From positions 62,001 to 126,000 of the forward strand of contig JANXYO010000103.1 in assembly GCA_025356015.1 (NCBI GenBank): 64,000 bases of DNA, in the 5' to 3' direction. This document shows positions 1 through 64,000 of this stretch, one piece after another. How positions within the stretch are numbered: position 1 is the stretch's first letter; each line of letters begins with the position of its first letter. A program made the position numbers and the translations under genes. Below the pieces are notes generated by a model. It saw only the letters and a list, made by a program, of their open reading frames with translations, was not told where the DNA came from and made no database searches. This stretch comes from Spirochaetaceae bacterium (GTDB lineage: Bacteria > Spirochaetota > Spirochaetia > Treponematales > Rectinemataceae).

Positions 1-610
1 AGTCGAGGGCGACATCGGCGCCCCGGTCCCCCGTGCGGCGATCGCGTTCGATGAGCTCGCCTTCCTTCTGGAGCAGGCTGGCGCTCTTCGCCTTCGCCTC
101 GATATCCTCCTCGCGCTCGGGGGCGAAGATCTTCTCGACATCGAGGATGATGTAGAGCTTGCCGCCGTTCTCGACGATCCCCTTGATGTACTTGACGTTG
201 ATGTCGCCAAAAATCGGGTGGGGAGGCTGGATGTTCGAACTGGATATGCCGACTACCTTGTCTATCGCATCGACGATAACGCCAAACACATGCTCGTCGA
301 TCCGCAGGATGATCAGGCTCTCGAGCGCCTCCTCCGCCTTCCGTTCCGCCGGTAGGTGGAAGAAGATGCGGAGGTCTATGACAGAGATGATCTCGCCGCG
401 GAGGTTGTAGACGCCCCGGACATAGGTCGCGGCGTTGGGGACGTAGGTGAATCGACCAGCTTTCGCGATCTCCTTCACGCTCATGATGTCGATGCCGTAT
501 TCCTTCCCCGCGAGGGAGAAGGTTACCATCTTGAAATCGACCTTGCCCGCCCGCTTTGCGGCCTCGGCCGTGTCCGCGTTTGCCTGCTGTTCTGCTGTCT
601 GCGCCGCCAT
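1..610 (-). CDS. cheW: Chemotaxis coupling protein CheW (C-terminus cut by window edge)
   Basis: CheW links chemoreceptors to the kinase CheA in the cytoplasmic chemosensory array. The visible 203 residues contain a full CheW fold at about residues 24-170, with the typical stretches FSLAGKEYGIDIMSVKEI, YVRGVYNLRGEIISVIDLR and KYIKGIVENGGKLYIILDVEK. The ATG is preceded by GAGGAGAG at a good distance, and the gene starts 15 bases after the cheA stop, so the two are co-transcribed. After the CheW domain the frame stays open through a charged helix-like stretch and off the window. The protein is therefore longer than a minimal CheW. Spirochaetes are known to have CheW-CheR-like fusions, and the extension could be one, but the domain itself is not visible here. 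Confidence 0.93.
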   Translation of the reverse strand, partial: MAAQTAEQQANADTAEAAKRAGKVDFKMVTFSLAGKEYGIDIMSVKEIAKAGRFTYVPNAATYVRGVYNLRGEIISVIDLRIFFHLPAERKAEEALESLIILRIDEHVFGVIVDAIDKVVGISSSNIQPPHPIFGDINVKYIKGIVENGGKLYIILDVEKIFAPEREEDIEAKAKSASLLQKEGELIERDRRTGDRGADVALD

Positions 611-625
611 GCTCTCTCCTCGCCT

Positions 626-2995
626 CTAGCGGATGGTGGCTTCGAGCCTGCGCCGTTCCTCGAGCTCTCGCTTGAGGCCGAGTTCGAGCAACTGGCTCAC
701 GTCTATGATGAGACAGACCGAGCCGTCCCCGAGGATCGAAGCCCCGGCGATGCCTGGCGACTGCGTGAACTGGTCGCGAAGTGGTTTGATGACCACGTCC
801 TCCTCACCGATCAAGGAGTCGACCATGAGCCCCATCCGTTTCTCCGCCGTGCCGACGATCACAACGAAGTGGTAGTCGCGCTGCTCGGCCGTCTGAATGC
901 GGAACACCCGGTTGAGGCGGAGGAGGGCGACGACGTCGTTGCGGATGTTGAAGACCTCGTAGTTGTCGATCATCTTTATGTCGCTTGGCTTGATGCGGTG
1001 GCTCTCTATTACGCTGGTGATGGGGATCGAGTAGATCTCCCTGCCCACGCGCACAAGGAGGCCCTGGATGATGGCGAGGGTGAGGGGCAGCTTGATGCTG
1101 AAGCGCGTTCCCTTGCCCCGCTGGCTCGATACGGTGACCGAACCGTTGAGCTTCTCTATTTGCCGTTTCACCACATCGAGGCCGACGCCACGGCCCGAGA
1201 TGTTGGTCACGGACTTCGCCGTCGAGAAGCCCGCGTCGAAGATCAGGTTGAAGGCCTCTATGTCGGTGAGGACCTTGTTCGGATGGATGATGCCCCGCTC
1301 GACGGCCTTGGTCCTGACAGCCTCGACGTCGATTCCCTTCCCGTCGTCGGAAATCTCAATGATGATCATGTTGCCTTCGTTCGAGGCCTTGAGGAGGACC
1401 GTGCCCTCTTCGGACTTCCCTGCCGCCCTTCGCTCCTCGGGTGTCTCGATGCCGTGGTCGAGGGCGTTGCGCACGGAATGCATGAGGGGGTCTAGCAGGT
1501 CCTCGATCACCGACTTGTCGAGCTCGGTGTCCTCGCCCTCGATGACCAGGTTCACCTTCTTGTTCAGGGACTTGGTGAGGTCTCTCACGAGACGGGGGAA
1601 GCGGCTGAAGATCTGGCTTATGGGAACCATGCGGATCCTCATGACGCCTTCCTGGAGCTCCCCGGTTATGCGTCCAAGGTTCTGCGCCGTGGAGCGGAAC
1701 TTCGCCACGTCGGTCTTGAGGGCGGCCTCGACTCCGTCAAATGCCTGGTAGATCGACCCGTACTTCTCGGTAATCTCTTTCTTGAGCTGCTTTGCGGTCT
1801 TGCCGGCTTGGAGCCCGGACAGCTGTTCGGGAAGATCGTCAAAGAGCTCCTTGAGGCCCTCTCGGAACTTCCCCTGGGCGGACTGGAGGGCACCCATGAG
1901 CTCGCCGAACTGCGCGGAGATCTGGTTGAAGGTTGCCTTGTTGATGACCGTTTCGGACACCAGGTTGAGGAGGTTGTCTATGCGCCTGCTGTCGACACGC
2001 AGGATGGAGCCGGACTGGGAGCTCCTCCGGCTCTCCACGTCCTTGTGCTCCTCTTCCACCGGAAGGGCCAGGTCTTCCGGCACGGCCAGCTTCTCGGCAG
2101 CGGCGGCGGCTTCGACCCGAGGGGAAGACTGCCTGGCTGGGCTGCCTGCCGGAGACTGTTGCGGTGCCGCAGAAGTAGCCTTCGATGCGGCTTGCATTGG
2201 GCCGCTCTCGACAAGGAGTTCCTCGAGATCGACCGCCATGACGACGTCGGGGATCATGGCCTTCCGTCTCAGCTCTTCGGGCTCTTTGTCGGCGGCGATG
2301 TAGTAGGTGACCGTTGGGTAGAAGGCATCCTCGTACAGTTTTTCGAAATCGGGAACGGTCTTGAGCACGGTACCCGTGTCGCGGAGCGCGGCGAAGGCGT
2401 GGATGGCCGAAACCGTCTTCATGATATTGTCGGGGTTGAAACTAAGATCCAGACGGAAGACCCTGCGGTTCCCTGCGGTCTCCCTGAGCTCGAGCTTTTC
2501 GTATTCGCTCAGATCGAGGCCGCTCGCCACGGTGGGGGAACGCTGGACCTCGGTCTTGGCGGAAGCCTTTGGTGCGAGATGCTTGGCCGACGGCGCTCCG
2601 GCTGGGAGAAAGGAAGCCAGGGATGTCTTCACGGGGCTCGTGTCGCCCCGGAAGGCCGTGCCGGATTCGCGGGCCCTCAGCATCGCCTTTATGACATCTA
2701 TCGACCCAAGCAGGGCGTCGATGAGGGCTTCGTTCACGGCGGCGACACCCGAACGGATCCCGTCGAGGACATCCTCCACTAGATGGGTGAACTCCGCCAG
2801 TTCGGTCATCTCGACCGTGCCGGACCCGCCCTTGAGGGTATGTGCGGCCCTGAAGATCTCGTCAATTGCGTCCTTGTTGGAAGGATCGTTCTCGAGGACC
2901 AGGACATTTTGCTCGAGAGTCTCAACCTGACCGTTGGCTTCCGAGAAAAAGTCCTTGAGTAGTTCCTCGTTGTTCGGATCAAGGTAGTCGCTCAT
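626..2995 (-). CDS. cheA: Chemotaxis sensor histidine kinase CheA
   Basis: CheA autophosphorylates on its HPt domain in response to chemoreceptors and passes phosphate to CheY. This 789-residue protein has an HPt domain with the phosphoacceptor His52 in AAHTLKGGSGTVEM, a regulatory-domain-like segment at about 160-265, and a long P3 dimerisation region at about 330-485. The ATPase domain follows, with N-box HSVRNALDHG, G1 DDGKGID and G2 GRGVGLD. A CheW-like P5 domain fills about 640-789. The P3 is much longer than in E. coli, with an added helical stretch at about 365-430; an elongated P3 is typical of spirochaetes. I chose the ATG at 2995 (MSDYLDPN) because GGAAG lies just upstream and the HPt begins there; an in-frame extension of 36 residues is rich in Arg, Gly and Pro and is not homologous-looking. 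cheW follows. Confidence 0.97.
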   Translation of the reverse strand: MSDYLDPNNEELLKDFFSEANGQVETLEQNVLVLENDPSNKDAIDEIFRAAHTLKGGSGTVEMTELAEFTHLVEDVLDGIRSGVAAVNEALIDALLGSIDVIKAMLRARESGTAFRGDTSPVKTSLASFLPAGAPSAKHLAPKASAKTEVQRSPTVASGLDLSEYEKLELRETAGNRRVFRLDLSFNPDNIMKTVSAIHAFAALRDTGTVLKTVPDFEKLYEDAFYPTVTYYIAADKEPEELRRKAMIPDVVMAVDLEELLVESGPMQAASKATSAAPQQSPAGSPARQSSPRVEAAAAAEKLAVPEDLALPVEEEHKDVESRRSSQSGSILRVDSRRIDNLLNLVSETVINKATFNQISAQFGELMGALQSAQGKFREGLKELFDDLPEQLSGLQAGKTAKQLKKEITEKYGSIYQAFDGVEAALKTDVAKFRSTAQNLGRITGELQEGVMRIRMVPISQIFSRFPRLVRDLTKSLNKKVNLVIEGEDTELDKSVIEDLLDPLMHSVRNALDHGIETPEERRAAGKSEEGTVLLKASNEGNMIIIEISDDGKGIDVEAVRTKAVERGIIHPNKVLTDIEAFNLIFDAGFSTAKSVTNISGRGVGLDVVKRQIEKLNGSVTVSSQRGKGTRFSIKLPLTLAIIQGLLVRVGREIYSIPITSVIESHRIKPSDIKMIDNYEVFNIRNDVVALLRLNRVFRIQTAEQRDYHFVVIVGTAEKRMGLMVDSLIGEEDVVIKPLRDQFTQSPGIAGASILGDGSVCLIIDVSQLLELGLKRELEERRRLEATIR

Positions 2996-3007
2996 CGTTC
3001 TTCCAGC

Positions 3008-3033
3008 ATTATATAGATGGGGCGATACGTCAA
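3008..3033 (-). promoter_or_regulatory. Possible promoter of cheA-cheW
   Basis: On the minus strand TATAAT (3013-3008) ends 12 bases before the cheA ATG, and TTGACG (3033-3028) lies upstream. The -10 hexamer is perfect, but the spacer is only 14 bases, so the -35 assignment is doubtful. Confidence 0.35.
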
Positions 3034-3196
3034 GACCACGAGCCCCTCCACGGACCCTGATCGAGGGCCCGAAGGGGCGGCTGGAGCACCCTTTGGGCTC
3101 CATCGTCCATGTTTCCAGCCGATAATTAGGAGGCGCCGTGCTTTCCGACCCGATCGGCGCTAAGATTACGATGATGGCCCAAGGCTAGGAGAGAGC

Positions 3197-4405
3197 ATGA
3201 TGCCCAGAAGCTCTATCACCTTCCCGATACTCTGCCTCGCGGCGATCCTTTACCCCGCCTCGACCCGGGCGGCCGACCTGAGCGTCGATACCCTCGATCT
3301 CGTGACCCATGGGGACCTGAACGAGTCCACGGGCCTGTTCGAGGTCAACACGAGGCTGTTCTTCGACCTCTCGATGCGCGGTGGAGACAAGTTCGCCGGC
3401 CTCTTGCGCCTCGAATTCCAGAATAGCCTGATAGAGAACGCCCTGACCGCGGCTGGAAACCAGGCAACCGACCTTCCCACAGCCCTCAACAAGCTCAATT
3501 CCCTGACCAGTCCCTCGGTGCGCACGGCTGCGGTCACAGCCCGCGAGGCATTCGAGCTTCCCGTCGACCTTACCTATTTCGTCGGCTATCTCGACACCTT
3601 CGCCTCGGGCGACGACTTCGGCCCCCTATTCGGCGCAGCGCCCTTTGGCACAAAGCTCCGGGGCCCGATGGTCTATCCGAACGGGGTCGGGGGCAATCCC
3701 AATGTCTACTATGATGGCCTCGCCGCGGCCAATGGCACAGGCTTCCGCCTCGGGACCACGCCAAAACTTGCAGATTCCCTGGCCGCCTATCTCTATCTAT
3801 ACCAGGATTCGGACATTGGTACAGGTTACTGGTCTGCCGACAGCAGGGTCCTCCTCAACGGGGAACATATCAAGTTCGAGATCTTCGCCGGAGCCTCGAC
3901 CTTTGCTGGTGCGAAACTCGGCGTCTACAGGGGTGGCTTCCTCTTCTATGCGGCCCCGGGGGAGGTCGGGGAGTTCTTTGCCCAGGTGGGCTTTCCCCAC
4001 TGGGACCCCAACCAGTCCTTCTCTGTCGATTCGCTCTTCTTCCTCTTCGAGCCACGGGTCAACTTTGGCGTGGCAAGCCTGGCCCTCACCGTCTTCTACC
4101 ACCCTTCATGGTACCGGGAGCGCGACAACAGCGCCGACGCCCTTGGAGAGAAAGGCGCCCTCGACACCGCGGTAAACCTCCGTTTCGGACGCCTCGAGCG
4201 CGAAGGCGTCCAGGGCGGGATCGAGGGACTTCTTGAATTCAGGCCCCTGACCGCAACCCCGCTAACCGTTCTGATATCTCCATATTACTCTGCCATATCG
4301 GGTGGAATTGAATGGGACTTCAAGCTGGGACTCAAGACCTTCCCCCTTCCTAGCCAGTGGTATGGGATCCTCGAGCCCTTTATCGGGTTGAAAACCTCCT
4401 TCTGA
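3197..4405 (+). CDS. Putative outer-membrane beta-barrel protein
   Basis: This 402-residue protein starts with a clear signal peptide (cleavage probably after TRAA at about residue 25) and then alternates polar and hydrophobic residues in short strands. It ends in GLKTSF, the aromatic C-terminus typical of outer-membrane barrels. I do not recognise the family. The start is supported by TAGGAGAGAGC directly before the ATG; a second ATG follows immediately. The next gene, another exported strand-rich protein, begins 11 bases downstream, so the two are an operon. Role is unknown; location in the outer membrane is inferred from the signal peptide and C-terminus only. Confidence 0.7.
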   Translation: MMPRSSITFPILCLAAILYPASTRAADLSVDTLDLVTHGDLNESTGLFEVNTRLFFDLSMRGGDKFAGLLRLEFQNSLIENALTAAGNQATDLPTALNKLNSLTSPSVRTAAVTAREAFELPVDLTYFVGYLDTFASGDDFGPLFGAAPFGTKLRGPMVYPNGVGGNPNVYYDGLAAANGTGFRLGTTPKLADSLAAYLYLYQDSDIGTGYWSADSRVLLNGEHIKFEIFAGASTFAGAKLGVYRGGFLFYAAPGEVGEFFAQVGFPHWDPNQSFSVDSLFFLFEPRVNFGVASLALTVFYHPSWYRERDNSADALGEKGALDTAVNLRFGRLEREGVQGGIEGLLEFRPLTATPLTVLISPYYSAISGGIEWDFKLGLKTFPLPSQWYGILEPFIGLKTSF

Positions 4406-4416
4406 AGGCTGCCCGC

Positions 4417-5472
4417 ATGGAAAGACGAACATCCAGACGACTTGCGCTTATCGCAGCCGCACTCACGTGCGCAGGCAGGCTCGCTGCCATCGAGATCGGA
4501 GTGGAGCCCCGGGCAGGGAACATCATGATCCCCTGGAGCCAGGGCAGCCCGACACTGGATGCGCAATTCCCGGCGACCAACTATTTTTTCGGTGGTTCGG
4601 CCTGGGTCACCGCCCCTCTGGGAGAGGACGCGTCGATCAAGGTCAGCTATGACCGCGATCCTGTCCTTCGCAACACGATTCTGGCCGCCGTCCTCTTCGA
4701 ACGCGGCGTCGCCAAGATTGCGGTCGGCCCCCTTGTTGGGGTCTACAACACCGCGGCGGTGCCTCTTTCTGCCGGGCTTTCGGCGACGGTCACGCTACGC
4801 TGGCCGGGCACGGCCTATTTCTCGATACGCTCGGATGGCGGCCTGGCCCTTTCGGTCCTCCAGTCGAGCAACGATCCACAGGCACGGACCGAGCTCTCCG
4901 CCGGCTTCTACGTGCCAAACGCGATTGTATCGGCCGTCATCGTCGCCAAGCGCTTCAACGAGACCGATTCCAAGGGAGACCTGACGGCAACGGATTCTTT
5001 CACGCGTTATGCGCTCACCGTTGATGTCTTCAAGAAGAACGTCCCTTACACGGTCCTTGCCTCCATCGGCTACGAGCTCCGTTCGAAAAAATACACGGCT
5101 ATCGACAAGACCGACACCCTGGGCTCGATAGTCGCGGGAGCGAGCGTCAGCGCCCAGATAGCGGAAGGGATCAGGCTCACGGGCGACCTCTCCTCTGGCT
5201 TCTACACCTTCGGGCTCGCCAATCTCCTCGGACGGGGCCCGAAGAGCTCCGCCTTCCTGTTCGGCCTGGGTCTCGGGGCTGTGTTCGACCTCGACGCGAT
5301 AAGGGCCTCGCGCGCGGCCCCGCCCAGTCCCCCTTCCGAGCCTCCTCCCCCCCCCCCAGGCCAAGCGACTCCTGAGCCGGCCCCGGGGCCAGCCGAACAG
5401 CAGGCCCCCCAGGCCACAACGCCGGTTCCCGGCGACAGCTCACCCGAGAATGCCGAGAATGCGCCGCCATGA
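4417..5472 (+). CDS. Exported beta-strand-rich protein with proline-rich tail
   Basis: The protein has 351 residues. It begins with a signal peptide (MERRTSRRLALIAAAL, cleavage near residue 24) and continues as a strand-rich, probably barrel-forming region to about residue 300. It ends with a low-complexity Pro/Ala/Glu tail of about 50 residues. The ATG at 4417 was chosen because it places the signal peptide at the N-terminus; an in-frame upstream ATG would lie inside the preceding gene. The tail is encoded across a run of ten cytosines, so its frame is prone to slippage. I do not recognise the family. The partner is the barrel protein 11 bases upstream. Confidence 0.72.
   Translation: MERRTSRRLALIAAALTCAGRLAAIEIGVEPRAGNIMIPWSQGSPTLDAQFPATNYFFGGSAWVTAPLGEDASIKVSYDRDPVLRNTILAAVLFERGVAKIAVGPLVGVYNTAAVPLSAGLSATVTLRWPGTAYFSIRSDGGLALSVLQSSNDPQARTELSAGFYVPNAIVSAVIVAKRFNETDSKGDLTATDSFTRYALTVDVFKKNVPYTVLASIGYELRSKKYTAIDKTDTLGSIVAGASVSAQIAEGIRLTGDLSSGFYTFGLANLLGRGPKSSAFLFGLGLGAVFDLDAIRASRAAPPSPPSEPPPPPPGQATPEPAPGPAEQQAPQATTPVPGDSSPENAENAPP
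5347..5356 (+). repeat. C10 homopolymer inside the coding sequence of the exported protein
   Basis: Ten consecutive cytosines encode part of a run of prolines in the C-terminal tail. One extra C gives a TGA about six codons later. One C fewer opens a different, Arg-rich tail that ends about where the real gene ends. Confidence 0.9.
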
Positions 5473-5515
5473 CGGATAATTCCTGATCCAGCCGACGAAT
5501 TTTCCATTCAGGCAC

Positions 5516-5544
5516 TGCACACGATCGAATCCATGTGGTATACT
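5516..5544 (+). promoter_or_regulatory. Likely promoter of the RRM gene
   Basis: TATACT at 5539-5544 is preceded by TGG, giving an extended -10 (TGGTATACT). TGCACA lies 17 bases upstream as a weak -35. Transcription would start near 5551, leaving a leader of about 139 nt before the RRM start codon. Confidence 0.45.
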
Positions 5545-5689
5545 CTCAGAGAACACAAGCTTGGACCAGACAGTATCTACGCGAAAGCGAACAAAATACC
5601 TACAGTCCATGTCTCTGCTCAGTCCGCGCCCTGCGTGGATACACGTTTTAAGAGACCCGAAGCATGACTCCGGGCGAAGGAATTTTTCA

Positions 5690-5962
5690 ATGGGCAAGAA
5701 ACTCTACGTCGGCAACCTCAGCTACAACACCTACGAGGACAATCTCCGCAACCTTTTCCAGTCTTTCGGGACGGTCGTCTCCGCGAAGATCATCACCGAC
5801 CGCGATTCCGGCAGCTCCAAGGGTTTCGGCTTCGTGGAGATGGGCTCCGACGATGAGGCCCGCGCCGCAATCTCCGGCGCCAATGGCGCCGACCTCGACG
5901 GCCGCCAGATCAAGGTCAACGAGGCGATGGACAAGCCCCGCCGCGACAACGACCGCTACTAG
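5690..5962 (+). CDS. RRM-type RNA-binding protein
   Basis: The 90-residue product is a single RNA-recognition motif with almost nothing else. RNP2 is KLYVGNLSY (residues 4-12) and RNP1 is KGFGFVEM. Between them are the usual helix YEDNLRNLFQSFG and the strand VVSAKIITDRDSGSSKG. A short basic C-terminal tail (DKPRRDNDRY) follows. Such small bacterial RRM proteins bind single-stranded RNA in the cytoplasm and in cyanobacteria are often cold-induced; the target here is unknown. AAGGA lies 8 bases before the ATG. The gene has its own long leader upstream and a strong terminator 30 bases downstream, so it is monocistronic. Confidence 0.95.
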   Translation: MGKKLYVGNLSYNTYEDNLRNLFQSFGTVVSAKIITDRDSGSSKGFGFVEMGSDDEARAAISGANGADLDGRQIKVNEAMDKPRRDNDRY

Positions 5963-5992
5963 TCCTCGAAGGACTACTACCGCAAAAGAGAA

Positions 5993-6024
5993 AGGAGCTG
6001 CCCTCTGGGGCGGCTCCTTTTTTT
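5993..6024. terminator. Bidirectional intrinsic terminator between the RRM gene and the small CxxC gene
   Basis: An 11-bp stem (5993-6003 with 6008-6018, one G-T pair) and a four-base loop are followed by seven T on the plus strand. On the minus strand the same stem is followed by TTTCTCTTTT, so it can also end the convergent gene. Confidence 0.9.
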
Positions 6025-6058
6025 CGGCTCTCGATTCGGCGCGGATGCGCTCTCAGCT

Positions 6059-6322
6059 CTAGTATCGGTTTAGTAGCCTGCGGATGTTGCGGAAGATGAG
6101 CTCCTTGTTGCCTAGGGTGAGCACATGCGAGCGCAGGTCCCCCAGAAGGACCATCCTTGCCATGCATGGCTGACAGCTAAGTTCCGCATCTATGGTTCTG
6201 ACCAGCTCGTCCTTCGTGCTGCCGCTGCCGACATCGATCCCCTCGAGAAGCTCGTCGAGCAGGGCCTGCGTCGCCTCGCTTGGGCGATCGCACCGCTCCT
6301 GGTGGTCGGGATCATGGGCCAT
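6059..6322 (-). CDS. Small CxxC protein, function unknown
   Basis: This gene encodes 87 residues with an acidic helical N-terminal half and the motif ELSCQPCMARM, then a leucine- and arginine-rich end (KELIFRNIRRLLNRY). The CxxC pair could bind metal with other residues or act in redox, but only three cysteines are present (Cys11 and the pair). No signal peptide is seen, so it is probably cytoplasmic. AGGAGG lies 6 bases before the ATG and a good promoter lies 35 bases further up, which argues for a real gene. It converges on the RRM gene and shares its terminator. I do not recognise the family. Confidence 0.7.
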   Translation of the reverse strand: MAHDPDHQERCDRPSEATQALLDELLEGIDVGSGSTKDELVRTIDAELSCQPCMARMVLLGDLRSHVLTLGNKELIFRNIRRLLNRY

Positions 6323-6363
6323 GTCGATCCTCCTAGCCCGGCAGGCAGGGCTCCCATGATATA

Positions 6364-6392
6364 TTTATAATGATTCTCCCCGCGGATTTCCA
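6364..6392 (-). promoter_or_regulatory. Promoter of the small CxxC gene
   Basis: On the minus strand TGGAAA (6392-6387), a 17-base spacer and TATAAA (6369-6364) stand in a locally AT-rich patch. The predicted start near 6357 leaves a leader of about 35 nt with the strong AGGAGG site. Confidence 0.55.
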
Positions 6393-6557
6393 CGTTCTGG
6401 TATTTTATTTTAACTTCCTGGTCCCAGAAGGCCGACCCGGAAAATGAGAGAACCGGCCACCGCTGCCGGACCGAAGCCAAAGCTCAGTTCCGGGCAGCGA
6501 TGCCGGTTCATCCGGGAGTCCAGGTATCCGTGTCACTAAAGGCGCGATGGATGCGAG

Positions 6558-6630
6558 TGAGCCGCACGTGATTCGAACACGTGACCCACGCCTTAAAAGG
6601 GCGTTGCTCTACCTACTGAGCTAGCGGCCC
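6558..6630 (-). tRNA. tRNA-Lys, anticodon UUU
   Basis: The 73-nt sequence folds as a full cloverleaf. The acceptor stem is GGGCCGC with GCGGCTC (one G-T pair). The D-stem is GCTC/GAGC, the anticodon stem ACGCC/GGCGT with loop CTTTTAA, and the T-stem ACGTG/CACGT with loop TTCGAAT. The anticodon is TTT. The discriminator is A and CCA is not encoded. This tRNA is the classic substrate for the t6A and ms2t6A modifications made by TsaC and MtaB, both encoded elsewhere in the window. Confidence 0.97.
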
Positions 6631-6639
6631 GCGACGGTT

Positions 6640-6669
6640 ACAGTAGCTGGAGCCCGCCCTCCATGTCAA
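6640..6669 (-). promoter_or_regulatory. Promoter of tRNA-Lys
   Basis: A perfect -35 TTGACA (6669-6664), an 18-base spacer and TACTGT (6645-6640) place the transcription start about 3 bases before the tRNA 5' end. The promoter lies just past the stop of the neighbouring barrel gene. Confidence 0.75.
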
Positions 6670-6676
6670 TCTATCA

Positions 6677-7837
6677 CTAGTAGCGGAAATCGAGGTTCAG
6701 GAGCAGGTTGTATACAGGCCTTGCCCCCGGCTCTATGCCGAGCTCCTCTCCGTAGGCGGTCAAGTCGAGGGAGAATAGCCCTAGGTCAATACCAAGACCG
6801 GCGCAGGGCAGGGCCTGCCTTATTCCCGCCCTGATCGCCAGTATCTCGAGGATCCTCGCCTCGACTCCCAGGCTCGCATTGAGGATGGCGTTGCGGGGCA
6901 CTGGGTCAAAGAGTCCGATGATGTCCTGATAGTCGGCGACAAACACGAATGAATCGAGCACCTGACCCAGCCGGCCCAGCTTTGGCTTCCACATGAAACC
7001 CAGGCCGAGATTCGGGGTGACGATGACATAGTGATTGGCGCTTCCCGAGGAGGACTTGAGGAAGCCATCAACGCCCGAGTAGTCGGTTTCCAGGCCGGGG
7101 CTGAATGCGTCCCGCCATGCGATACCAGCGGCGAGGGTCTTGTCGAGGCTCCAGAGCATCCCGAGGTCGACGCCAATGCCGGTTGTCTCCGCGAAGGGCT
7201 GAGAGCTCATGAGGTTCGCGGGATTGGACAGGAGGCTCTGGACGTCGAAGATGCTCTTGGTGACCGAGACCTCCCCACGGACATAGCCCTTACCAACAAC
7301 CCCGAGGTCTAGGCGGTTTCCCCCACCAAGGTCGAAGCCGAAGGCATATCCCCCCGCCAAGAGGACGTCCTCGGCGACGTTCATGTCGACCGCGCTGATG
7401 CTCGCGGCGTTGAGGGAGACCTTCGTCTCATTGAAAAGGCCGAAGCCGATTCCCGAATCCGTATAGCCGAAGGAAAGCGGTCCCGCGAGGGAAAGCCCCG
7501 AGAAGAGCTTGTAGTCATTGTTCTTGATGACGTCGGTGAGGGCGGTCGTCGGGTCGCTTCCCCCGACCACGGCGTTTGCGATGTCGAAAACCGGACCCGT
7601 GACCCTGGTCTGGAGTCGGGCCACCGAAAGCTGCCTCGGAGCCGAAGCGATTCCCGCCGGATTGGCGAGGATGGTATCGATGTCGTCGGCCAGGGCGAAA
7701 TGGCGACCGCCCATCGCCAGGGCCCGCCCCGAGAGTGGGCCGAAGGGGGCGATCTTTGGGGTCTCGGCGACCGCGATAGCGATTGCACTGGCCAGGAGCA
7801 GGATGGAGAGGTGGAAGCGGTGTTGCACTGTATGCAT
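6677..7837 (-). CDS. FadL/PorV-like outer-membrane protein (second pair)
   Basis: The 386-residue product has a signal peptide (LLLASAIAIAVAETP) and the N-terminal signature RALAMGGRHFALADDIDTILANPAGIA. This AMGG...NPAG pattern is shared by FadL-like, PorV-like and Treponema UPF0164 outer-membrane proteins. Strand-like segments fill the rest and the chain ends in NLDFRY, an aromatic barrel terminus. GGAG lies 8 bases before the ATG, and the stop of the lipoprotein gene is 22 bases upstream. The gene is homologous-looking to the barrel at 8677-9816. FadL-type barrels move hydrophobic compounds across the outer membrane; that function is inferred from the family only. Confidence 0.75.
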   Translation of the reverse strand: MHTVQHRFHLSILLLASAIAIAVAETPKIAPFGPLSGRALAMGGRHFALADDIDTILANPAGIASAPRQLSVARLQTRVTGPVFDIANAVVGGSDPTTALTDVIKNNDYKLFSGLSLAGPLSFGYTDSGIGFGLFNETKVSLNAASISAVDMNVAEDVLLAGGYAFGFDLGGGNRLDLGVVGKGYVRGEVSVTKSIFDVQSLLSNPANLMSSQPFAETTGIGVDLGMLWSLDKTLAAGIAWRDAFSPGLETDYSGVDGFLKSSSGSANHYVIVTPNLGLGFMWKPKLGRLGQVLDSFVFVADYQDIIGLFDPVPRNAILNASLGVEARILEILAIRAGIRQALPCAGLGIDLGLFSLDLTAYGEELGIEPGARPVYNLLLNLDFRY

Positions 7838-7859
7838 CCTTTGGGCTCCTCAAGGTTCG

Positions 7860-8582
7860 TCAGGGCAGCGCGTTTCCGAACATGCTCTGCATGCCAGTGA
7901 TGAACTGGTCACCGGGCCACTGCGCAGAGGCGTTATTCATCAGGTCGGTGACAAGGGTCTGGGTTCCCGAGCTAGCCGAATAGGAGCTGAATGGAGGACT
8001 TTCATTCATGAGGGTCGCCACATCCTGACCCGTCGCGGTCGCATCCGCCACGACCAGGGCGATGGAGGCGACCACGTACTGGGTGGCGTTCGCGCCCGCG
8101 GCTGCCATCTCGGCGGCGGGGGCCCCCGCCAAGGCAGTGAACACAGCCGTCGTGTCCGCGGTGACACTCACTGCCCCGAGGAGGGCCGCGATGGCGTTGG
8201 TCTGGCTGGCGCTCAGGTTCGATGCCGAGGTGAGGTTGTTGATGCTCACCACGTTGAGCGCCTTCATAAAAGCCTCTTCGACCCCCGTAGCTATCCCGGC
8301 GGTGGCGATCGCGTCGCCAAGGATGGAGGGATCGGTCGGGTTGTCTGCAACCAGCGCAGCCATCGCGGGCATGAGGGCTTTCGCCAGGGGCACATCCCGG
8401 TTCGCTGTCACCTGGGCCGCGTAGGCAGCTGCCTGGGTCGCGCTGAGGCTCGAGGGGACAGGGGGCTTTGACCTAGTCAGGGATTCTCCCAAGGAGGTGG
8501 TGAAGAGCTGCTGACAGCCAGCGAGCGAGAAAGCGAGCGACAGGGCAAGGATCCCCGTGCGCAAGACCTTGAATATCCGCAT
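7860..8582 (-). CDS. Lipoprotein partner of the second barrel
   Basis: The 240-residue product has a lipobox LAGC with Cys23 after a hydrophobic signal. The mature part is rich in Ala, Ser and Thr and looks all-helical. Its start after the cysteine, CQQLFTTSL, resembles CDQLLSVNL of the lipoprotein at 9829-10653, and the two proteins share a similar composition and layout. The ATG at 8582 is fixed by GGGAGG 8 bases upstream; longer in-frame versions would lack a signal peptide at the N-terminus. It sits between two barrel genes, 94 bases after one and 22 bases before the other. No known domain is recognised. Confidence 0.75.
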   Translation of the reverse strand: MRIFKVLRTGILALSLAFSLAGCQQLFTTSLGESLTRSKPPVPSSLSATQAAAYAAQVTANRDVPLAKALMPAMAALVADNPTDPSILGDAIATAGIATGVEEAFMKALNVVSINNLTSASNLSASQTNAIAALLGAVSVTADTTAVFTALAGAPAAEMAAAGANATQYVVASIALVVADATATGQDVATLMNESPPFSSYSASSGTQTLVTDLMNNASAQWPGDQFITGMQSMFGNALP

Positions 8583-8676
8583 CGAATACCTCCCGGTATC
8601 GGGACGCCAGCTGCCCTGCGCCTGGCGCTCGGGCACCCATGAGATTATCGGTTCGCCGCCCCGCTTCCAACAGGCT

Positions 8677-9816
8677 CTAGAAGCGGATCGCCGCCTGCAA
8701 GGCCACGCCCGTCCTCGGCCTGTCGCCCGGATGCAGTCCGAGCTCCTCCGTGAAGACCGCTGCATCCAGAGTGGCAAAATAGAGGTCGAGGCCAAGGCCC
8801 GCCGAAAGCCAGCCCTTGTTGATGCCGGCTCGTGCGGTGATGAAATTGAGGAGGCGCAGCTCGGCGCCCAGGTGCAGCAGGGACCAAGCTGATTCCTGTC
8901 TCCTGTAGATCCCGACAGGATCCTGTATTTCGATATAGAGGGCCGGATCGACAAAATGGCGGAGGACCTGGGGTTTCCATGATGCCCCGAGGGCGATGTT
9001 TGGAAGTGGCTGAACTCGTGTCGCGGCGCTCTCGGGAAGGGAAAGCCCACCCCCGGAAATTGAGCCTCCCACCCCGCTCAGCGTGGTGCTGTCCATGAGG
9101 AAGGAAGGAGAGATGTCGCGGATCGACAGTCCGAAGGAAAAGGAATCGAGGTCGAGGCTTGCCCCTAGGTCCATGGCGAGGCCGAAGCCAGCGGTAACGG
9201 GATTGTCCCCTATGCTGCCAGCCCCGGTTATGAGGTTGAGGAGGCTCCATCCCTGGCCGGCGGAATCGACACGATAGAAGGGGCGGGCAGCCCCGCCGAC
9301 ATTGAATTCCAGGCCGCCTATCCTCATGGGAGTCCCAAGACCAATGATCGCGTTCGCGGAGGACGAGGACTTGAGCCTCACGCCCATGATGGTGTCGCCG
9401 GCCGCGTAGTTGTCGGTCACCGCGAAGAAGCCGAGGCCGATGCCCTTTCCCACGTAGCCGAGCCCGCCCATCGCTCCTCCGCCGAAGCCGTTCTCGATGA
9501 CCATGTCATTCACGCTTGAGACTGTCTCGGACTGGGTGTTCGTGCCCTGCACGATGCCCGACATCTTGTCGAGGTTGGCGGAGCTGGGCTTGAAGTAGGC
9601 CCAGGTCCCAAGGTCGAGGACGGTGAGCTCGGAGCGCGCCCTGGCGAAACCGGCGGGATTGCCGTAGAAGGACGAGAAGCCGCCTCCAAGGGAGGTGAAA
9701 ATGCCGCCAAGCCCCATGGCCCTGGCGTCCTTGGGGGCCACGTATGAGAAGCCCTGGGCCGCTGACCTGCCGGCGATGCACGCGCAGAGAAGAAGAAGGA
9801 CCACGCCATGCTTCAT
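8677..9816 (-). CDS. FadL/PorV-like outer-membrane protein (first pair)
   Basis: The 379-residue product begins with a signal peptide ending near GRSAAQG and then shows DARAMGLGGIFTSLGGG and FYGNPAGFA, the same AMGxGG...NPAG pattern as its neighbour. Glycine-rich strand segments follow and the chain ends in AAIRF, a typical barrel end. AGGGGAG lies upstream of the ATG. The lipoprotein gene ends 12 bases before it, so lipoprotein and barrel are co-expressed. Similar C-terminal sequence in both barrels (EELGLHPGDRPRTG here, EELGIEPGARPVYN in the other) supports a tandem duplication. The cargo is unknown. Confidence 0.77.
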   Translation of the reverse strand: MKHGVVLLLLCACIAGRSAAQGFSYVAPKDARAMGLGGIFTSLGGGFSSFYGNPAGFARARSELTVLDLGTWAYFKPSSANLDKMSGIVQGTNTQSETVSSVNDMVIENGFGGGAMGGLGYVGKGIGLGFFAVTDNYAAGDTIMGVRLKSSSSANAIIGLGTPMRIGGLEFNVGGAARPFYRVDSAGQGWSLLNLITGAGSIGDNPVTAGFGLAMDLGASLDLDSFSFGLSIRDISPSFLMDSTTLSGVGGSISGGGLSLPESAATRVQPLPNIALGASWKPQVLRHFVDPALYIEIQDPVGIYRRQESAWSLLHLGAELRLLNFITARAGINKGWLSAGLGLDLYFATLDAAVFTEELGLHPGDRPRTGVALQAAIRF

Positions 9817-9828
9817 GTTGCCGCTCCC

Positions 9829-10653
9829 CTAGATGCCATACTTGCTGAGATCGAGGCCGGCGGCGGAAATGATGCTTCCGAGATTCGTGCCACTCGAGGT
9901 GGAGGGAGGGGTATAGGGCGGCAGGCCAGGGCCTCCGTTCATGGCGGCCCAGAGCGCGCTTGCCTTGGCGTCGGGCGTCGCACCGGGGACAGAACTCACG
10001 AAGGCCGCCACGATGGCCCCCTGGACCGATTGCTCCGGAAGGATGGACCCCGCGGCCCCTGACGCGCCAAGGCTCGCGCCAAGGCTGTCGTAGGCAGCGT
10101 TCGCCGCGCAAAGGGCCCCGATAGTGGCCGCGAAATCCGCCTGGCTCGCGGTGGCGCTCGCCGGCAGGGACTGGGAGACGAAATCGACTATTGTCGTCGA
10201 GTCAAGGCTGGAGAGATTCGTTGTGGAGAGGCTGTCCAGAGCATTGAATATGCCGTTGACCGCATCGAAGGCCGGAGTGGTCTTCAGCTCTATGAGGGCC
10301 GCGAGGGCCGCGGCATCCTGCCGGGTCGCGGCATCTGGCGAGAGCATCTGGCTGTCGAGGCTCGCAAGGGCGGCTGCCCTAAGCGACGCGTCGCCGGCAA
10401 GGTCGGAATAAAAACTGGGCGACGAGCTCAGGTCGCTCATGGCCGAGACAGGCATGCTCGCCAGTTCGGAGGCGCTTGGGGTCTGTTGCTGGCCCAGGCC
10501 CACCGTCTTGAGGAGATTGACAGACAGGAGCTGGTCGCAGGACGACAGGACGAGGCAGAGGGCCAAGCCTGCGGCCGCCATGGTCACGGCATTCCTCAGG
10601 ATGATGCCCACCTCCGAGAAAAGATTTGACTTTTTGTCTGGTTTCACCAGCAT
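9829..10653 (-). CDS. Lipoprotein partner of the first barrel
   Basis: The 274-residue product has a long basic N-region, a hydrophobic segment and a lipobox LSSC with Cys39. The mature region is Ala/Ser-rich and helical, ending in a Pro/Ser/Gly linker and GLDLSKYGI. It heads the run lipoprotein-barrel-lipoprotein-barrel and is preceded by a promoter with a perfect -10. The start codon is less certain than others because only a run of five G precedes it; an internal ATG at residue 25 would also leave a usable signal. Function is unknown; attachment to a membrane by lipid is inferred from the lipobox. Confidence 0.72.
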   Translation of the reverse strand: MLVKPDKKSNLFSEVGIILRNAVTMAAAGLALCLVLSSCDQLLSVNLLKTVGLGQQQTPSASELASMPVSAMSDLSSSPSFYSDLAGDASLRAAALASLDSQMLSPDAATRQDAAALAALIELKTTPAFDAVNGIFNALDSLSTTNLSSLDSTTIVDFVSQSLPASATASQADFAATIGALCAANAAYDSLGASLGASGAAGSILPEQSVQGAIVAAFVSSVPGATPDAKASALWAAMNGGPGLPPYTPPSTSSGTNLGSIISAAGLDLSKYGI

Positions 10654-10680
10654 AGCGCATTCCCCCGGTTTTACAAGTCC

Positions 10681-10710
10681 ATTATAGCGCCTTCGCTGTG
10701 GGTTTCACGA
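10681..10710 (-). promoter_or_regulatory. Promoter of the lipoprotein/barrel cluster
   Basis: On the minus strand TCGTGA (10710-10705) stands 18 bases before a perfect TATAAT (10686-10681). The -10 lies 27 bases ahead of the lipoprotein ATG. It sits directly after the mtaB stop codon and separates the two operons. Confidence 0.55.
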
Positions 10711-10711
10711 G

Positions 10712-12139
10712 CTAATGCGCGCTGAAGCTAGCCCTCGCATCGGCCATCGCGATGAGCTCGCCCTCCTCCCGGGCCGCGCCAGACAGGTGATGCTCTGGGG
10801 ACAGGATGCGGCACTCGATCTGGTCACCAGCTCCCCGAGTGGCTGGTACCCCATCTATCCTGAGCTTTAAGTAGTTGGCCGAGGTCCCGAAGCGCTCCGC
10901 CTCCCGGGCCTCGCCCGGACCTTCCGGATCCCCGCCTCTCCCATGGCCTTCAAGAACCGCGTCGACCGTCGAGCCTATCCAGCGGCCGATATAGGCGGAG
11001 CGCCCGCTCAGGGCAAGATCGTTCAACGCGTCCACGCGCTCGCCGGCGACCCTTTCGGGAACCCTTGGCAGCATTGATTGGGCCCTCGTGCCCGGCCGGG
11101 GGGAAAAGGGGAAGGCGTGAATCCAGGCAAAACCGCAGCGTCCGGCGAGTTCCAGGGTGTCGGCAAAATCGGCCTCGGTCTCGCCCGGGAATCCCGCGAT
11201 GAAGTCGGCGGCGAGGAAGAGGTCCCCCTTCGCCTTCCGCAGCGCCTCTACACCCGCGAAGACCTTGTCCCGGCGGTATGCGCGGGCCATCCGGGCGAGA
11301 ACGGCGTCGGAGCCCGACTGGACAGGCAGGTGCGCGTGGGGCCTCACGCGAGGATGGGCGAAGACCTCAAGGAAGCCATCATCGATCCGTTCGGGCTCGA
11401 AGGAGGAGATCCTGAAGGAAATGGTGCTCGTCCCCGCGATGAGGGCGGATAGGAGCTCGGGGAAGCCGCGCCCGCCGTCCCTGAACTGGGAGATGTTGAC
11501 GCCGGTAAGGATGACTTCTGCCCGGCCTGCCTCTTCGAGGACGCGGACCCGCTCAAGGGCCTTGTCCGTCCCGAGGCTGACCGAAGGCCCCCTGGCGAGG
11601 CAGACGCGGCAGTAGGAGCAGCGGTTGTCGCAGCCGTCCTGGATCTTCAGCGCCGGCCGGGAGTGGAAGGAGAAGATCTCTGGCTTGAACGCAAACCTGC
11701 CTTCCTCGCGGCAGGCCTTGCCCATGGCGTCCACGGCCAGGCCGGCACGCCATTCGATGACGGCGTCGAGGAGGTCGCCGTGGCCCTGCCAGCGCTCGGC
11801 GAGCCATCCCGCGAGCTCGAGCACGAGGGCCTTTTCGTCTCCCGGCACCACGATCGCCCTCTCATTGAGGGCGGAGATAGACGCGCTGTCCATCTGTGCG
11901 TAGCAGCCAGTGACGATGACCACTGATCCCGGCCTCGACACGAGGGCAGAGCGGATGGTCCGCCTTGCCTTCTGCTCGGCCTTGCTCGTCACGGTGCAGG
12001 TATTGACGATGAAGAGGTCGGCACCCTCGCCAAAGCTCGTGACGCGGGCGCCTGCCTGTCGGAATGCATCGGCGAGGGACTCGGACTCGAGCTGGTTGAG
12101 CTTGCAGCCCAGGGTCCGGAACGCGACGGAGAGGAGCAT
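10712..12139 (-). CDS. mtaB: tRNA t6A37 methylthiotransferase MtaB
   Basis: MtaB is a radical SAM enzyme that adds a methylthio group to t6A at position 37 of tRNA-Lys(UUU). The 475-residue protein has the N-terminal methylthiotransferase domain with Cys12 in RTLGCKLNQLES, Cys in VNTCTVT and Cys in VTGCYAQMD, which bind the auxiliary cluster. The radical SAM motif CDNRCSYC (CxxxCxxC) is intact, and a TRAM-like region lies at the C-terminus. The residues after the motif (RVCLARG) vary from the usual IVPxARG. The ATG follows the TPR gene stop by two bases with no clear ribosome site, so translation is probably coupled. Confidence 0.93.
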   Translation of the reverse strand: MLLSVAFRTLGCKLNQLESESLADAFRQAGARVTSFGEGADLFIVNTCTVTSKAEQKARRTIRSALVSRPGSVVIVTGCYAQMDSASISALNERAIVVPGDEKALVLELAGWLAERWQGHGDLLDAVIEWRAGLAVDAMGKACREEGRFAFKPEIFSFHSRPALKIQDGCDNRCSYCRVCLARGPSVSLGTDKALERVRVLEEAGRAEVILTGVNISQFRDGGRGFPELLSALIAGTSTISFRISSFEPERIDDGFLEVFAHPRVRPHAHLPVQSGSDAVLARMARAYRRDKVFAGVEALRKAKGDLFLAADFIAGFPGETEADFADTLELAGRCGFAWIHAFPFSPRPGTRAQSMLPRVPERVAGERVDALNDLALSGRSAYIGRWIGSTVDAVLEGHGRGGDPEGPGEAREAERFGTSANYLKLRIDGVPATRGAGDQIECRILSPEHHLSGAAREEGELIAMADARASFSAH

Positions 12140-12141
12140 TG

Positions 12142-12828
12142 CTAGTGGATGCGGGAGCGCATCCGTTCCCTGCCGTCAATCGCATCCTGGAGCCTGGGTT
12201 CGAGGCTGAGGGCCTGCTCATAGGCCGCGAGGGCGTTGCTGGGGTCGGATGCCTTTTCGCGGGCCCAGCCGAGCCTGGTCCACCAGCGCGCGTTCCCAGG
12301 GGAGTATTGCAGTGCCGTGCTGAAGGAAATGTCCGCATGCCCGTAGCGCGAGAGCCTGAGGTAGACTTCCCCCATGTAATAGTAGGCCAGCCCGACACGG
12401 CCCCCCTCCGGAACAGCGCTCACGTAGTTCTGGAAGTTGCGCAGGGCAGCCTCGTTCCGGCCGAGATGGAAGGCGGCCTCGCCCAGGGCCTCGGTGAGCC
12501 GGGCATCACGCCGCAGGTCGTAGCCCTTGAGGGCGTAGTTCTCCGCATCGGCCCATCGTTCGAGGGCAAGGAGGCTCCAGGAGATGACCACATAGGCTTC
12601 CATGTTGTCGTTCGCCAGGGCAAGCTCATCCAGACAGGCCCTTCTGGCCTCATCGTACTTTCCGTCGAGGTAGAGCTTCAGGGCATCGGGCCTTGCCTGG
12701 GCCGCGGCCGAGCCCAGAGTGGAGAGCAGAAGCGCAAGGGTGATGGCGGCGCGGAGCCCTCGCGGCCGTCGTGGCTGTCGCCGCGCCGGGGCAAGTGCCT
12801 TTGCCAGCCTAGGCCGGGGAACTGCCAT
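12142..12828 (-). CDS. Exported TPR-repeat protein
   Basis: The 228-residue product has a strongly basic N-terminus, one hydrophobic segment (AAITLALLLSTLGSAAAQA, a probable signal peptide) and then about four TPR units, for example ALKLYLDGKYDEARRACLDE and AYYYMGEVYLRLSRYGHADI. TPR proteins act as scaffolds for complexes, here probably in the periplasm. Its start overlaps the end of the bactofilin gene by 20 bases and its stop is two bases before mtaB. Sharing an operon with bactofilin suggests a role with that cytoskeletal element, but this is inference. Confidence 0.85.
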   Translation of the reverse strand: MAVPRPRLAKALAPARRQPRRPRGLRAAITLALLLSTLGSAAAQARPDALKLYLDGKYDEARRACLDELALANDNMEAYVVISWSLLALERWADAENYALKGYDLRRDARLTEALGEAAFHLGRNEAALRNFQNYVSAVPEGGRVGLAYYYMGEVYLRLSRYGHADISFSTALQYSPGNARWWTRLGWAREKASDPSNALAAYEQALSLEPRLQDAIDGRERMRSRIH

Positions 12829-13186
12829 CGATGGCTGGGGCGGTCATCCGGCAGGCCCCGTTGAAGCGGCAGCCGGTTTCCATGGTGATCTGGGGTGCTG
12901 TTACGTCCCCGTCCACCGAGGCGCAGGCGAAGAGCTCAACCCGCTCCCGGGCGACGATGTTGCCGATCACGGTGCCCTTCACCGATACGACGGTGGCCGA
13001 GATGTCCGCCTCGACGATGGCGTTCTCGTCGATATAAAGCTCGCTCTCGGAGCGGACGACGCCGCTCACGCGGCCCTTGATCATGAGGGGCTTCTTGAAG
13101 TTCATTTCGCCCGAAAATTCGACATCGCCCGCGAGGACGGTATCGAGCTGCTCTTCGTCGACGACGTTAATCTGGACTTCGGTCAT
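12809..13186 (-). CDS. Bactofilin (polymer-forming cytoskeletal protein)
   Basis: Bactofilins polymerise into filaments at the inner membrane and help shape the cell wall. The 125-residue product has the repeated short strands of a right-handed beta-helix, with turns such as FSGEMNFKKPLMIKGRVSG, ELYIDENAIVEADISA, VVSVKGTVIGNIVARERVEL and ASVDGDVTAPQI. It has no transmembrane segment. The ATG at 13186 has no Shine-Dalgarno sequence, but a strong promoter predicts a transcript beginning about four bases before it. An in-frame ATG five codons upstream lies at the -10 and is unlikely. It is followed by the TPR gene and mtaB. Confidence 0.93.
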   Translation of the reverse strand: MTEVQINVVDEEQLDTVLAGDVEFSGEMNFKKPLMIKGRVSGVVRSESELYIDENAIVEADISATVVSVKGTVIGNIVARERVELFACASVDGDVTAPQITMETGCRFNGACRMTAPAIDGSSPA

Positions 13187-13196
13187 ACAAGAGGGG

Positions 13197-13225
13197 ATCA
13201 TACGGGATGACGGGTGCCTTGGCAA
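13197..13225 (-). promoter_or_regulatory. Promoter of the bactofilin-TPR-mtaB operon
   Basis: TTGCCA (13225-13220), a 17-base spacer and TATGAT (13202-13197) match the housekeeping consensus well. The predicted start at about 13190 lies only four bases before the bactofilin ATG, so the mRNA would be almost leaderless. Confidence 0.65.
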
Positions 13226-13226
13226 G

Positions 13227-14177
13227 CTATGAGTGGATGAGTGCCTCATGGATGGCGGCCAGCTGCTCGGGTCTGAGGGCCTCGGCGCGGACGTCGGTCC
13301 TGATGCCGAGCAGCTCGAGGCTCGCCTCGATGGGGTCGGGGCCGGCCTCGCCGACCTGGGCGCTAGCGGCCGCCCGCGCCCAGACTCCGGGATTCGCCTT
13401 GAGGTTGTTGCGGAGCATCTTCCGGCGCGAGGAGAAGGCCGCCCGCACGAAGGCCGAGAAGGCAAGGCGGTTTCCCGCCCCGACGGGATTGGGCCTTGGC
13501 GTGAGGGTGACGACGGTGCTGGTCACCCGCGGCGCGGGCCAGAACGAGCTGGCGCCCAGATCAAAGGCCATCCTCACCTTGCAGGCCGAGGTGCACAGGA
13601 CCGAGTAGGCCGAATAATCCTTGGTTCCCGGCACGGCTGCCATCCTTTGGGCCGCTTCCTTCTGCATTGTGAAGACAATCCGGGGAGGGACAAGGCCGCC
13701 TTCGATCAGGGAGCAGACAATGGCGTTGGCCGCGCTGTAGGGGAGGTTGCCGAATATCCTGTCTGGGGCCCCATTCTCCTCGAGCTCAGCCTGCCAGGTC
13801 CTCAGGAAGTCGCCTTCCACGAGGCGGAAACCTGGCCTGCCTCCAAAACAGCTGTTCAGGAGCCTGACGAAGCCATGGTCTATCTCGAAGGCCGTGACCT
13901 GCAGACCCGCTTCCAGGGCCATGGCCGTCATGGCTCCGATGCCGGGGCCTATTTCCCAGACCCTGGCATTTCCTTCGGCCTTGAGCTCATCCAGGATACG
14001 GCTCCGGGCCCGCCTGTCCACGAGGAAATTCTGGCCGAAGCGTTTCGACATCGCCAGTCCCTCAGCCTCGAGGAGGGCTTTGAGGGAGCTCGGGGCGTCG
14101 TAGTCGGGGGAAAGTGGTCCCGCCCGACCTGGGACCGCGGCCAAGGCTTCTTCGATGTTCGGCATGGGGCCGAGCAT
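13227..14177 (-). CDS. rsmA: 16S rRNA dimethyladenosine transferase RsmA (KsgA)
   Basis: RsmA uses SAM to dimethylate two adjacent adenines in helix 45 of 16S rRNA. The family signature KRFGQNFLVD is followed by SAM motif I VWEIGPGIGAMT, the acidic FEID, and the catalytic IFGNLPYSAAN (the NLPY motif). The C-terminal helical domain is present to about residue 316. The N-terminus is about 20 residues longer than usual; the conserved YDAPSSLKALLEAEGL lies before the signature, so the start must be one of the two upstream ATGs (14177 or 14165). Both lie inside the 3' end of comEC, giving an overlap of over 100 bases in another frame. Confidence 0.95.
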   Translation of the reverse strand: MLGPMPNIEEALAAVPGRAGPLSPDYDAPSSLKALLEAEGLAMSKRFGQNFLVDRRARSRILDELKAEGNARVWEIGPGIGAMTAMALEAGLQVTAFEIDHGFVRLLNSCFGGRPGFRLVEGDFLRTWQAELEENGAPDRIFGNLPYSAANAIVCSLIEGGLVPPRIVFTMQKEAAQRMAAVPGTKDYSAYSVLCTSACKVRMAFDLGASSFWPAPRVTSTVVTLTPRPNPVGAGNRLAFSAFVRAAFSSRRKMLRNNLKANPGVWARAAASAQVGEAGPDPIEASLELLGIRTDVRAEALRPEQLAAIHEALIHS

Positions 14178-15633
14178 ACACGAAGGCCGCCGCGGCGACT
14201 ACGGCGCAGCTGGCTAGGCACTGGCTGGCCCCGTCCTGAAGGGGCAGGGCCGGGACCGAGGCGGCGGCACGCATGGTACCGACCAGAAGGCGGTAGAGGC
14301 CATCCGAGACTGGCACGACGAGCCAGACCGCGGCCGGCAGGGCCGAGCAGAGCAGGGCCGCGCCCATGCCCCACCACATGAGGGCCAGGACCAGGGGAGC
14401 GGCGAGGACTGAGGCGATTATGCCGGCTGGCTGGAGGGTCCCGAAGCTGAACACGAGGATCGGGGTGACGGCGAACTGGGCACCAAGGGAGGCGGCAAGC
14501 GCCTTCGAGACGGGGGACGGGAGGTAGGGATCGAGGATGAACTCGAAGCGGGGCGAGAGCAGGGCGAGGCCAAGTATGGCCGTGTAGGAGAGGGTGAAGC
14601 CGGGACTCCTCGCGGCAGCGGGGTCGAAGGGCAGGGCGAGGATGAAGGCCATCGAGAGAAGCTCAAGCCAGGTCTGGGGCCGGTCGAGCCTGACCGCTAG
14701 GGCGGCTATCCAGACCATGAGCACGGACCTGAGCAGGGAAGGCCCAGCTCCGGCGAGCCACATGAAAGCCAGGGCGAAGATGGCCGCGCCGAAGCGTGCC
14801 CGGAAGGGTCCAAGGAGGGGCCGGAGGCAGGCGAGCGCCAGGACGGCCAGGACCGATAGATGCTGACCCGAGAGGGCGAGGATATGGCTGCAGCCGGCGG
14901 CCTTGAAGGCGGCCGCATCCTCGAGTTCGAGGTCGTCCTGGACGCCGATGAGGAGGGCCTCAAGCAGGCCGGCCGAATCCCTGCCAGCGCGCTTGAGTGC
15001 CGTCCTGCATGAATCCCGGAGCCCACTCCGGATGAGATCCAGCGCGCTACCCCGGTCAAGCAGCCTCATCTCTCCGGGAAGGGCGAATGCCACGGGACCC
15101 GAGTCACCTTGCCGGAAGTCGCCGCGCAAGGCAACACGGGCGCCGGCATCGATGGGAGCTCCACCCCTGACCAGGACCCTGATCGGCTGCCTCCCCCCAA
15201 AGCCGAACTCCAGCACCGCCCTCGCCCTGCCCGAGGCGAGGATGAGAGACTCGGGCTGCACGAGGTAGCTCCTGTAGCCGCCCCTCGTGGCGGCCGAATC
15301 ACAGCTGAGCCTTCCTTCGATACCGGCCACTCGCAAGGAAGCGTCTTTCCCCGCGGAGGGGGACCTGTCCTCGAGCTCGCGTCCCAGGATGGCTCCGGCC
15401 AGGAGGCCAACGGCGAGGGCCAGACAGGTGGCGCCAAGCGAGCGGGACCGCCGCGCGAGGGCCATTGGCGGCATGGAGCCGGCCGGTCCGGACACGCAAA
15501 GGACGATGCCGGCTGCGGCGGCGATGAAGGCCGCGGCGATTGCGGGGCCCGAGACAAGCGATGCAGGGTAGAAGCCGAGGGCCAGTCCTGTCGCCGCCGC
15601 GGCCGGAACCGAAGGCAGGGGAAAATCGCGCAC
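14062..15633 (-). CDS. comEC: ComEC/Rec2-family competence membrane protein, short form
   Basis: ComEC forms the inner-membrane channel for DNA uptake in transformable bacteria. The 523-residue protein has two N-terminal membrane segments, a soluble OB-like region at about 100-190, and the family's competence domain with EALLIGVQDDLELEDAAAFKAAGCSHILALSGQHLSVL followed by about eight membrane helices. The C-terminal metallo-hydrolase domain found in longer ComEC proteins is absent. The start is GTG at 15633 with GGGAGG five to six bases upstream. The last 38 codons overlap the rsmA start in a different frame. Whether the organism takes up DNA cannot be judged from this gene alone. Confidence 0.88.
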   Translation of the reverse strand: MRDFPLPSVPAAAATGLALGFYPASLVSGPAIAAAFIAAAAGIVLCVSGPAGSMPPMALARRSRSLGATCLALAVGLLAGAILGRELEDRSPSAGKDASLRVAGIEGRLSCDSAATRGGYRSYLVQPESLILASGRARAVLEFGFGGRQPIRVLVRGGAPIDAGARVALRGDFRQGDSGPVAFALPGEMRLLDRGSALDLIRSGLRDSCRTALKRAGRDSAGLLEALLIGVQDDLELEDAAAFKAAGCSHILALSGQHLSVLAVLALACLRPLLGPFRARFGAAIFALAFMWLAGAGPSLLRSVLMVWIAALAVRLDRPQTWLELLSMAFILALPFDPAAARSPGFTLSYTAILGLALLSPRFEFILDPYLPSPVSKALAASLGAQFAVTPILVFSFGTLQPAGIIASVLAAPLVLALMWWGMGAALLCSALPAAVWLVVPVSDGLYRLLVGTMRAAASVPALPLQDGASQCLASCAVVAAAAFVYARPHAEHRRSLGRGPRSGGTTFPRLRRPELPQSPPRG

Positions 15634-15707
15634 GCATTCCTCCCTAAAAGGGAAACGCGAGCGGGGAGGATCGGGGATTGAAAGCGCCGCGGGCTAGTTC
15701 GGGACTA

Positions 15708-16889
15708 TCACCATTTGAGCTTGACCAAGGCTTCCCGGGCAGCCCGTTTTATCGTGTCGGAGTATTGCAGATAGCCTACCTGGAGGAGGTAGTCGAATGC
15801 CGTCTTGTCGCCCAGCTCGCCGAGCGAGGCGCAGACGGCGAGGATGAGGCCTTCGTCGTAGGGCGCGCCCTGTTCCGTCTGCACGTTGATGAGCTGGAGC
15901 TGGATGGCGAGGGCCTGGGCCGCGTCGGTTGAGCCCATCGACCCGAGCAGGGCTACCGCCTCGAGGAGCTCGGCCTTCGATGCGGCCCCCTTGGAATAGT
16001 CGGCCTGCACAAGGCGGAAATGCCTTATCGCCAGGGGGGAGGCTTTTTGCCACCTTAGCTCCATCAGCTTCTTCGCGGCGGCGAACCTGAGCTCCCTGAG
16101 AGCCTGGATTTCCACCGGTGAAGGGGCGGGGCTGTCGAGCGCGGCGGCCATTGCGCTCTCCGCGAGCTCACCCCTGGCGCCGTCATCGAAGTCCGCATTG
16201 GCCATGCCTGCGGAGAACGCGGCCTGCTTCTCGATCGGCGGATTCCTGACGATCACACGGAGCAGGTAAGCCTTGTAATCGCCCTTGATCGAAGCCAGTG
16301 CCTTCGCGGCCTTGTCGGCCAGGCCCGGATTGTATCCGGCGACATAGGCCGAGAAGAGTACGGAGAAGGAGGAGCCGTCGCCCAGCCTTGCCAGGGCATC
16401 GATGCATGCGGCCAGGGCTGGGTATTCCGGAGGCATGCCCGAGCGGAAGAGGCTGTTCTGGGAGGCGAGAAAGGCATTGAGGTTTTCCGCCACCCGGCTT
16501 TCTCCGGCTCCAGTGAGGCCAAGCGAGGTAAGCGCCGAGGCCCTGATGTCCTGGTCCCTGAAGGCCTGGAAGAGGGCCCAGAGATCGTCGACTGCAGGGG
16601 CGTAGGCAGACTCCCCGACCTGGACGGATGCGACGAGTGCCAGATCCTTCAGTTGAGGGTCGGGACCCAGGAGGGCGGAGTTGTCGACAGCGAAGCGCAG
16701 GGCCATGTCGTAGAGAGGCCCCATGGCGACGTCCTTTCGCTGGGCGGCTTCCTTGAGGAGCTCGAGCTTTGTCACGAGGCTCGACCGTGCGAAATTTCGC
16801 CGGTAGGCGAGGACGATGGAGTCTGCGTCCTGCGCCCCGAGGGATAGCGCGAGGCAGAGACCGATAGCCGCCGCGAAGATGCGTTTCAT
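15708..16889 (-). CDS. Exported HEAT-repeat-like helical protein
   Basis: The 393-residue protein starts with a signal peptide (MKRIFAAAIGLCLALSLGAQ) and consists of repeated helical pairs, for example DLALVASVQVGESAYAPAVDDLWALFQAF and RASALTSLGLTGAGESRVAENLNAFL, consistent with HEAT-type repeats. No catalytic motif is visible. GGGGGAAGG precedes the ATG, which overlaps the stop of the PilZ gene by four bases, so the two are translationally coupled. A scaffold role in the periplasm is inferred from repeats and signal peptide. Confidence 0.75.
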   Translation of the reverse strand: MKRIFAAAIGLCLALSLGAQDADSIVLAYRRNFARSSLVTKLELLKEAAQRKDVAMGPLYDMALRFAVDNSALLGPDPQLKDLALVASVQVGESAYAPAVDDLWALFQAFRDQDIRASALTSLGLTGAGESRVAENLNAFLASQNSLFRSGMPPEYPALAACIDALARLGDGSSFSVLFSAYVAGYNPGLADKAAKALASIKGDYKAYLLRVIVRNPPIEKQAAFSAGMANADFDDGARGELAESAMAAALDSPAPSPVEIQALRELRFAAAKKLMELRWQKASPLAIRHFRLVQADYSKGAASKAELLEAVALLGSMGSTDAAQALAIQLQLINVQTEQGAPYDEGLILAVCASLGELGDKTAFDYLLQVGYLQYSDTIKRAAREALVKLKW

Positions 16890-17980
16890 GCCTTCCCCCT
16901 GCGATAATCTCTCGCGTCGTGGGCCGTATCGGCGGCGCTCTCGGGCTCCAGGGATTCCTCCCCCCTGGCAGTCGCTCGCTCCTCGGCACGGACATTGTAG
17001 ACGTATGCCCTGATCGCGTTGCGCGTCCTCGGGCTCGGAGTGACAGCCTCGATGTGGAGGACGGACCGGTTCCGCTCGGAATCGTAGTCGACGCTCCGGA
17101 CGGTGCCGCTCATCACGATGTTGCGTTCGAGGAGGGTGAACTGGATCTTTATCTGGAGGCCGGGCACGGCCTTGCCGCCTATGGCGACCGATGCCCCGTC
17201 CTCGGATATGTCCTGGATGACCGACCTGAGGCCCGGAGCCCGCTCCGCCTTCTCGTACGCCCCCTCTATCCGCTTTAGTAGGTACATATAGGCGGGAATG
17301 CGCGAGCGGGCACGTACGGACTTGCGCTTCTGCGTGCGGAGGAGTGACTCCGAGTGCGAGACCTGGATGACAGGCACGTTGCGTATGCTCAGGTCGTCCA
17401 TGACATAGCTGTCAAAGACATAGCCTGCGTCCTCGCGGCGCCAGAAATAGATGGAGACCTTTTTCCCCTTCCATTCCCAGTCCTTCGGCAGCCGGCTTCC
17501 CGAGGGAAATGAAAGGACGAGGTAGCGCGCGTGGTTGTCGATTATCGTCGAGTTCATGACCCCCACCCCGTGCACCAGGATGCGGACCCTCTGGCCTGCG
17601 GCGATATTCCTGCTCGACCTTATCCCGTATTTGTAGCGGGGCAGGTCCAGCTCGAGCTTTTTGCGAAGGGCGTAGACCCGGTCCATGAGGGCGACCCCCT
17701 CGCGGGTGCGGTCCCTGCCCTCGTCCCTGAGCCTGCTCAGGAGGACCACTATCGCGCGGTCGAGGTCGCGCGGCGACCAGAGTATGTTGGTGGTGTCGGC
17801 TATTCCCGCGAGGGACGCTGCCTCGCGCAGGGTCTTCGACTCCGCGAAGGAGAGCCCTGCCTCGTGGGTCTTGATGTTGAACTCAAGCCACGAATAGCGC
17901 TTTGACCCACGCATCGCGAGCATGAGTACGACGGCGCACAGCACGAGGACGGGTGCACCGAGAAGCAGGAATATTGGCAT
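16886..17980 (-). CDS. Membrane-anchored PilZ-domain protein (c-di-GMP receptor candidate)
   Basis: PilZ domains bind cyclic di-GMP and change motility or envelope functions. The 364-residue protein has one N-terminal membrane helix (residues 3-22), a middle domain at about 120-210 resembling the YcgR-like N domain, and a PilZ domain at about 215-345. Both c-di-GMP motifs are visible: R219-K-S-V-R223 (RxxxR) and D257-I-S-E-D-G262 (DxSxxG). A short charged tail follows. It lies directly upstream of the HEAT-like gene with an ATGA overlap. No diguanylate cyclase is encoded in the window. Confidence 0.88.
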   Translation of the reverse strand: MPIFLLLGAPVLVLCAVVLMLAMRGSKRYSWLEFNIKTHEAGLSFAESKTLREAASLAGIADTTNILWSPRDLDRAIVVLLSRLRDEGRDRTREGVALMDRVYALRKKLELDLPRYKYGIRSSRNIAAGQRVRILVHGVGVMNSTIIDNHARYLVLSFPSGSRLPKDWEWKGKKVSIYFWRREDAGYVFDSYVMDDLSIRNVPVIQVSHSESLLRTQKRKSVRARSRIPAYMYLLKRIEGAYEKAERAPGLRSVIQDISEDGASVAIGGKAVPGLQIKIQFTLLERNIVMSGTVRSVDYDSERNRSVLHIEAVTPSPRTRNAIRAYVYNVRAEERATARGEESLEPESAADTAHDARDYRRGKA

Positions 17981-18074
17981 GCGTTTCGGCTCTCTCGCTT
18001 GTGGCCGCCTCGCGGCCCGCCTTCAGTATACTATACAACCATAAAAGTTGGTATTCGGAATGGAGGATCTGGAA

Positions 18075-18851
18075 ATGGACGAAATCGAGCCGGGTTCGGC
18101 GCCCCCCCAAAAGGTCCAGGACGCGGAATCCGCAGCGAGGAGGCGGACAGGGATCGGCCGGTTTGCCGGCCAACTCGCCACCTTGAGCCCCGGAGGGCCC
18201 GCCAGACCCCTGCTCGAGGCTGGACTCCTGTTCGCGGCCCTCTACCTGACAGCCTACCTCCCCGCAGATCCGATGGCCATCGGGAGCTCCCTCGGCCGTC
18301 CCGATTTCCACGCCCTCGTCATGGCCACCCTCATTCCAAAGGCCCTCCTGGTGCTCTACCTCATCGCACGCTCCGACGGTCTCGCCGCCTTTGGCCTTGT
18401 CAGGCCGCGGATCCTCGACGGCGCCCTCGGCCTGCTGTGCGCCATGGGAGCCGTCAGCGTTCTCATCGTCCCTTCGCTCATCTTCTCCATCCTGGGCCTG
18501 AGGAACCCCCTCATCGACGCAACCAGCGGGCCCAAGGTCCCGCTCCTCCTCCTCCTGCCCCTTGTCCTGGCCTCATCGCTGGCCGTCGGCTACGGGGAGG
18601 AGCTCTTCTTCAGGTCATACCTCATCCGCCGGCTCCGCCAGGCTGGACTAACAGGCCCCTGGGCCGCCCTGGTCTCCAGCCTGGTCTTTGGCAGCGCCCA
18701 CGGCCTCCAGGGTCCGCTGGGCCTCGTCCTCGCCACACTGCTCGGCCTCTATTTCGCCTGGCGATGGCTGGATGCGGGGAATATCCACGAGATCGCCCTA
18801 GGACACGCGATGTACGACGCAGGGGTCATCCTTTTCGCCCTGCTCCGCTGA
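18075..18851 (+). CDS. CPBP-family intramembrane metalloprotease
   Basis: Members of this family (CAAX protease/Abi-like) cleave or process proteins inside the membrane. The 258-residue protein has a soluble N-terminus of about 45 residues and then about seven membrane helices. The glutamate motif GYGEELFFRSYLIRRL (EExxxR), the first histidine in SAHGLQGPLG and the second in LGHAMYDAG match the conserved catalytic residues. GGAGG ends 8 bases before the ATG at 18075, which fixes the start there over two upstream candidates. A TATACT at 18027-18032 could be its -10 but has no clear -35. The natural substrate is unknown. Confidence 0.9.
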   Translation: MDEIEPGSAPPQKVQDAESAARRRTGIGRFAGQLATLSPGGPARPLLEAGLLFAALYLTAYLPADPMAIGSSLGRPDFHALVMATLIPKALLVLYLIARSDGLAAFGLVRPRILDGALGLLCAMGAVSVLIVPSLIFSILGLRNPLIDATSGPKVPLLLLLPLVLASSLAVGYGEELFFRSYLIRRLRQAGLTGPWAALVSSLVFGSAHGLQGPLGLVLATLLGLYFAWRWLDAGNIHEIALGHAMYDAGVILFALLR

Positions 18852-18877
18852 CGCGATCCGCCTCCCGGGTCTATACT
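18848..18877 (+). promoter_or_regulatory. Promoter giving a leaderless mRNA for the next gene
   Basis: CTGACG (18848-18853), an 18-base spacer and TATACT (18872-18877) place the expected start at 18884, the A of the next ATG. The -35 overlaps the stop codon of the CPBP gene. Confidence 0.5.
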
Positions 18878-18883
18878 ACCTCC

Positions 18884-19246
18884 ATGCAGCCTACAGACAA
18901 ATTCAGGAGCGACCTGGGCCAGTCGCTCCGTCGTGGAGGGTCCAGCGAAAAGGCCCAGCTCGAATCGCTGCGGGCATTCTTCCTGCGCTCCTTCCCGGCC
19001 GTCAGCGATGAAGCGAAGGCCGCCCTCTTCGCGGTCTTCCTGGAAAAGAGGCGCTCCGATCCGGAGGCCGCCACCGCCTGGCTCGCCGGCGCCGGGAGCG
19101 TCCTCCTCATGGACTATGACGGCACGACCTTCTCCAGGGAGGACTGGGCCGACATCCGCGAGGCTGTCACCCTTGACGCCGAGCGGATCGACATGGACCT
19201 CCTCGAATACGTCATGACCCTGGTGCTCGACCACGGGGCCCTATGA
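18884..19246 (+). CDS. Small conserved-looking protein, function unknown
   Basis: The 120-residue product is soluble and helical (SEKAQLESLRAFFLRSFPAVSDEAKAALFAVFLEKRR), with a C-terminal half containing LMDYDGTTFSREDWADIREAV. The last part reads like an interaction domain rather than an enzyme. No Shine-Dalgarno lies before the ATG and a promoter predicts that the transcript begins at the ATG itself. Its stop overlaps the start of the methyltransferase gene by four bases (ATGA), so the two are expressed together. I do not recognise the family. Confidence 0.75.
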   Translation: MQPTDKFRSDLGQSLRRGGSSEKAQLESLRAFFLRSFPAVSDEAKAALFAVFLEKRRSDPEAATAWLAGAGSVLLMDYDGTTFSREDWADIREAVTLDAERIDMDLLEYVMTLVLDHGAL

Positions 19247-20034
19247 ACTCGGGCGGGGAATGGTTCGAGGACGAGGACTTCTGGACCGCCTACGCCCCCC
19301 TCATGTTCGACGAGGCGCGATGGGCCGAGGTGCCCGCGGTCGTCGATGCCATTGAGGCCCTTGTCGCCCTCAAGCCCGGAAGCGCCGTGCTCGACGCCTG
19401 TTGCGGACCGGGGAGGCACAGCCTCGAACTCGCGTCGCGGGGCTACCGGGTCACGGGCATCGATATAACCCTTCCCTACCTCGAGGCCGCTCGGGAGAGC
19501 GCCACCGCTTGGGGAGTGGAGGCAGAGTTCCTGCGCGCCGACCTCAGGAGCTTCGTGAGGCCCAGGGCCTTCGACCTTGCCCTCAATCTCTACACGAGCT
19601 TCGGATATTTCGCCGATCCCGCAGACGATAGAGCCGCGCTGGAGCGACTTCGCGCATCCCTCTCGCCCGGTGGGGCCCTCGTGCTCGAGACTGTGGGCAA
19701 GGAGGTCGCCGCGAGGGATTTTGTCGATGGAGAGTGGTTCGAGCGGGGTGAATGGATTGTGCTGACCCAGTTTGAGGTGGTGGGTGCCTGGGAAGGGCTC
19801 AGGAACAGGTGGGTCATGATACCGAGAGAGGGAGGGGCCGGCGGCAAGCAGGCGGGCGAAGCCGGCAGGAAGGTCTCGGCCGACCGAAGCTTCGTCCTGC
19901 GCCTGTATTCGGCCACCGAGATGCGCTCTTCCCTCATGGAAGCCGGGTTCAGGTCGGTGGAGCTGTACGGGAGCCTCGAGGGCAGCCCTTACGACCAAAG
20001 GGCGAAAAGCCTGGTTGCCGTGGCGAGGAGTTGA
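19243..20034 (+). CDS. Class I SAM-dependent methyltransferase
   Basis: The 263-residue protein has the Rossmann methyltransferase motifs: motif I VLDACCGPGRHSLELA, the acidic end of strand 2 in VTGIDIT, and motif IV FDLALNLYTSFGYF followed by LSPGGALVLET. The N-terminus FWTAYAPLMFDEARW matches many small-molecule methyltransferases. The substrate is unknown. It follows the 120-residue unknown protein with an ATGA overlap, and the promoter of the LysM gene overlaps its stop codon. Confidence 0.88.
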   Translation: MNSGGEWFEDEDFWTAYAPLMFDEARWAEVPAVVDAIEALVALKPGSAVLDACCGPGRHSLELASRGYRVTGIDITLPYLEAARESATAWGVEAEFLRADLRSFVRPRAFDLALNLYTSFGYFADPADDRAALERLRASLSPGGALVLETVGKEVAARDFVDGEWFERGEWIVLTQFEVVGAWEGLRNRWVMIPREGGAGGKQAGEAGRKVSADRSFVLRLYSATEMRSSLMEAGFRSVELYGSLEGSPYDQRAKSLVAVARS

Positions 20035-20058
20035 TATCTGCGAGATCGGCTGTACAAT
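20031..20058 (+). promoter_or_regulatory. Promoter of the LysM-transglycosylase operon
   Basis: TTGATA (20031-20036), a 16-base spacer and TACAAT (20053-20058) match the housekeeping consensus at 5 of 6 positions each. The leader would be about 53 nt. Confidence 0.65.
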
Positions 20059-20117
20059 TAGATCCATACGCGACCCTTAAAGGGGATGCGCGACATCACC
20101 GCCGACCGGAAGGCGCC

Positions 20118-21062
20118 ATGAGTGAAAACATCGGCCTGAAGCTTGCAAACGGCGAATTCTACCCCGTCCTCCAGACCGGCATCGCCGCCCGGAAACGACT
20201 TGTCGTCACTACCGTCCAGGATCGTCAGGCCAGCGTCCAGATCGATCTCTATCGAGGCTCGGGACCACGAACCGAGGGAGCGAACTACATCGGCAGCCTG
20301 GTCATCGAAGGCATTCCTCCCTCTCCCAAGGGTGAGCCCGATGTCAGGCTGGATCTCGGCCTCGACGTGGACGGAACCCTCTCCGCCTACGCAGAGGAGT
20401 CTTCCACGGGAGCGAGCCAGAGCCTCAAGGTCTCCCTCGAGTCCCTCGCCGAGGAGGAGAAATACGAAATCCCCGATTTCGAGTTCTCAAGGGAAGGCGA
20501 GGCCGAGGCCAAAAGCGAGCCCAGCTTCGCTGACGAGGATTTCGCCGAGACCGACATCCTTCCAGGCGACGAGGCCAGCGTCAGGCTGCTAGCCGATGAG
20601 GGCCCTCCCGAGGAGGCTCCTCCCGCGCGCCCAGCCCCCTGGCTCATCGTTCTCGCTGTCATCGCCGTCCTGGTGATCATCCTCGGCCTGGCCTATTTCC
20701 TGCTCCGCGGAATCGGATCTCCCAGGCCCACCGTGGCTGTTCCCACGCCGAGCTCCCAAGTGGCCCAGCCTAGGCCGGCGCCCCCGGTAGCGGTCAGCCC
20801 GAGCCCGGCCGTGGCGCCGAGCCCGGCACCTGAGCCTGCTGCAGCTGTTGCGGCCGGAGCACCGGCCCAGGCCACTCCCGCCGAGACTCCGGCCCGCCAG
20901 AGCGGGGCCTATTATCGCATCAAGTGGGGGGACACGCTCTGGGACCTCTCGTACTCCTTCTACAGGAACCCATGGCTCTTCGGGAAGATCGCCAAGGCGA
21001 ACAAAATCCGGAATCCCGACCTCATCCTCTCAGGCAGCAAGATATGGATACCGCCGCGATAA
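20118..21062 (+). CDS. Membrane protein fusing an Hsp70 substrate-binding-like domain to LysM
   Basis: The 314-residue protein has four parts. Residues 1-110 match the DnaK beta substrate-binding domain: NIGLKLANGEFYPVLQTGI, TTVQDRQASVQIDLYRG, NYIGSLVIEGIPPSPKGEP and LGLDVDGTLSAYAEE correspond in order to its strands. Residues 111-172 form an acidic linker. Residues 174-197 are one membrane helix. After a Pro/Ala linker, residues 265-314 are a LysM domain (RIKWGDTLWDLSYSFY...NPDLILSGSKIWIP) that binds peptidoglycan. With LysM in the periplasm, the Hsp70-like part should be cytoplasmic. There is no ATPase domain. GGAAGG precedes the ATG. The transglycosylase gene follows 21 bases later, pointing to a cell-wall role. 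Confidence 0.85.
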   Translation: MSENIGLKLANGEFYPVLQTGIAARKRLVVTTVQDRQASVQIDLYRGSGPRTEGANYIGSLVIEGIPPSPKGEPDVRLDLGLDVDGTLSAYAEESSTGASQSLKVSLESLAEEEKYEIPDFEFSREGEAEAKSEPSFADEDFAETDILPGDEASVRLLADEGPPEEAPPARPAPWLIVLAVIAVLVIILGLAYFLLRGIGSPRPTVAVPTPSSQVAQPRPAPPVAVSPSPAVAPSPAPEPAAAVAAGAPAQATPAETPARQSGAYYRIKWGDTLWDLSYSFYRNPWLFGKIAKANKIRNPDLILSGSKIWIPPR

Positions 21063-21083
21063 AATGCTAGGCTCGGGGTCCCA

Positions 21084-23510
21084 ATGAGACCCGAGCCCCG
21101 CATCAGCACTCTCCTTGCAATCGTGCTCGCCTTCGCGCCCCTCCTCCTCGCCTCCTGCCAGGAAAGGCAGGCCTTTGGCATGGGGGAAGGGCGGCTGTCT
21201 GCCATCCTGGCCGCTAAGGACATGGGGCCTATCCTTGCCCTCGACGAACGCAGCCTGGGCGAGAGCGGGTACTTCGGTCCTGCCGGCTTCTACTACCTCG
21301 CGCGCTGGATAGAGGCCAGAGCCCCCAAGGCCGCCGCGGCCTCGGCCCAGGAGGCGGACGCTGGCATTGCGGCCAAGCTCGCCAATGGCGACCCTCCCGG
21401 GGCTCCGGCGCCTGACCCGGGGGTCCTGGTCAGGCGCCTGCTCCGCTCCGCATATGACCGGGCCGATGGCATCGTCAGGATAGAGGCGGGCCGGCTTCTC
21501 GCCCTCCGCCTCTCCGATGCCCAGAAGTGGGAGGAGCTCCTTGCCTTCGCCGAGGAATACCGCAGGTCGATCGGCTCGGAATGGCCGGTCGAGCGGGCCA
21601 GGCTCGATGCGCTCGAGGCACTCAAGGACGATGCCGAGCTCATCCGCGCCACGAGCAGGCTGCGAGCCGACTTCCCGACCGAGGCAAGCGCAGACGCCGA
21701 TGCGCTGCTCTATTTCGAGGGGGTGGCGGCAAGGCGCCTCGAGCGTCCCGGCTGGCCGAGCTCGCTACGGCTAATCCTCCTCGAGCGGCCCAGCTCGGCC
21801 TGGACGCGCAAGGCCCTCGATTTCGTCGAATCCCTGGAACCGCCGGCGAAGGAGTTCTCCGCTTCCGAGCGCGACGCCGCCCGCATGCGGATCCTCGTGC
21901 GCGACCGGGACTACGGTCCAGCCTTCGACGCGGCGATGAAGGTGAGGGAGCTCGTCCTCTCTCCCTTGAGTTCGCCTTTTGTCATCGCCGACGCGGCCAA
22001 GGCCTTCCTCTATTCGAATTCCTCGCGCGAAGGCCTGAGCCGTTTTTCCCGCCTCGAGGCCGAAGCCTTCCAGAAGGCCCGTCTCGCCCCTGATCCCGCA
22101 AGCTCTGCCCGCGCCGCCCGCGTCGCGTGGACAGCTGCATTCTACCGCGCGCGGTTCTATCGTGCCCTCGAGCTATGGCCCGAGGCCGTCGATGCCTTCT
22201 CCCATGCCGTCGACCTCGCTCCCGCCCCGGCCGACGTCGACGATGCCCTGTGGTACGTGGTCGAATGCCGCGGCAAGCTCGCCATGGCGAAGACGAAAAC
22301 GGCAAAGCCGGGCAGCGCGGCCGCGCTCAGGGCCGAGGCCCTCGCCCGGCGCAGGCAGCTGGAGGCCCTGGACGAGGCCTCACGCCGCTGGAGCGACCCC
22401 ACGCGCTACGCCGACCTAGCCGACAGCCTCACGAGGGATGCCCTCCGCGCCCGCGACTGGTACATCGTCGATCACCTCTCGGAGTGCCTCGCCAGGCTCG
22501 CCTCCCCCTCGCTCGGGGCCCGCTGCAGCTATATCGCGACACGGGCCCAGGAGCTCGGCCTGTATCCTGAGAGCAGCCGCCTGCTCGGAAGGGACCCCGA
22601 TTCGCCCATGGTTCGTGGCCGCGGGACGAGAGACACGCTCATGGCCAGGTACAGGCAGATCCTGGACGACCCGGCCGCCACCCTGCACTACCGCGCACTC
22701 TCCGCATGGAGGCTGGGCGCCGAGCCCCAGCTCCTCCCTGCCGACCTTCCCGATCCGCCTGCTCCCCGGGAAGCCGGGGCCCTTGAAGGCTTCATAGCAG
22801 GGTTCGTCGGATTCGGCATGGCCGATCTCGCCTACAGGGAGTCCCTGGAGCGGATGCCTGCCCTTGACCGAGAATCCGTCCGGAGGCTGGCGAAGGACAT
22901 TGCCGACAGCGGTCGAATAGACTCCTCGATGAGGCTCATCATCGCCCTCATGGAAAGGTCTGACTGGGATCCGAGGCTCTCAGACTACGAACTGCTCTAC
23001 CCGCGCCCCTTCATCTCCGAGCTCAGGTCGATCCGCCCCCGCGCCGACATCCCCGAGGCCCTGATCTTTGGCCTCGTACGATCGGAAAGCTATTTCAGCT
23101 TCGACGCCTACTCGAGGGCCGGAGCCATCGGCCTCACCCAGCTCATGCCCGGCACCGCGGCGGAGATCGCCACAAGCCTGGGCATGTCGGGATACGACCT
23201 GCGCACGCCCAAGGACAACATCAGGATCGGCATGGCCATGTTCGCCGAACTGCTCGACGAGACCGGGGGCAGGGCCTTCAGGTCGATGATGGCCTACAAC
23301 GCGGGGAGGGGCAGGCTCAAAAAATGGCTCTCCGAATCCGGGGACCTGCCCGATGACCTGATGATCGAGGCCCTCGGCATCGAGGAGACCAGACAGTACT
23401 GCAGGAACATCCTCCAGGCGACCATCATGTACGGGGAGATCTACTACGGCGTCCCTGTGGCCAGCACGGTACGAGAGATCGTCGAGGGAAGAACAGACAG
23501 CGCAAGATGA
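21084..23510 (+). CDS. Lipoprotein soluble-type lytic transglycosylase
   Basis: Lytic transglycosylases cut the glycan strands of peptidoglycan to 1,6-anhydro products. The 808-residue protein has a lipobox LASC with Cys25, a long helical region (about 40-640, TPR-like as in Slt70) and a C-terminal SLT domain. The catalytic glutamate is E668 in FGLVRSESYFSFDA. The family motifs GAIGLTQLMPGTA and MMAYNAGRGRLKKW follow. It lies 21 bases after the LysM protein and probably works with it on the wall. The ATG has only a weak G-rich site (CGGGGTCCC), which fits translational coupling. Confidence 0.93.
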   Translation: MRPEPRISTLLAIVLAFAPLLLASCQERQAFGMGEGRLSAILAAKDMGPILALDERSLGESGYFGPAGFYYLARWIEARAPKAAAASAQEADAGIAAKLANGDPPGAPAPDPGVLVRRLLRSAYDRADGIVRIEAGRLLALRLSDAQKWEELLAFAEEYRRSIGSEWPVERARLDALEALKDDAELIRATSRLRADFPTEASADADALLYFEGVAARRLERPGWPSSLRLILLERPSSAWTRKALDFVESLEPPAKEFSASERDAARMRILVRDRDYGPAFDAAMKVRELVLSPLSSPFVIADAAKAFLYSNSSREGLSRFSRLEAEAFQKARLAPDPASSARAARVAWTAAFYRARFYRALELWPEAVDAFSHAVDLAPAPADVDDALWYVVECRGKLAMAKTKTAKPGSAAALRAEALARRRQLEALDEASRRWSDPTRYADLADSLTRDALRARDWYIVDHLSECLARLASPSLGARCSYIATRAQELGLYPESSRLLGRDPDSPMVRGRGTRDTLMARYRQILDDPAATLHYRALSAWRLGAEPQLLPADLPDPPAPREAGALEGFIAGFVGFGMADLAYRESLERMPALDRESVRRLAKDIADSGRIDSSMRLIIALMERSDWDPRLSDYELLYPRPFISELRSIRPRADIPEALIFGLVRSESYFSFDAYSRAGAIGLTQLMPGTAAEIATSLGMSGYDLRTPKDNIRIGMAMFAELLDETGGRAFRSMMAYNAGRGRLKKWLSESGDLPDDLMIEALGIEETRQYCRNILQATIMYGEIYYGVPVASTVREIVEGRTDSAR

Positions 23511-23539
23511 GAGTGGGGTCCTCAGGCCAGTACCGGGGA

Positions 23540-23929
23540 CTAGGCGGCGAGGGAGAAAAGCATCCCGGGCTGTGAGGCCGGCTGGCTTGGGTAGATGCGG
23601 GGGGGGGCGACTGCCAGGCTGTGGTACTCTGCCCCGTACTGCTGGATAAGGGCATCGACCCGCGCGGGGTTGGGCGAGGGCGAGGCTTCCCTTGCCGCGA
23701 GCGGCTGATCCTTCACGCTCTCGAGGCCGGCGATGAGCAGGTCAAGGATGTGTAGCTTGTCGATGGAATAGGCCGGCGTTCCGTCGAGGGCGGGTACCCC
23801 GCCGACGTGCTGGAAGTTTGCGTACAGGGCCTGGCTCGGCAGGACGGGCAGGGAAATCCGGCCGCTCGTGTATCGTGACGCGTACACGTATGAGACCGGA
23901 AGGTAATTGGTGGAAACCGCTTCGACCAT
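23540..23929 (-). CDS. Small protein of unknown function
   Basis: The 129-residue product has no signal peptide and no motif I know. It contains YASRYTSGRISLPVLPSQALYANFQHVGG near the start, then a helix SIDKLHILDLLIAGLESV and a Pro/Ser-rich end with QQYGAEYHSLAVAPP. GGAGG lies 8 bases before the ATG and the upstream 60 bases are AT-rich, which supports a real gene. A run of nine G (23599-23607) lies in its coding sequence. It converges on the transglycosylase gene. Confidence 0.65.
   Translation of the reverse strand: MVEAVSTNYLPVSYVYASRYTSGRISLPVLPSQALYANFQHVGGVPALDGTPAYSIDKLHILDLLIAGLESVKDQPLAAREASPSPNPARVDALIQQYGAEYHSLAVAPPRIYPSQPASQPGMLFSLAA
23599..23607 (+). repeat. G9 homopolymer in the coding sequence of the small unknown protein
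   Basis: Nine consecutive G on the plus strand read as nine C in the minus-strand gene, encoding part of VAPPRIY. It lies close to the C-terminus. Confidence 0.85.
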
Positions 23930-24017
23930 GGCTCCATCCTCCGAAGATCCTATCGGCCGGTTGAAGCTCTGAGTTTACGAATATTAATTCACGCGAAAAG
24001 GAGAGCCTCAAGGCCTG

Positions 24018-25013
24018 CTATTTCCTCGATGCCTTGAAAAGCCGGTCGTTGATCGCCGCGCCGAGACCGGTTTCCGGAACCCGCTCCGCCCATATCTCGT
24101 CGAGTCCAAGGCCATCGAGCTCGTGCATCATCGCGAACAGGGAAGCTGCCGCCTCGACCATGTCGCCGGAAGGCGAAAGCACGCGCGTCGCCGCGAAGCC
24201 CGATGGCCCGCCTGAGGCCCCCAGGGATAAGCCCTCAAAGAGCAGTGCCCCGATCCGGGCCGAAGGCTTCCGCGCTTGGGCGAGGTCACCCCTCGCCATG
24301 AGACGCAGGGGCGTGCGGGGGGCGTAGTGGCTGTCAAGCTGGCCGGGACCAGCCGGCTGCTCTCCCTCTCGCATCGGTCCGGGAGCCTTCCGAGACACGG
24401 GGCCGATAATCGCCTCGATCATGCCCAGGTCCATCCCACCCGGCCTGAGCAGGCATGGAGGCTCCACGGTCATGTCCAGGACCGTGGATTCCACGCCAAC
24501 CCTGCAGGGGCCGCCGTCCACGATGAGGTCAACCCGATCCCCGAGCATCCTCGCCACATGTTCGGCTGTGGTCGGCGAGATATAGCCAAAGGGGTTCGCG
24601 CTCGGCGCGGCCACGGCTGTGCCCGACCAGGCTATGATCGCCCGGGCCACGGCATGGGCAGGAAGACGAACAGCGACGGTCGGCAAGCCGCTTGTGACAA
24701 GATCGGGCATTTCGTCCCGTTTTGGGAGCACGAGGGTAAGCGGCCCCGGCCAGAGCGCTTCCATGAGGGCACGGGCCAGGGGAGAGGGCTTGCGGACGAC
24801 CCGGTCGATGTCAGAGAGGGCCGAGATGTGCACTATGAGGGGATCGAAGCTCGGCCTAGCCTTCGCCTCGAACACCCTCGCCACCGCCAGGGTGTTGAAG
24901 GCATCTGCCCCGAGCCCGTACACCGTCTCGGTCGGCAGTGCGACAAGGCCTCCCGAGGCGATGAGGGCGCCTGCGCGCATGAGGCTCGCATCATCGGGTT
25001 TCAGGATTTCCAC
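24018..25013 (-). CDS. tsaC: L-threonylcarbamoyladenylate synthase (TsaC/Sua5)
   Basis: This enzyme makes threonylcarbamoyl-AMP from threonine, bicarbonate and ATP, the first step of t6A37 formation on ANN-decoding tRNAs. The YrdC domain shows GGLVALPTETVYGLGADA, KARPSFDPLIVHI, WPGPLTLVLPK, VAVRLPAH, AAPSANPFGYISPTTAEHV and VESTVLD. A second, Sua5-type domain follows from about residue 220 (SHYAPRTPL...), so this is the long form of 331 residues. The longest open frame reaches back into purE, but GTG at 25013 has TAAGG 8 bases upstream and gives the usual N-terminus, so I place the start there, 7 bases after the purE stop. Confidence 0.93.
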   Translation of the reverse strand: MEILKPDDASLMRAGALIASGGLVALPTETVYGLGADAFNTLAVARVFEAKARPSFDPLIVHISALSDIDRVVRKPSPLARALMEALWPGPLTLVLPKRDEMPDLVTSGLPTVAVRLPAHAVARAIIAWSGTAVAAPSANPFGYISPTTAEHVARMLGDRVDLIVDGGPCRVGVESTVLDMTVEPPCLLRPGGMDLGMIEAIIGPVSRKAPGPMREGEQPAGPGQLDSHYAPRTPLRLMARGDLAQARKPSARIGALLFEGLSLGASGGPSGFAATRVLSPSGDMVEAAASLFAMMHELDGLGLDEIWAERVPETGLGAAINDRLFKASRK

Positions 25014-25020
25014 TTCGGCC

Positions 25021-25581
25021 TTAACCCGCTGCGGGCTTCGGATCCCCGGCATAGCCCTCAGGGCCGAGGCTCTCCAGCCGCCTGGCCTTCGCGAGGACCT
25101 CGGCCTCGAGGACGGAGGCGTAGGCCTCGAGCTTCGCCCTGAGCCCGGGACGGGAGACCGCGAGGATCCGGGCGGCGAGAAGTCCGGCATTCCTTGCCCC
25201 GTCCACAGCGACGGTGGCGACGGGAATCCCGGGTGGCATCTGCACGATCGAGAGCAGGCTGTCCAGTCCGTCGAGGGTCTTCGTGCGGATGGGCACCCCT
25301 ATCACGGGAAGCACGGTCATCGAGGCCGTCATCCCGGGCAGGTGGGCGGCCCCGCCCGCTCCCGCGACGATCACCTCGATTCCGCGGTAGGCCGCCCCCC
25401 GGGCGTATTCGGCGAGCCTGGCCGGTGTCCGATGGGCCGAGACGATGGTCGTCTCACTGGCGATTCCGAGTTCAGCAAGCAGTCGGGAAACCTCAGCCAT
25501 GACCGGGAGGTCGGAGTCCGAGCCCATGATGATGCCCACAAGGGGCCGTTCAAGTGCCGCCATGGGTTGAGGATATGCCAT
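25021..25581 (-). CDS. purE: N5-carboxyaminoimidazole ribonucleotide mutase PurE
   Basis: PurE moves the carboxylate of N5-CAIR to give CAIR in purine synthesis. The 186-residue protein has the active-site motifs [25 protein letters not shown] and [13 protein letters not shown], and a helical end. The need for N5-CAIR fits with purK being present 3 kb away. The start may be the first ATG (25581) or the one seven codons later; neither has a clear ribosome site. tsaC follows within seven bases, so they probably share a transcript. Confidence 0.95.
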
Positions 25582-25703
25582 GCCGGTCTGACGCGGCTAG
25601 CCTTTGACCAAAGGAGGGATGCCTCACCAAGGGGCTTTTCCGCCTTCACTCTCGCTCCTGGAAACCCTATCCCCTATACTTGTCCGGAGGAGGCCTGAAG
25701 AAC

Positions 25704-26237
25704 ATGACTTCCCTGTCCGAGAAGCTCCCCTTCGTGCACCTTGTCCACGATATCGTCACCTTCAGATTCCTCGGCGATGCGGAGATCATAGACCTCTTCA
25801 CTATCAGCGACATCTTCGAGGCCGAGGAGGACGAGGTCCTCATCGAGGAAGGAGAGATCAGTCCCTACCTCTTCGGAATCATCGAGGGCACGGTGAGTGT
25901 CAGCGTCAAGGAGAACGAGGGCAAGCAGGTCTATGTCACCTCCCTTGGGCCAGGGGACGTGTTCGGCGAGGCGGGGGTCTTCTCGAAGGTGCGGCGCACG
26001 GCCAGGGTGACCGCCCTCGGCAAGACGATCGTGATACGCCTGCACCGCAATGGCCTCGTTCACTTCCTGCGCGTCCACCCTGAGGCAGGAAACAAGATCC
26101 TGCTGGCGATCATCTTCAGCCTTCTGCGGAAGCTGCGCCAGGCGAACCAGGAACTTGCCTATGAGCGCAAGGAGGACCTTGGCCAGGAGGACATCGACTC
26201 CATGCTCCAAGGCCTCCTTGATGACAAGGCGCCCTAG
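25704..26237 (+). CDS. Stand-alone cyclic-nucleotide-binding-domain protein
   Basis: The 177-residue protein has a single cNMP-binding domain at about residues 25-135 with LIEEGEISPYLFGIIEGTVSV, GPGDVFGEAGVFSKVRRTARVTALGKT and a helical C-terminus. The phosphate-binding cassette FGEAGVFSKVRRTARV keeps the expected glutamate and arginine. There is no DNA-binding HTH, so it is not a CRP-type regulator; it may act by protein contact. GGAGGAGG precedes the ATG. A TATACT (25675-25680) lies just upstream without a good -35. Two class III cyclases in the window could supply its ligand. Confidence 0.9.
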   Translation: MTSLSEKLPFVHLVHDIVTFRFLGDAEIIDLFTISDIFEAEEDEVLIEEGEISPYLFGIIEGTVSVSVKENEGKQVYVTSLGPGDVFGEAGVFSKVRRTARVTALGKTIVIRLHRNGLVHFLRVHPEAGNKILLAIIFSLLRKLRQANQELAYERKEDLGQEDIDSMLQGLLDDKAP

Positions 26238-26242
26238 GGCTT

Positions 26243-27193
26243 CTAGCGGGACGCCAGGCTGGCCGCCTGCTCTGATGCCGGCACATCGTTCGCGCAGCAG
26301 TCATCGAGTGCGGCCTGGACGGAAATGAGCTGCGGGGCATCCGGGCCCATGCCCACCTTGCCCTCGAGCTTGTCCTTCAGGAATTTGACCACCCGCGGCC
26401 AGGCCTGCCGGGAGGCTTCAAGGTTCGCCCCGGCCTGGCCATCCTGCTGCCTCAGGAAGGCGTGGCCCGCTCCCTGATAGACCTCATATTCGAAGCTCTT
26501 GCCAAGGCGCTTGAGTTCCGCCGCGGCGGGCGCCGCAGTCGAGGTGACCCTCGCGTCACTGCCTCCATAGAGGCCGAGAAGTGGGGCGAAGATCCCGGCG
26601 AGGGTATCCGTAGGCGGGGCCACACCATAGAAGAAGGCGGCAGCCCCGAGATCGGGCCTCAATGTCGAATAGAGAAAGGAGATCCCGCCTCCCCAGCAGA
26701 AACCGACCACACCGAACTTCTTGGTGGCAGCGGGCAGGGAGGTCGTGTATGCCACGGCACCATCGATGCGCCGCACGACCTCGGCTGGATCGAGGCTGGA
26801 GTTGATCGATCGGGCCGCGTCTACGCTAAGGCCCTTCGACCCGGAACCCCCCGGCGCCTTCCCGCTCAGGAAATCCGGGGCGATCGCGATAAAGCCTTCA
26901 GCAGCGAACTGATCGGCGACCGCACGTGCCCAGTCGTTGAGGCCGAATATCTCGTGCACCACCACCACGACGGGTGCCGGTCCCGGTCGCTCGGGATATA
27001 CGACCCAGGCGTCAACCTTATCCCCGCCTGCAGCGGCGTAGCTGATCCATTCAGCATGGCGCGGAGAGGAGTTTAGCCTGTCCAGGGAACCGGCCTCGGC
27101 GGGCGGCATGGGCTGGGCCCAGGCCGCGCAGGCGAACACGCCCACCACGAGCGCCATGAGCACCCCCCTAATTCTCGGTATAATTTGAACCAT
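26243..27193 (-). CDS. Exported dienelactone hydrolase-family protein
   Basis: The 316-residue protein has a signal peptide (cleavage near AWAQP) and an alpha/beta-hydrolase fold of the dienelactone hydrolase type. The nucleophile is cysteine in VVGFCWGGG. The acid is probably Asp in YGGSDARVT and the histidine lies in GAGHAF. The conserved VVVVHEIFGLNDWARAVADQFAAEG supplies the family glutamate. AGGGGG precedes the ATG. A C-terminal extension of about 45 residues carries two adjacent cysteines. It is the second gene after a b562-like protein, 18 bases apart. The substrate is unknown; most exported members are uncharacterised. Confidence 0.9.
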   Translation of the reverse strand: MVQIIPRIRGVLMALVVGVFACAAWAQPMPPAEAGSLDRLNSSPRHAEWISYAAAGGDKVDAWVVYPERPGPAPVVVVVHEIFGLNDWARAVADQFAAEGFIAIAPDFLSGKAPGGSGSKGLSVDAARSINSSLDPAEVVRRIDGAVAYTTSLPAATKKFGVVGFCWGGGISFLYSTLRPDLGAAAFFYGVAPPTDTLAGIFAPLLGLYGGSDARVTSTAAPAAAELKRLGKSFEYEVYQGAGHAFLRQQDGQAGANLEASRQAWPRVVKFLKDKLEGKVGMGPDAPQLISVQAALDDCCANDVPASEQAASLASR

Positions 27194-27211
27194 GATAGTC
27201 CCCCTAAATGG

Positions 27212-27598
27212 CTATCCTTTGAACTCGCCATGTCCGGCCTTCATGTAGCCGAACAGCGCATCCAGGGACTTCTGGATTCCGCCTGAGTCGCGGTCGCCGC
27301 AAAGCCCGACGGCCTTCAGGGCTGTTGTCTCAAACCCGCCCCAGGCCTTAAGCCAGTCCTCCTTCGAGCCCTTCGGAGGATCCATTCTTTGCATCTGCTC
27401 GGCCGCCCTGGCGAAATCAAAGAAGGCCTGCGCGGCCGCGAAATAGTCCTGGGACGAAAGGGCCGCCTTGATGGCCTGGACCCTTGCCAGGTTATCGTGC
27501 ATGACATTCACTGCTGCCGCGTGGTCGTAATCGGCGGCCGAAAGGGACAGGGGGAAGATAAGGAACAGCGCGAGACCGAAGGTCAGCATGACTTTCAT
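27212..27598 (-). CDS. Exported four-helix protein resembling cytochrome b562/c' without CxxCH
   Basis: The 128-residue product has a signal peptide ending at LSAA and a mature chain of about 107 residues predicted to be four helices. VNVMHDNLARV near the mature N-terminus and MKAGHGEFKG at the C-terminus align with the axial-ligand regions of cytochrome c' and b562. In c' the end reads CxxCHxxF/Y-R/K; here the cysteines are Met and Gly but the His and the FK are kept. Haem, if bound, would therefore be non-covalent as in b562. GGAGG lies 8 bases before the ATG. It heads the operon with the dienelactone-hydrolase-like gene. The family assignment is tentative. Confidence 0.6.
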   Translation of the reverse strand: MKVMLTFGLALFLIFPLSLSAADYDHAAAVNVMHDNLARVQAIKAALSSQDYFAAAQAFFDFARAAEQMQRMDPPKGSKEDWLKAWGGFETTALKAVGLCGDRDSGGIQKSLDALFGYMKAGHGEFKG

Positions 27599-27632
27599 CG
27601 ATAAGTCCTCCGAGCGAGTCCGCGATCAGAGG

Positions 27633-27662
27633 AAGATAGCCATACCAGTGTTTTTTGGTCAA
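27633..27662 (-). promoter_or_regulatory. Promoter of the b562-like/hydrolase operon
   Basis: TTGACC (27662-27657), an 18-base spacer and TATCTT (27638-27633) predict a start near 27626 and a leader of about 27 nt. The -35 region is preceded by AT-rich sequence. Confidence 0.6.
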
Positions 27663-27679
27663 CTTTTATCGGACATCGC

Positions 27680-28393
27680 CTAGGGCTCTGATGCGATCGC
27701 CCAACCCGTCGCAGCCGCGCCGCATTCGATGGCGAGGAGTTGGGCGAAGCGGGCGGCGCAGGCCTCGAGCTCCGGCAGGGGATCTGAGCTTGGCGCATAG
27801 ATGAGGGCTAGAACCTCCCTGGCCTGCCCAAGGACCTTTGTGTCCAAAGCGTCCTTGACCGGATTGCCGCAGGGTTTCCATTCGCCCTCGATCATGGCGC
27901 AGGCGCACAGGAGGTCCTCGAGATCGATGAGCTGGCCGGACTGGTTGAAGACATAGCTTTCTCCGGGGAGGCCCCGGCGCAGCCTGAGCCCGAAGCCGGT
28001 CTTCGCGGCATCAAAGATGCTCGCCGGGTAGCCCCATTCGAGGCTGACCGCGTTGTTGGCGTCGACCGGGCCGTTGACGAGGGGAAAGGCCCCCTGGGGC
28101 GGCTGGCCTTCTCCCCTCTCGAGGGCGGCCGCGAGCAGATATTCGCTCGAGGGTTTCGACCTGCCCGCTGGTTTGTATTTCCCGTGGCGCAGCATGTCCC
28201 TGACGGCGCTCTTGCGCTGGGTGCCGAGGAAGGCCTCGCCCTTTGCCCGGACCGCCTCAAGGAGAGAGATAAGGTAATCGGGGGCGCGCTCGGTTGGGAG
28301 GCAGGTTGGTATTCCAGTCCCCCACACCAGGGCGACCCTCGCCGGGCAGGGGGAGAGCGAGGGATCGAAGACCAAGCCTGGTTTCTCTTCCAT
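27680..28393 (-). CDS. B3/B4 tRNA-binding-domain protein (stand-alone)
   Basis: The 237-residue protein resembles the B3/B4 domain of phenylalanyl-tRNA synthetase beta chain, present in many bacteria as a separate protein. The core pattern PLVNGPVDANNAVSLEWGYPASIFDAA matches the family's conserved N-x-V-S region, and GESYVFNQSGQLIDLEDLLCACAMIEGEWKPCGNPVKDAL follows. In the synthetase this domain takes part in editing mischarged tRNA; the role of stand-alone forms is not settled. The ATG has no strong ribosome site, and a perfect -10 lies about 12 bases upstream. Confidence 0.8.
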   Translation of the reverse strand: MEEKPGLVFDPSLSPCPARVALVWGTGIPTCLPTERAPDYLISLLEAVRAKGEAFLGTQRKSAVRDMLRHGKYKPAGRSKPSSEYLLAAALERGEGQPPQGAFPLVNGPVDANNAVSLEWGYPASIFDAAKTGFGLRLRRGLPGESYVFNQSGQLIDLEDLLCACAMIEGEWKPCGNPVKDALDTKVLGQAREVLALIYAPSSDPLPELEACAARFAQLLAIECGAAATGWAIASEP

Positions 28394-28404
28394 AGGTCTT
28401 GAGG

Positions 28405-28433
28405 ATTATACGCTAGAGCCTACTCCGCGACCA
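28405..28433 (-). promoter_or_regulatory. Possible promoter of the B3/B4 gene
   Basis: A perfect TATAAT (28410-28405) lies 17 bases from TGGTCG (28433-28428), which matches only three of six -35 bases and lies within the end of purK. Confidence 0.3.
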
Positions 28434-29604
28434 CCCGGACCATTCCCCTGGCGGCATGGGCCCTCTCCATGGCCTCTTCCCTGGTCGCACCGATCGCGGT
28501 GAGATGTCCCATCTTGCGGAAAGGCCTGACCTCGCGCTTTCCGTATAGGTGGACTGCGACGCCGGGTATCGCGAGGGCGGCCTCGAGTCCGAGGTACACG
28601 GGCCTGCCCGTGGCACCGGGCTCGCCGACGATGTTCACCATCATCGCTGGCCGCAGCAGCTCGGCGCTCCCCAGGGGGAGCCCGAGGAGTATCCGTATGA
28701 ATTGATCGAACTGGCTCGAGGGGCAGGCCTCCATGGAAAAATGCCCGGAATTGTGCGGGCGGGGAGCGATCTCGTTGACGAGGATCTCTCCGTCCTGCTT
28801 CAGGAACATCTCCACACCAAAGAGCCCTACGGCCCCGGCACCCCGGGCCGAGATTTCCTTCGCCCTCTCGTCCAGGGCCCGGACGCAGGACAGGGCGAGC
28901 TCCTGGGCGAGTTTGAGGCTAGCCTCGCTCACCCGAGCCGGGGCCAGCACCGAATCGCAGAGGTTCGCGCGGTCGTCGAAGACCATCTCCACACAGGGAT
29001 AGACGGCAGTCGAGCCATCGGTGGCCCTGGCCACGACAACGGCCAGCTCCTTCGAGAAATCGACCCTTTCCTCGGCGATGGAAGGTCCGCGCAAAGCCTC
29101 GTCCCGGGCCGAGCCAAGGACCAGCACTCCCCTGCCATCGTAGCCTCCCCGTCTCGTCTTCTGCACGATGGGGAAACCCCCGAGCTCGACGGCCGCAGCG
29201 GAGAGGCTGTCCTCGCCGGGCCTCGCCTCGGGCTGCGAATCGAGTATCAGCCACCGGGCGGTTGGTATGCCCCTCGCGTCAAGCAGGCCCTTCTGGACGG
29301 CCTTGTCACGGATCGCCTCGAGGACGGCGGCTCCGGGAAGCACGGCCTTGCCGCGGCGTTCCAGCTCGAAGAGGGCCTCGACCCCGACGGACTCGATCTC
29401 CCATGACAATGCGTCGACGCCCTCGGCGAATTCGAGGATCCCCTCGTAGTCGTCAAGACCTCCCACGTGGGCGACGTCGGCGAGCTCTGAGCCCGGTGAT
29501 GGATATTCAGGCGTGAGGACCTCGAGCTCGGCGAGGTACTTGCGTGCCTCCTCGATCGCCATCCGTCCCAGCTGGCCACCCCCGAGTATTCCAATCCTGC
29601 GCAT
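28420..29604 (-). CDS. purK: N5-carboxyaminoimidazole ribonucleotide synthase PurK
   Basis: PurK uses ATP and bicarbonate to make N5-CAIR from AIR, the substrate for PurE. The 394-residue ATP-grasp enzyme starts with GILGGGQLGRMAIEEARK and contains KTRRGGYDGRG in the nucleotide loop, FGVEMFLKQDGEILVNEIAPRPHNSGHFSMEAC in the metal and AIR site, and the C-terminal GKREVRPFRKMGHLTAIG. It starts three bases after the ftsK stop, so it is co-transcribed with ftsK rather than with purE. Confidence 0.97.
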   Translation of the reverse strand: MRRIGILGGGQLGRMAIEEARKYLAELEVLTPEYPSPGSELADVAHVGGLDDYEGILEFAEGVDALSWEIESVGVEALFELERRGKAVLPGAAVLEAIRDKAVQKGLLDARGIPTARWLILDSQPEARPGEDSLSAAAVELGGFPIVQKTRRGGYDGRGVLVLGSARDEALRGPSIAEERVDFSKELAVVVARATDGSTAVYPCVEMVFDDRANLCDSVLAPARVSEASLKLAQELALSCVRALDERAKEISARGAGAVGLFGVEMFLKQDGEILVNEIAPRPHNSGHFSMEACPSSQFDQFIRILLGLPLGSAELLRPAMMVNIVGEPGATGRPVYLGLEAALAIPGVAVHLYGKREVRPFRKMGHLTAIGATREEAMERAHAARGMVRVVAE

Positions 29605-29607
29605 GGC

Positions 29608-32130
29608 CTATTCCTCTTCGTTCTTGCCGGTGACGCGCTGACCCGGGAGAGTCTCGAGGTCGCCCATGAGGCTCGGCTGGCGCGCTGCTGGCTGGGCCAT
29701 AGGGCGACCCAGGACATCGGGGTTCCTCACGATGTCACGGGGCTTCGATCCCTTGGCAGGGCCCACGATGCCTTTCTCCTCCATCAGCTCGACGAGGCGG
29801 GAAGCGCGGTTATAGCCAATTTTCAGCCTGCGCTGGATGAAGGACGCGCTGGCGCGGCCCTGCTGGAGCACGATCTCGAGGGCCTTCTCGAAGAGGGGGT
29901 CGTCGTCTTCCTCGCCGAAGAGGGAAGGCGAATCGTCCTCCTCGTCGTCGATGAAGATCTCCTCGTCTATGTACTCGGGCTCCCCGAGGGTCTTTATGTA
30001 TTCGACCGCCTTCTCGACCTCCTCCTCGGAGACGAAGGCACCCTGCATGCGTATCGGGAAGGGGTCCCAGGCGCTCGCCACGAGCATGTCCCCCCGTCCC
30101 AGGAGCTTCTCTGCCCCGACCATGTCGATGATGATCCTCGAGTCGAATTTGCTTGCCACCATGAAGGCGATCCGGCTGGGGATGTTCGCCTTTATCAGTC
30201 CGGTGATGACGTCGATCGAGGGCCTCTGGGTCGCAAGGACGAGGTGGATGCCGACGGCGCGGGACATCGCCGCGAGCCGCGCGAGGGTGGACTCCAGCTC
30301 CTTGCCCGTGGTCGCCATGAGGTCGGCGAACTCATCGATGATGACGACGATGTAGGGCAGGCGCTCGACCGCGAGGTTCTTCTCCTTGACCTTGCGGTTG
30401 TAGCTCTTCACATCGCGGACGCCCACGCGGTCGAGGAGGCTGTAGCGGCGCTCCATCTCGCAGATGCAGTACTGGAGGGCCTGGAAGGCTCGCTTGGGCT
30501 CGGTGATGACAGGCGTGAGGAGGTGGGGAATGTCATTGTAGAGCTTGAGCTCGACGATCTTGGGATCGATGAGGAGAAGCTTCACCTCCCGGGGCGATCT
30601 GCGGTACAGGATCGACAGGATGATCGAGTTGACGCAGACCGACTTACCCGAGCCTGTCGCGCCCGCGATGAGGAGGTGGGGGGTCTGGACCAGGTCGATG
30701 AATTGCACCTCCCCCGCGATGTCCTTGCCGAGGATGATCGGCACCTCCATCTTCGCGCCCATGAATGACGCATTCTCCACGATCTCGCGGAGGGAGACGA
30801 TCGAGCGGCGCTCATTCGGCACCTCAATGCCCACGGCGTGCTTGCCCGGTATTGGCGCGACTATGCGGACGCTCGAGGCCGCGAGCCGGAGGGCGATGTT
30901 GTCGGAGAGATTTGTGATCTTCGAAAGCTTCACTCCCGGGGCGGGAAGTATCTCGAACATCGTGATCACGGGACCCTTGCGGATGCCCGTGACCTCGGCC
31001 TCTATGTTGAACTCGGCGAGGGTGTCCCTGAGGACTTCCGCCGACCTCTTTGTCTTCTCGTCGACGATCCAGTACTCTCCATCCGGATAGACTTGGAGGA
31101 TGCCATCCACGGGGACGGCGTAGGGCTTGTCCTTCCTCAGGGGCAGGACCCTAGCGAGGGCGGCCGACTTCCGCGCCTCGTCGGCCTCGCTTCCCGCGTG
31201 GCTTTCCGGAGGGATCGAGATGAACTCGATAGGCATCAGGCCATCGACGACAATAGCCGAGGATGGAGTCGGCGCCCCTTCTTCCTCCTCCTCCTCGCTT
31301 GGAGCAGCGGCCTTCTTCACCGGACCCGGCCCTGTCCTGTGAGTCCCGGACGGGCCGAGACTCAGCCTTATCGGCTCCTCCCCCCCTCCGTGGCCTACCT
31401 TCGTGCCGGAGACTTCTGGCGGCGCTTCCCCTGCTGTCTCTGCTTCCTGTCCAGCCTCCTCGGTCTCCTCCAGGGATTCCGTGCTCCCGGCTTCCATGGC
31501 CCTCAAGCGGGGCAGGGCTGCGAGCTCGGGAACCTTGAAATCGAATCGAGCATCTCCCCCAGATCCTGCGGAGATCTCCCCCTGATCCTCCCCTGTCCTG
31601 TCCCCCTCGCCTTTCTCCTCGGCCCGGGGCTGGGGGGCGGGCAGGAGGCTCCTCGCGGGGCGGGCCAATGGGGGATCATGCCGTACCCCCGCCGCCGCGA
31701 TCGCGAGACGGGCGACAAGAGCGGCGAGAAGGAGGGCGAGGGATCCCGCCGCGAGGCCGAGTGCGGGCAGTCCCGCAGTCTCGAGAAAGGGGTGGGCAGC
31801 GAAGGCCTGGGCTGGATCGGCCGAAAGGCGGGCAAAGGTCGCAATGGGCAGGAAAGGAAGGATGGAGCCGGCGAGGAGGGCAAGGGCATTTGGCCTCCAT
31901 CCCGGCAGGAAGGCGATGATGGCAGCCCCGGCAAGCCAGGCAGGGACAAAAAGGGCCGCCCAGGAGAATGCGCCCCTGAGAAATCTGCCCAGGCCGAAGA
32001 TGACGGCGAATGCCCCCGATTGGCCGTCAACCCCAGCGGCGATTATCGCCGCGAGGCAATACGCGGCCACCAGGGCGAGGGATGCGCCCAGGGTGATGTT
32101 TGCGGGTGACGTCGTGCGCGGATCGGACAT
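29608..32130 (-). CDS. ftsK: DNA translocase FtsK
   Basis: FtsK pumps chromosomal DNA through the closing septum and activates dimer resolution. The 840-residue protein has four membrane helices in residues 15-175, an acidic and Pro-rich linker to about 320, and the motor. Walker A is GATGSGKS at 490-497, Walker B is IVVIIDEFADLM, and the C-terminal gamma winged helix is FEKALEIVLQQGRASASFIQRRLKIGYNRASRLVELMEEKGIV. The ATG at 32130 was chosen because it places the first membrane helix near the N-terminus and has GGAG 9 bases upstream. purK follows by three bases. Confidence 0.96.
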   Translation of the reverse strand: MSDPRTTSPANITLGASLALVAAYCLAAIIAAGVDGQSGAFAVIFGLGRFLRGAFSWAALFVPAWLAGAAIIAFLPGWRPNALALLAGSILPFLPIATFARLSADPAQAFAAHPFLETAGLPALGLAAGSLALLLAALVARLAIAAAGVRHDPPLARPARSLLPAPQPRAEEKGEGDRTGEDQGEISAGSGGDARFDFKVPELAALPRLRAMEAGSTESLEETEEAGQEAETAGEAPPEVSGTKVGHGGGEEPIRLSLGPSGTHRTGPGPVKKAAAPSEEEEEEGAPTPSSAIVVDGLMPIEFISIPPESHAGSEADEARKSAALARVLPLRKDKPYAVPVDGILQVYPDGEYWIVDEKTKRSAEVLRDTLAEFNIEAEVTGIRKGPVITMFEILPAPGVKLSKITNLSDNIALRLAASSVRIVAPIPGKHAVGIEVPNERRSIVSLREIVENASFMGAKMEVPIILGKDIAGEVQFIDLVQTPHLLIAGATGSGKSVCVNSIILSILYRRSPREVKLLLIDPKIVELKLYNDIPHLLTPVITEPKRAFQALQYCICEMERRYSLLDRVGVRDVKSYNRKVKEKNLAVERLPYIVVIIDEFADLMATTGKELESTLARLAAMSRAVGIHLVLATQRPSIDVITGLIKANIPSRIAFMVASKFDSRIIIDMVGAEKLLGRGDMLVASAWDPFPIRMQGAFVSEEEVEKAVEYIKTLGEPEYIDEEIFIDDEEDDSPSLFGEEDDDPLFEKALEIVLQQGRASASFIQRRLKIGYNRASRLVELMEEKGIVGPAKGSKPRDIVRNPDVLGRPMAQPAARQPSLMGDLETLPGQRVTGKNEEE

Positions 32131-32278
32131 GGGGCTGTGCTCCAGGAATGTGTATAGGTGAGTATCGGCCGCTTTGCCCGGCCAGAGAAGCGGGGAGCGG
32201 CGAGAAGCACAGACTAGCACTCCCCGAGCCACTTCTCCAGAGAGATTCCGCGAATTGGCCGGCCCCACCGCATTCCCC

Positions 32279-32308
32279 TTGCCCCGACTATAGAAAAATG
32301 CTTATATA
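32279..32308 (+). promoter_or_regulatory. Promoter of the slyD operon
   Basis: TTGCCC (32279-32284), an 18-base spacer and TATATA (32303-32308) lie in an AT-rich patch. The leader of about 70 nt contains CGGGGAG and CTCCCCG, a seven-base inverted repeat separated by about 35 bases, the second copy ending close to the ribosome site. Confidence 0.5.
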
Positions 32309-32384
32309 TCCTCTAGCTCCACTTGAGCCGTCGGGGAGATCAAGGGTATTCTCTTGGATCAAATCCTCCCCGCAAGGAACCGGA

Positions 32385-32939
32385 ATGACCGTAGCAAAAG
32401 ACCGTGTGGTCACGCTCGACTACAATCTCAAGGATGCCGACGGCGAACTCATCGATTCGTCGGAAGGAGCCGAGCCCCTCGTCTACCTCCATGGCAACGA
32501 CAACATCATAAAAGGCCTGGAAAAACACCTTGAGGGCAAGTCGTCAGGAGACACGGTCAATTGCGTCGTTCCCGCCGTCGAAGCCTACGGCGAACGCGAC
32601 GAGAGCCTCGTCTTCAAGGTCACCAAGGCCGAGTTCGGCCCCGAGGCCTCAATCGAGGTCGGGATGCAGTTCGAGGCCCACGGAGAGGAAGGAACCCAGA
32701 TCGTGACCGTAGTAGGCATGGAGGGCGAGGACATCACCATCGATGCCAACCATCCCCTGGCCGGCGAAGAGCTCCACTTCTCCGTCAAGGTTGTCGAGGT
32801 CAGGGAGGCCACGGGCGAGGAGCTCTCGCACCACCATGTCCACGGCGGCTGCGACTGCGAGGGCGAGGGCTGCGGCGAGGGCTGCGCAGAAGGTTGCGGC
32901 GATGGCTGCGCCGACGGGGGCTGCGGCTGCGGCGACTAG
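32385..32939 (+). CDS. slyD: FKBP-type peptidyl-prolyl isomerase SlyD
   Basis: SlyD is a folding helper with an isomerase domain, an inserted chaperone flap and a metal-binding tail. The 184-residue protein shows VVTLDYNLKDADGELIDSS, LVYLHGNDNIIKGLEKHLEGKSSGD, the IF flap at about 70-130, and HPLAGEELHFSVKVVEVREAT. The tail of about 35 residues has four His (HHHVH) and ten Cys spaced by Gly, Asp and Glu, fitting nickel or zinc binding as in E. coli SlyD. AAGGA lies 6 bases before the ATG. It begins a probable operon with the NusG-II and Gx genes. Confidence 0.95.
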   Translation: MTVAKDRVVTLDYNLKDADGELIDSSEGAEPLVYLHGNDNIIKGLEKHLEGKSSGDTVNCVVPAVEAYGERDESLVFKVTKAEFGPEASIEVGMQFEAHGEEGTQIVTVVGMEGEDITIDANHPLAGEELHFSVKVVEVREATGEELSHHHVHGGCDCEGEGCGEGCAEGCGDGCADGGCGCGD

Positions 32940-32961
32940 CGGGGGGAGGAACCCTCTCTCA

Positions 32962-33333
32962 ATGCGCCCAAAACCTGTCGATCTCCTCATAATCCTAGCT
33001 GCTTTGGTGGTGATAGCCATGTCGTCCATGGCTGTCTATTCCGGCAATTCCGCGACCCTCAGGGCAGTCATCACGGGCAGCGGCGGCGAGTGGGTCTTCC
33101 CCTTGGGGGCAGACCGGAGGATTCCGGTGAACGGGCCCCTTGGCACGACCTGGGTGGAGATCCATGGCAAACAAGTTCATGTGACCGATTCGCCTTGCCT
33201 CAACAAGACCTGTATCGCGTCGGGCGACATATCGGCAGCTGGCCAGTGGCTGGCCTGTCTTCCCAACAGGGTCTTTGTCCGAATCGAGGGGGGCGCAGCC
33301 GATGAACGGTCTGTCGACGCAGGGGCCTTCTGA
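32962..33333 (+). CDS. NusG domain II-like membrane-anchored protein
   Basis: The 123-residue protein has one N-terminal membrane helix (VDLLIILAALVVIAMSSM) and then a domain of the NusG domain II family: TWVEIHGKQVHVTDSPCLNKTCIASGDISAAGQWLACLPNRVFVRIEG. The CLNKTC and CLPN cysteines are typical of this small family, which is usually found beside Gx-transporter genes. The domain should be outside the cytoplasm. GGGGGGAGGA precedes the ATG by about 11 bases. The next gene overlaps its end by 32 bases. The molecular role is not known. Confidence 0.85.
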   Translation: MRPKPVDLLIILAALVVIAMSSMAVYSGNSATLRAVITGSGGEWVFPLGADRRIPVNGPLGTTWVEIHGKQVHVTDSPCLNKTCIASGDISAAGQWLACLPNRVFVRIEGGAADERSVDAGAF

Positions 33334-33859
33334 GGCACGCTGGAGGGACAAGGCCGACATCGTGGCCCTTCTCGGCGCTTTCTGCTTTTTCCTGTCAGCG
33401 GTGGAATACATGGTGCCAAAGCCCCTTCCCTTCATGCGTCTGGGCATCGCGAACCTACCGATACTCCTCGCCATCGATCTCCTGCCCCTGCCCTGGTTCC
33501 TCCTCCTCGCCGTCGTGAAGGTGGTCGGCATGAGCGTCGTCTCGGGCTCGCTCTTCTCCTACATCGCCCTATTCTCGCTTTCGGGGACAATGGTTGCGGC
33601 CATGGTCATGTGGGGATCGCGCAAGCTCCTGGGACATCAGGTATCGGCGATCGGCGTCTCGATCCTGGGAGCCATGACTTCGAACGCCGCGCAGATCCTC
33701 CTCGCGAGCGTCCTTGTGTTCGGGGAGGCGGCGAGGCTCATCGCCCCTCCCTTCCTCGCGATGGGCCTCCTGACCGGCGCCGTCCTGGGGGTCTTCGCGG
33801 AGCGGTTCTCCCGCACATCGATCTGGTTCGCCCGGGCATCCGGGAGCCACGATGCCTGA
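33302..33859 (+). CDS. Gx transporter-family membrane protein
   Basis: The 185-residue protein has about five membrane helices and the family pattern FLSAVEYMVPKPLPFMRLGIANLPILLAIDLLPLPWFLLLAVVKVVGMSVVSGSLFS. Relatives were once annotated as heptaprenyl diphosphate synthase component I but look like small substrate-binding membrane units. The start at 33302 (MNGLSTQ) overlaps the NusG-II gene. The next gene overlaps its end by 8 bases, so the three are tightly coupled. The substrate is unknown. Confidence 0.85.
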   Translation: MNGLSTQGPSEARWRDKADIVALLGAFCFFLSAVEYMVPKPLPFMRLGIANLPILLAIDLLPLPWFLLLAVVKVVGMSVVSGSLFSYIALFSLSGTMVAAMVMWGSRKLLGHQVSAIGVSILGAMTSNAAQILLASVLVFGEAARLIAPPFLAMGLLTGAVLGVFAERFSRTSIWFARASGSHDA

Positions 33860-34514
33860 AGCCAATGCTTCAGCGAGCCCAAGGGAAAAGGCGGCGCGGC
33901 GGCGCGGGGAGAGGCGCGAACGCTATGAGGCCCTGTTCCCGCCTTGGGCACTCGCTGCCTCCGGCCTCATTGTCTCCCTCGCCTTCCTTTTCCAGCCCCT
34001 CCTGGTGACGAGGGCCGTCATGTTCCTTTTGTTCGTACTGGCCGCCTATTTCTCGGGCAAGCGGATAGCCCTGTCCTCGACGCTGCTGGTTGGAATCGGG
34101 ATCGTCTTGGCCAACCTCCTCGTCCCAATCGGCCGGGTGATCGCGCGCGTCGGCCCCTTCAGGATTACCGAGACTGCCCTCATGGAAGGCATCGGGAAAG
34201 CCATCACCTTCGAAGGCCTCCTCTATGCCTCAAAGGCCTGCATCCTGCCTTCCCTCAGGCTCCCTGGCCGCTTCGGTTCGATCGTGGCTGCCGCCTTTGT
34301 CTATTACGACCGCATCATCGAGTACAAGGGCTCAGTCCGGCCAGGGAGCTTCATTGCCGACGCCGACAAGCTCATGCTCAGGGTCTGGGAGGAACCCGCG
34401 ACTGTGCGGAGGATCGAGGCGCCCGCACGGTATCCGGGGGCAGCCTACTTCCTGCTGGCGGCTTTGAGCGCGGCCGCCCTGGCTCCGGCCCTCCTTGCCC
34501 AGCTCCACGCCTAG
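33852..34514 (+). CDS. Membrane protein, possibly an ECF-transporter T-like unit
   Basis: The 220-residue protein has a basic N-terminus (PREKAARRRGERRERYEAL) and about five membrane helices, with a soluble loop around GSVRPGSFIADADKLMLRVWEE. The arrangement beside a Gx-type S-like unit recalls the membrane coupling protein EcfT, but the diagnostic Arg-containing coupling helices are not clear. I would call it only a conserved-looking membrane partner. Its stop is three bases from the convergent chemoreceptor stop and no terminator is visible there. Confidence 0.7.
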   Translation: MPEANASASPREKAARRRGERRERYEALFPPWALAASGLIVSLAFLFQPLLVTRAVMFLLFVLAAYFSGKRIALSSTLLVGIGIVLANLLVPIGRVIARVGPFRITETALMEGIGKAITFEGLLYASKACILPSLRLPGRFGSIVAAAFVYYDRIIEYKGSVRPGSFIADADKLMLRVWEEPATVRRIEAPARYPGAAYFLLAALSAAALAPALLAQLHA

Positions 34515-34517
34515 GCT

Positions 34518-36320
34518 TTAGACGGTGAACTTGTCGGCCGCGGCCTTGACCTCGGCGATGAGGTCGGCGTTTCGGGTCGCCAGGCCTGTCGTGCTCATCA
34601 CAGCGTCGTTTATCTCCTTCGTGCCCGCGCTGATCTCGGTGGTGTTGCTTACCACGGCGAAATTGGCGTTCTTGAGCCTCTGGACCTGATCGAGGATCGA
34701 CGCGTTCCCCGAGGCCATCTCCTCGGCGCCTCTCGTGATCTCGCGCGTGATGTCTTTCATCCGGCTGAGAGCTTCGAGGACCTGGCGCCCACCCTCGCGC
34801 TGTTCCGACATCGATTGCCTGATCTCGCCCACCGAATCGCCCAAGCCCTGGTTGCTCTCAAGGATGGTCCCGAATGCCTTTACGGCCGCCCCGGAGGCCG
34901 ACTGGACCGAGGAGATGGAGTCGGCGACGCGATCGAGGTCCCGTGAGATGTCGCCAGCCTGGGAGGTGGACTGCTCGGCCAGCTTTCGTATCTCATCGGC
35001 GACGACGGCGAAACCCTTGCCGGCGTCCCCGGCGTGGGCAGCCTCAATCGCGGCATTCATGGCGAGGAGGTTCGTCCTCTCGGCGATCTCGGTGATGAGG
35101 CTTGCTGCCTCGCTGAGGTTTTCGGAGTAACGGACGATGAGGGCCACGGCCTCGCCGACCTGGTCGATCCTCGAGCGGCCCTGGGCGCTCTCCGCGAGGC
35201 TGCGCGCGCTCGATTCGGCGGCCTTCTCCGCGTTCGCCGCCGCAGACTCGATACCCGCAATCATCTGCTCGACCGAGGCCGAGGACTCCGAGATCGCCGA
35301 GGACTGGGAGGCGATCATCTCGGAAAGGGATTCGATGCCACGCGTCAGCTCCTCGATTGCCGCCGAGACCTCCCGGACCGCCTCGGACTGCTCCTCAAGC
35401 TGGCCCTTGGTGTTGTCTATGCTCGAGTTGATCTGGATGACAGCGGCGCTCGTCTCTTCCATGGTCGAAGCGAGGCCATGTCCGGTTTCCTCGAGGGCGG
35501 TGATCCTCTCCTTGACTGTCAGCACGAGGGATCTGAGGTCGGTGACCAGATCGTCCACGCAGGCGGCCATCCGACCAAGTTCATCGCTGCCCTCCTTCTC
35601 GCAGATCTGCACTGAAAGGTCCCCGCTCCCCATCTTGTTGAGCTCGCTAAGGAGGCCCTCCACAGGCCTGGTGATGGACCGGATTGTGAACAGGACGAAG
35701 ACGATGATAAAGGCCAGGACTGCCAGGGAAACGACCGCCACGATGAGTGTCCCGCGCGAGGCAATCCTCTGGGCCGAAAGGAGGTTTTCCCTTGTCTGGG
35801 AGACCGCGAGGTCGTTGAGCTTGGCCAGCTCGGCGGCGAGTGATCCGAAGCGCAGTGCGGCGACCTGTATTATGTCGGACCCATCGCTGGCGAATGAGGT
35901 GAAGGCCTTCACGGCCGATTGCGCAGTCTGGGTGTAGACCTCGAAGGCCTTGCCCACTCCCGCGAAGGAATCGGCGACCTCGCCCGCCGAGGGTAGGGCA
36001 AGGAGGCTTGTAAGGGACTGCCGGCTCTGGCCGATCGATTCCTCAAAGGTGTTCGCCTGGCCTGGAAGGCCCGCTGATCTCTCGGTCGCCGCCTGCTGGG
36101 TCCGGAAAAGGGCCACAAAGGAGGAATACACGCGGCGCTCCAGGTCGGAGCTGGCTATGATGAGGGCGGAGTTGTCCGACTGGTAGCGGACGGCCTCGGT
36201 CATGTCCTTGAGGGAGGTCCAGGCGATCAGGAGATTGGCCGCCAGGGAGATGATCACGGCGGCGGCCATGATGATCAACCGCGAGCGAATGCTTAAGTTC
36301 CCGGATAGACCTGCTCGCAT
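34518..36320 (-). CDS. Methyl-accepting chemotaxis protein
   Basis: This receptor signals to CheA/CheW. The 600-residue protein has membrane helices at 15-34 and 191-212, a periplasmic sensor of about 155 residues with no recognised fold, a HAMP domain at about 213-268 and a cytoplasmic coiled-coil. The hairpin tip is [43 protein letters not shown]. There is no C-terminal CheR-binding pentapeptide; it ends AADKFTV. GGAGG lies 7 bases before the ATG. It is the last gene after leuS and a very similar receptor and probably arose by duplication. Confidence 0.96.
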
Positions 36321-36357
36321 GCGTGAGCCTCCATGCCTGGGCTTGGCTCGCCCGATT

Positions 36358-38187
36358 CTACACTAGGAACTTATCGGCGGCCATCTTTACTTCTTCAATG
36401 AGCAAGGTTGTGCGGGAGGAAAGTTCGATGGTCCCCCTGATCGCATCCTTGATTTCGGTCGTCCCCCTTGTGATCTCCTCGCTGTTGCCGACGACGCTTG
36501 AGTTGACGCTCTGGAGCCTGGCCACCTGCTCGAGGAGGGAGGAATTGCCGGCCGACATCTCCTTGGCTCCATGGGCTATCTGGCGCGAAATATCACGAAG
36601 CTTCCCCAGTCCCTCGAGCACATGCCTGCCCCCGGTCCTCTGCTCGGCGGTGGCCTGTCCTATCTCCCCAACCCGGCCCCCGACACTCCGCACCCTTTGC
36701 AGGATCGAAGCGAAGGACTCGATGGCCCCCGCCGAGGAGTCACGCACGGCGGTGATCGATTCGGAGACCCGAGCGAGGTCGGAAGAGATGTCCTTGGCCT
36801 GTGAGGTGGACTGCTCGGCGAGCTTGCGGATCTCGTCGGCGACAACCGCGAAGCCCTTGCCAGTCTCGCCCGCGTGGGCAGCCTCGATGGCCGCGTTCAT
36901 CGCAAGGAGGTTCGTCCGCTCCGCGATCTCGGTAATCACCCGAGCCGCCTCGCCGAGGTTCTCCGAGGCCCGCACAATCGCCGCGGCCGCCTCCCCTACC
37001 TGGTCGATCCTGGCCTTGCCCTCGGCTGTCTCCTCGATGTTGCGCAGGCTCTCCTCTTCGGCGCGCTCGGCATTGGCCGCCACCGATTCGCCGTTGGCTA
37101 TCATCTCCTCGACCGAGGAGGCGGAGGACTCGAGGACCTCAGACTGCCCGCCGATCAGGCCAGTCAGGGCCTCGATGCTTCTGGCCAGCTCCTCGATGGC
37201 GGCAGAGAGCTCGCCGACAGCGTCGGACTGCTCGCCGAGCTGTCTCCTCGTGCCTGCGATGCTCACGTTGATCTGGACGACCGTGGCGCCAGTCTCTTCC
37301 ATGTTGGCAGCGAGGCCTCGGCCCGATTCCCCGAGCTCGGCCAGCCTCTCCTTGATCTTGCCAATGAGGGAGCGCAGGTCCTCGACCAAGGTGTCGAATC
37401 CCGAGGCGATCCTGCCGATCTCATCGCTGCCTGATATGTCCGACCTCACCGTCAGGTCGCCGGAGCCTGCCAGCTCGATTCGGGAGATGAGGCGGGACAG
37501 GGGTTCCCGAATCGACCTCACTGTGAGCAGGGAGAGGATGGTCGTGAGTGCCGCTGCCGCCGCTATGACGAGCGCGATCTCGAGGGAGGATGCGCTCGAC
37601 TGCTCGCGGGATCTGGACGCGGCCGCGTTGCCGGCATCCCTGATGAGGGACTGGAAGGGGTCGAAGGTCTCGCCTAGGCGGACGAATTTTTCCTCGGCGA
37701 GAGCCACCGCTGACGCAGCCTTCAGGCCCAGAAGCTCATCGGAGACCGACTCCAGAAGATCGGTGTAATCCTTGAACGCGGCCGCGAGCGGCTCGGCGGA
37801 AGCCTCCGGCAGGGCCGACATCGCGTTCGATGACATGAGGGAGGAGAGGAGGCTCTGGGAGGCGGCGATGGCGTCACGAAGCGAGGCGAGGGACTTCTCC
37901 GCGTCCGGACGCCTGCCTGCCATGCCCTGGCTCGCCGTCCGGAACAGGGCGAGCTCGACCTCATCGCAGCGGTGGCGGAAGTCCCCGCTTATCCGCATAA
38001 GTCCGCCCTGGATGGACTGGACCTGCCTCACCGACAGGGAAAGTGACCTCGAGCCCATGGCGCTGATGCCGTACAAGGCGCCATAGGCGAGTAGGGTCAC
38101 GACCCATATGAACACCAGCTTGGACAAGATACCGATTCGCGAGAACATCCCGGCCCTTCTGGCCGCCAGCGGCCTAGCCTTCCCCAT
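36358..38187 (-). CDS. Methyl-accepting chemotaxis protein
   Basis: The 609-residue receptor has membrane helices at about 20-42 and 201-222, a helical periplasmic sensor between them, HAMP at about 223-280, and a signalling hairpin with [43 protein letters not shown]. It ends AADKFLV like its neighbour. The sensor parts of the two receptors differ while the hairpins are nearly the same, so they should detect different stimuli. AGGAG overlaps the leuS stop region and lies just before the ATG; the gap to leuS is nine bases. Confidence 0.96.
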
Positions 38188-38196
38188 CCCCAGCTC

Positions 38197-40641
<2,445 letters not shown>

Positions 40642-40783
40642 GCGGCTCCCCTTGTGCCTCTCCTGAAAGTTAGCAGCGTGGATAGTAACTGAGGCGGGGG
40701 CCGCAAGGCAAGGATCGCTCGCGGAAGCCCCAGTTGCCGGCCTCCTTGAAGATGAACGCGGTGCGGGGTGTCGGAATGGCATT

Positions 40784-40811
40784 AAAAAACCGGCGCTCCG
40801 AGGAGCGCCGG
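40784..40811 (-). terminator. Intrinsic terminator ending the ABC transporter operon
   Basis: A perfect 10-bp GC stem (40790-40799 with 40802-40811) with a two-base GA turn is followed on the minus strand by six T. It lies 32 bases after the stop of the last gene of the transporter operon and isolates it from leuS. Confidence 0.93.
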
Positions 40812-40843
40812 CGATTGCTGCGTGCGATGGGCCTCTATCTGGC

Positions 40844-41389
40844 CTAGGGCGCGGGAGGTGCCGTCACTTCGCCTTCGGGTGAAGCCAGGACTCCGTTGAC
40901 GCCTTCGGGGGCCATATTCTGGGGGGTCCCGCCCGGAGACGTGAATGCGTTGCTCTCGAGACTTTGCCCCGAGGTGGTGACGATCTTTGGCACGAAGACC
41001 TCGACATCGGGCTTGAGGCCTGCCATCAGCCGGGGCACCGAGACGAGGAGCATTTCCGCGCCTACCGGCAGCCTGATCTGCCTGACGACGGTCTTCCCGT
41101 CGGGCAGGCCCTCTATCTTGAGGGTGTGGCTCTGGCCGATCAGCTTGACCATGTCGCGGTCCACGCCGAATTCGAAGGCGATGGGCTCACGGCCGTCGAC
41201 CGACACCGAGAGTCCGTCGGGGAAGGCCTTGTATGACCCGTCCTCGGCGTCCTTGTTGTCGACGAGGAGGGTGTGACCCTTGCCTCCCATGAAGGCCAGG
41301 ACTATGAGGCCGATGTAAAGGGCCAGGGCAGCGCACCTCACAATGAGGCGCCGCTTCCTGATCTTGGGATCTGTTCCCTTGTCGCTCAT
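40844..41389 (-). CDS. Single-helix membrane protein of the ABC operon
   Basis: The 181-residue protein has a basic N-terminus ([12 protein letters not shown]), one membrane helix ([18 protein letters not shown]) and a beta-rich extracytoplasmic domain of about 115 residues, ending in a Gly/Pro/Ser tail. The domain contains [35 protein letters not shown]. Its start overlaps the second permease stop by four bases, so it belongs to the transporter. It could help assemble the permeases or contact the binding protein. I do not recognise a characterised family. Confidence 0.82.
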
Positions 41390-42507
41390 TTCGCGCCTCC
41401 TGCGGCTGCAGCCGCGGCGGCTGGGCCCCGCAGGCTCTCGCGAGCCCTCTCGTTGGCCTTCCTGGTGCGCCAGGCGTATAGCACGAGGGACAGGGCGATG
41501 ACGCCGTATCCTATGAACTGGCGGAAGTACTCGCCCACCATCGCCGAGCCGAAGAGGTTCTGGCCGGCGCGCGGCGATACGACGAATAGTATGTGCAGGA
41601 GAATTACGCCGATGAAGACGTTGGGGATGGTCGCTTTCTTGACCGAGGCTCCGCCGACGAGGATCGCGGCGACCGCGAAGAAGTTCGTCTGCGTGTGCGC
41701 GTTGTAGGTCGCGATATTGCCCATGTTCTGGAGGAACATGATCTGGCCAAAGCAGGCGAGGACCGTCGAGATGATGATGGCGATGATGCGGGTCCTGTCC
41801 ACGGGGATACCCGCGGCCTCGGCGACGGCCATGTCATGGCCCACCGCGCGCATGTCCTGTCCGAGCTTTGTCTTCTTGAACCAGATGATGAACACGCAGA
41901 GGGCCGCGATCACTAGGAAGGTCAGGATGGGCACGGTGAAGGCACCCACCTTGAGAAGGAAGAAGTCGTCGAGGGACTGGCGCACACCCTCCAGATTGAG
42001 GGTGTTGCGGATGCCGTAGCCGCGCGAGAGGAGGATCGCGGGGTTCTTGATCGGCACCACGGAGCCCATCATGTAGAGGACGAAGAACTGGTAGATGCCG
42101 TCGATGAAGTAGGCGAGGATGTAGCCCGTGACCATCTCGCGGCCCTTGGCCCTGTTGAGGACGATGCCGCAGATGTAGCCCATCAGGATCGAGACTGGCA
42201 GTCCAGCGAGGGCGGCGAAGACAAGGCCATCGACGCCGGTGATGTTGTAGTTGATGGCGAAGATCAGCCCGATCTGTCCTGACATGGCCCCGAGGGTCAT
42301 GCCGAAGTTGAGCCCCATGCCCGCGTAGATGGGCAACAGGAGGGCGAGGACGAGGAAGGAGTCGCGGCCGAGGCGCGCTATCATTTCCTGCCCGATGTAC
42401 TCCAGCGAGAGGCCGGAGGGCTTGATCGCCGCCACCGTTATGATGAGGAAGATGAGTGCGACCGCGTTCTCTTGGATGAACCGGCCGAACGATCGTTTGC
42501 CGCTCAT
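41386..42507 (-). CDS. ABC transporter permease (sugar/nucleoside type), second
   Basis: The 373-residue inner-membrane protein has about nine helices and belongs to the branched-chain/monosaccharide permease group. Typical features are AGMGLNFGMTLGAMSGQIGL, GREMVTGYILAYFIDG, the cytoplasmic coupling region AVGHDMAVAEAAGIPVDRTR and FFAVAAILVGGASVKKATIPNVFIGV. The open frame extends far upstream but the ATG at 42507 overlaps the stop of the first permease as ATGA, so I start it there. It pairs with that permease to form the channel. Confidence 0.93.
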   Translation of the reverse strand: MSGKRSFGRFIQENAVALIFLIITVAAIKPSGLSLEYIGQEMIARLGRDSFLVLALLLPIYAGMGLNFGMTLGAMSGQIGLIFAINYNITGVDGLVFAALAGLPVSILMGYICGIVLNRAKGREMVTGYILAYFIDGIYQFFVLYMMGSVVPIKNPAILLSRGYGIRNTLNLEGVRQSLDDFFLLKVGAFTVPILTFLVIAALCVFIIWFKKTKLGQDMRAVGHDMAVAEAAGIPVDRTRIIAIIISTVLACFGQIMFLQNMGNIATYNAHTQTNFFAVAAILVGGASVKKATIPNVFIGVILLHILFVVSPRAGQNLFGSAMVGEYFRQFIGYGVIALSLVLYAWRTRKANERARESLRGPAAAAAAAGGAK

Positions 42508-43547
42508 TTGGCCACCTTCGTTTTGCGGGTCAGCGCGTAGATGATGATTCCCTGGGAGACCACTATTCGCACGACCTCGGACATGTCGGTTTGCAGGGCC
42601 GAGTTGATGACCGAGGGCGTCATCGTGAGCAGACCCTGGAATAGGAAGGCGCCGACCACGACGTTGACCATGCTCGCCTTGTTCACCGATGCGCCACCGA
42701 TGAGGATGGCCGCGACGGCCGCGAAGGGCATGGCGAGGGGCGCCGTGTACAGCTGGATGAAGCCGAAGCTCTGTTCGTAGACGATGATCCCGATCGCGCC
42801 GAGCATGGTCGAGATGATTACCGAGATGGTCCTCATCTTGTCCGAGCTTATGCCCGACGCCCGCGCGTAATCGGGATTGGAGCCGACGGCGGTGATCGCT
42901 GTGCCCGTCTTCGTCCTCATGAAGAGCCACATGGCGAAAGCGCACACTGCGACAAAGAGGAGCTCCCCGGTGGGGAAGGCGAAGAAGGGCCCGATCTTGA
43001 TGGTCAGGAAGTCATTGAGGATCTTGAGCCAGTAGCCTTCGACGGTGATCGTGGTACGCAGGCCCTTGCCGGCATAACCCCAGATCATGTTCGGGCTCGT
43101 GTAGGGAAGGATGAGCCACATGATGCACATCATCATGACGCCGGCGAATCCGACGTACATGGCGATGGTCATCTCCTCGCCCTTCACCTTGTTGAGCAGC
43201 TTGCCGTAGAGCCAGCCAAGCAGGATCGCGAAAGGCATGGCGAGGACGATGGCCCCGAAGAAGCCAAGGAAGCCGACCAGGCCGAACTGCACCGACAGCG
43301 TCGCGCCCAGGAGGCCGGCGATGATACCGAGGGAGAGGCCGAAGTTGAGGCCGCAGCCAGACTGGATCATCGGAACCATGGCGAGGACAAAGACCGCGTT
43401 CTGGCCAAAACGGTTGAACATGTCGGAGAGCGAGGCGTCGATCCTTACCCTCACGAAGGGCGCGGCGACGAACAGCAGGAGGAGGAAGAAGAAGATGATG
43501 ATTCGGGGCCAGCCGAAATCCGTGACGAGCTGCTTGAACTTATGCAT
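42504..43547 (-). CDS. ABC transporter permease (sugar/nucleoside type), first
   Basis: The 347-residue permease has about nine helices, with QSGCGLNFGLSLGIIAGLLGA, KGEEMTIAMYVGFAGVMM, the coupling stretch AVGSNPDYARASGISSDKMRT and FAAVAAILIGGASVNKASMVNVVVGA. These match its neighbour position by position, so the two permeases are paralogues forming a heterodimer. The start at 43547 (MHKFKQLV) overlaps the end of the ATPase gene by 8 bases. Confidence 0.93.
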   Translation of the reverse strand: MHKFKQLVTDFGWPRIIIFFFLLLLFVAAPFVRVRIDASLSDMFNRFGQNAVFVLAMVPMIQSGCGLNFGLSLGIIAGLLGATLSVQFGLVGFLGFFGAIVLAMPFAILLGWLYGKLLNKVKGEEMTIAMYVGFAGVMMMCIMWLILPYTSPNMIWGYAGKGLRTTITVEGYWLKILNDFLTIKIGPFFAFPTGELLFVAVCAFAMWLFMRTKTGTAITAVGSNPDYARASGISSDKMRTISVIISTMLGAIGIIVYEQSFGFIQLYTAPLAMPFAAVAAILIGGASVNKASMVNVVVGAFLFQGLLTMTPSVINSALQTDMSEVVRIVVSQGIIIYALTRKTKVAK

Positions 43548-45153
43548 CGACAGCCTCCTTGGCGGCGGCGGAGCGCTCGCCGGCCATGAGAAGGCCGAAC
43601 TCCGCCAGCTCGGCATGGGGGGGCAGGATGCCAGCTATTCGTCCCTCGTCAACTATGGCCACGCGGTCGCAGATCGAGCGCAGCTCCTCGAGTTCGCTCG
43701 ATACCATCACGATGGTCGTACCATAATCCTTGTTGTAGCGGTTGAGGGTATCGAGGACGAGGCGCTTGGCTCCGACGTCGATACCGCGTGTGGGCTCCGA
43801 GACGAAAAGGAGGTCGGGCCGCACGGCGAATGCCTTCGCGAGGCAGACCTTCTGCTGGTTCCCTCCCGAGAGCTCCTTGGCCTTCTGCTTCGGGCTTGTG
43901 CACTTGATGTCGAGGGCCTTCACGTACTCGTCAGTGATGACGCGCATGCCTTCCTCGTCGCGGAGCTTGAAAAGGCCGCCGAGGACAGGCCGGAGGAACC
44001 TGCCCTGGATCTGCATCGCCGTGAAGGCGATGTTCCATTCCAGGCTCTCGTCGAGGAGTAGACCCACGCCCCGGCGGTCCTCGGAGACGAATGACATCCC
44101 CATCTCGAGGGCCAGCCGCGGCTCATTGAGCGCGACGGTCTTTCCGTGGAGCTGGACACTGCCACCGCCCGGGAAGAGACCCATGATCCCGTTGGGGATG
44201 CCGAGCTTTCCCTGGCCGGCCAGGCCGCCGATGCCGAAGATCTCGCCCTTGCGGATCGAGAAGTTGACGTCCCTGACAGTCTCTCCGGGCATGTCCACCC
44301 AGAGATGCTCGACCTTGAGGATCTCGTCTCCGAACTGCTTCCCGGAGATGTCGTTCGCCCGCTCCGCGGCCACTGTCCTGCCCACCATCCAAGAGGCGAT
44401 GTCGCGTACCGACACGTCCTTGGCGGGTGTGTCCTTGACGGCGATGCCGTCCCTGAGGACGACGATGCGGTCGGCCACCTCGATGACCTCGTGGAGGCGG
44501 TGCGAGATGAAGATTATCGCGATCCCCAGCTCGGCGAGGTGACGAAGGGCCTTGAGCAGGACCTCGGCCTCGGACTCCGTGAGGACGGCCGTCGGCTCGT
44601 CGAGGACGAGTATCCTGGTCTTCTCGCGGTTGATCTCCCGGGCTATCTCGGTGAACTGCTTGTGTCCGACCGGCATCTCCGAGATGAGCATGTCGGGATC
44701 CAGCTTTATGCCGAGCTTGTCGATGGCGCTCTCGGCCCTTTTCCTCATGTCGGCCCTATCAAGAATGCTCATGCGGTCCCCGAAGACCTCGTTGAGCAGG
44801 CTGGCCTTCATGGATTCGCGATTGAGCACGATGTTTTCGGTTGTGGTGAAGCCCGGGATGAGGCTGAATTCCTGGTGGACCATCCCGATCCCCGCGTCGA
44901 GGGCGTCGAAGGGGTTGGAAAAATGCACTTCCTCGCCACCGATGCAGATCGCGCCCTTGTAGCCGCCGGTATCGGCGATCACCGGCATCCCGAAGAGGAT
45001 CCTCATCAGCGTCGTCTTCCCGGCGCCGTTCTCGCCCACGAGGCCGAGGATTTCTCCCGCTTTCAGGTCGAAGCAGACGTCGTGAAGGACGACGTTTCCA
45101 TAGAATTCTTTCGAGATGTGCTGTATCGAAAGAAGCGGACTTTCCTGTCCCAT
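43540..45153 (-). CDS. ABC transporter ATPase with two nucleotide domains (MglA/RbsA type)
   Basis: The 537-residue protein has two ATP-binding cassettes. The first has Walker A GENGAGKT (40-47), a signature-like EMPVGHKQ and Walker B RILVLDEPTAVL. The second has a degenerate Walker A GLAGQGKLG, signature LSGGNQQKV and Walker B LLFVSEPTRGID. One intact and one degenerate site is usual in sugar and nucleoside importers of this group. AGGGG precedes the ATG. The gene follows the binding-protein gene after 127 bases that contain a terminator hairpin, so its expression probably depends on readthrough. Confidence 0.95.
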   Translation of the reverse strand: MGQESPLLSIQHISKEFYGNVVLHDVCFDLKAGEILGLVGENGAGKTTLMRILFGMPVIADTGGYKGAICIGGEEVHFSNPFDALDAGIGMVHQEFSLIPGFTTTENIVLNRESMKASLLNEVFGDRMSILDRADMRKRAESAIDKLGIKLDPDMLISEMPVGHKQFTEIAREINREKTRILVLDEPTAVLTESEAEVLLKALRHLAELGIAIIFISHRLHEVIEVADRIVVLRDGIAVKDTPAKDVSVRDIASWMVGRTVAAERANDISGKQFGDEILKVEHLWVDMPGETVRDVNFSIRKGEIFGIGGLAGQGKLGIPNGIMGLFPGGGSVQLHGKTVALNEPRLALEMGMSFVSEDRRGVGLLLDESLEWNIAFTAMQIQGRFLRPVLGGLFKLRDEEGMRVITDEYVKALDIKCTSPKQKAKELSGGNQQKVCLAKAFAVRPDLLFVSEPTRGIDVGAKRLVLDTLNRYNKDYGTTIVMVSSELEELRSICDRVAIVDEGRIAGILPPHAELAEFGLLMAGERSAAAKEAVDA

Positions 45154-45231
45154 AGGTACCCCTAAGAAAAGACAATCGCGCCCCCGTCCGCGTAGGCAGC
45201 GGGAGCGCCGGGTAGCCGCAGTCGCGGCCCC

Positions 45232-45261
45232 AAAAATGGAGGGGCCACTCAAGGCCCCTCC
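45232..45261 (-). terminator. Attenuating terminator between binding-protein gene and ATPase gene
   Basis: On the minus strand a perfect 9-bp stem GGAGGGGCC/GGCCCCTCC (45261-45253 with 45246-45238) and a six-base loop are followed by ATTTTT. It lies 19 bases after the binding-protein stop and 79 bases before the ATPase start. Partial termination would make more binding protein than membrane parts. Confidence 0.88.
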
Positions 45262-45280
45262 GCTGACTAAGCTCTTTGGA

Positions 45281-46501
45281 TTATTTCTGGAACTTGATCT
45301 GGTAGTACTTCTCGGCGACCTTCTGGGCGGTCGTGGGGAGGTAGTAGCCCTTGGTGCTCATGACGTAGGTGTCCATGTAGATGAGGGCATGGTTCTTGGC
45401 GCGGACGCCGGTGCTCATGTCGATGTTGTACGCACCGTTCCACTTGGCGCCGGGGGTGTACTTGGCGAAGGCGGCGAACAGGTCCTTGAGGTTGTCCTTC
45501 TTCGCCTTTCCCTCGATCACGCGCTTCGCGAACTCGCCGAGACCGGCGGTGACGGTGAAGCCGTAGCTGTATGCCCAGGTGCCGAAGCGGCCTGCGCCGC
45601 CCTTGGCCACGACGGCCTGCTCAACCTTCTTGAGGATGGCGGGGAAATTGCCCGCTTCCTTGGAGAGGTCGATGCCGAGAGCGCCCGGATATCCCATGAG
45701 GGGGGAGGGAAGGTCGGCTTCGACGAAGACGCCGTTCTTCGAGGCGAGGAGCTGCTTGAGGAGGGGCTCGGTGTGGGCGTCATTGGTGCAGAAGAAAGCG
45801 ACCTTCTCACCGTTGGGGCCGTACTTCTGGAGCCACTGGGGAACCTTCTCGAGAATGAACTGCTGGGCGCCGGCGACGCCGACGTCGGAGGTCGGGTCAG
45901 GGGCGGTCTCGAATGCGAACCTGATGCCGAGGTCCTTGCAGGCCTCTTCCATGATCGCCCTGCGGCGGCCAAGGGTCTCGTAGGACATGTGGCGGGGGAA
46001 GGAGATGTGGACGAAGGTCTTGGCGCCAAGCTGCTTGGCTGCCCAGATGATCGTATAGCCGCGGGACACATAGTCGGAGTTAACGGCCATGTCGGCTGCG
46101 GACTCGATGACGAGGGGATCCTCGTGCGGCTCGCCGGCGAGGAGGAGGATGTCGGGCCTCTTGGCCTTGAGGCGCTTGAAGGCCTCGGTGGAGCCGGGGA
46201 CGGCCTGGTTGATGACGACGGCCTTCATGAGCGGATCGTCGGCGAAGGCGACCACGGAGGAGATGAAGGTCTCCTGCTGGGACATGAAGTCGTCCGGATA
46301 GGTGATGTGCTGGATGATACCGCCGTCCTTGACGGACTTGTATTCCTTGATCAGCTGCTCGGCGCCGCGAAGATCATCCTCTGACTGCGAAACCGTACCG
46401 GTGACCACGCCGATATGGAACTTCGCCTGCGCAAACGCGCCGCCGGCTACGATAATCGCCAGCGCCATGAAGATCGTGGCGATCTTCATAAATTTGTTCA
46501 T
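45281..46501 (-). CDS. Periplasmic substrate-binding protein, DUF3798-like
   Basis: The 406-residue protein has a signal peptide (cleavage after GGAFA at about residue 24) and two alternating lobes like other type I binding proteins. The start KFHIGVVTGTVSQSEDDLRGAEQLIKEY, the KAVVINQAVPGSTEAFKRLKAKRPDILLLAGEPHEDP stretch and SFPRHMSYETLGRRRAIMEEACKDLGI look like the DUF3798 family, which often lies beside such ABC genes. The lack of a lipobox means it is free in the periplasm, unlike the BMP lipoproteins. AAGGAGG precedes the ATG and a strong promoter lies about 37 bases upstream. The ligand is not known. Confidence 0.9.
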   Translation of the reverse strand: MNKFMKIATIFMALAIIVAGGAFAQAKFHIGVVTGTVSQSEDDLRGAEQLIKEYKSVKDGGIIQHITYPDDFMSQQETFISSVVAFADDPLMKAVVINQAVPGSTEAFKRLKAKRPDILLLAGEPHEDPLVIESAADMAVNSDYVSRGYTIIWAAKQLGAKTFVHISFPRHMSYETLGRRRAIMEEACKDLGIRFAFETAPDPTSDVGVAGAQQFILEKVPQWLQKYGPNGEKVAFFCTNDAHTEPLLKQLLASKNGVFVEADLPSPLMGYPGALGIDLSKEAGNFPAILKKVEQAVVAKGGAGRFGTWAYSYGFTVTAGLGEFAKRVIEGKAKKDNLKDLFAAFAKYTPGAKWNGAYNIDMSTGVRAKNHALIYMDTYVMSTKGYYLPTTAQKVAEKYYQIKFQK

Positions 46502-46537
46502 GCTGCCTCCTTGTGGCAAAGGAAAGAATTGCGTGTA

Positions 46538-46565
46538 ATTGTACCCTTGCCCATGCCCGCGTCAA
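46538..46565 (-). promoter_or_regulatory. Strong promoter of the ABC transporter operon
   Basis: TTGACG (46565-46560), a 16-base spacer and TACAAT (46543-46538) each match five of six consensus bases. Transcription should start near 46531, about 30 bases before the binding-protein ATG. Confidence 0.8.
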
Positions 46566-46644
46566 GAGGCGCGGCCGATTTAAACCGGTACAACCACGGC
46601 CATGGATCAAATTTAGTAATCCGTATTTCGCTGAATGAAACAAT

Positions 46645-46656
46645 CCCCCCCCCCCC
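46645..46656. repeat. C12 homopolymer between divergent promoters
   Basis: Twelve consecutive C lie in the space between the ABC operon promoter (-35 at 46560-46565) and the cyclase promoter (-35 at 46735-46740), about 80 bases from each. Poly-G/C tracts near promoters alter expression by slippage in several bacteria, including treponemes. Confidence 0.85.
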
Positions 46657-46734
46657 TCGAAGCCTCCCCGTGGCCGGGATTGCCCCGATCCGCGGGCTGG
46701 GGCCTCCTCGGGGAGGTCTCCTCGGCCTCGGGCT

Positions 46735-46762
46735 TTGCACTGGCCATCCGACCGGCTATGAT
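46735..46762 (+). promoter_or_regulatory. Promoter of the divergent cyclase gene
   Basis: TTGCAC (46735-46740), a 16-base spacer and TATGAT (46757-46762) predict a start near 46769 and a leader of about 23 nt with GGGGGAAGG ahead of the ATG. Confidence 0.5.
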
Positions 46763-46791
46763 GAACCGAGCCAAATTCCGACGGGGGAAGG

Positions 46792-48051
46792 ATGGGGATC
46801 AGTTTCCGCCGATTCTTCGACGAATTCTTTCTCTACTCGAGCCAATTCGTCGTGTTCTTCATACTCATGCTCTTCATCACGCCTTCGGCCGATTCCCTCC
46901 GCCCCGCCGCCCTCCTCATAGTGGGTGGCTTCCTGGTGATCCAGATCCCGCTGCTCGTGCGCCAGGGACACAAACCCCTGCTCCGTGTCCTCTTCTCCTT
47001 CATCACCCCTGTCGGCTATGTCCTGGTTCGAACCCTCACGGGAACATTCCAGGCCTACGACATGGCAAACATCTTCCTGTGGGGCTCGGCGCTCTATGTC
47101 GGCCTCTTCCAGGCCATATCCATCGCGGGCAGCGGTCGGGGCATAAAACGATTCGCCGAGGGCCTGCTCGCGTTCGGGGCGGTGATCATCTTCGTATTCT
47201 TCTATTTCTATCTGGATCTGAGGCTCGGTCTGGCGCGCCGGCTCGCAGCCGGCATGATCACCCAGATCGGCTACCAGGCAGCCCTCGACATCAGGTCCTT
47301 CCCTCCCGCCTTCCTCGATTTCCTTGAATCCCCGCAGAACGGTTTCATGATCCTCGGCGCTGGAACCTTCGGCATCATGATCCTGGGGAGCAGGGTCAAG
47401 ATCATCGGCCTGCGGGCGCGCATATCGCGTCTGTTCAACTCCACCCACCGCGACGACAAGGCGACGGAACACGACGGAGCGATAGGTCAGGCGGCATCGG
47501 TCACCGTCATTTCGGCCGACATACGCGACTTCATGGGTCTGACCGAACTGGTGAGCGCGGACCGGGCCGTCGCGATCCTCAACCGCTACTACTCCCTCTG
47601 GGCCGTCGCAGCCGAGAGGCACGGCGGATCGGTCTCGGGAGTGGCGGCGGATTCCGTACTCATCGTGTTCGGCCTACTGGGCGAGAAGGATGCGGCCGCC
47701 CGGGCCCTCGCGAGCGCCCTGGACTTCCTCGCGGAGCTCCCGGGCCTGAGGGACGACCTGGTCTCGGCCTCCCTGCCGGCCCTCACCGATGTCAGCATCG
47801 GGATCCACTCGGGCACGATCGTCGCGGGCGAGCTCGGCCTGGCGGGATCAAGGAGGCTGGCTGTCTTCGGAGAGGCGGTGTCGGTGGCCACCCGGCTCGA
47901 CTCACTCTGCCGCGAGTTCAAGCAGGACCTCCTGCTCAGCCAGCCGGTGTTCCGGCAACTCGCCCTCGAGAGCCAGTCGAAGCTCGTGAAGATCGGCGAG
48001 GTGCTGGTGCGAAACAGCACCCAGCCACTTCCCGTCTACGGCAGGAAGTAG
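46792..48051 (+). CDS. Membrane class III nucleotidyl cyclase with altered active site
   Basis: The 419-residue protein has about six membrane helices up to residue 200 and a class III cyclase domain at about 232-415. Metal-binding Asp243 (VISADIRDF) and Asp287 (AADSVLIVFG) and the transition-state Arg368 are kept. The purine-selecting Lys is Gly283, the partner Asp is Glu361 (FGEAVSVATR) and the catalytic Asn is Ser364. The protein may be inactive, or have another specificity. Compare the intact cyclase at 59896-61194. It is transcribed divergently from the ABC operon, with the C12 tract between. Confidence 0.88.
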   Translation: MGISFRRFFDEFFLYSSQFVVFFILMLFITPSADSLRPAALLIVGGFLVIQIPLLVRQGHKPLLRVLFSFITPVGYVLVRTLTGTFQAYDMANIFLWGSALYVGLFQAISIAGSGRGIKRFAEGLLAFGAVIIFVFFYFYLDLRLGLARRLAAGMITQIGYQAALDIRSFPPAFLDFLESPQNGFMILGAGTFGIMILGSRVKIIGLRARISRLFNSTHRDDKATEHDGAIGQAASVTVISADIRDFMGLTELVSADRAVAILNRYYSLWAVAAERHGGSVSGVAADSVLIVFGLLGEKDAAARALASALDFLAELPGLRDDLVSASLPALTDVSIGIHSGTIVAGELGLAGSRRLAVFGEAVSVATRLDSLCREFKQDLLLSQPVFRQLALESQSKLVKIGEVLVRNSTQPLPVYGRK

Positions 48052-48053
48052 CC

Positions 48054-48082
48054 CCCGCCCAAGCAGGCCAGGCCTGGGCGGG
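48054..48082. terminator. GC-rich hairpin between convergent genes
   Basis: CCCGCCCA (48054-48061) and TGGGCGGG (48075-48082) form an 8-bp stem between the cyclase stop and the fadD stop. There is no T run on either strand, so it may only slow polymerase. Confidence 0.3.
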
Positions 48083-48089
48083 CGTGGCT

Positions 48090-49793
48090 TCAGGCGCTAA
48101 AGCGCTTGATCTTCTTGGTCGTCGTCTCTTCCATCCGCTCGCGCAGCACGGTCACCTTCGAGATCCTCTGGTAGGGCAGGAGCCTCTGGTTGACCTCGTC
48201 CACGGCCCGCTTGAGGCGCTTCTCGGCCGCTCCCCAGTCGGGCCCGACCGAGCTCGAGAAACGCTCGACGTTCGGGTAAAGCAGGGCCTCGATGCCTTCG
48301 CTCCGGGTCGATTCATTCTCGATGTAGCCGCGTATCATGACCTGCTCCACCTCGTCGACGAGCTGGAAGTGGTTCTCGATCTCCTCGGGATAGACGTTCT
48401 TCCCGCCCTCGGTGACTATGAGGTTCTTGGCCCTTCCCGTGAGGTACACGTAATTGTCGGCGTCCAGATAGCCGAGGTCGCCGGTCTTGAACCAGCCGTC
48501 CTCGGTGAAGACCTTGGCGGTCTCTTCGGGCAACTTGTAGTAGCCCTGCATCACCATGGGCCCTTTGACCGCGATCTCCCCGATGCCGCTTTCGTTGGTG
48601 TCGAGGAGGCGCATCTCCACCCCGGGGATGATCCGCCCAACGCTGGTCTCGCGATAGGCATCGGTGGGATTGAGGGTGAGTATGGGGGAGGTCTCGGTGA
48701 GCCCATATCCCTGGACGAAATCGATCCCGAGCTGGTTGTAGCGCCTGAAGACGCTCGGCGCGAGGGGGCCGCCCCCGGAGATGCAATTCCTGATGGTCGC
48801 TAGGGAGGCCTTGTCCAGGACGGCATGGAAGAGCTTCTTCCCGGGATTGACCCCCGTGAGCTTCTTGATCAAGCCCGAAAGGCCCATGAGCAGGCGGATG
48901 ATGCCATAGACGACGATGCCCTTCTCCCTGACTCCCTTCATAATGCCGGCCAGGACCTTGTTGAACAGGAGGGGCACACCGAGGAACATGGTGATCTTCG
49001 CCTCCTTCAAGTCCTTGAGGATCTGCTTGGTGACCATGCGCTTCCCGAAGACGATCTCGGCGCCCACCGAGATTGCCTCGATGAAGACCGCGAGCATGGT
49101 GTAGGAGTGGTGTATGGGGAGGAGGGCGTAGAAGACGTCGGTATGGTAGATGGGAAGGTTGCCCTGGGCGAGGAGGCAGTCGGCGACGAAGTTGCTGTGG
49201 CTCAGCATGACCCCCTTGGGGGTGCCCGTCGTGCCGCTTGTGAAGAGGATTGCGGCGAGATCCCCTTCCTTGGGGTCCTCGAAGACAGGGGTATCGGGCG
49301 CATCGAGGCCATAGATATAGTCGGGTCCCGAGGCTTCGAGGGAGAACACCGCACGAAGGCCCTTGCACTGGGAGGCTATCTCAGGACGCTTCTCCTCGTC
49401 CGAAAAGAGGACGGCGGCGTCTCCTGCCTTGACAAGGGAGGCGATCTCGTCGGTCTTGAGCTGGTAGTCGATCGGCACGATGACCGCGCCTGCGGTCAGG
49501 GCCGCGAGATAGGCGACCGCCCATTCGGGGCTGTTCTTGCCGGTCACGGCCACCTTGTCGCCGCGTCCGAGGCCGAGGGCCCTGATCTTCCTCGCGACGC
49601 GCCTGACCATCTCGAGGCACTCACGGTAGCTCAGGCTTATCCGCCCGGGCTCATAGACGGTGAAGCATGCCCGGTCCGGATGGCGAAGGGCCGAAATCGC
49701 GAAGAGCTCGGGGAGGGTGGGCCATTCACCTTTGAAGGCCGAACCGCGATACTCGTCAAGGAACTTCCAGGGCAGCGCTCGCGTTGCTTTCAT
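48090..49793 (-). CDS. fadD: Long-chain acyl-CoA synthetase (AMP-forming)
   Basis: The enzyme activates fatty acids with ATP and CoA. The 567-residue protein shows the AMP-binding P-loop ILFTSGTTGTPKGVMLSH, VQGYGLTETSPI, and GWFKTGDLGYLDADNYVYLTGRAKNLIVTEGGKNVYPEEIE. The conserved lysine near the C-terminus is in TTTKKIKRF. A short membrane-associating segment around GIIRLLMGLSGLIKKLTG is common in this group. GAGGAG precedes the ATG at 49793; the long in-frame upstream extension is not homologous-looking. It is divergent from the lipoprotein gene. The related possibility is a ligase for another medium or long chain acid. Confidence 0.93.
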   Translation of the reverse strand: MKATRALPWKFLDEYRGSAFKGEWPTLPELFAISALRHPDRACFTVYEPGRISLSYRECLEMVRRVARKIRALGLGRGDKVAVTGKNSPEWAVAYLAALTAGAVIVPIDYQLKTDEIASLVKAGDAAVLFSDEEKRPEIASQCKGLRAVFSLEASGPDYIYGLDAPDTPVFEDPKEGDLAAILFTSGTTGTPKGVMLSHSNFVADCLLAQGNLPIYHTDVFYALLPIHHSYTMLAVFIEAISVGAEIVFGKRMVTKQILKDLKEAKITMFLGVPLLFNKVLAGIMKGVREKGIVVYGIIRLLMGLSGLIKKLTGVNPGKKLFHAVLDKASLATIRNCISGGGPLAPSVFRRYNQLGIDFVQGYGLTETSPILTLNPTDAYRETSVGRIIPGVEMRLLDTNESGIGEIAVKGPMVMQGYYKLPEETAKVFTEDGWFKTGDLGYLDADNYVYLTGRAKNLIVTEGGKNVYPEEIENHFQLVDEVEQVMIRGYIENESTRSEGIEALLYPNVERFSSSVGPDWGAAEKRLKRAVDEVNQRLLPYQRISKVTVLRERMEETTTKKIKRFSA

Positions 49794-49935
49794 AGTCTCC
49801 TCGGGGCGCAATTGGCGCCGAACCTTTAGGCCACCGAAGCCAGCCACTGGTTGCAAGTAACTTTCGGCCTTGGCCTGGTGTTATCTCGCCATGGGGGGAA
49901 CCGTGCCGACACCTCGATTTGCGAGCGGAAGCGAC

Positions 49936-50679
49936 ATGAAGACCAGGATTCGAGCGCTCACCGTGCTGCTCGCATCCCTGCTAGTCGGTGCCATCTTCAT
50001 CGCCGCGACCTTTATTCTAGCTTCTTGCGCCTCAAAGGTCGATGCCTCCCTCCAAGAAGACGGAGGCCTCGAACTTTCCATTTCCGCCTCCGTGCCGCCC
50101 CTCGTCTCTGCGAAGCTGCGGAAGCTCGGCTCCCTCGCTCCCGACGCTGCCCTGTTCGACGCGGCTGCGATGCGCCAATCCCTCACCCAGCGTCCGGGCA
50201 CGAAGGTCATTGACCTGGTGGCCCCGACTCCGGATTCGATCCGCCTCGAGCTGTCCATAAGGAGCTTGGCCGATTTCATCGAATCCCCGGGAATGAAGGA
50301 GGGAGGCCTCATGCAAATGAGCCGAGGCCAGGGATGGACTGAGTTCCGCGTCCATCTCGAGCGCGGCCATGGCCAGGCCCTTTCTCTCCTCTTCCCGGCC
50401 CTGGACCCGGCCCTCGTTGACGCGCTTTCGCCCCCTGCCCTAGATGAGGAAGCCACAAGCCTTGGCGACTATCGCAAGATGCTCTCTGGTGTTTTCGGGG
50501 AAAAGAGCATGCCTGAGCTAAATGCCGCCGCTATAGAGATCGCCCTTCACGCACCCAACCAGGCGACATCTTGGGGAGGGGGCAAGCTATCCGGCTCGAC
50601 CCTTAACATCAGGCTGCCGATCATTGAGCTGCTGGTGCTGGAAAAGCCCGTGGATTTCTGGCTTCGCTGGCGGTCGTAA
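49936..50679 (+). CDS. Lipoprotein of unknown function
   Basis: The 247-residue product has a hydrophobic signal and a lipobox LASC with Cys31. The mature part contains GGLELSISASVPPLVSAKLRKLGSL, a helical middle and a strand-rich end with GKLSGSTLNIRLPIIELLVLEKPVDFWLRW. The ATG at 49936 (MKTRIRALTV) has GGAAG upstream and puts the signal at the N-terminus. Its stop is within the A-rich sequence that is the T tract of the minus-strand terminator, so it converges on the candidate small RNA. I do not recognise the family. Confidence 0.82.
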   Translation: MKTRIRALTVLLASLLVGAIFIAATFILASCASKVDASLQEDGGLELSISASVPPLVSAKLRKLGSLAPDAALFDAAAMRQSLTQRPGTKVIDLVAPTPDSIRLELSIRSLADFIESPGMKEGGLMQMSRGQGWTEFRVHLERGHGQALSLLFPALDPALVDALSPPALDEEATSLGDYRKMLSGVFGEKSMPELNAAAIEIALHAPNQATSWGGGKLSGSTLNIRLPIIELLVLEKPVDFWLRWRS

Positions 50680-50703
50680 AAAAAGGCCGCGATCACCGCG
50701 GCC
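50678..50703 (-). terminator. Intrinsic terminator on the minus strand
   Basis: GGCCGCG (50685-50691) pairs with CGCGGCC (50697-50703) around a five-base loop, and on the minus strand seven T follow (50684-50678). No minus-strand gene ends closer than 51064, which is 360 bases away. Confidence 0.9.
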
Positions 50704-50812
50704 CTTCCTGTGCTTCATTAAATTGTCTTTAAATTGTTTTTCATTACGCACGCATCTTTCTGACAAAAGAAACAATTTTTACATGCGCTTTTGCAATCAT
50801 TTTGCGCGGGCG
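50678..50812 (-). ncRNA. Candidate sigma54-dependent small RNA (about 135 nt)
   Basis: The region between the predicted sigma54 start (about 50812) and the intrinsic terminator holds no convincing gene. The RNA would begin with GC-rich bases, run through a long A/U-rich unpaired part with the direct repeat ACAAUUUAA twice in close succession, and end in the GGCCGCG stem and U7. This is a typical small-RNA plan: a single-stranded A/U-rich region, then a Rho-independent stem. An 18-codon frame starting ATGATTGCAAAA lies inside (50801-50745) without a ribosome site. The region is strikingly AT-rich against its surroundings. The sigma54 activator encoded directly upstream is the obvious controller. 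No expression evidence is available. Confidence 0.55.
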
Positions 50813-50822
50813 CCTATATGAA

Positions 50823-50838
50823 AGCACGTGCCGTGCCA
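50823..50838 (-). promoter_or_regulatory. Sigma54 (-24/-12) promoter
   Basis: On the minus strand the sequence TTGGCACG-GCAC-GTGCT matches the sigma54 consensus YTGGCACG-N4-TTGCW in all eight -24 bases and four of five -12 bases. The invariant GG and GC are 10 bases apart as required. Transcription should start near 50812. The inverted pair CCCTG (50953-50957)/CAGGG (50970-50974) about 140 bases upstream could be an activator site, but this is weak. Confidence 0.65.
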
Positions 50839-50848
50839 AGGAGTGGCG

Positions 50849-50935
50849 ATGATGCAAAAAAGCGCGAAAAAAGATTATTCCTTACACTGCAAATCATTAG
50901 GACCGGAGCTTCGGAAGCCATTGTCGAGCCTTTAG
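50849..50935 (+). CDS. Possible 28-residue basic peptide
   Basis: AAGGAG (50838-50843) stands 5 bases before ATG, and a second ATG follows. The frame encodes 28 residues rich in Lys and Ser (MMQKSAKKDYSLHCKSLG...). The ribosome site overlaps the sigma54 -24 box on the opposite strand. No promoter is evident. The 50680-51063 gap (384 bases) otherwise holds the small RNA and its control region only. Confidence 0.22.
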   Translation: MMQKSAKKDYSLHCKSLGPELRKPLSSL

Positions 50936-51063
50936 GTCCCACGAGGAATCGCCCCTGTGCGCATTTTCTCAGGGATACCCGAGTACAATGCTCGTCCTTC
51001 AGTATGTCATTATCTAGCAACTACTTGAAAAACTGTGCCTTCAGGTGCCTCTTGGGTAGTATT

Positions 51064-52506
51064 TCACACCCCCGCGCCTTGGTCCTCGATCCCAGGGTCG
51101 AGACCTCGACCCGTCTTGAGCCTCTTGTTGAGGGCGGTCCGCGAAAGGCCGACCATGTCGGCGGCTATGCCCTGGTTCCCCTTCGCGCGGCGCAGGGCTT
51201 CTCGCAGGAGTTCATCCGTCGCATCCTTGATCGTGGGTAGCTTGTCCCAACCAGAGAACCGGGTCTTCCCGTCCTCGCCGACGATCCTGGCCCGCATGCC
51301 CCTCCCCCCGGCCCTAGTCTTCTCCCTAAAACTATCAAGAGCAAGGGTGTTTCCCTTGCTGCGGCTCACCGCGTCGTACACCATCGACTCCAGCTCCCTT
51401 ATGTTCCCGGGAAACTCGTAGGACTCAAGCAGGACAGATACCTCGTCGGGAACGATCGGCATGTTCCTGCCGAGCCGCTCGGCCGCCGCCTTGGCGAAGT
51501 GGGCAAGCAGGAGAGGCAGGTCGTCAAGGCGTTCGCGCAGGGGGGGCAACTCCACAAGGTGGGTCTGCAGGCGGTAGAAAAGGTCGAGGCGGAAGGCGCC
51601 GGAGGCGGAGGCCGCGCGAAGGTCCCGGTTGGTGGCCGTCACCAGGGAGGCCGTGGTCGCCTTGGGAAGGTCGGCGCCTAAGGGATAGTAGCGCTTGTCC
51701 TCGATAAGCCGCAGCAGCTTGATCTGTGATCCGGGCGATAGCTCGCCGATCTCGTCCAGGAAGAGGGTACCCCCCTCGGCCCGCTCGATAAGGCCCCCCC
51801 TGTCGGTGTCGGCACCCGTGAAGGCGCCGCGTCTGTGTCCAAAAAGGCTGTCCGAGAACATCGTGTCGTCCAGCCCGGCGATGTTGAGGCTCACGTGGGG
51901 ACCGGCCCTGCCCGACAGGAGGTGCACGGCCTCGGCGACAAGCTCCTTGCCCGTGCCCGACTCGCCTACAACGAGGATGGGCTTCGGGGATTCGGAGACG
52001 GTCTCCACATAGCGCAGCACGCTGAGCATGCGTTCGTTGCGGGTGATTATCTTCGCGAAGGCTGGCGACTGCGGCGGCTTCGCGGCGAGCAGGGTGTCCT
52101 TGAGGGCAGAGTAGTCCCGCTGGAGTTCGCGGATGGACAGGGCATGCCTGATGCTGGCGGAAAGCCGTCCCGACTCGGCCGTCTTCGGGACATAGTCGAA
52201 GGCCCCGAGCCGCATGCACTCGATCGCCGAGTCCAGATCGCTCACCGCCGTCGCGACTATGACCGGCACCTCGGGATGGCGCTCACGCACCTCCTGGAGG
52301 ATCCTCTGACCCGGGATCGCCGGCATGAGGAGGTCCAGGACCATGACCGCGATCTCCCGCTCGCGCATGATGTCGGCGACCTGGCGTGGATCGCTGCAGG
52401 AGAGGACCTCGGGGAAGCCCTCGAACTTGAGGAGCCGCTCCATCCGCTTGAGCACATCGGGATCGTCATCGACGACGAGGATCGGTTTCCGGGTGGAATC
52501 TGTCAT
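51064..52506 (-). CDS. Sigma54-dependent response regulator (NtrC family)
   Basis: This regulator activates sigma54 RNA polymerase when phosphorylated. The 480-residue protein has a receiver domain (residues 8-120, Asp58 in VMVLDLLMP), and an AAA+ domain with Walker A GESGTGKE (181-188), the sigma54-contact loop GAFTGA (227-232) and Walker B TLFLDEIGEL. A Fis-type helix-turn-helix lies near the end (GNQGIAADMVGLSRTALNKRL). The start is the ATG at 52506 that overlaps the kinase stop as ATGA, so kinase and regulator are an exact pair. A perfect-looking sigma54 promoter lies 226 bases past its stop. Confidence 0.96.
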   Translation of the reverse strand: MTDSTRKPILVVDDDPDVLKRMERLLKFEGFPEVLSCSDPRQVADIMREREIAVMVLDLLMPAIPGQRILQEVRERHPEVPVIVATAVSDLDSAIECMRLGAFDYVPKTAESGRLSASIRHALSIRELQRDYSALKDTLLAAKPPQSPAFAKIITRNERMLSVLRYVETVSESPKPILVVGESGTGKELVAEAVHLLSGRAGPHVSLNIAGLDDTMFSDSLFGHRRGAFTGADTDRGGLIERAEGGTLFLDEIGELSPGSQIKLLRLIEDKRYYPLGADLPKATTASLVTATNRDLRAASASGAFRLDLFYRLQTHLVELPPLRERLDDLPLLLAHFAKAAAERLGRNMPIVPDEVSVLLESYEFPGNIRELESMVYDAVSRSKGNTLALDSFREKTRAGGRGMRARIVGEDGKTRFSGWDKLPTIKDATDELLREALRRAKGNQGIAADMVGLSRTALNKRLKTGRGLDPGIEDQGAGV

Positions 52507-55500
52507 GTGCTGCGCTCCTGTTCCGTGACTGGCAGGACGATTCGGACGACCGTCCCCTCTCCCGCCACCGAGTCGATTTCGATGTCTCCGCCGTATTCGC
52601 GGACAATGCCAAGCGAGACCGAGAGTCCTAGCCCCGTCCCCCCCCTGTCGCGCTTGGTCGTGAAGAATGGCTCGAAGATCCTTGAGCGTATCGAGGAGTC
52701 GATTCCCACGCCTTCGTCGGTGCACTCAAGGAAAACCTTCCCCTTGCTTGGATCCGAGAGGGCCCTCATCCTGACGGAGCGCTCGGGCCCGGGCAGGGAC
52801 TGCAAGGCGTTCTCGAGGACGTTGACCGCGACCTGGGTGAGCTTCTGGAAATCAGCCCTGGTCGGCGGCAGGCCCGCCGGTGCCTCGAGCGAAAAGCTCC
52901 GGGTCGAGCGCTCCACGAGTGGTCCAAGCAGGCGCGCCGCATAGGCGGCGACAGCGGATAGATCCACGGCATCGAGGGGCATGTTCGAGCTGTCCCTCGC
53001 GTAGTCCTTCAGGTCCTCAACGATCTTCTTGATCTGCTTGCCTGCGGCATAGGTATCGTTCAGCAGCTCGGGCAGCTCGTCCAGGAGCTCCTGGGCGCTC
53101 CAGCCCCGCACGCTGAAGCCCCCGGTGTCCAGCATCAGCCTGTACACGATGGGCGATATCTCCTTCCAGACCTCCGAGATGATCGGGAGATTGCGGAGCA
53201 CCGCGTTGTTTGGCGTATTGATCTCGTGGGCGACTCCGGCGGAGAGGACTCCGAGGGTCTTCAGCTTCTCGAACTCGGCGACGCGCCTGCGGGTCTCGAT
53301 GGCCTCCGATACGGCCCGCTTCAGCTCGACATGGGTGTCGACACGGGCGAAAAGCAGCTCTGTCGGCGCGAGTTTCGGAAGATAGTCGCTCGCCCCCGCG
53401 CGGAAGGCCTCGGCGACCGATTCGGAGCTGTCGCGGTCGGTCATCACTATCACGGGAAGTTCGCTCAGCGACTTCCTGGTCCTGATCCGCTCGCAGACGG
53501 CGAGGCCGTCACGCCTGGGGCTCGATGCATCAAGGAGCACAAGGTCGATCCGGGGGTCCTCGACCGCGATGGCGGCGACCCGTTCGGCCGAGAGCTCGGG
53601 GAGGACGGCATAGCCGCGGTCCTCGAGGTAGTGCTTGAGCGCCTCGAGGAAGACCGGATCCTGGTCAAACACCAGCACTCGGCCACGCCGCTTCCCGTCA
53701 TCGTGGGTCTCCGCGAGGTCGACAGCCGCGTGTCGCTGTGGCCTGCTGCCGAAACCGAATCGCTCGACGAGGAGGCTGGTCGTCGACTTCCGCCGCGACT
53801 CCCTCTGCTCGAGGGGCCAGGCGGGTTCCAGGGGGAGGCTCAGGACGAATTGCCCGCCATCTCCCATCCTCTGATAGGAGAGCTTCCCGCCAAGCCCCTC
53901 TGCAAGCAAGCGGGTCACAAGGAGCTCGAGGCCCGGCCCGAGGGTCTCAGGATCCTCGATGCCTCCCGAGGAAAGGACACGCGAGAGCACCTCCTCAGAT
54001 GGAGGGGGGGCGGAACCGGCGAAGACGAGCCTGACCTCGCTGCCCACGACGGCGCCGCGGATCGAGACCATGCCTTTGGGGCTTCGCTTGAGTGCATCGG
54101 CGAAGAGGTTGTAGACAATCTGCTGCAGAGATTTGACGTCGGTGACGATCTCGAGTCCCGGGATGTTCTTCTCGATTCCGATGTCCCTCCCTGCGGCGAG
54201 GTGGGCGGCGACGCCGGCCGCCCCCTCGACCGCTTCCTTGAGGGATATCCGCTCGGCGACGAGGGCTATGTCGCCATGCCGGAGCCTCGCATAGGTCGCG
54301 ATGTTCGCCACGCTGTTGAGGAGCCTCGTTGATTCCGCGTGGATAAGGGATACCAGCCTGAGCTCCTCGGCCCCTGCCCCTTCCCCCATGAATTCCCAGA
54401 GCCTGTCGGCCAGGCCGACAATGCCGTACAGGGGAGAGCGGAACTCGAGGCTGGTCCCAATGAGGAATTCCTCCTTGACCTTGTTGGCCCGCTCCAGGAG
54501 CTCGATCGATAGCCGCTGCTCCTTCTCCTTTTCGACGCGCATGGAGTTGACGGTGTCAGATATCCCGAAGGAGAGGAGGAGGACCTGGGCGAGGCCGCCC
54601 AGCTGCTCGCTCCTCGACCAGATGAGCTCCGATCCTCCCGAGAACAGGCCCAGGGTGCGCAGTTCCGCGACCGTGCCTCCCAGGAATACGAGGATCCAGG
54701 CGCCAACGAAGTAATAGGCCTGGCGCTTCCCCTTCTGGGCAGACCTTATCCCGGCCAGGAGGACATTCGAGAGCCCGGAGAAGACCACGATGCTGCCCAG
54801 CTTCATGGCCAGCCTGAAGTCGAGCACGGTGAGCCCGAGGAGGAGGAGGGGCACTGCGGCGACATGGAGCATGAGCACTCTGTCCATGGCCGGAGCGCTT
54901 CGGCGCGTGTCCATGTAGGCCCTCGCGAAGAGGCAGACACCGACGAGCATCATGCACAGGAAAAAGGCGTTCATCCGCTGCCCAAGCCACGCGTTCTCGG
55001 GCCAGAGTATGGCGAGGCCCGCCCCGTTCGCGGAGAGCATGTAGAAGAAGAAGCCCAGAAGGTACACGAGGTAGAAGGCGTAGGACCTCTCCCTGAGGGA
55101 GATGACGATGAAGAGGGTGTATAGGAAGACGGCGAGGACGACGCCCAGGATGATTCCCACAACCGCCGTGTTCGCAGCGTCAGTCCTTATATAGGAGTGG
55201 GCGTCCCACAGAGAGGCCCGCACGCGCAGCGCCTGCTCTGAGGCAAATCGCAGGTACACCGTCTTCACCTCGCCGGGACCGACGGTCAGGCGGAACACGA
55301 AGTCGGAAAGTGCGTGGCGGAGTTCCCCCACAGGTTCAGTCGCGCCCGCTGTCTGGGTCTCGGTCCGTCCGTCGGGATCGACCACATAGACGGCTACCGA
55401 ATCCGTGGTGTTCGGTCCGAGGGCGAGAAGCCAGGAGCGCGCCGAGGCGGCGCTTCTGACGGAGAAGCAGAGCCAGATGGCGGTCTGGGTATAGCCGCGG

Positions 55501-55781
55501 TTCAGGTCGGTCCAGCCGCGGATCGGCCTGAAGAGCCTGAGGTCGGGAACGAAGTCGAGGGAGGCAGGAGCCTCGCCAGGACTGCCTTCCTCATGGATGA
55601 GGACCAGTCCCGCGAGATCCACCCGTGAGGTCGAATCGCGTAGCTCGACCATGGGTGCGACGCTCTTGGCGCTCCCCGCGGGGTATGCGACCGAGGCCCT
55701 GAAATCGGCGCTTGCGCATTCGCCGTGGCCGAGGAGGAAGCAGGCGAGGGAGAGGCTGAAGACAAGAAAGCGCATGGTCAT
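52503..55781 (-). CDS. 7TMR-DISM hybrid sensor kinase with pseudokinase and receiver
   Basis: The 1092-residue protein senses through an N-terminal exported 7TMR-DISMED2-type domain (about 40-190) and a seven-helix membrane domain (about 205-410). A first kinase module at 420-650 keeps the fold but reads SLEFRSPL (residues 444-451) where SHELRTPL is expected: Leu445 replaces the phospho-histidine. Its N-box has Asp for the second Asn and there is no DxGxG. A receiver domain (700-815, Asp751) follows, then an intact kinase (His852 in SAGVAHEINTP; N-box NVLENALQ; DEGVGID; GGTGLGLS). The ATG has no ribosome site; CATACT lies 11 bases before it. The regulator gene overlaps its stop. Confidence 0.93.
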   Translation of the reverse strand: MTMRFLVFSLSLACFLLGHGECASADFRASVAYPAGSAKSVAPMVELRDSTSRVDLAGLVLIHEEGSPGEAPASLDFVPDLRLFRPIRGWTDLNRGYTQTAIWLCFSVRSAASARSWLLALGPNTTDSVAVYVVDPDGRTETQTAGATEPVGELRHALSDFVFRLTVGPGEVKTVYLRFASEQALRVRASLWDAHSYIRTDAANTAVVGIILGVVLAVFLYTLFIVISLRERSYAFYLVYLLGFFFYMLSANGAGLAILWPENAWLGQRMNAFFLCMMLVGVCLFARAYMDTRRSAPAMDRVLMLHVAAVPLLLLGLTVLDFRLAMKLGSIVVFSGLSNVLLAGIRSAQKGKRQAYYFVGAWILVFLGGTVAELRTLGLFSGGSELIWSRSEQLGGLAQVLLLSFGISDTVNSMRVEKEKEQRLSIELLERANKVKEEFLIGTSLEFRSPLYGIVGLADRLWEFMGEGAGAEELRLVSLIHAESTRLLNSVANIATYARLRHGDIALVAERISLKEAVEGAAGVAAHLAAGRDIGIEKNIPGLEIVTDVKSLQQIVYNLFADALKRSPKGMVSIRGAVVGSEVRLVFAGSAPPPSEEVLSRVLSSGGIEDPETLGPGLELLVTRLLAEGLGGKLSYQRMGDGGQFVLSLPLEPAWPLEQRESRRKSTTSLLVERFGFGSRPQRHAAVDLAETHDDGKRRGRVLVFDQDPVFLEALKHYLEDRGYAVLPELSAERVAAIAVEDPRIDLVLLDASSPRRDGLAVCERIRTRKSLSELPVIVMTDRDSSESVAEAFRAGASDYLPKLAPTELLFARVDTHVELKRAVSEAIETRRRVAEFEKLKTLGVLSAGVAHEINTPNNAVLRNLPIISEVWKEISPIVYRLMLDTGGFSVRGWSAQELLDELPELLNDTYAAGKQIKKIVEDLKDYARDSSNMPLDAVDLSAVAAYAARLLGPLVERSTRSFSLEAPAGLPPTRADFQKLTQVAVNVLENALQSLPGPERSVRMRALSDPSKGKVFLECTDEGVGIDSSIRSRIFEPFFTTKRDRGGTGLGLSVSLGIVREYGGDIEIDSVAGEGTVVRIVLPVTEQERST

Positions 55782-55847
55782 GGTTTTGGGACAGTATGCC
55801 GGAGACCATGGCCCTTCGCCAGTGCCACAGGGAGCCCTCGCTGTCCC

Positions 55848-56621
55848 CTAGCCCTGTCTTGTCCAGGAGGGCACAGCGGCCTTCCTGCCCAGGGCAAGCC
55901 TTATGCCCTCTAGGAGGGCCTGTCCCGCGGTCCCATCCTTCTCCGCCGAGGCCTTGGCCACGAGGTCCTCTTCCAGTTCCAGGGCGAAGGCCCTCCGGCC
56001 GACATGCTCGGGATAGTGTGCGTCGGAGCCGGAGATGAGGGGGAAGCCACCGCTCAGGGACTCATGGGGGGCTCGCATCGCCTCAACTGCGTCATAGGGC
56101 CCCGGAGGCAGGAAGCCCAGCTGGCTGGAGACCGAGAACACTGGGCGATCGACGTGGGCCGGGATGACCAGGGCACGCCGCCTCGCACCCTCGGCACAGA
56201 GTTCGTCAAAGCCCAGGCTCAGGGCCAGACCAAGATAGTATCCGGGGAGACCGAGGATCTCGTTCGACCCGTTCACAACCACCTGGTCTCCCAGCCTTGC
56301 GGGGTCGTGGGGGACTGTTGGCAGGCTGGCCCTGAGGAGCTCCCCGAAATCCAGGGCCTCCTCGACGGTGCCGAACAGGAAAAGGACGTGGACCTCCTCG
56401 ATGCTCGAGGCCTCGATGCCGAAAAGCGGGGCGAGCCCTTCCCGGCTGCAGGCCTCGGCAAAGGCGGGGCAGTTGAGGGCAGAATTGTGGTCGGAAAGGC
56501 CGAGGATGCCGATGCCCCGGGCCCGGGCCCTGTTTGCGAGGAGGCTTGGCGAAAGCTCGAGGCTTGCGCATGGGGAGAGGCAGCTGTGGTTGTGGAGATC
56601 GGCGAGAAACGCTTTCCTCAA
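55848..56621 (-). CDS. PHP-domain metal-dependent phosphoesterase
   Basis: The 257-residue protein has the PHP metal ligands in order: DLHNHSCLSPC (H10, H12), GLSDHNS, GIEASS, IPAHVDRP and SGSDAH. The start DLHNHSCLSPCASLELSPSLLANRARARGIGILGLSDHN closely resembles the PHP proteins found beside DRTGG genes in hydrogenase-type loci of clostridia and Thermotoga. Its ATG overlaps the DRTGG stop by four bases, so the two are coupled. Likely phosphoesterase activity is inferred from the family; the substrate is unknown. Confidence 0.9.
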   Translation of the reverse strand: MRKAFLADLHNHSCLSPCASLELSPSLLANRARARGIGILGLSDHNSALNCPAFAEACSREGLAPLFGIEASSIEEVHVLFLFGTVEEALDFGELLRASLPTVPHDPARLGDQVVVNGSNEILGLPGYYLGLALSLGFDELCAEGARRRALVIPAHVDRPVFSVSSQLGFLPPGPYDAVEAMRAPHESLSGGFPLISGSDAHYPEHVGRRAFALELEEDLVAKASAEKDGTAGQALLEGIRLALGRKAAVPSWTRQG

Positions 56622-56962
56622 GTTCGGCTCTCGCCCCCCAGCGCGGTCCAGAGCCTGCCGGACAGCTCGAACTGGCTGAGCTCCGTGGAGAATACCCCAA
56701 TCTTTTCTTCACGTGCCGTCTCGAGCAGATCGGGGGCCAGGGCCCGTCCATTGCAGATCACGATCGCGCTGATCCCGGCGAGGCTCGCGACCGCGATGGT
56801 GTTCCTGTGCGCCTGGATCGTCACCAGGACCGAGCCCGAGACGGCGTGGGCCATGACGTCCGAAAGCAAGTCCGAGGTGTAGCCTCCGAGGAGGGGCCTG
56901 TCGACGAAGTCGGTCTGGACGCACTCGAGTCCCGGAACGGAAGCAAGCTCGCTTATCAGCAT
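56618..56962 (-). CDS. DRTGG-domain protein
   Basis: The 114-residue protein is a single DRTGG-type domain, with LECVQTDFVDRPLLGGYTSDLLSDVMAHAVSGSVLVTIQAHRNTIAVASLAGISAIVICNGRA. The ATG at 56962 has AAGGAG 8 bases upstream. It precedes the PHP gene with ATGA overlap. In other bacteria this pair sits with [FeFe]-hydrogenase-related genes and an NuoE-like protein. None of those are in the window. The domain binds ligands such as cyclic-di-nucleotide-like or phosphorylated compounds in some proteins, but its role here is unknown. Confidence 0.85.
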   Translation of the reverse strand: MLISELASVPGLECVQTDFVDRPLLGGYTSDLLSDVMAHAVSGSVLVTIQAHRNTIAVASLAGISAIVICNGRALAPDLLETAREEKIGVFSTELSQFELSGRLWTALGGESRT

Positions 56963-57057
56963 CGAGAAATCTCCTTGTGCCTTGCCTTCTTGCGCATGCC
57001 GAGTATGCCCTAGAACGCCTTCCCGCGGCCAGAAGCGTGCAGAAGGGCCGGGCGGCC

Positions 57058-57086
57058 TTGGCTGGACCTCGGCGTCTGCCGATATT
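57058..57086 (+). promoter_or_regulatory. Promoter giving a leaderless mRNA for the OmpA-family gene
   Basis: TTGGCT (57058-57063), a 17-base spacer and GATATT (57081-57086) place the expected start at 57093, the first base of the ATG. No Shine-Dalgarno site precedes that ATG. Confidence 0.4.
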
Positions 57087-57092
57087 TGAGTC

Positions 57093-58301
57093 ATGCGCGC
57101 AAAGAAGGGAAAAGCCTTGGTGGTCCTCTCGGTCCTGCTCTCATCCGGCCTCTTGCTCCAGGCGGAGCGCTTCGCCTTCATCCACGTGAAGGGGGACAAG
57201 TTCCGCGTGCTCTCGCGGGTCGATGAGTCCGTCTACATCAACCGCCAGCTGTCGCACGGAGCTGAGATCCTGAACAGGATCTCCTTCGAGGTCGCCGACG
57301 CGGCTCCCGACGGAAGCTGGGGGGAGCTCGCCGGCACCTTCGAGACCTCGGAGCGGAGGAAGGGGGAGAGCGCCTACCTAGTGTCCGAGTCCTACGACTC
57401 GCGCTTCAGGCGCGACAGGCTGGGACGCTACACGATCCCCGGCGAGTACTACATGCCCGTGGTGAGGAACGTGCCGGTCTTCCCCGACAGGGACCTCGCG
57501 GTCGGCGACACCTGGACGGCAGCGGGCGAGGAAAGGCACGACCTTCGCCCCTTCTTTGGCATACCCGACCCCTACTCCATTCCCTTCGAGGCGCGCTACC
57601 GCTACGAGGGTCCCGTAAAGAAGGATGGGAAGGACCTCAGGCTTGTCACGGTCTCGTACACCATCTTCGTCCGACCGGGGCCGCCTCGGGCCTATGAGAA
57701 GATCTTCCCCGTCCAGATCGCCGGCTTCTCAGACCAGAAGATCTGGTGGGACCCCGTGCTGGGCCAGCCCACCTCATACGAGGAGCGCTTCGACCTCGTG
57801 TTCGACTGGTCGGACGGGACGAACATCGAATACCGGGGCAGCGCGGGCTCAGACCTCTACGAGGCCCAGCTCATGGACAGGGACAGCATCAAGGCCGATG
57901 TCGAGAAGGCAGTCGAGGGCATGCCGAACGTGTCGGTCGCGAAGACCACCGAAGGCGTGACCATCAGCATCGAGGACATCCATTTCATGGCCGACTCCGC
58001 AGTTCTGGCCCCGGAGGAACTCGCGAAGCTCTCGCGGATCGCGGAGATACTCAAGCGCTACCCCGACCGCGACGTCCTCGTGGCCGGGCACTCCGCCGCG
58101 GCGGGTTTCGCGGGAGGAAGGAAAAGGCTTTCCGAGGAACGGGCCCAGGCCGCCGTCGAGAGGCTCGTGGCCGAGGGGTCAAGGAGCCCCGACCGGATCA
58201 GAGCGATTGGCTATGGGGACGAGCGCCCGGTGGCCGACAACTCCACGGATTCGGGCAGGGCCCGCAACCGCCGCGTCGAGATCACCATCCTGGAAAACTA
58301 G
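57093..58301 (+). CDS. OmpA-family outer-membrane protein
   Basis: The 402-residue protein has a signal peptide (LVVLSVLLSSGLLLQA) and a strand-rich exported domain at about 25-270 that I do not recognise. The C-terminal OmpA domain (about 285-400) shows ISIEDIHFMADSAVLAPEELAKLSRIAEILKRYPDRDVLVAGHSAAAG, SEERAQAAVERLVAEG and GYGDERPVADNSTDSGRARNRRVEI, the peptidoglycan-binding core. It should link the outer membrane or periplasm to the wall. The gene is divergent from the DRTGG pair and 12 bases from the convergent M28 stop. Confidence 0.93.
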   Translation: MRAKKGKALVVLSVLLSSGLLLQAERFAFIHVKGDKFRVLSRVDESVYINRQLSHGAEILNRISFEVADAAPDGSWGELAGTFETSERRKGESAYLVSESYDSRFRRDRLGRYTIPGEYYMPVVRNVPVFPDRDLAVGDTWTAAGEERHDLRPFFGIPDPYSIPFEARYRYEGPVKKDGKDLRLVTVSYTIFVRPGPPRAYEKIFPVQIAGFSDQKIWWDPVLGQPTSYEERFDLVFDWSDGTNIEYRGSAGSDLYEAQLMDRDSIKADVEKAVEGMPNVSVAKTTEGVTISIEDIHFMADSAVLAPEELAKLSRIAEILKRYPDRDVLVAGHSAAAGFAGGRKRLSEERAQAAVERLVAEGSRSPDRIRAIGYGDERPVADNSTDSGRARNRRVEITILEN

Positions 58302-58313
58302 GAATGCCGAGGC

Positions 58314-59885
58314 CTAATCGAACAGACCGGCCTCGGCCTTGGCGACAAGTTCCTCGATACCCATCGCGAGCATGACGACGCTACCGAAGTTCTCTGGCTC
58401 GCTGGCAAGGAACAAGGTCTCGAGGCCATCGCTGCGCTGGTGATAGTCGCGCGGCTGGGGCGGCGGTCCCGAGCCCGGGACTTTGCTCACCAGGGAAAAG
58501 ACCTTGAGCACATGGTTTAGACCCTTGCCAGAGCAAAAACCGGTGAGATCGGTGCAAGCGGCAAGGGGCGGCTTCTCGAGGCGGATGCCGCAGCCATAGG
58601 GACCCGGTCCTGTGAGACAGGCGTCGATCTCGGCCTGGCTCATCTCCGCGCGTGCCAGGACCGCAGGAATGAAGGGAGAGGACAGGAGCTCGACTGCCTG
58701 CTCGGCGAAGCGGAGCTTGCCGCCCCTTGTGCCGGCCGAGAAGGTCCTCTCCGAAGGCGCGGCGATGAGGCCAGGTCCCGAGACCGAATCGAGGTTCACC
58801 AGCATGACCCGATCGGCTCCAAAGACCCCGACAGCGGGCGCGAGCACGCTGCGGGAAAACTCCGAGGAGCCGCGCAGGCCGTTCTCCTCCGAACCCGTGA
58901 ATACCGCCATGAGGACTGTGTCCCGAAGATCCAGGCCCGAAGTTCCGTCGAGCGGCAGTATCCTAGTGAGGGCGCCAAAGATCACCGCCACTCCCGAGAG
59001 GTTGTCGTTCAGCCCGGGATTAAAGGGGAGATCGGCCGACCTCGAGGAGATCAAGGCCTCAAGGCCTGCCGTCCCGATGCCGAGGACGATGGCAGCCAGA
59101 ACCAGGAATCGCAGGACCCAGGCGGCCACGCTCGCATCGAAGGGATCGATGTCGGCCAGGCCGAGGACAAGGGCCGTTCCAAGCACGGCCGCCAGGGCGA
59201 GATAGGCGATTGTGGGCAGGAGGCCTATGCCGTTCTTGAGCGCCTCCATGAGCCACCTCGGGGGAGCCGCGGAACCCATCATCGGAGGGAAGCAGCGGGC
59301 GCTGTCATAGTGGGCCGCGAGGACCAGGAGGCGTTTCTTCCCCGATTCGCGGAACCGCGACTTCCAGGCATCCTCCTGCCTCGCCCTGAGCTGGTCGGCC
59401 CCGGGCGGGGCGAGGGTGCTTATTATCACATTGGCCGAATCGGCGTTTGGCACAAAGAAGGAGACCAGGTTCCAGCCCCTGACGCCCGCGGCTATCCTCG
59501 AGAACAAGCAGACAAGACAGGACGCGAATGCCGCGAGGGTGAAGGGCCAGGGAACCCTCCCAAGGAGTCCCAGGTCCACCGAATGGCCTCCCAGGCCCCA
59601 GACCGCGGCTGCAAGCAGGCCTCCGGTCCAAGAGGCGAGGAGGAGGCCAATGAGGGCCACCCCGTGGATCGCCACATTCCAGGCCCCGCTCGAGAAGTCG
59701 ACGGCGAAGCCCTGGAGTTCGGTCCTCGCATGCAGGCCCTGGCCCGCCATGGCCGAAAGCTGCCGCGCGGCCCGGGGCTCGAAGGAGGTCCCGCTTCCGC
59801 GGTGCGGCATCTCCGCGAAGGTCCGGAAGAAGGATTCAAGAAGCCCAGCGAGTCCACCCCGCCCACCAGATCCTGCCCGCGCCAT
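58314..59885 (-). CDS. Membrane-bound M28-family peptidase
   Basis: The 523-residue protein has about six membrane helices in two groups (about 70-135 and 225-290) and an M28 zinc-peptidase domain split between them. The ligands and catalytic residues are visible: His in LAAHYDSARC, Asp in GLNDNLSGVAV, Glu-Glu in FTGSEENGLRGS, Asp in LVNLDSVSG and His in DYHQRSDGLETL. It probably cleaves peptides at the membrane surface. AGGAGG precedes the ATG. It follows the cyclase gene by 10 bases. Confidence 0.92.
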   Translation of the reverse strand: MARAGSGGRGGLAGLLESFFRTFAEMPHRGSGTSFEPRAARQLSAMAGQGLHARTELQGFAVDFSSGAWNVAIHGVALIGLLLASWTGGLLAAAVWGLGGHSVDLGLLGRVPWPFTLAAFASCLVCLFSRIAAGVRGWNLVSFFVPNADSANVIISTLAPPGADQLRARQEDAWKSRFRESGKKRLLVLAAHYDSARCFPPMMGSAAPPRWLMEALKNGIGLLPTIAYLALAAVLGTALVLGLADIDPFDASVAAWVLRFLVLAAIVLGIGTAGLEALISSRSADLPFNPGLNDNLSGVAVIFGALTRILPLDGTSGLDLRDTVLMAVFTGSEENGLRGSSEFSRSVLAPAVGVFGADRVMLVNLDSVSGPGLIAAPSERTFSAGTRGGKLRFAEQAVELLSSPFIPAVLARAEMSQAEIDACLTGPGPYGCGIRLEKPPLAACTDLTGFCSGKGLNHVLKVFSLVSKVPGSGPPPQPRDYHQRSDGLETLFLASEPENFGSVVMLAMGIEELVAKAEAGLFD

Positions 59886-59895
59886 GTCCCGCCTC

Positions 59896-61194
59896 CTACT
59901 TCCCGGTCCGGATTTCCCGACGGGTCTTGCCCTTGACGGCGTAGACCTTCATCGCCTCGCTCTTCCCCTTCAGCTGGGCCGTGTAGGGCCCCTCGAGATC
60001 GACGCCCAGGCAGCCGGCGACGCAGCTCTCGCCGATGACGATCTGCCGGTCGATCTTCCTGGTCAGGTGCTCGATGCGGCTCGCGATGTTGACGACGTCG
60101 CCCAGGGCCGTGTATTCCATGCGCCGCTCGGTGCCGACGTTTCCCACGATGGCCTCTCCCGTATTGATGCCAATCCCGTATCCGAAATCCCAGTCGACTC
60201 CGAGGGAGTGCACCCACGCAGTCATCGTCTCGAGGCCGGCGACGAGGTCCATGGCGCAGTCGACGGCATGGGAGCAGTGGTCCTCGCTGGGCTCGGGCGC
60301 GCCGAACACCACCATGATCGCGTCTCCGATGAACTTGTCGATGAATCCTCCGTGCCTGCCGATGGTCTCGATGCACACGGAGAAGAAATTGTTGAGTATC
60401 GTTATGAGCACGCGGGGATCGACCTTCTCGGCCAGGGGTGTGAAGTTCCTGATGTCGATGAACATGATCGTGATGTGCCGCTTCTCGCCTTCCACAGCGA
60501 TCTCGCGGGCCATGATCTTGTCCACGAGCTCGTCGGAGACATAGCGTCCGAACATGTCGCGGATGTGCTCCTTCTCGCGCGCCTCGCGCAGGGCGTCTTC
60601 GAAAAGCCTGTCGAAGCGGCGCGCCGCCCCCCAACCAACGAGGCCGGTCGCCGCGAGCATGACGGCCTTGAGGGCCTCGTTGACGAGGTCGTTGCGGATG
60701 GCGAGGCCGCCGGCGGCGACCATGGTCACCCCGAAGGAAGCCTCGAGCTGCATCACGACGATCATTCCCGAATAGGCGAGGGCGGCGAGCACACCTGTGT
60801 ACAGGGTATTGAGAGGGTCGTGGCGCCTGACGGAGAACAGGATTATTGGAAAATACACGGCGAAGGAGCTCGAGGAGACGAGGCTCGCTATCGAGGAGTC
60901 GGCCGCGAACCTGGTGAGGTAGGTGCTTGCCGAGACAAGGAGGATGTCGACAGTGGCGGAAATGAAGCCATACCAGCGACGATAGCCCCGGCCGACGATC
61001 AGGATCATGAGGAGGCCCGTGTAGAGGGCCGCGATGCCCACAGCGATCAGGTTATAGATGTCGGAGAAGTTGAAGCCCTCTCCAGTGAGGGCCATGAGCG
61101 TGACCATGATCGCCATCGCGACCAGGAGAATGACCCTGAAGATCGCTATTTCCCGCTCGCCCTTGACGCGGTCTGCCGATAGAAGCTCGTGCAT
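59896..61194 (-). CDS. Membrane class III adenylate/guanylate cyclase
   Basis: The 432-residue protein has six membrane helices (residues 18-190), a short coiled linker (DALREAREKEHIRDMFGRYVSDELVDKIM) and an intact cyclase domain. Asp247 (FIDIRNF) and Asp291 bind metals, Lys287 (DKFIGD) and the Asp in LGDVVNIASRIE read the purine, and the Asn and Arg are both present, so ATP-type specificity is expected. The ATG at 61194 has AAAGGGG upstream; the longer open frame begins with TTG and is less likely. The M28 gene follows 10 bases later. Confidence 0.94.
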   Translation of the reverse strand: MHELLSADRVKGEREIAIFRVILLVAMAIMVTLMALTGEGFNFSDIYNLIAVGIAALYTGLLMILIVGRGYRRWYGFISATVDILLVSASTYLTRFAADSSIASLVSSSSFAVYFPIILFSVRRHDPLNTLYTGVLAALAYSGMIVVMQLEASFGVTMVAAGGLAIRNDLVNEALKAVMLAATGLVGWGAARRFDRLFEDALREAREKEHIRDMFGRYVSDELVDKIMAREIAVEGEKRHITIMFIDIRNFTPLAEKVDPRVLITILNNFFSVCIETIGRHGGFIDKFIGDAIMVVFGAPEPSEDHCSHAVDCAMDLVAGLETMTAWVHSLGVDWDFGYGIGINTGEAIVGNVGTERRMEYTALGDVVNIASRIEHLTRKIDRQIVIGESCVAGCLGVDLEGPYTAQLKGKSEAMKVYAVKGKTRREIRTGK

Positions 61195-61314
61195 TGGTTC
61201 CCCTTTGAGGTCCCGCTGAGTATAACCGGCCAAGACAGGGGCGCAAGGTGGAAGGGCCTAAAGGCGGGCCCATTGCTACGCGCGATGCGCGAACCTTGCC
61301 GTCCCCGGATCGGG

Positions 61315-61767
61315 TCAGGGCGCCCTGTATTCGACCCAGCTCACCTTCCCCGACCTGACGGTGTCGCGGAGGCTCCTCTCCACCTTGCTCAATCCGGCCC
61401 CGCCCGATTTCACCTCGATGAAGGCGACCTCCTCGATCTTCCCCTGGGAGGCCCCTACGAAGGCGATGTAGTCGATAGGCTTGCCTATGAACCTGAGCTC
61501 TCCGGGATCAAAGGGGAAACCCGGCAGATAGGGAGCAAGCTGCTCGGCGAGTTGGCCACCAAGAACGGCCCGGGAGCGGCGCACCGCGTCGCCGCGTTCC
61601 TCCTCGAGGCGGGCCGGCAGATTGCGCTCTGCCTCGAGCGCGCCAGAGCGTCTTCCAAGCCGCAGTCCGATGAAAAGGCCCAGGGCGAAAAGGGCCGCAA
61701 TCAGCACAACGGCGATGATGGCGAGAAATGCCAGGGCGGGATCTGTTGAAAGGGTCTTGTCGATCAT
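61315..61767 (-). CDS. Membrane-anchored Holliday junction resolvase-like nuclease
   Basis: The 150-residue protein has one membrane helix (LAFLAIIAVVLIAALFALGLFIGLRLG) and a domain with LPGFPFDPGELRFIGKPIDYIAFVGASQGKIEEVAFIEVKSGGAGLSKVERSLRDTVRSGKVSWVEYR. The D...E-x-K arrangement is the nuclease site of the restriction-endonuclease-like fold, and the family is described as distantly related to archaeal Holliday resolvases. The biological substrate is unknown. The start at 61767 (MIDKTLST) was chosen because it puts the helix near the N-terminus; there is no clear ribosome site. It is divergent from the YgiQ gene. Confidence 0.85.
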   Translation of the reverse strand: MIDKTLSTDPALAFLAIIAVVLIAALFALGLFIGLRLGRRSGALEAERNLPARLEEERGDAVRRSRAVLGGQLAEQLAPYLPGFPFDPGELRFIGKPIDYIAFVGASQGKIEEVAFIEVKSGGAGLSKVERSLRDTVRSGKVSWVEYRAP

Positions 61768-61822
61768 GGCAGGGCGGAGTGTAGCGGCTGCGGGCATCGG
61801 GGCCAAGTCCGCATCCCCAAGG

Positions 61823-61852
61823 CAGACGAGGGATCGCCGAACGCACTATACT
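61823..61852 (+). promoter_or_regulatory. Promoter of the ygiQ-like gene
   Basis: CAGACG (61823-61828), an 18-base spacer and TATACT (61847-61852) predict a start near 61859, three bases before the ATG. No Shine-Dalgarno site exists. Confidence 0.4.
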
Positions 61853-61861
61853 CGTCCACGC

Positions 61862-63703
61862 ATGTCATTCCTCATCACGAAGCCCGGAGAGATGCTGTCC
61901 CGCGGGCTTGCCGAGCTCGATGCGATCCTCGTCACCGGCGACGCCTACGTCGACCACCCCTCGTTCGGGGCGGCCCTGATCGGGCGCCTCCTTGAGTCCG
62001 CGGGCTACCGGGTCGGCATTCTCGCCAGACCGGACCCCGACGACGTGGAGGCATTCCGCCTCCTTGGCCGGCCACGGCTCGCCTTCCTGGTCACCGCTGG
62101 CGCCATCGATTCGATGGTCTCGTCCTACACAGCCAACAAGAAGCCAAGGGCCGAGGATGACTACGCCCCCGGGGGCAAGTCCGAGCTCTGCCTTCGCGGC
62201 GACGGGAGCATCGGCCGCGGGAAGCTGGCGAGAACCCAGGCTAGGCCAGACCGCGCCCTCATTGTCTACGCGACCAGATGCCGGGAGGCCTTCAAGGGAG
62301 TGCCCATCGTGGTCGGGGGCCTCGAGGCCTCGCTCCGCCGCCTGTCCCACTACGATTACTGGTCCGACTCGATCAGGCGATCCATCCTCCTCGACTCGAA
62401 GGCCGACCTCCTCGTCTATGGCATGGGGGAGACCGCGATCCTGGGGATAATGGCCGCCCTGTCGGAGGGACGGCAGCCCGGGGAGATCAGGGGACTGCGG
62501 GGGACAGCCTGGCGCTCCTCGAAGCCGCCCTCACTCGGAGAAGGGCTCTCCATAAAGCTTCCCTCCTTTGACTCGATAAAATCCGACAAGGCGCTTTTCG
62601 CCGAATCCTTCCGCACCCAGTACAGGTCCTCCGACCCCCATTGCAGCAAGGCCCTCGTCGAGGAATCCGGAGGGCGCTGGGTTGTCGTGGAACCTCCCGC
62701 CTTCCCCCTCGATGGGGAAGCCCTCGATCGCCTCTATGAACTGCCCTACGAGAGGGACGCCCACCCGATGTATTCGGCCTTTGGAGGCGTGCCCGCCCTG
62801 TCAGAGGTCAGGTTCTCCCTCGTCTCCAGCCGCGGCTGCTTCGGGGCATGCTCTTTCTGCTCCCTCGCCTTCCACCAGGGCCGCATCCTCACAGCAAGGA
62901 GCAGGGGCTCGATCGTCGCCGAGGCGAGAAAGCTGAGCCAGCTCCCCGACTTCAAGGGCTACATCCACGACGTCGGCGGGCCGACCGCGAATTTCAGGAA
63001 GCCCGCCTGCGAGAAGATGGGCCGCTCCGGGGCCTGCCCGGACAGGCGCTGCCTCGCACCCGATCCCTGTCCAAATCTTCGGCCAGACCATTCGGATTAT
63101 CTGGCCCTCCTGCGTGAGCTGCGGGGCCTGCCGGGGGTCAAGAAGGTCTTCATCCGCTCCGGGATACGCTTCGACTACCTCCTGCTCGAGGCCGATGACA
63201 CATTCTTCAGGGAGCTGCTGGAGCACCATGTCTCCGGCCAGCTCAAGGTCGCCCCCGAGCATGTCTCGCGAAGGGTCCTCGAGCTCATGGGTAAGCCGCG
63301 CCGCGAGGTATACGACGCCTTCGCGAGGCGCTATCTCGAGCTCAACCGCGAGCTTGGCCTGAAGCAGTACCTGGTCCCCTATTTCATCTCCGCCCATCCT
63401 GGAGCCGGCCTCGAAGAGGCCATAGAGCTCGCGGAATACCTCAGGGACGGGGGTTTCGTCCCCGACCAGGTGCAGGACTTCTATCCCACGCCGGGCACCC
63501 TCTCCACCGTCATGTACTGTACAGGACTGGACCCCATGAGCGGGGATCCTGTGCATGTCGCGCGCGGCGCCCGAGAGCGAGCCCTGCAGCGAGCCCTTCT
63601 CCAGTACAGCAAACCCGAGAACCGCGAACTGGTGCGTGAGGCACTGGTCGCGGCGGGCAGGAGGGACCTTATCGGCACGGGAAGAAGATGCCTCATCAGC
63701 TAG
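61862..63703 (+). CDS. ygiQ: YgiQ-family radical SAM protein
   Basis: The 613-residue protein has a cobalamin-binding-like N-terminal region (AALIGRLLESAGYRVGILARPD), then VVGGLEASLRRLSHYDYW and RDAHPMYSAFGGVPAL, which are typical of YgiQ. The radical SAM motif is SSRGCFGACSFCSLAFHQGR (CxxxCxxC). A further cysteine-rich segment (CEKMGRSGACPDRRCLAPDPCPNL) may hold a second cluster. LKVAPEHVSRRVLELMGKP and QDFYPTPGTLSTVMYCTGLDP complete the family pattern. The reaction is unknown in the family. The ATG lies about 10 bases after a TATACT box. Confidence 0.93.
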   Translation: MSFLITKPGEMLSRGLAELDAILVTGDAYVDHPSFGAALIGRLLESAGYRVGILARPDPDDVEAFRLLGRPRLAFLVTAGAIDSMVSSYTANKKPRAEDDYAPGGKSELCLRGDGSIGRGKLARTQARPDRALIVYATRCREAFKGVPIVVGGLEASLRRLSHYDYWSDSIRRSILLDSKADLLVYGMGETAILGIMAALSEGRQPGEIRGLRGTAWRSSKPPSLGEGLSIKLPSFDSIKSDKALFAESFRTQYRSSDPHCSKALVEESGGRWVVVEPPAFPLDGEALDRLYELPYERDAHPMYSAFGGVPALSEVRFSLVSSRGCFGACSFCSLAFHQGRILTARSRGSIVAEARKLSQLPDFKGYIHDVGGPTANFRKPACEKMGRSGACPDRRCLAPDPCPNLRPDHSDYLALLRELRGLPGVKKVFIRSGIRFDYLLLEADDTFFRELLEHHVSGQLKVAPEHVSRRVLELMGKPRREVYDAFARRYLELNRELGLKQYLVPYFISAHPGAGLEEAIELAEYLRDGGFVPDQVQDFYPTPGTLSTVMYCTGLDPMSGDPVHVARGARERALQRALLQYSKPENRELVREALVAAGRRDLIGTGRRCLIS

Positions 63704-63731
63704 GGTCCATCGGCCGACAATGAAATAAGCC

Positions 63732-63760
63732 TTGCACTAAAGTTTTTAGAGATTTAGACT
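63732..63760 (+). promoter_or_regulatory. Promoter of the last, unfinished gene
   Basis: TTGCAC (63732-63737), a 17-base spacer and TAGACT (63755-63760) lie in an AT-rich patch after ygiQ. The leader would be about 32 nt. Confidence 0.45.
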
Positions 63761-63798
63761 CTATTGGACTGAAGTGCGAGCCAAATGCAGGAGGGTGA

Positions 63799-64000
63799 AT
63801 GTCCAAGCGTCGAAGGAAAGTCCTGCTGCTCGATATTGGGGAAGCCACATCTCCTGGAGCCTCCCACGAGCCAAGACAGGGAGAGTCCACCCTTCGCGCA
63901 TTGTCCGGGGAGAAGCTCAGCCCAGAGGCGATAGACCCTGATGGCGTGGATGACCTGGTCCTGATGCGGCACTCCAGCTACCTCGAGCTCAGGCGGATGG
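63799..64000 (+). CDS. Start of an unknown protein (cut by window edge)
   Basis: GGAGG ends about 5 bases before the ATG, and the frame stays open to the end of the window. The 67 visible residues have a basic start (MSKRRRKVLLLDIGEATS) and a charged part rich in Asp, Glu and Leu (DGVDDLVLMRHSSYLELRRM). No domain can be named from this fragment. It has its own promoter in the intergenic gap after ygiQ. Confidence 0.65.
   Translation, partial: MSKRRRKVLLLDIGEATSPGASHEPRQGESTLRALSGEKLSPEAIDPDGVDDLVLMRHSSYLELRRM

Follow-up and report, generated by a model that had tools for sequence, protein, structure and literature searches.

A putative sigma54-dependent small RNA gene next to that of its presumed activator, conserved in the class Spirochaetia and carrying a repeated motif in many relatives

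Genes and signals at the locus

The window (the whole stretch of 64,000 nucleotides that was analysed) carries on its minus strand a gene for a hybrid histidine kinase with a 7TMR-DISM sensor (52503-55781), the presumed partner of the response regulator encoded by the following gene (51064-52506, minus strand). This regulator is a sigma54 activator with a REC domain, an AAA+ domain that contains GAFTGA and a Fis-type HTH, and it is the presumed activator of the RNA described here. An earlier note on this DNA had proposed a sigma54-driven small RNA beside this GAFTGA activator and its kinase, and the features that it listed were found again. The -24/-12 promoter TTGGCACGGCACGTGC is located at 50839-50824 on the minus strand with the correct GG-N10-GC spacing, and it is kept in all the relatives of the window's own clade. 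The C at -12 is position 50824, so that the +1 read from the window sequence is predicted at 50812, the start given in that note. From there a predicted noncoding small RNA of ~135-nt (50812-50678, minus strand), which has orthologous elements at 44 other loci, would extend to an intrinsic terminator at ~50705-50678 (minus strand), i.e., a G+C-rich hairpin, AGGGCCGCGG-TGA-TCGCGGCCTT, followed by TTTTT, with the T-run ending near 50678. This hairpin was not listed by the automatic terminator scan of the window, and was found by stem search and folding instead. No convincing gene lies between the promoter and the terminator, where the minus-strand ORFs are overlapping mechanical frames, and the direct repeat noted before in this interval is present as ACAATTTAA at 50737-50729 and 50726-50718. 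On the plus strand, a convergent gene without a Pfam match (49870-50679) has its stop codon abutting the T-run of the terminator, and hence the window transcript is not a leader of the next gene.

Taken alone in its own genome, the window promoter match is not significant. The chance test with TTGGCACGNNNNNTGC, allowing up to one mismatch, gave 1 match in the window (an exact one) vs 0.97 expected; TGGCACGNNNNNTGC has 20 exact matches across the 4.17 Mb genome, and at one mismatch its count there is not above that of the reversed pattern. The promoter is taken as more than a chance match because it is conserved at the same place in the relatives, being kept at 10/10 loci of the own clade. The rpoN gene was found in the genome, so that neither the absence of rpoN nor the loss of the promoter in close relatives, two of the outcomes that the earlier note had named as refuting its proposal, was observed.

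Upstream of the promoter there is a candidate activator-site region (51068-50952, minus strand), which is imperfect in the window and conserved in the alignment with four relatives (L052-L055). It comprises TGTG at 51068-51065, overlapping the regulator stop codon, the candidate half-site GGCACA at 51039-51034, and the candidate site GCACAGGGG at 50960-50952, all on the minus strand. Two paralogous activators of the same genome (G000:C69:71877-73435 and G000:C148:25905-27983) each have an exact sigma54 promoter downstream; no repeats were found downstream of either, and the promoters lead into genes for histidine-kinase-like and CheW-like proteins.

Conservation of the element with its regulator

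Since a DNA search with the 424-base region gave nothing above noise other than the region itself, the comparison was run via the regulator protein: orthologues were taken from a regulator scan of genome contigs and Spirochaetia genomes, and the downstream regions were then read. The genomes of the relatives are mostly draft metagenome assemblies. A strict pattern (promoter plus two repeats) gave only 3 matches in 393 genomes of the phylum, because real members differ in distance, and the regulator-guided search gave many more. The own clade comprises 10 loci (the window, L052-L059 and L171) with regulators that are 54-79% identical; in 10/10 of them a sigma54 promoter is located 228-268-nt past the matched stretch of the regulator; beyond the promoter, each of the nine relatives has GTAAAA 2-4 times. 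The pattern is repeated in a second clade (f9, f17, f18, f22, f81-f84 and others), whose regulators are ~41-48% identical and have recognition helices of the SQSTLSR type. All the own-clade regulators and most of those in the second clade have a sigma54 promoter 130-280-nt downstream, then an untranslated stretch and usually a terminator, and over the 45 elements terminators were found in 33, vs 1.3% of dinucleotide shuffles. The array is missing near the related regulators of f6, f19 and the f79 group, and the relatives from Nitrospirae and Deltaproteobacteria have sigma54 sites without arrays. On a regulator tree of 165 rows, 'element present' took 8 changes vs 39.7 in shuffles (0/500 as low), a low count to which close copies contribute, and the positive clades lie apart with negatives between them. 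The element thus appears to track the regulator lineage in two positive clades, whether or not these have a single origin.

The kinase adjoins the regulator in the own clade and is not adjacent in the second clade, so that the conserved unit is the regulator plus the RNA. In the second clade (L180, L181, L182, L212, L213 and others) a small response-regulator gene (VDDSMFVAKQLSQILTSAGF...) is commonly located 3′ of the element, and it is also present where the element is missing. The regulator of genome G232 is directly followed by a response-regulator gene and has no element.

In the relatives, palindromes sit between the regulator stop codon and the promoter. Regulators with the recognition helix SRTALN or SRSALN have TGTG(C)...(G)CACA palindromes, complete in the relatives and half kept in the window's candidate sites, and those with SQSTLSR or close variants have ATGCA-N3-TGCAT, often 2-3 times, near -178, -160 and -94. 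In 1.2 Mb of genome G319 sampled away from the element, ATGCA-N3-TGCAT was not found. That the palindromes co-vary with the recognition helix is the best evidence for the neighbour as the activator, and, judging from these sequences, the RNA is very probably driven by it. The same place, the promoter type, the terminator and the HTH-matched palindromes are all conserved, which strongly supports the presence of a small RNA gene that depends on sigma54 and adjoins the gene of its activator, as put forward in the earlier note, and its maintenance across the class Spirochaetia; the features expected of such a gene, i.e., a -24/-12 promoter, an adjacent activator, rpoN, a terminator and the lack of an ORF, were all found. 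Between the regulator and the promoter, two relatives (L053, ~6590-6620; L054, ~6602-6632) have a perfect hairpin with a T-run (CTTGTAGAC...GTCTACAAG), which is probably the regulator operon's own terminator and would separate the operon from the RNA gene.

The repeated GUAAAA motif

The RNA of the relatives contains up to 7 copies of ANGUAAAAA, with an inter-motif spacing that is most often 12-nt, although 11, 13, 14 and 15-nt also occur. GTAAAA is present 2-7 times in 29 of the 45 elements, once in 10 and not at all in 6; the 16 with fewer than two, including that of the window, were accepted on position, promoter and sequence similarity. GTAAAA was found 102 times in the sense and once in the antisense orientation (45 elements, 6.3 kb), the sense count being inflated by selection on sense GTAAAA, and the next-best permutation of its letters reached 29, a count due in large part to overlap with the motif. 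In a fairer control, sigma54 sites downstream of non-family activators (lists read by eye), only scattered single GTAAAA were observed. The consensus around GUAAAA has an A at -2 (96%), no C at -1, and an A after the motif (86%). The pattern RGTAAAAAN{4,8}GTAAAAA matched in 15/24 element-bearing genomes, at the element only in 14 of the 15 and at another place in the remaining one, G541.

Short regular repeats beside a promoter are typical of DNA sites, and a repressor or a nucleoid protein could bind them, so that the GTAAAA array might act on the DNA as protein sites or phased A-tracts. This is very unlikely given the strand bias, the invariable position of the copies in the promoter-to-terminator interval, the usual 12-nt spacing, which is out of helical phase, and the conserved terminator, which would serve no purpose. 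The spacing bears also on coding. The 12-nt unit of f83 (L196) keeps one frame open, but spacings of 11, 13, 14 and 15-nt break any frame and AGGUAA gives a stop in one of them, and a peptide was rejected on the motif spacing. The promoter of f12 (L336) is followed by a lipoprotein gene, with no clear terminator in between, as would be the case with a leader, but the next gene is convergent in the own clade and the downstream genes vary among lineages. Hence, it is extremely improbable that the transcript serves as a short-peptide mRNA or as the leader of a protein gene located downstream.

In the 28 folded members, the mean unpaired probability of GUAAAA was 0.73, vs 0.50 for the remaining RNA body (p = 7e-8). 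Motifs predicted to be single-stranded would also suit a trans-acting base-pairing sRNA, with the GUAAAA copies as repeated seeds for UUUUAC in target mRNAs, and some short members, e.g., f82, hold one motif between hairpins, as a single seed would require. Near gene starts of genome G319, TTTTAC ranked 7th of 30 permutations, slightly over the median, but it showed no clear enrichment near start or stop codons in 1.2 Mb of this genome, and neither did TTTTTAC, TTTTACC and TTTTACT around starts. Furthermore, an A/U-rich seed of 6-7-nt would pair weakly, Hfq is absent, and regular 12-nt arrays with up to 7 identical sites better suit protein binding, so that we consider base pairing through repeated seeds unlikely. 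The earlier note had expected a conserved -24/-12 element, terminator and seed; the first two are conserved, but the signature of the family is the ANGUAAAAA array, with no obvious base-pairing seed.

The window RNA has the family motif in one clear copy, GUAAAAA, at 50776-50782 on the minus strand (context AUGUAAAAA); in the whole window GTAAAA occurs once on the plus and twice on the minus strand. The ACAAUUUAA repeat resembles the motif in degenerate form, with GUAAUGAAAAA and two ACAAUUUAA tentatively assigned as copies at 50718-50747 (minus strand), and U/A variants that resemble them are present in L215 and L216. The family member of genome G163 likewise has degenerate repeats. By its sequence, the window RNA appears to be a divergent family member with one clear site and degenerate ones, and its function is less certain than that of the family. 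With one GUAAAA vs 2-4 in the own-clade relatives, and with imperfect palindromes, the window copy could be a decaying or functionally shifted remnant of a real family. The promoter, its spacing, the terminator and the kinase-regulator operon are intact, however, and a full -24/-12 element is normally kept only by genes in use, which makes a remnant rather improbable.

Known systems, candidate partners and the proposed decoy

GlmY (GlrR) and Qrr (LuxO) are sigma54-dependent sRNAs, some of them encoded beside their activator; they act by base pairing or by binding an adapter, and have no motif arrays. The earlier note had compared the element with these two; the dependence on sigma54, predicted here, and the place beside the activator are in common, but the motif array is not, and CrcZ beside CbrB is the closer system. 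RsmX/Y/Z and CsrB/C, which are under two-component control, carry a short motif in many copies and titrate a protein, and a short motif is likewise repeated in the RNA of the relatives. The CsrA motif is GGA in hairpin loops, whereas here the promoter is of the sigma54 type and the motif that is repeated, in predicted single strands, is not GGA but GUAAAA. The likeness to CbrA/CbrB-CrcZ (CrcY, CrcX) extends to an sRNA gene that has a sigma54 promoter to itself and is located directly 3′ of a sigma54 response-regulator gene; to regulator-type sites upstream of this promoter, which co-vary with the recognition helix in the relatives and are imperfect in the window; to activation, presumed here, by the neighbouring regulator; and to repeated A-rich sites, predicted here to be unpaired, which would again titrate an RNA-binding protein. 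Two or more motif copies are present in 29/45 family members, the window having one clear copy. The repeated sites of CrcZ are CA motifs, in contrast to ANGUAAAAA here; CrcZ is longer than the spirochaete element and acts on Hfq/Crc, whereas the spirochaete genomes tested lack Hfq; and CbrA is a kinase of the SLC5 transporter type, in place of the 7TMR-DISM hybrid. CrcZ is located downstream of cbrB, depends on sigma-N and is activated by CbrB, and CbrAB-CrcZ has been described as unique to Pseudomonadaceae (PMC8871633).

The Bacteroides RNAs FopS/GibS, which resemble the element in having a single-stranded 5′ part and a terminator, are associated with the RRM protein RbpB, and small RRM proteins are in use in these bacteria (PMC11697453). 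They differ from the element in that they are multicopy base-pairing RNAs with neither a motif array nor a sigma54 promoter, and their Rfam match to the window was sub-threshold (18.6 bits, cut-off 56). No family of Rfam 15, GlmY and Qrr included, matched at curated scores, and no report of this element was found in the open-access literature. To our knowledge, hardly any sRNA regulons have been described in free-living spirochaetes.

Hfq was sought in 31 element-bearing genomes and found in none (0/31), and it is also absent from the own genome; control genomes were positive, and a decoy for Hfq was thereby ruled out. RRM_1 proteins are encoded in 26/31 of these genomes, and the own genome has three RRM genes and also encodes CsrA. 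A small RRM-domain RNA-binding protein (MGKKLYVGNLSYNTYEDNL...) is encoded at 5690-5962 of the window, on the plus strand, and belongs to a protein class that could supply the partner in RNA regulation without Hfq. Both small RRM proteins and CsrA are candidate partners, tied to the RNA only by co-presence. In 1.2 Mb of genome G319, GTAAAA was not enriched near start or stop codons, and mRNA sites that a titrated protein would share with the RNA were not found; neither was GTAAAA consistently close to the RRM genes, taken as autoregulated targets.

From the observed gene architecture and motif array, we infer the following course of phosphorylation, transcription and titration. Within the own clade, the regulator would be phosphorylated by the kinase encoded next to it. 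The regulator would bind the palindromes that lie between the end of its gene and the promoter, as the co-variation strongly suggests. The sigma54 RNA polymerase would then make an RNA of ~70-250-nt that ends at the intrinsic terminator, as the conserved signals predict. This RNA would display several unpaired ANGUAAAAA sites, most often 12-nt apart, and may serve as a decoy for an RNA-binding protein other than Hfq, which it would titrate in the way of CrcZ with Hfq/Crc or RsmZ with RsmA. Because of the analogy with CrcZ we favour, with a probability of about 0.6, a conserved sigma54-dependent decoy RNA that titrates a non-Hfq RNA-binding protein, and take the window copy, with its one clear site, to be a divergent representative. 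A bolder version, which we put forward only tentatively, is that the Hfq-free ANGUAAAAA-array decoy titrates a global RNA-binding protein, possibly a small RRM protein; the system would then parallel CbrAB-CrcZ by convergence, and its RNA may be the first decoy for a bacterial RRM protein. This conserved two-component regulator, with a motif-filled RNA as its apparent main product, offers a lead to a global post-transcriptional control protein, for which the RNA array is a ready-made bait.

Among genomes that are regulator-positive and element-negative, only L336 (f12) resembled an element in trans. In L336, L329 and L330, sigma54 promoters lead into lipoprotein-like genes by a leader with 1-2 GUAAAA, and GCATAG-type sites lie upstream of two of these promoters; the three may be additional targets of this regulator, or mRNAs controlled by the RNA-binding protein of the decoy model. 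In addition, a second GTAAAAA array with at least four copies was observed in genome G541 (L243, 1340-1410; G541:C55), directly 3′ of the stop codon of a gene that resembles one for an outer-membrane protein and followed by a hairpin; this array may be a copy of the decoy that is carried on an mRNA.
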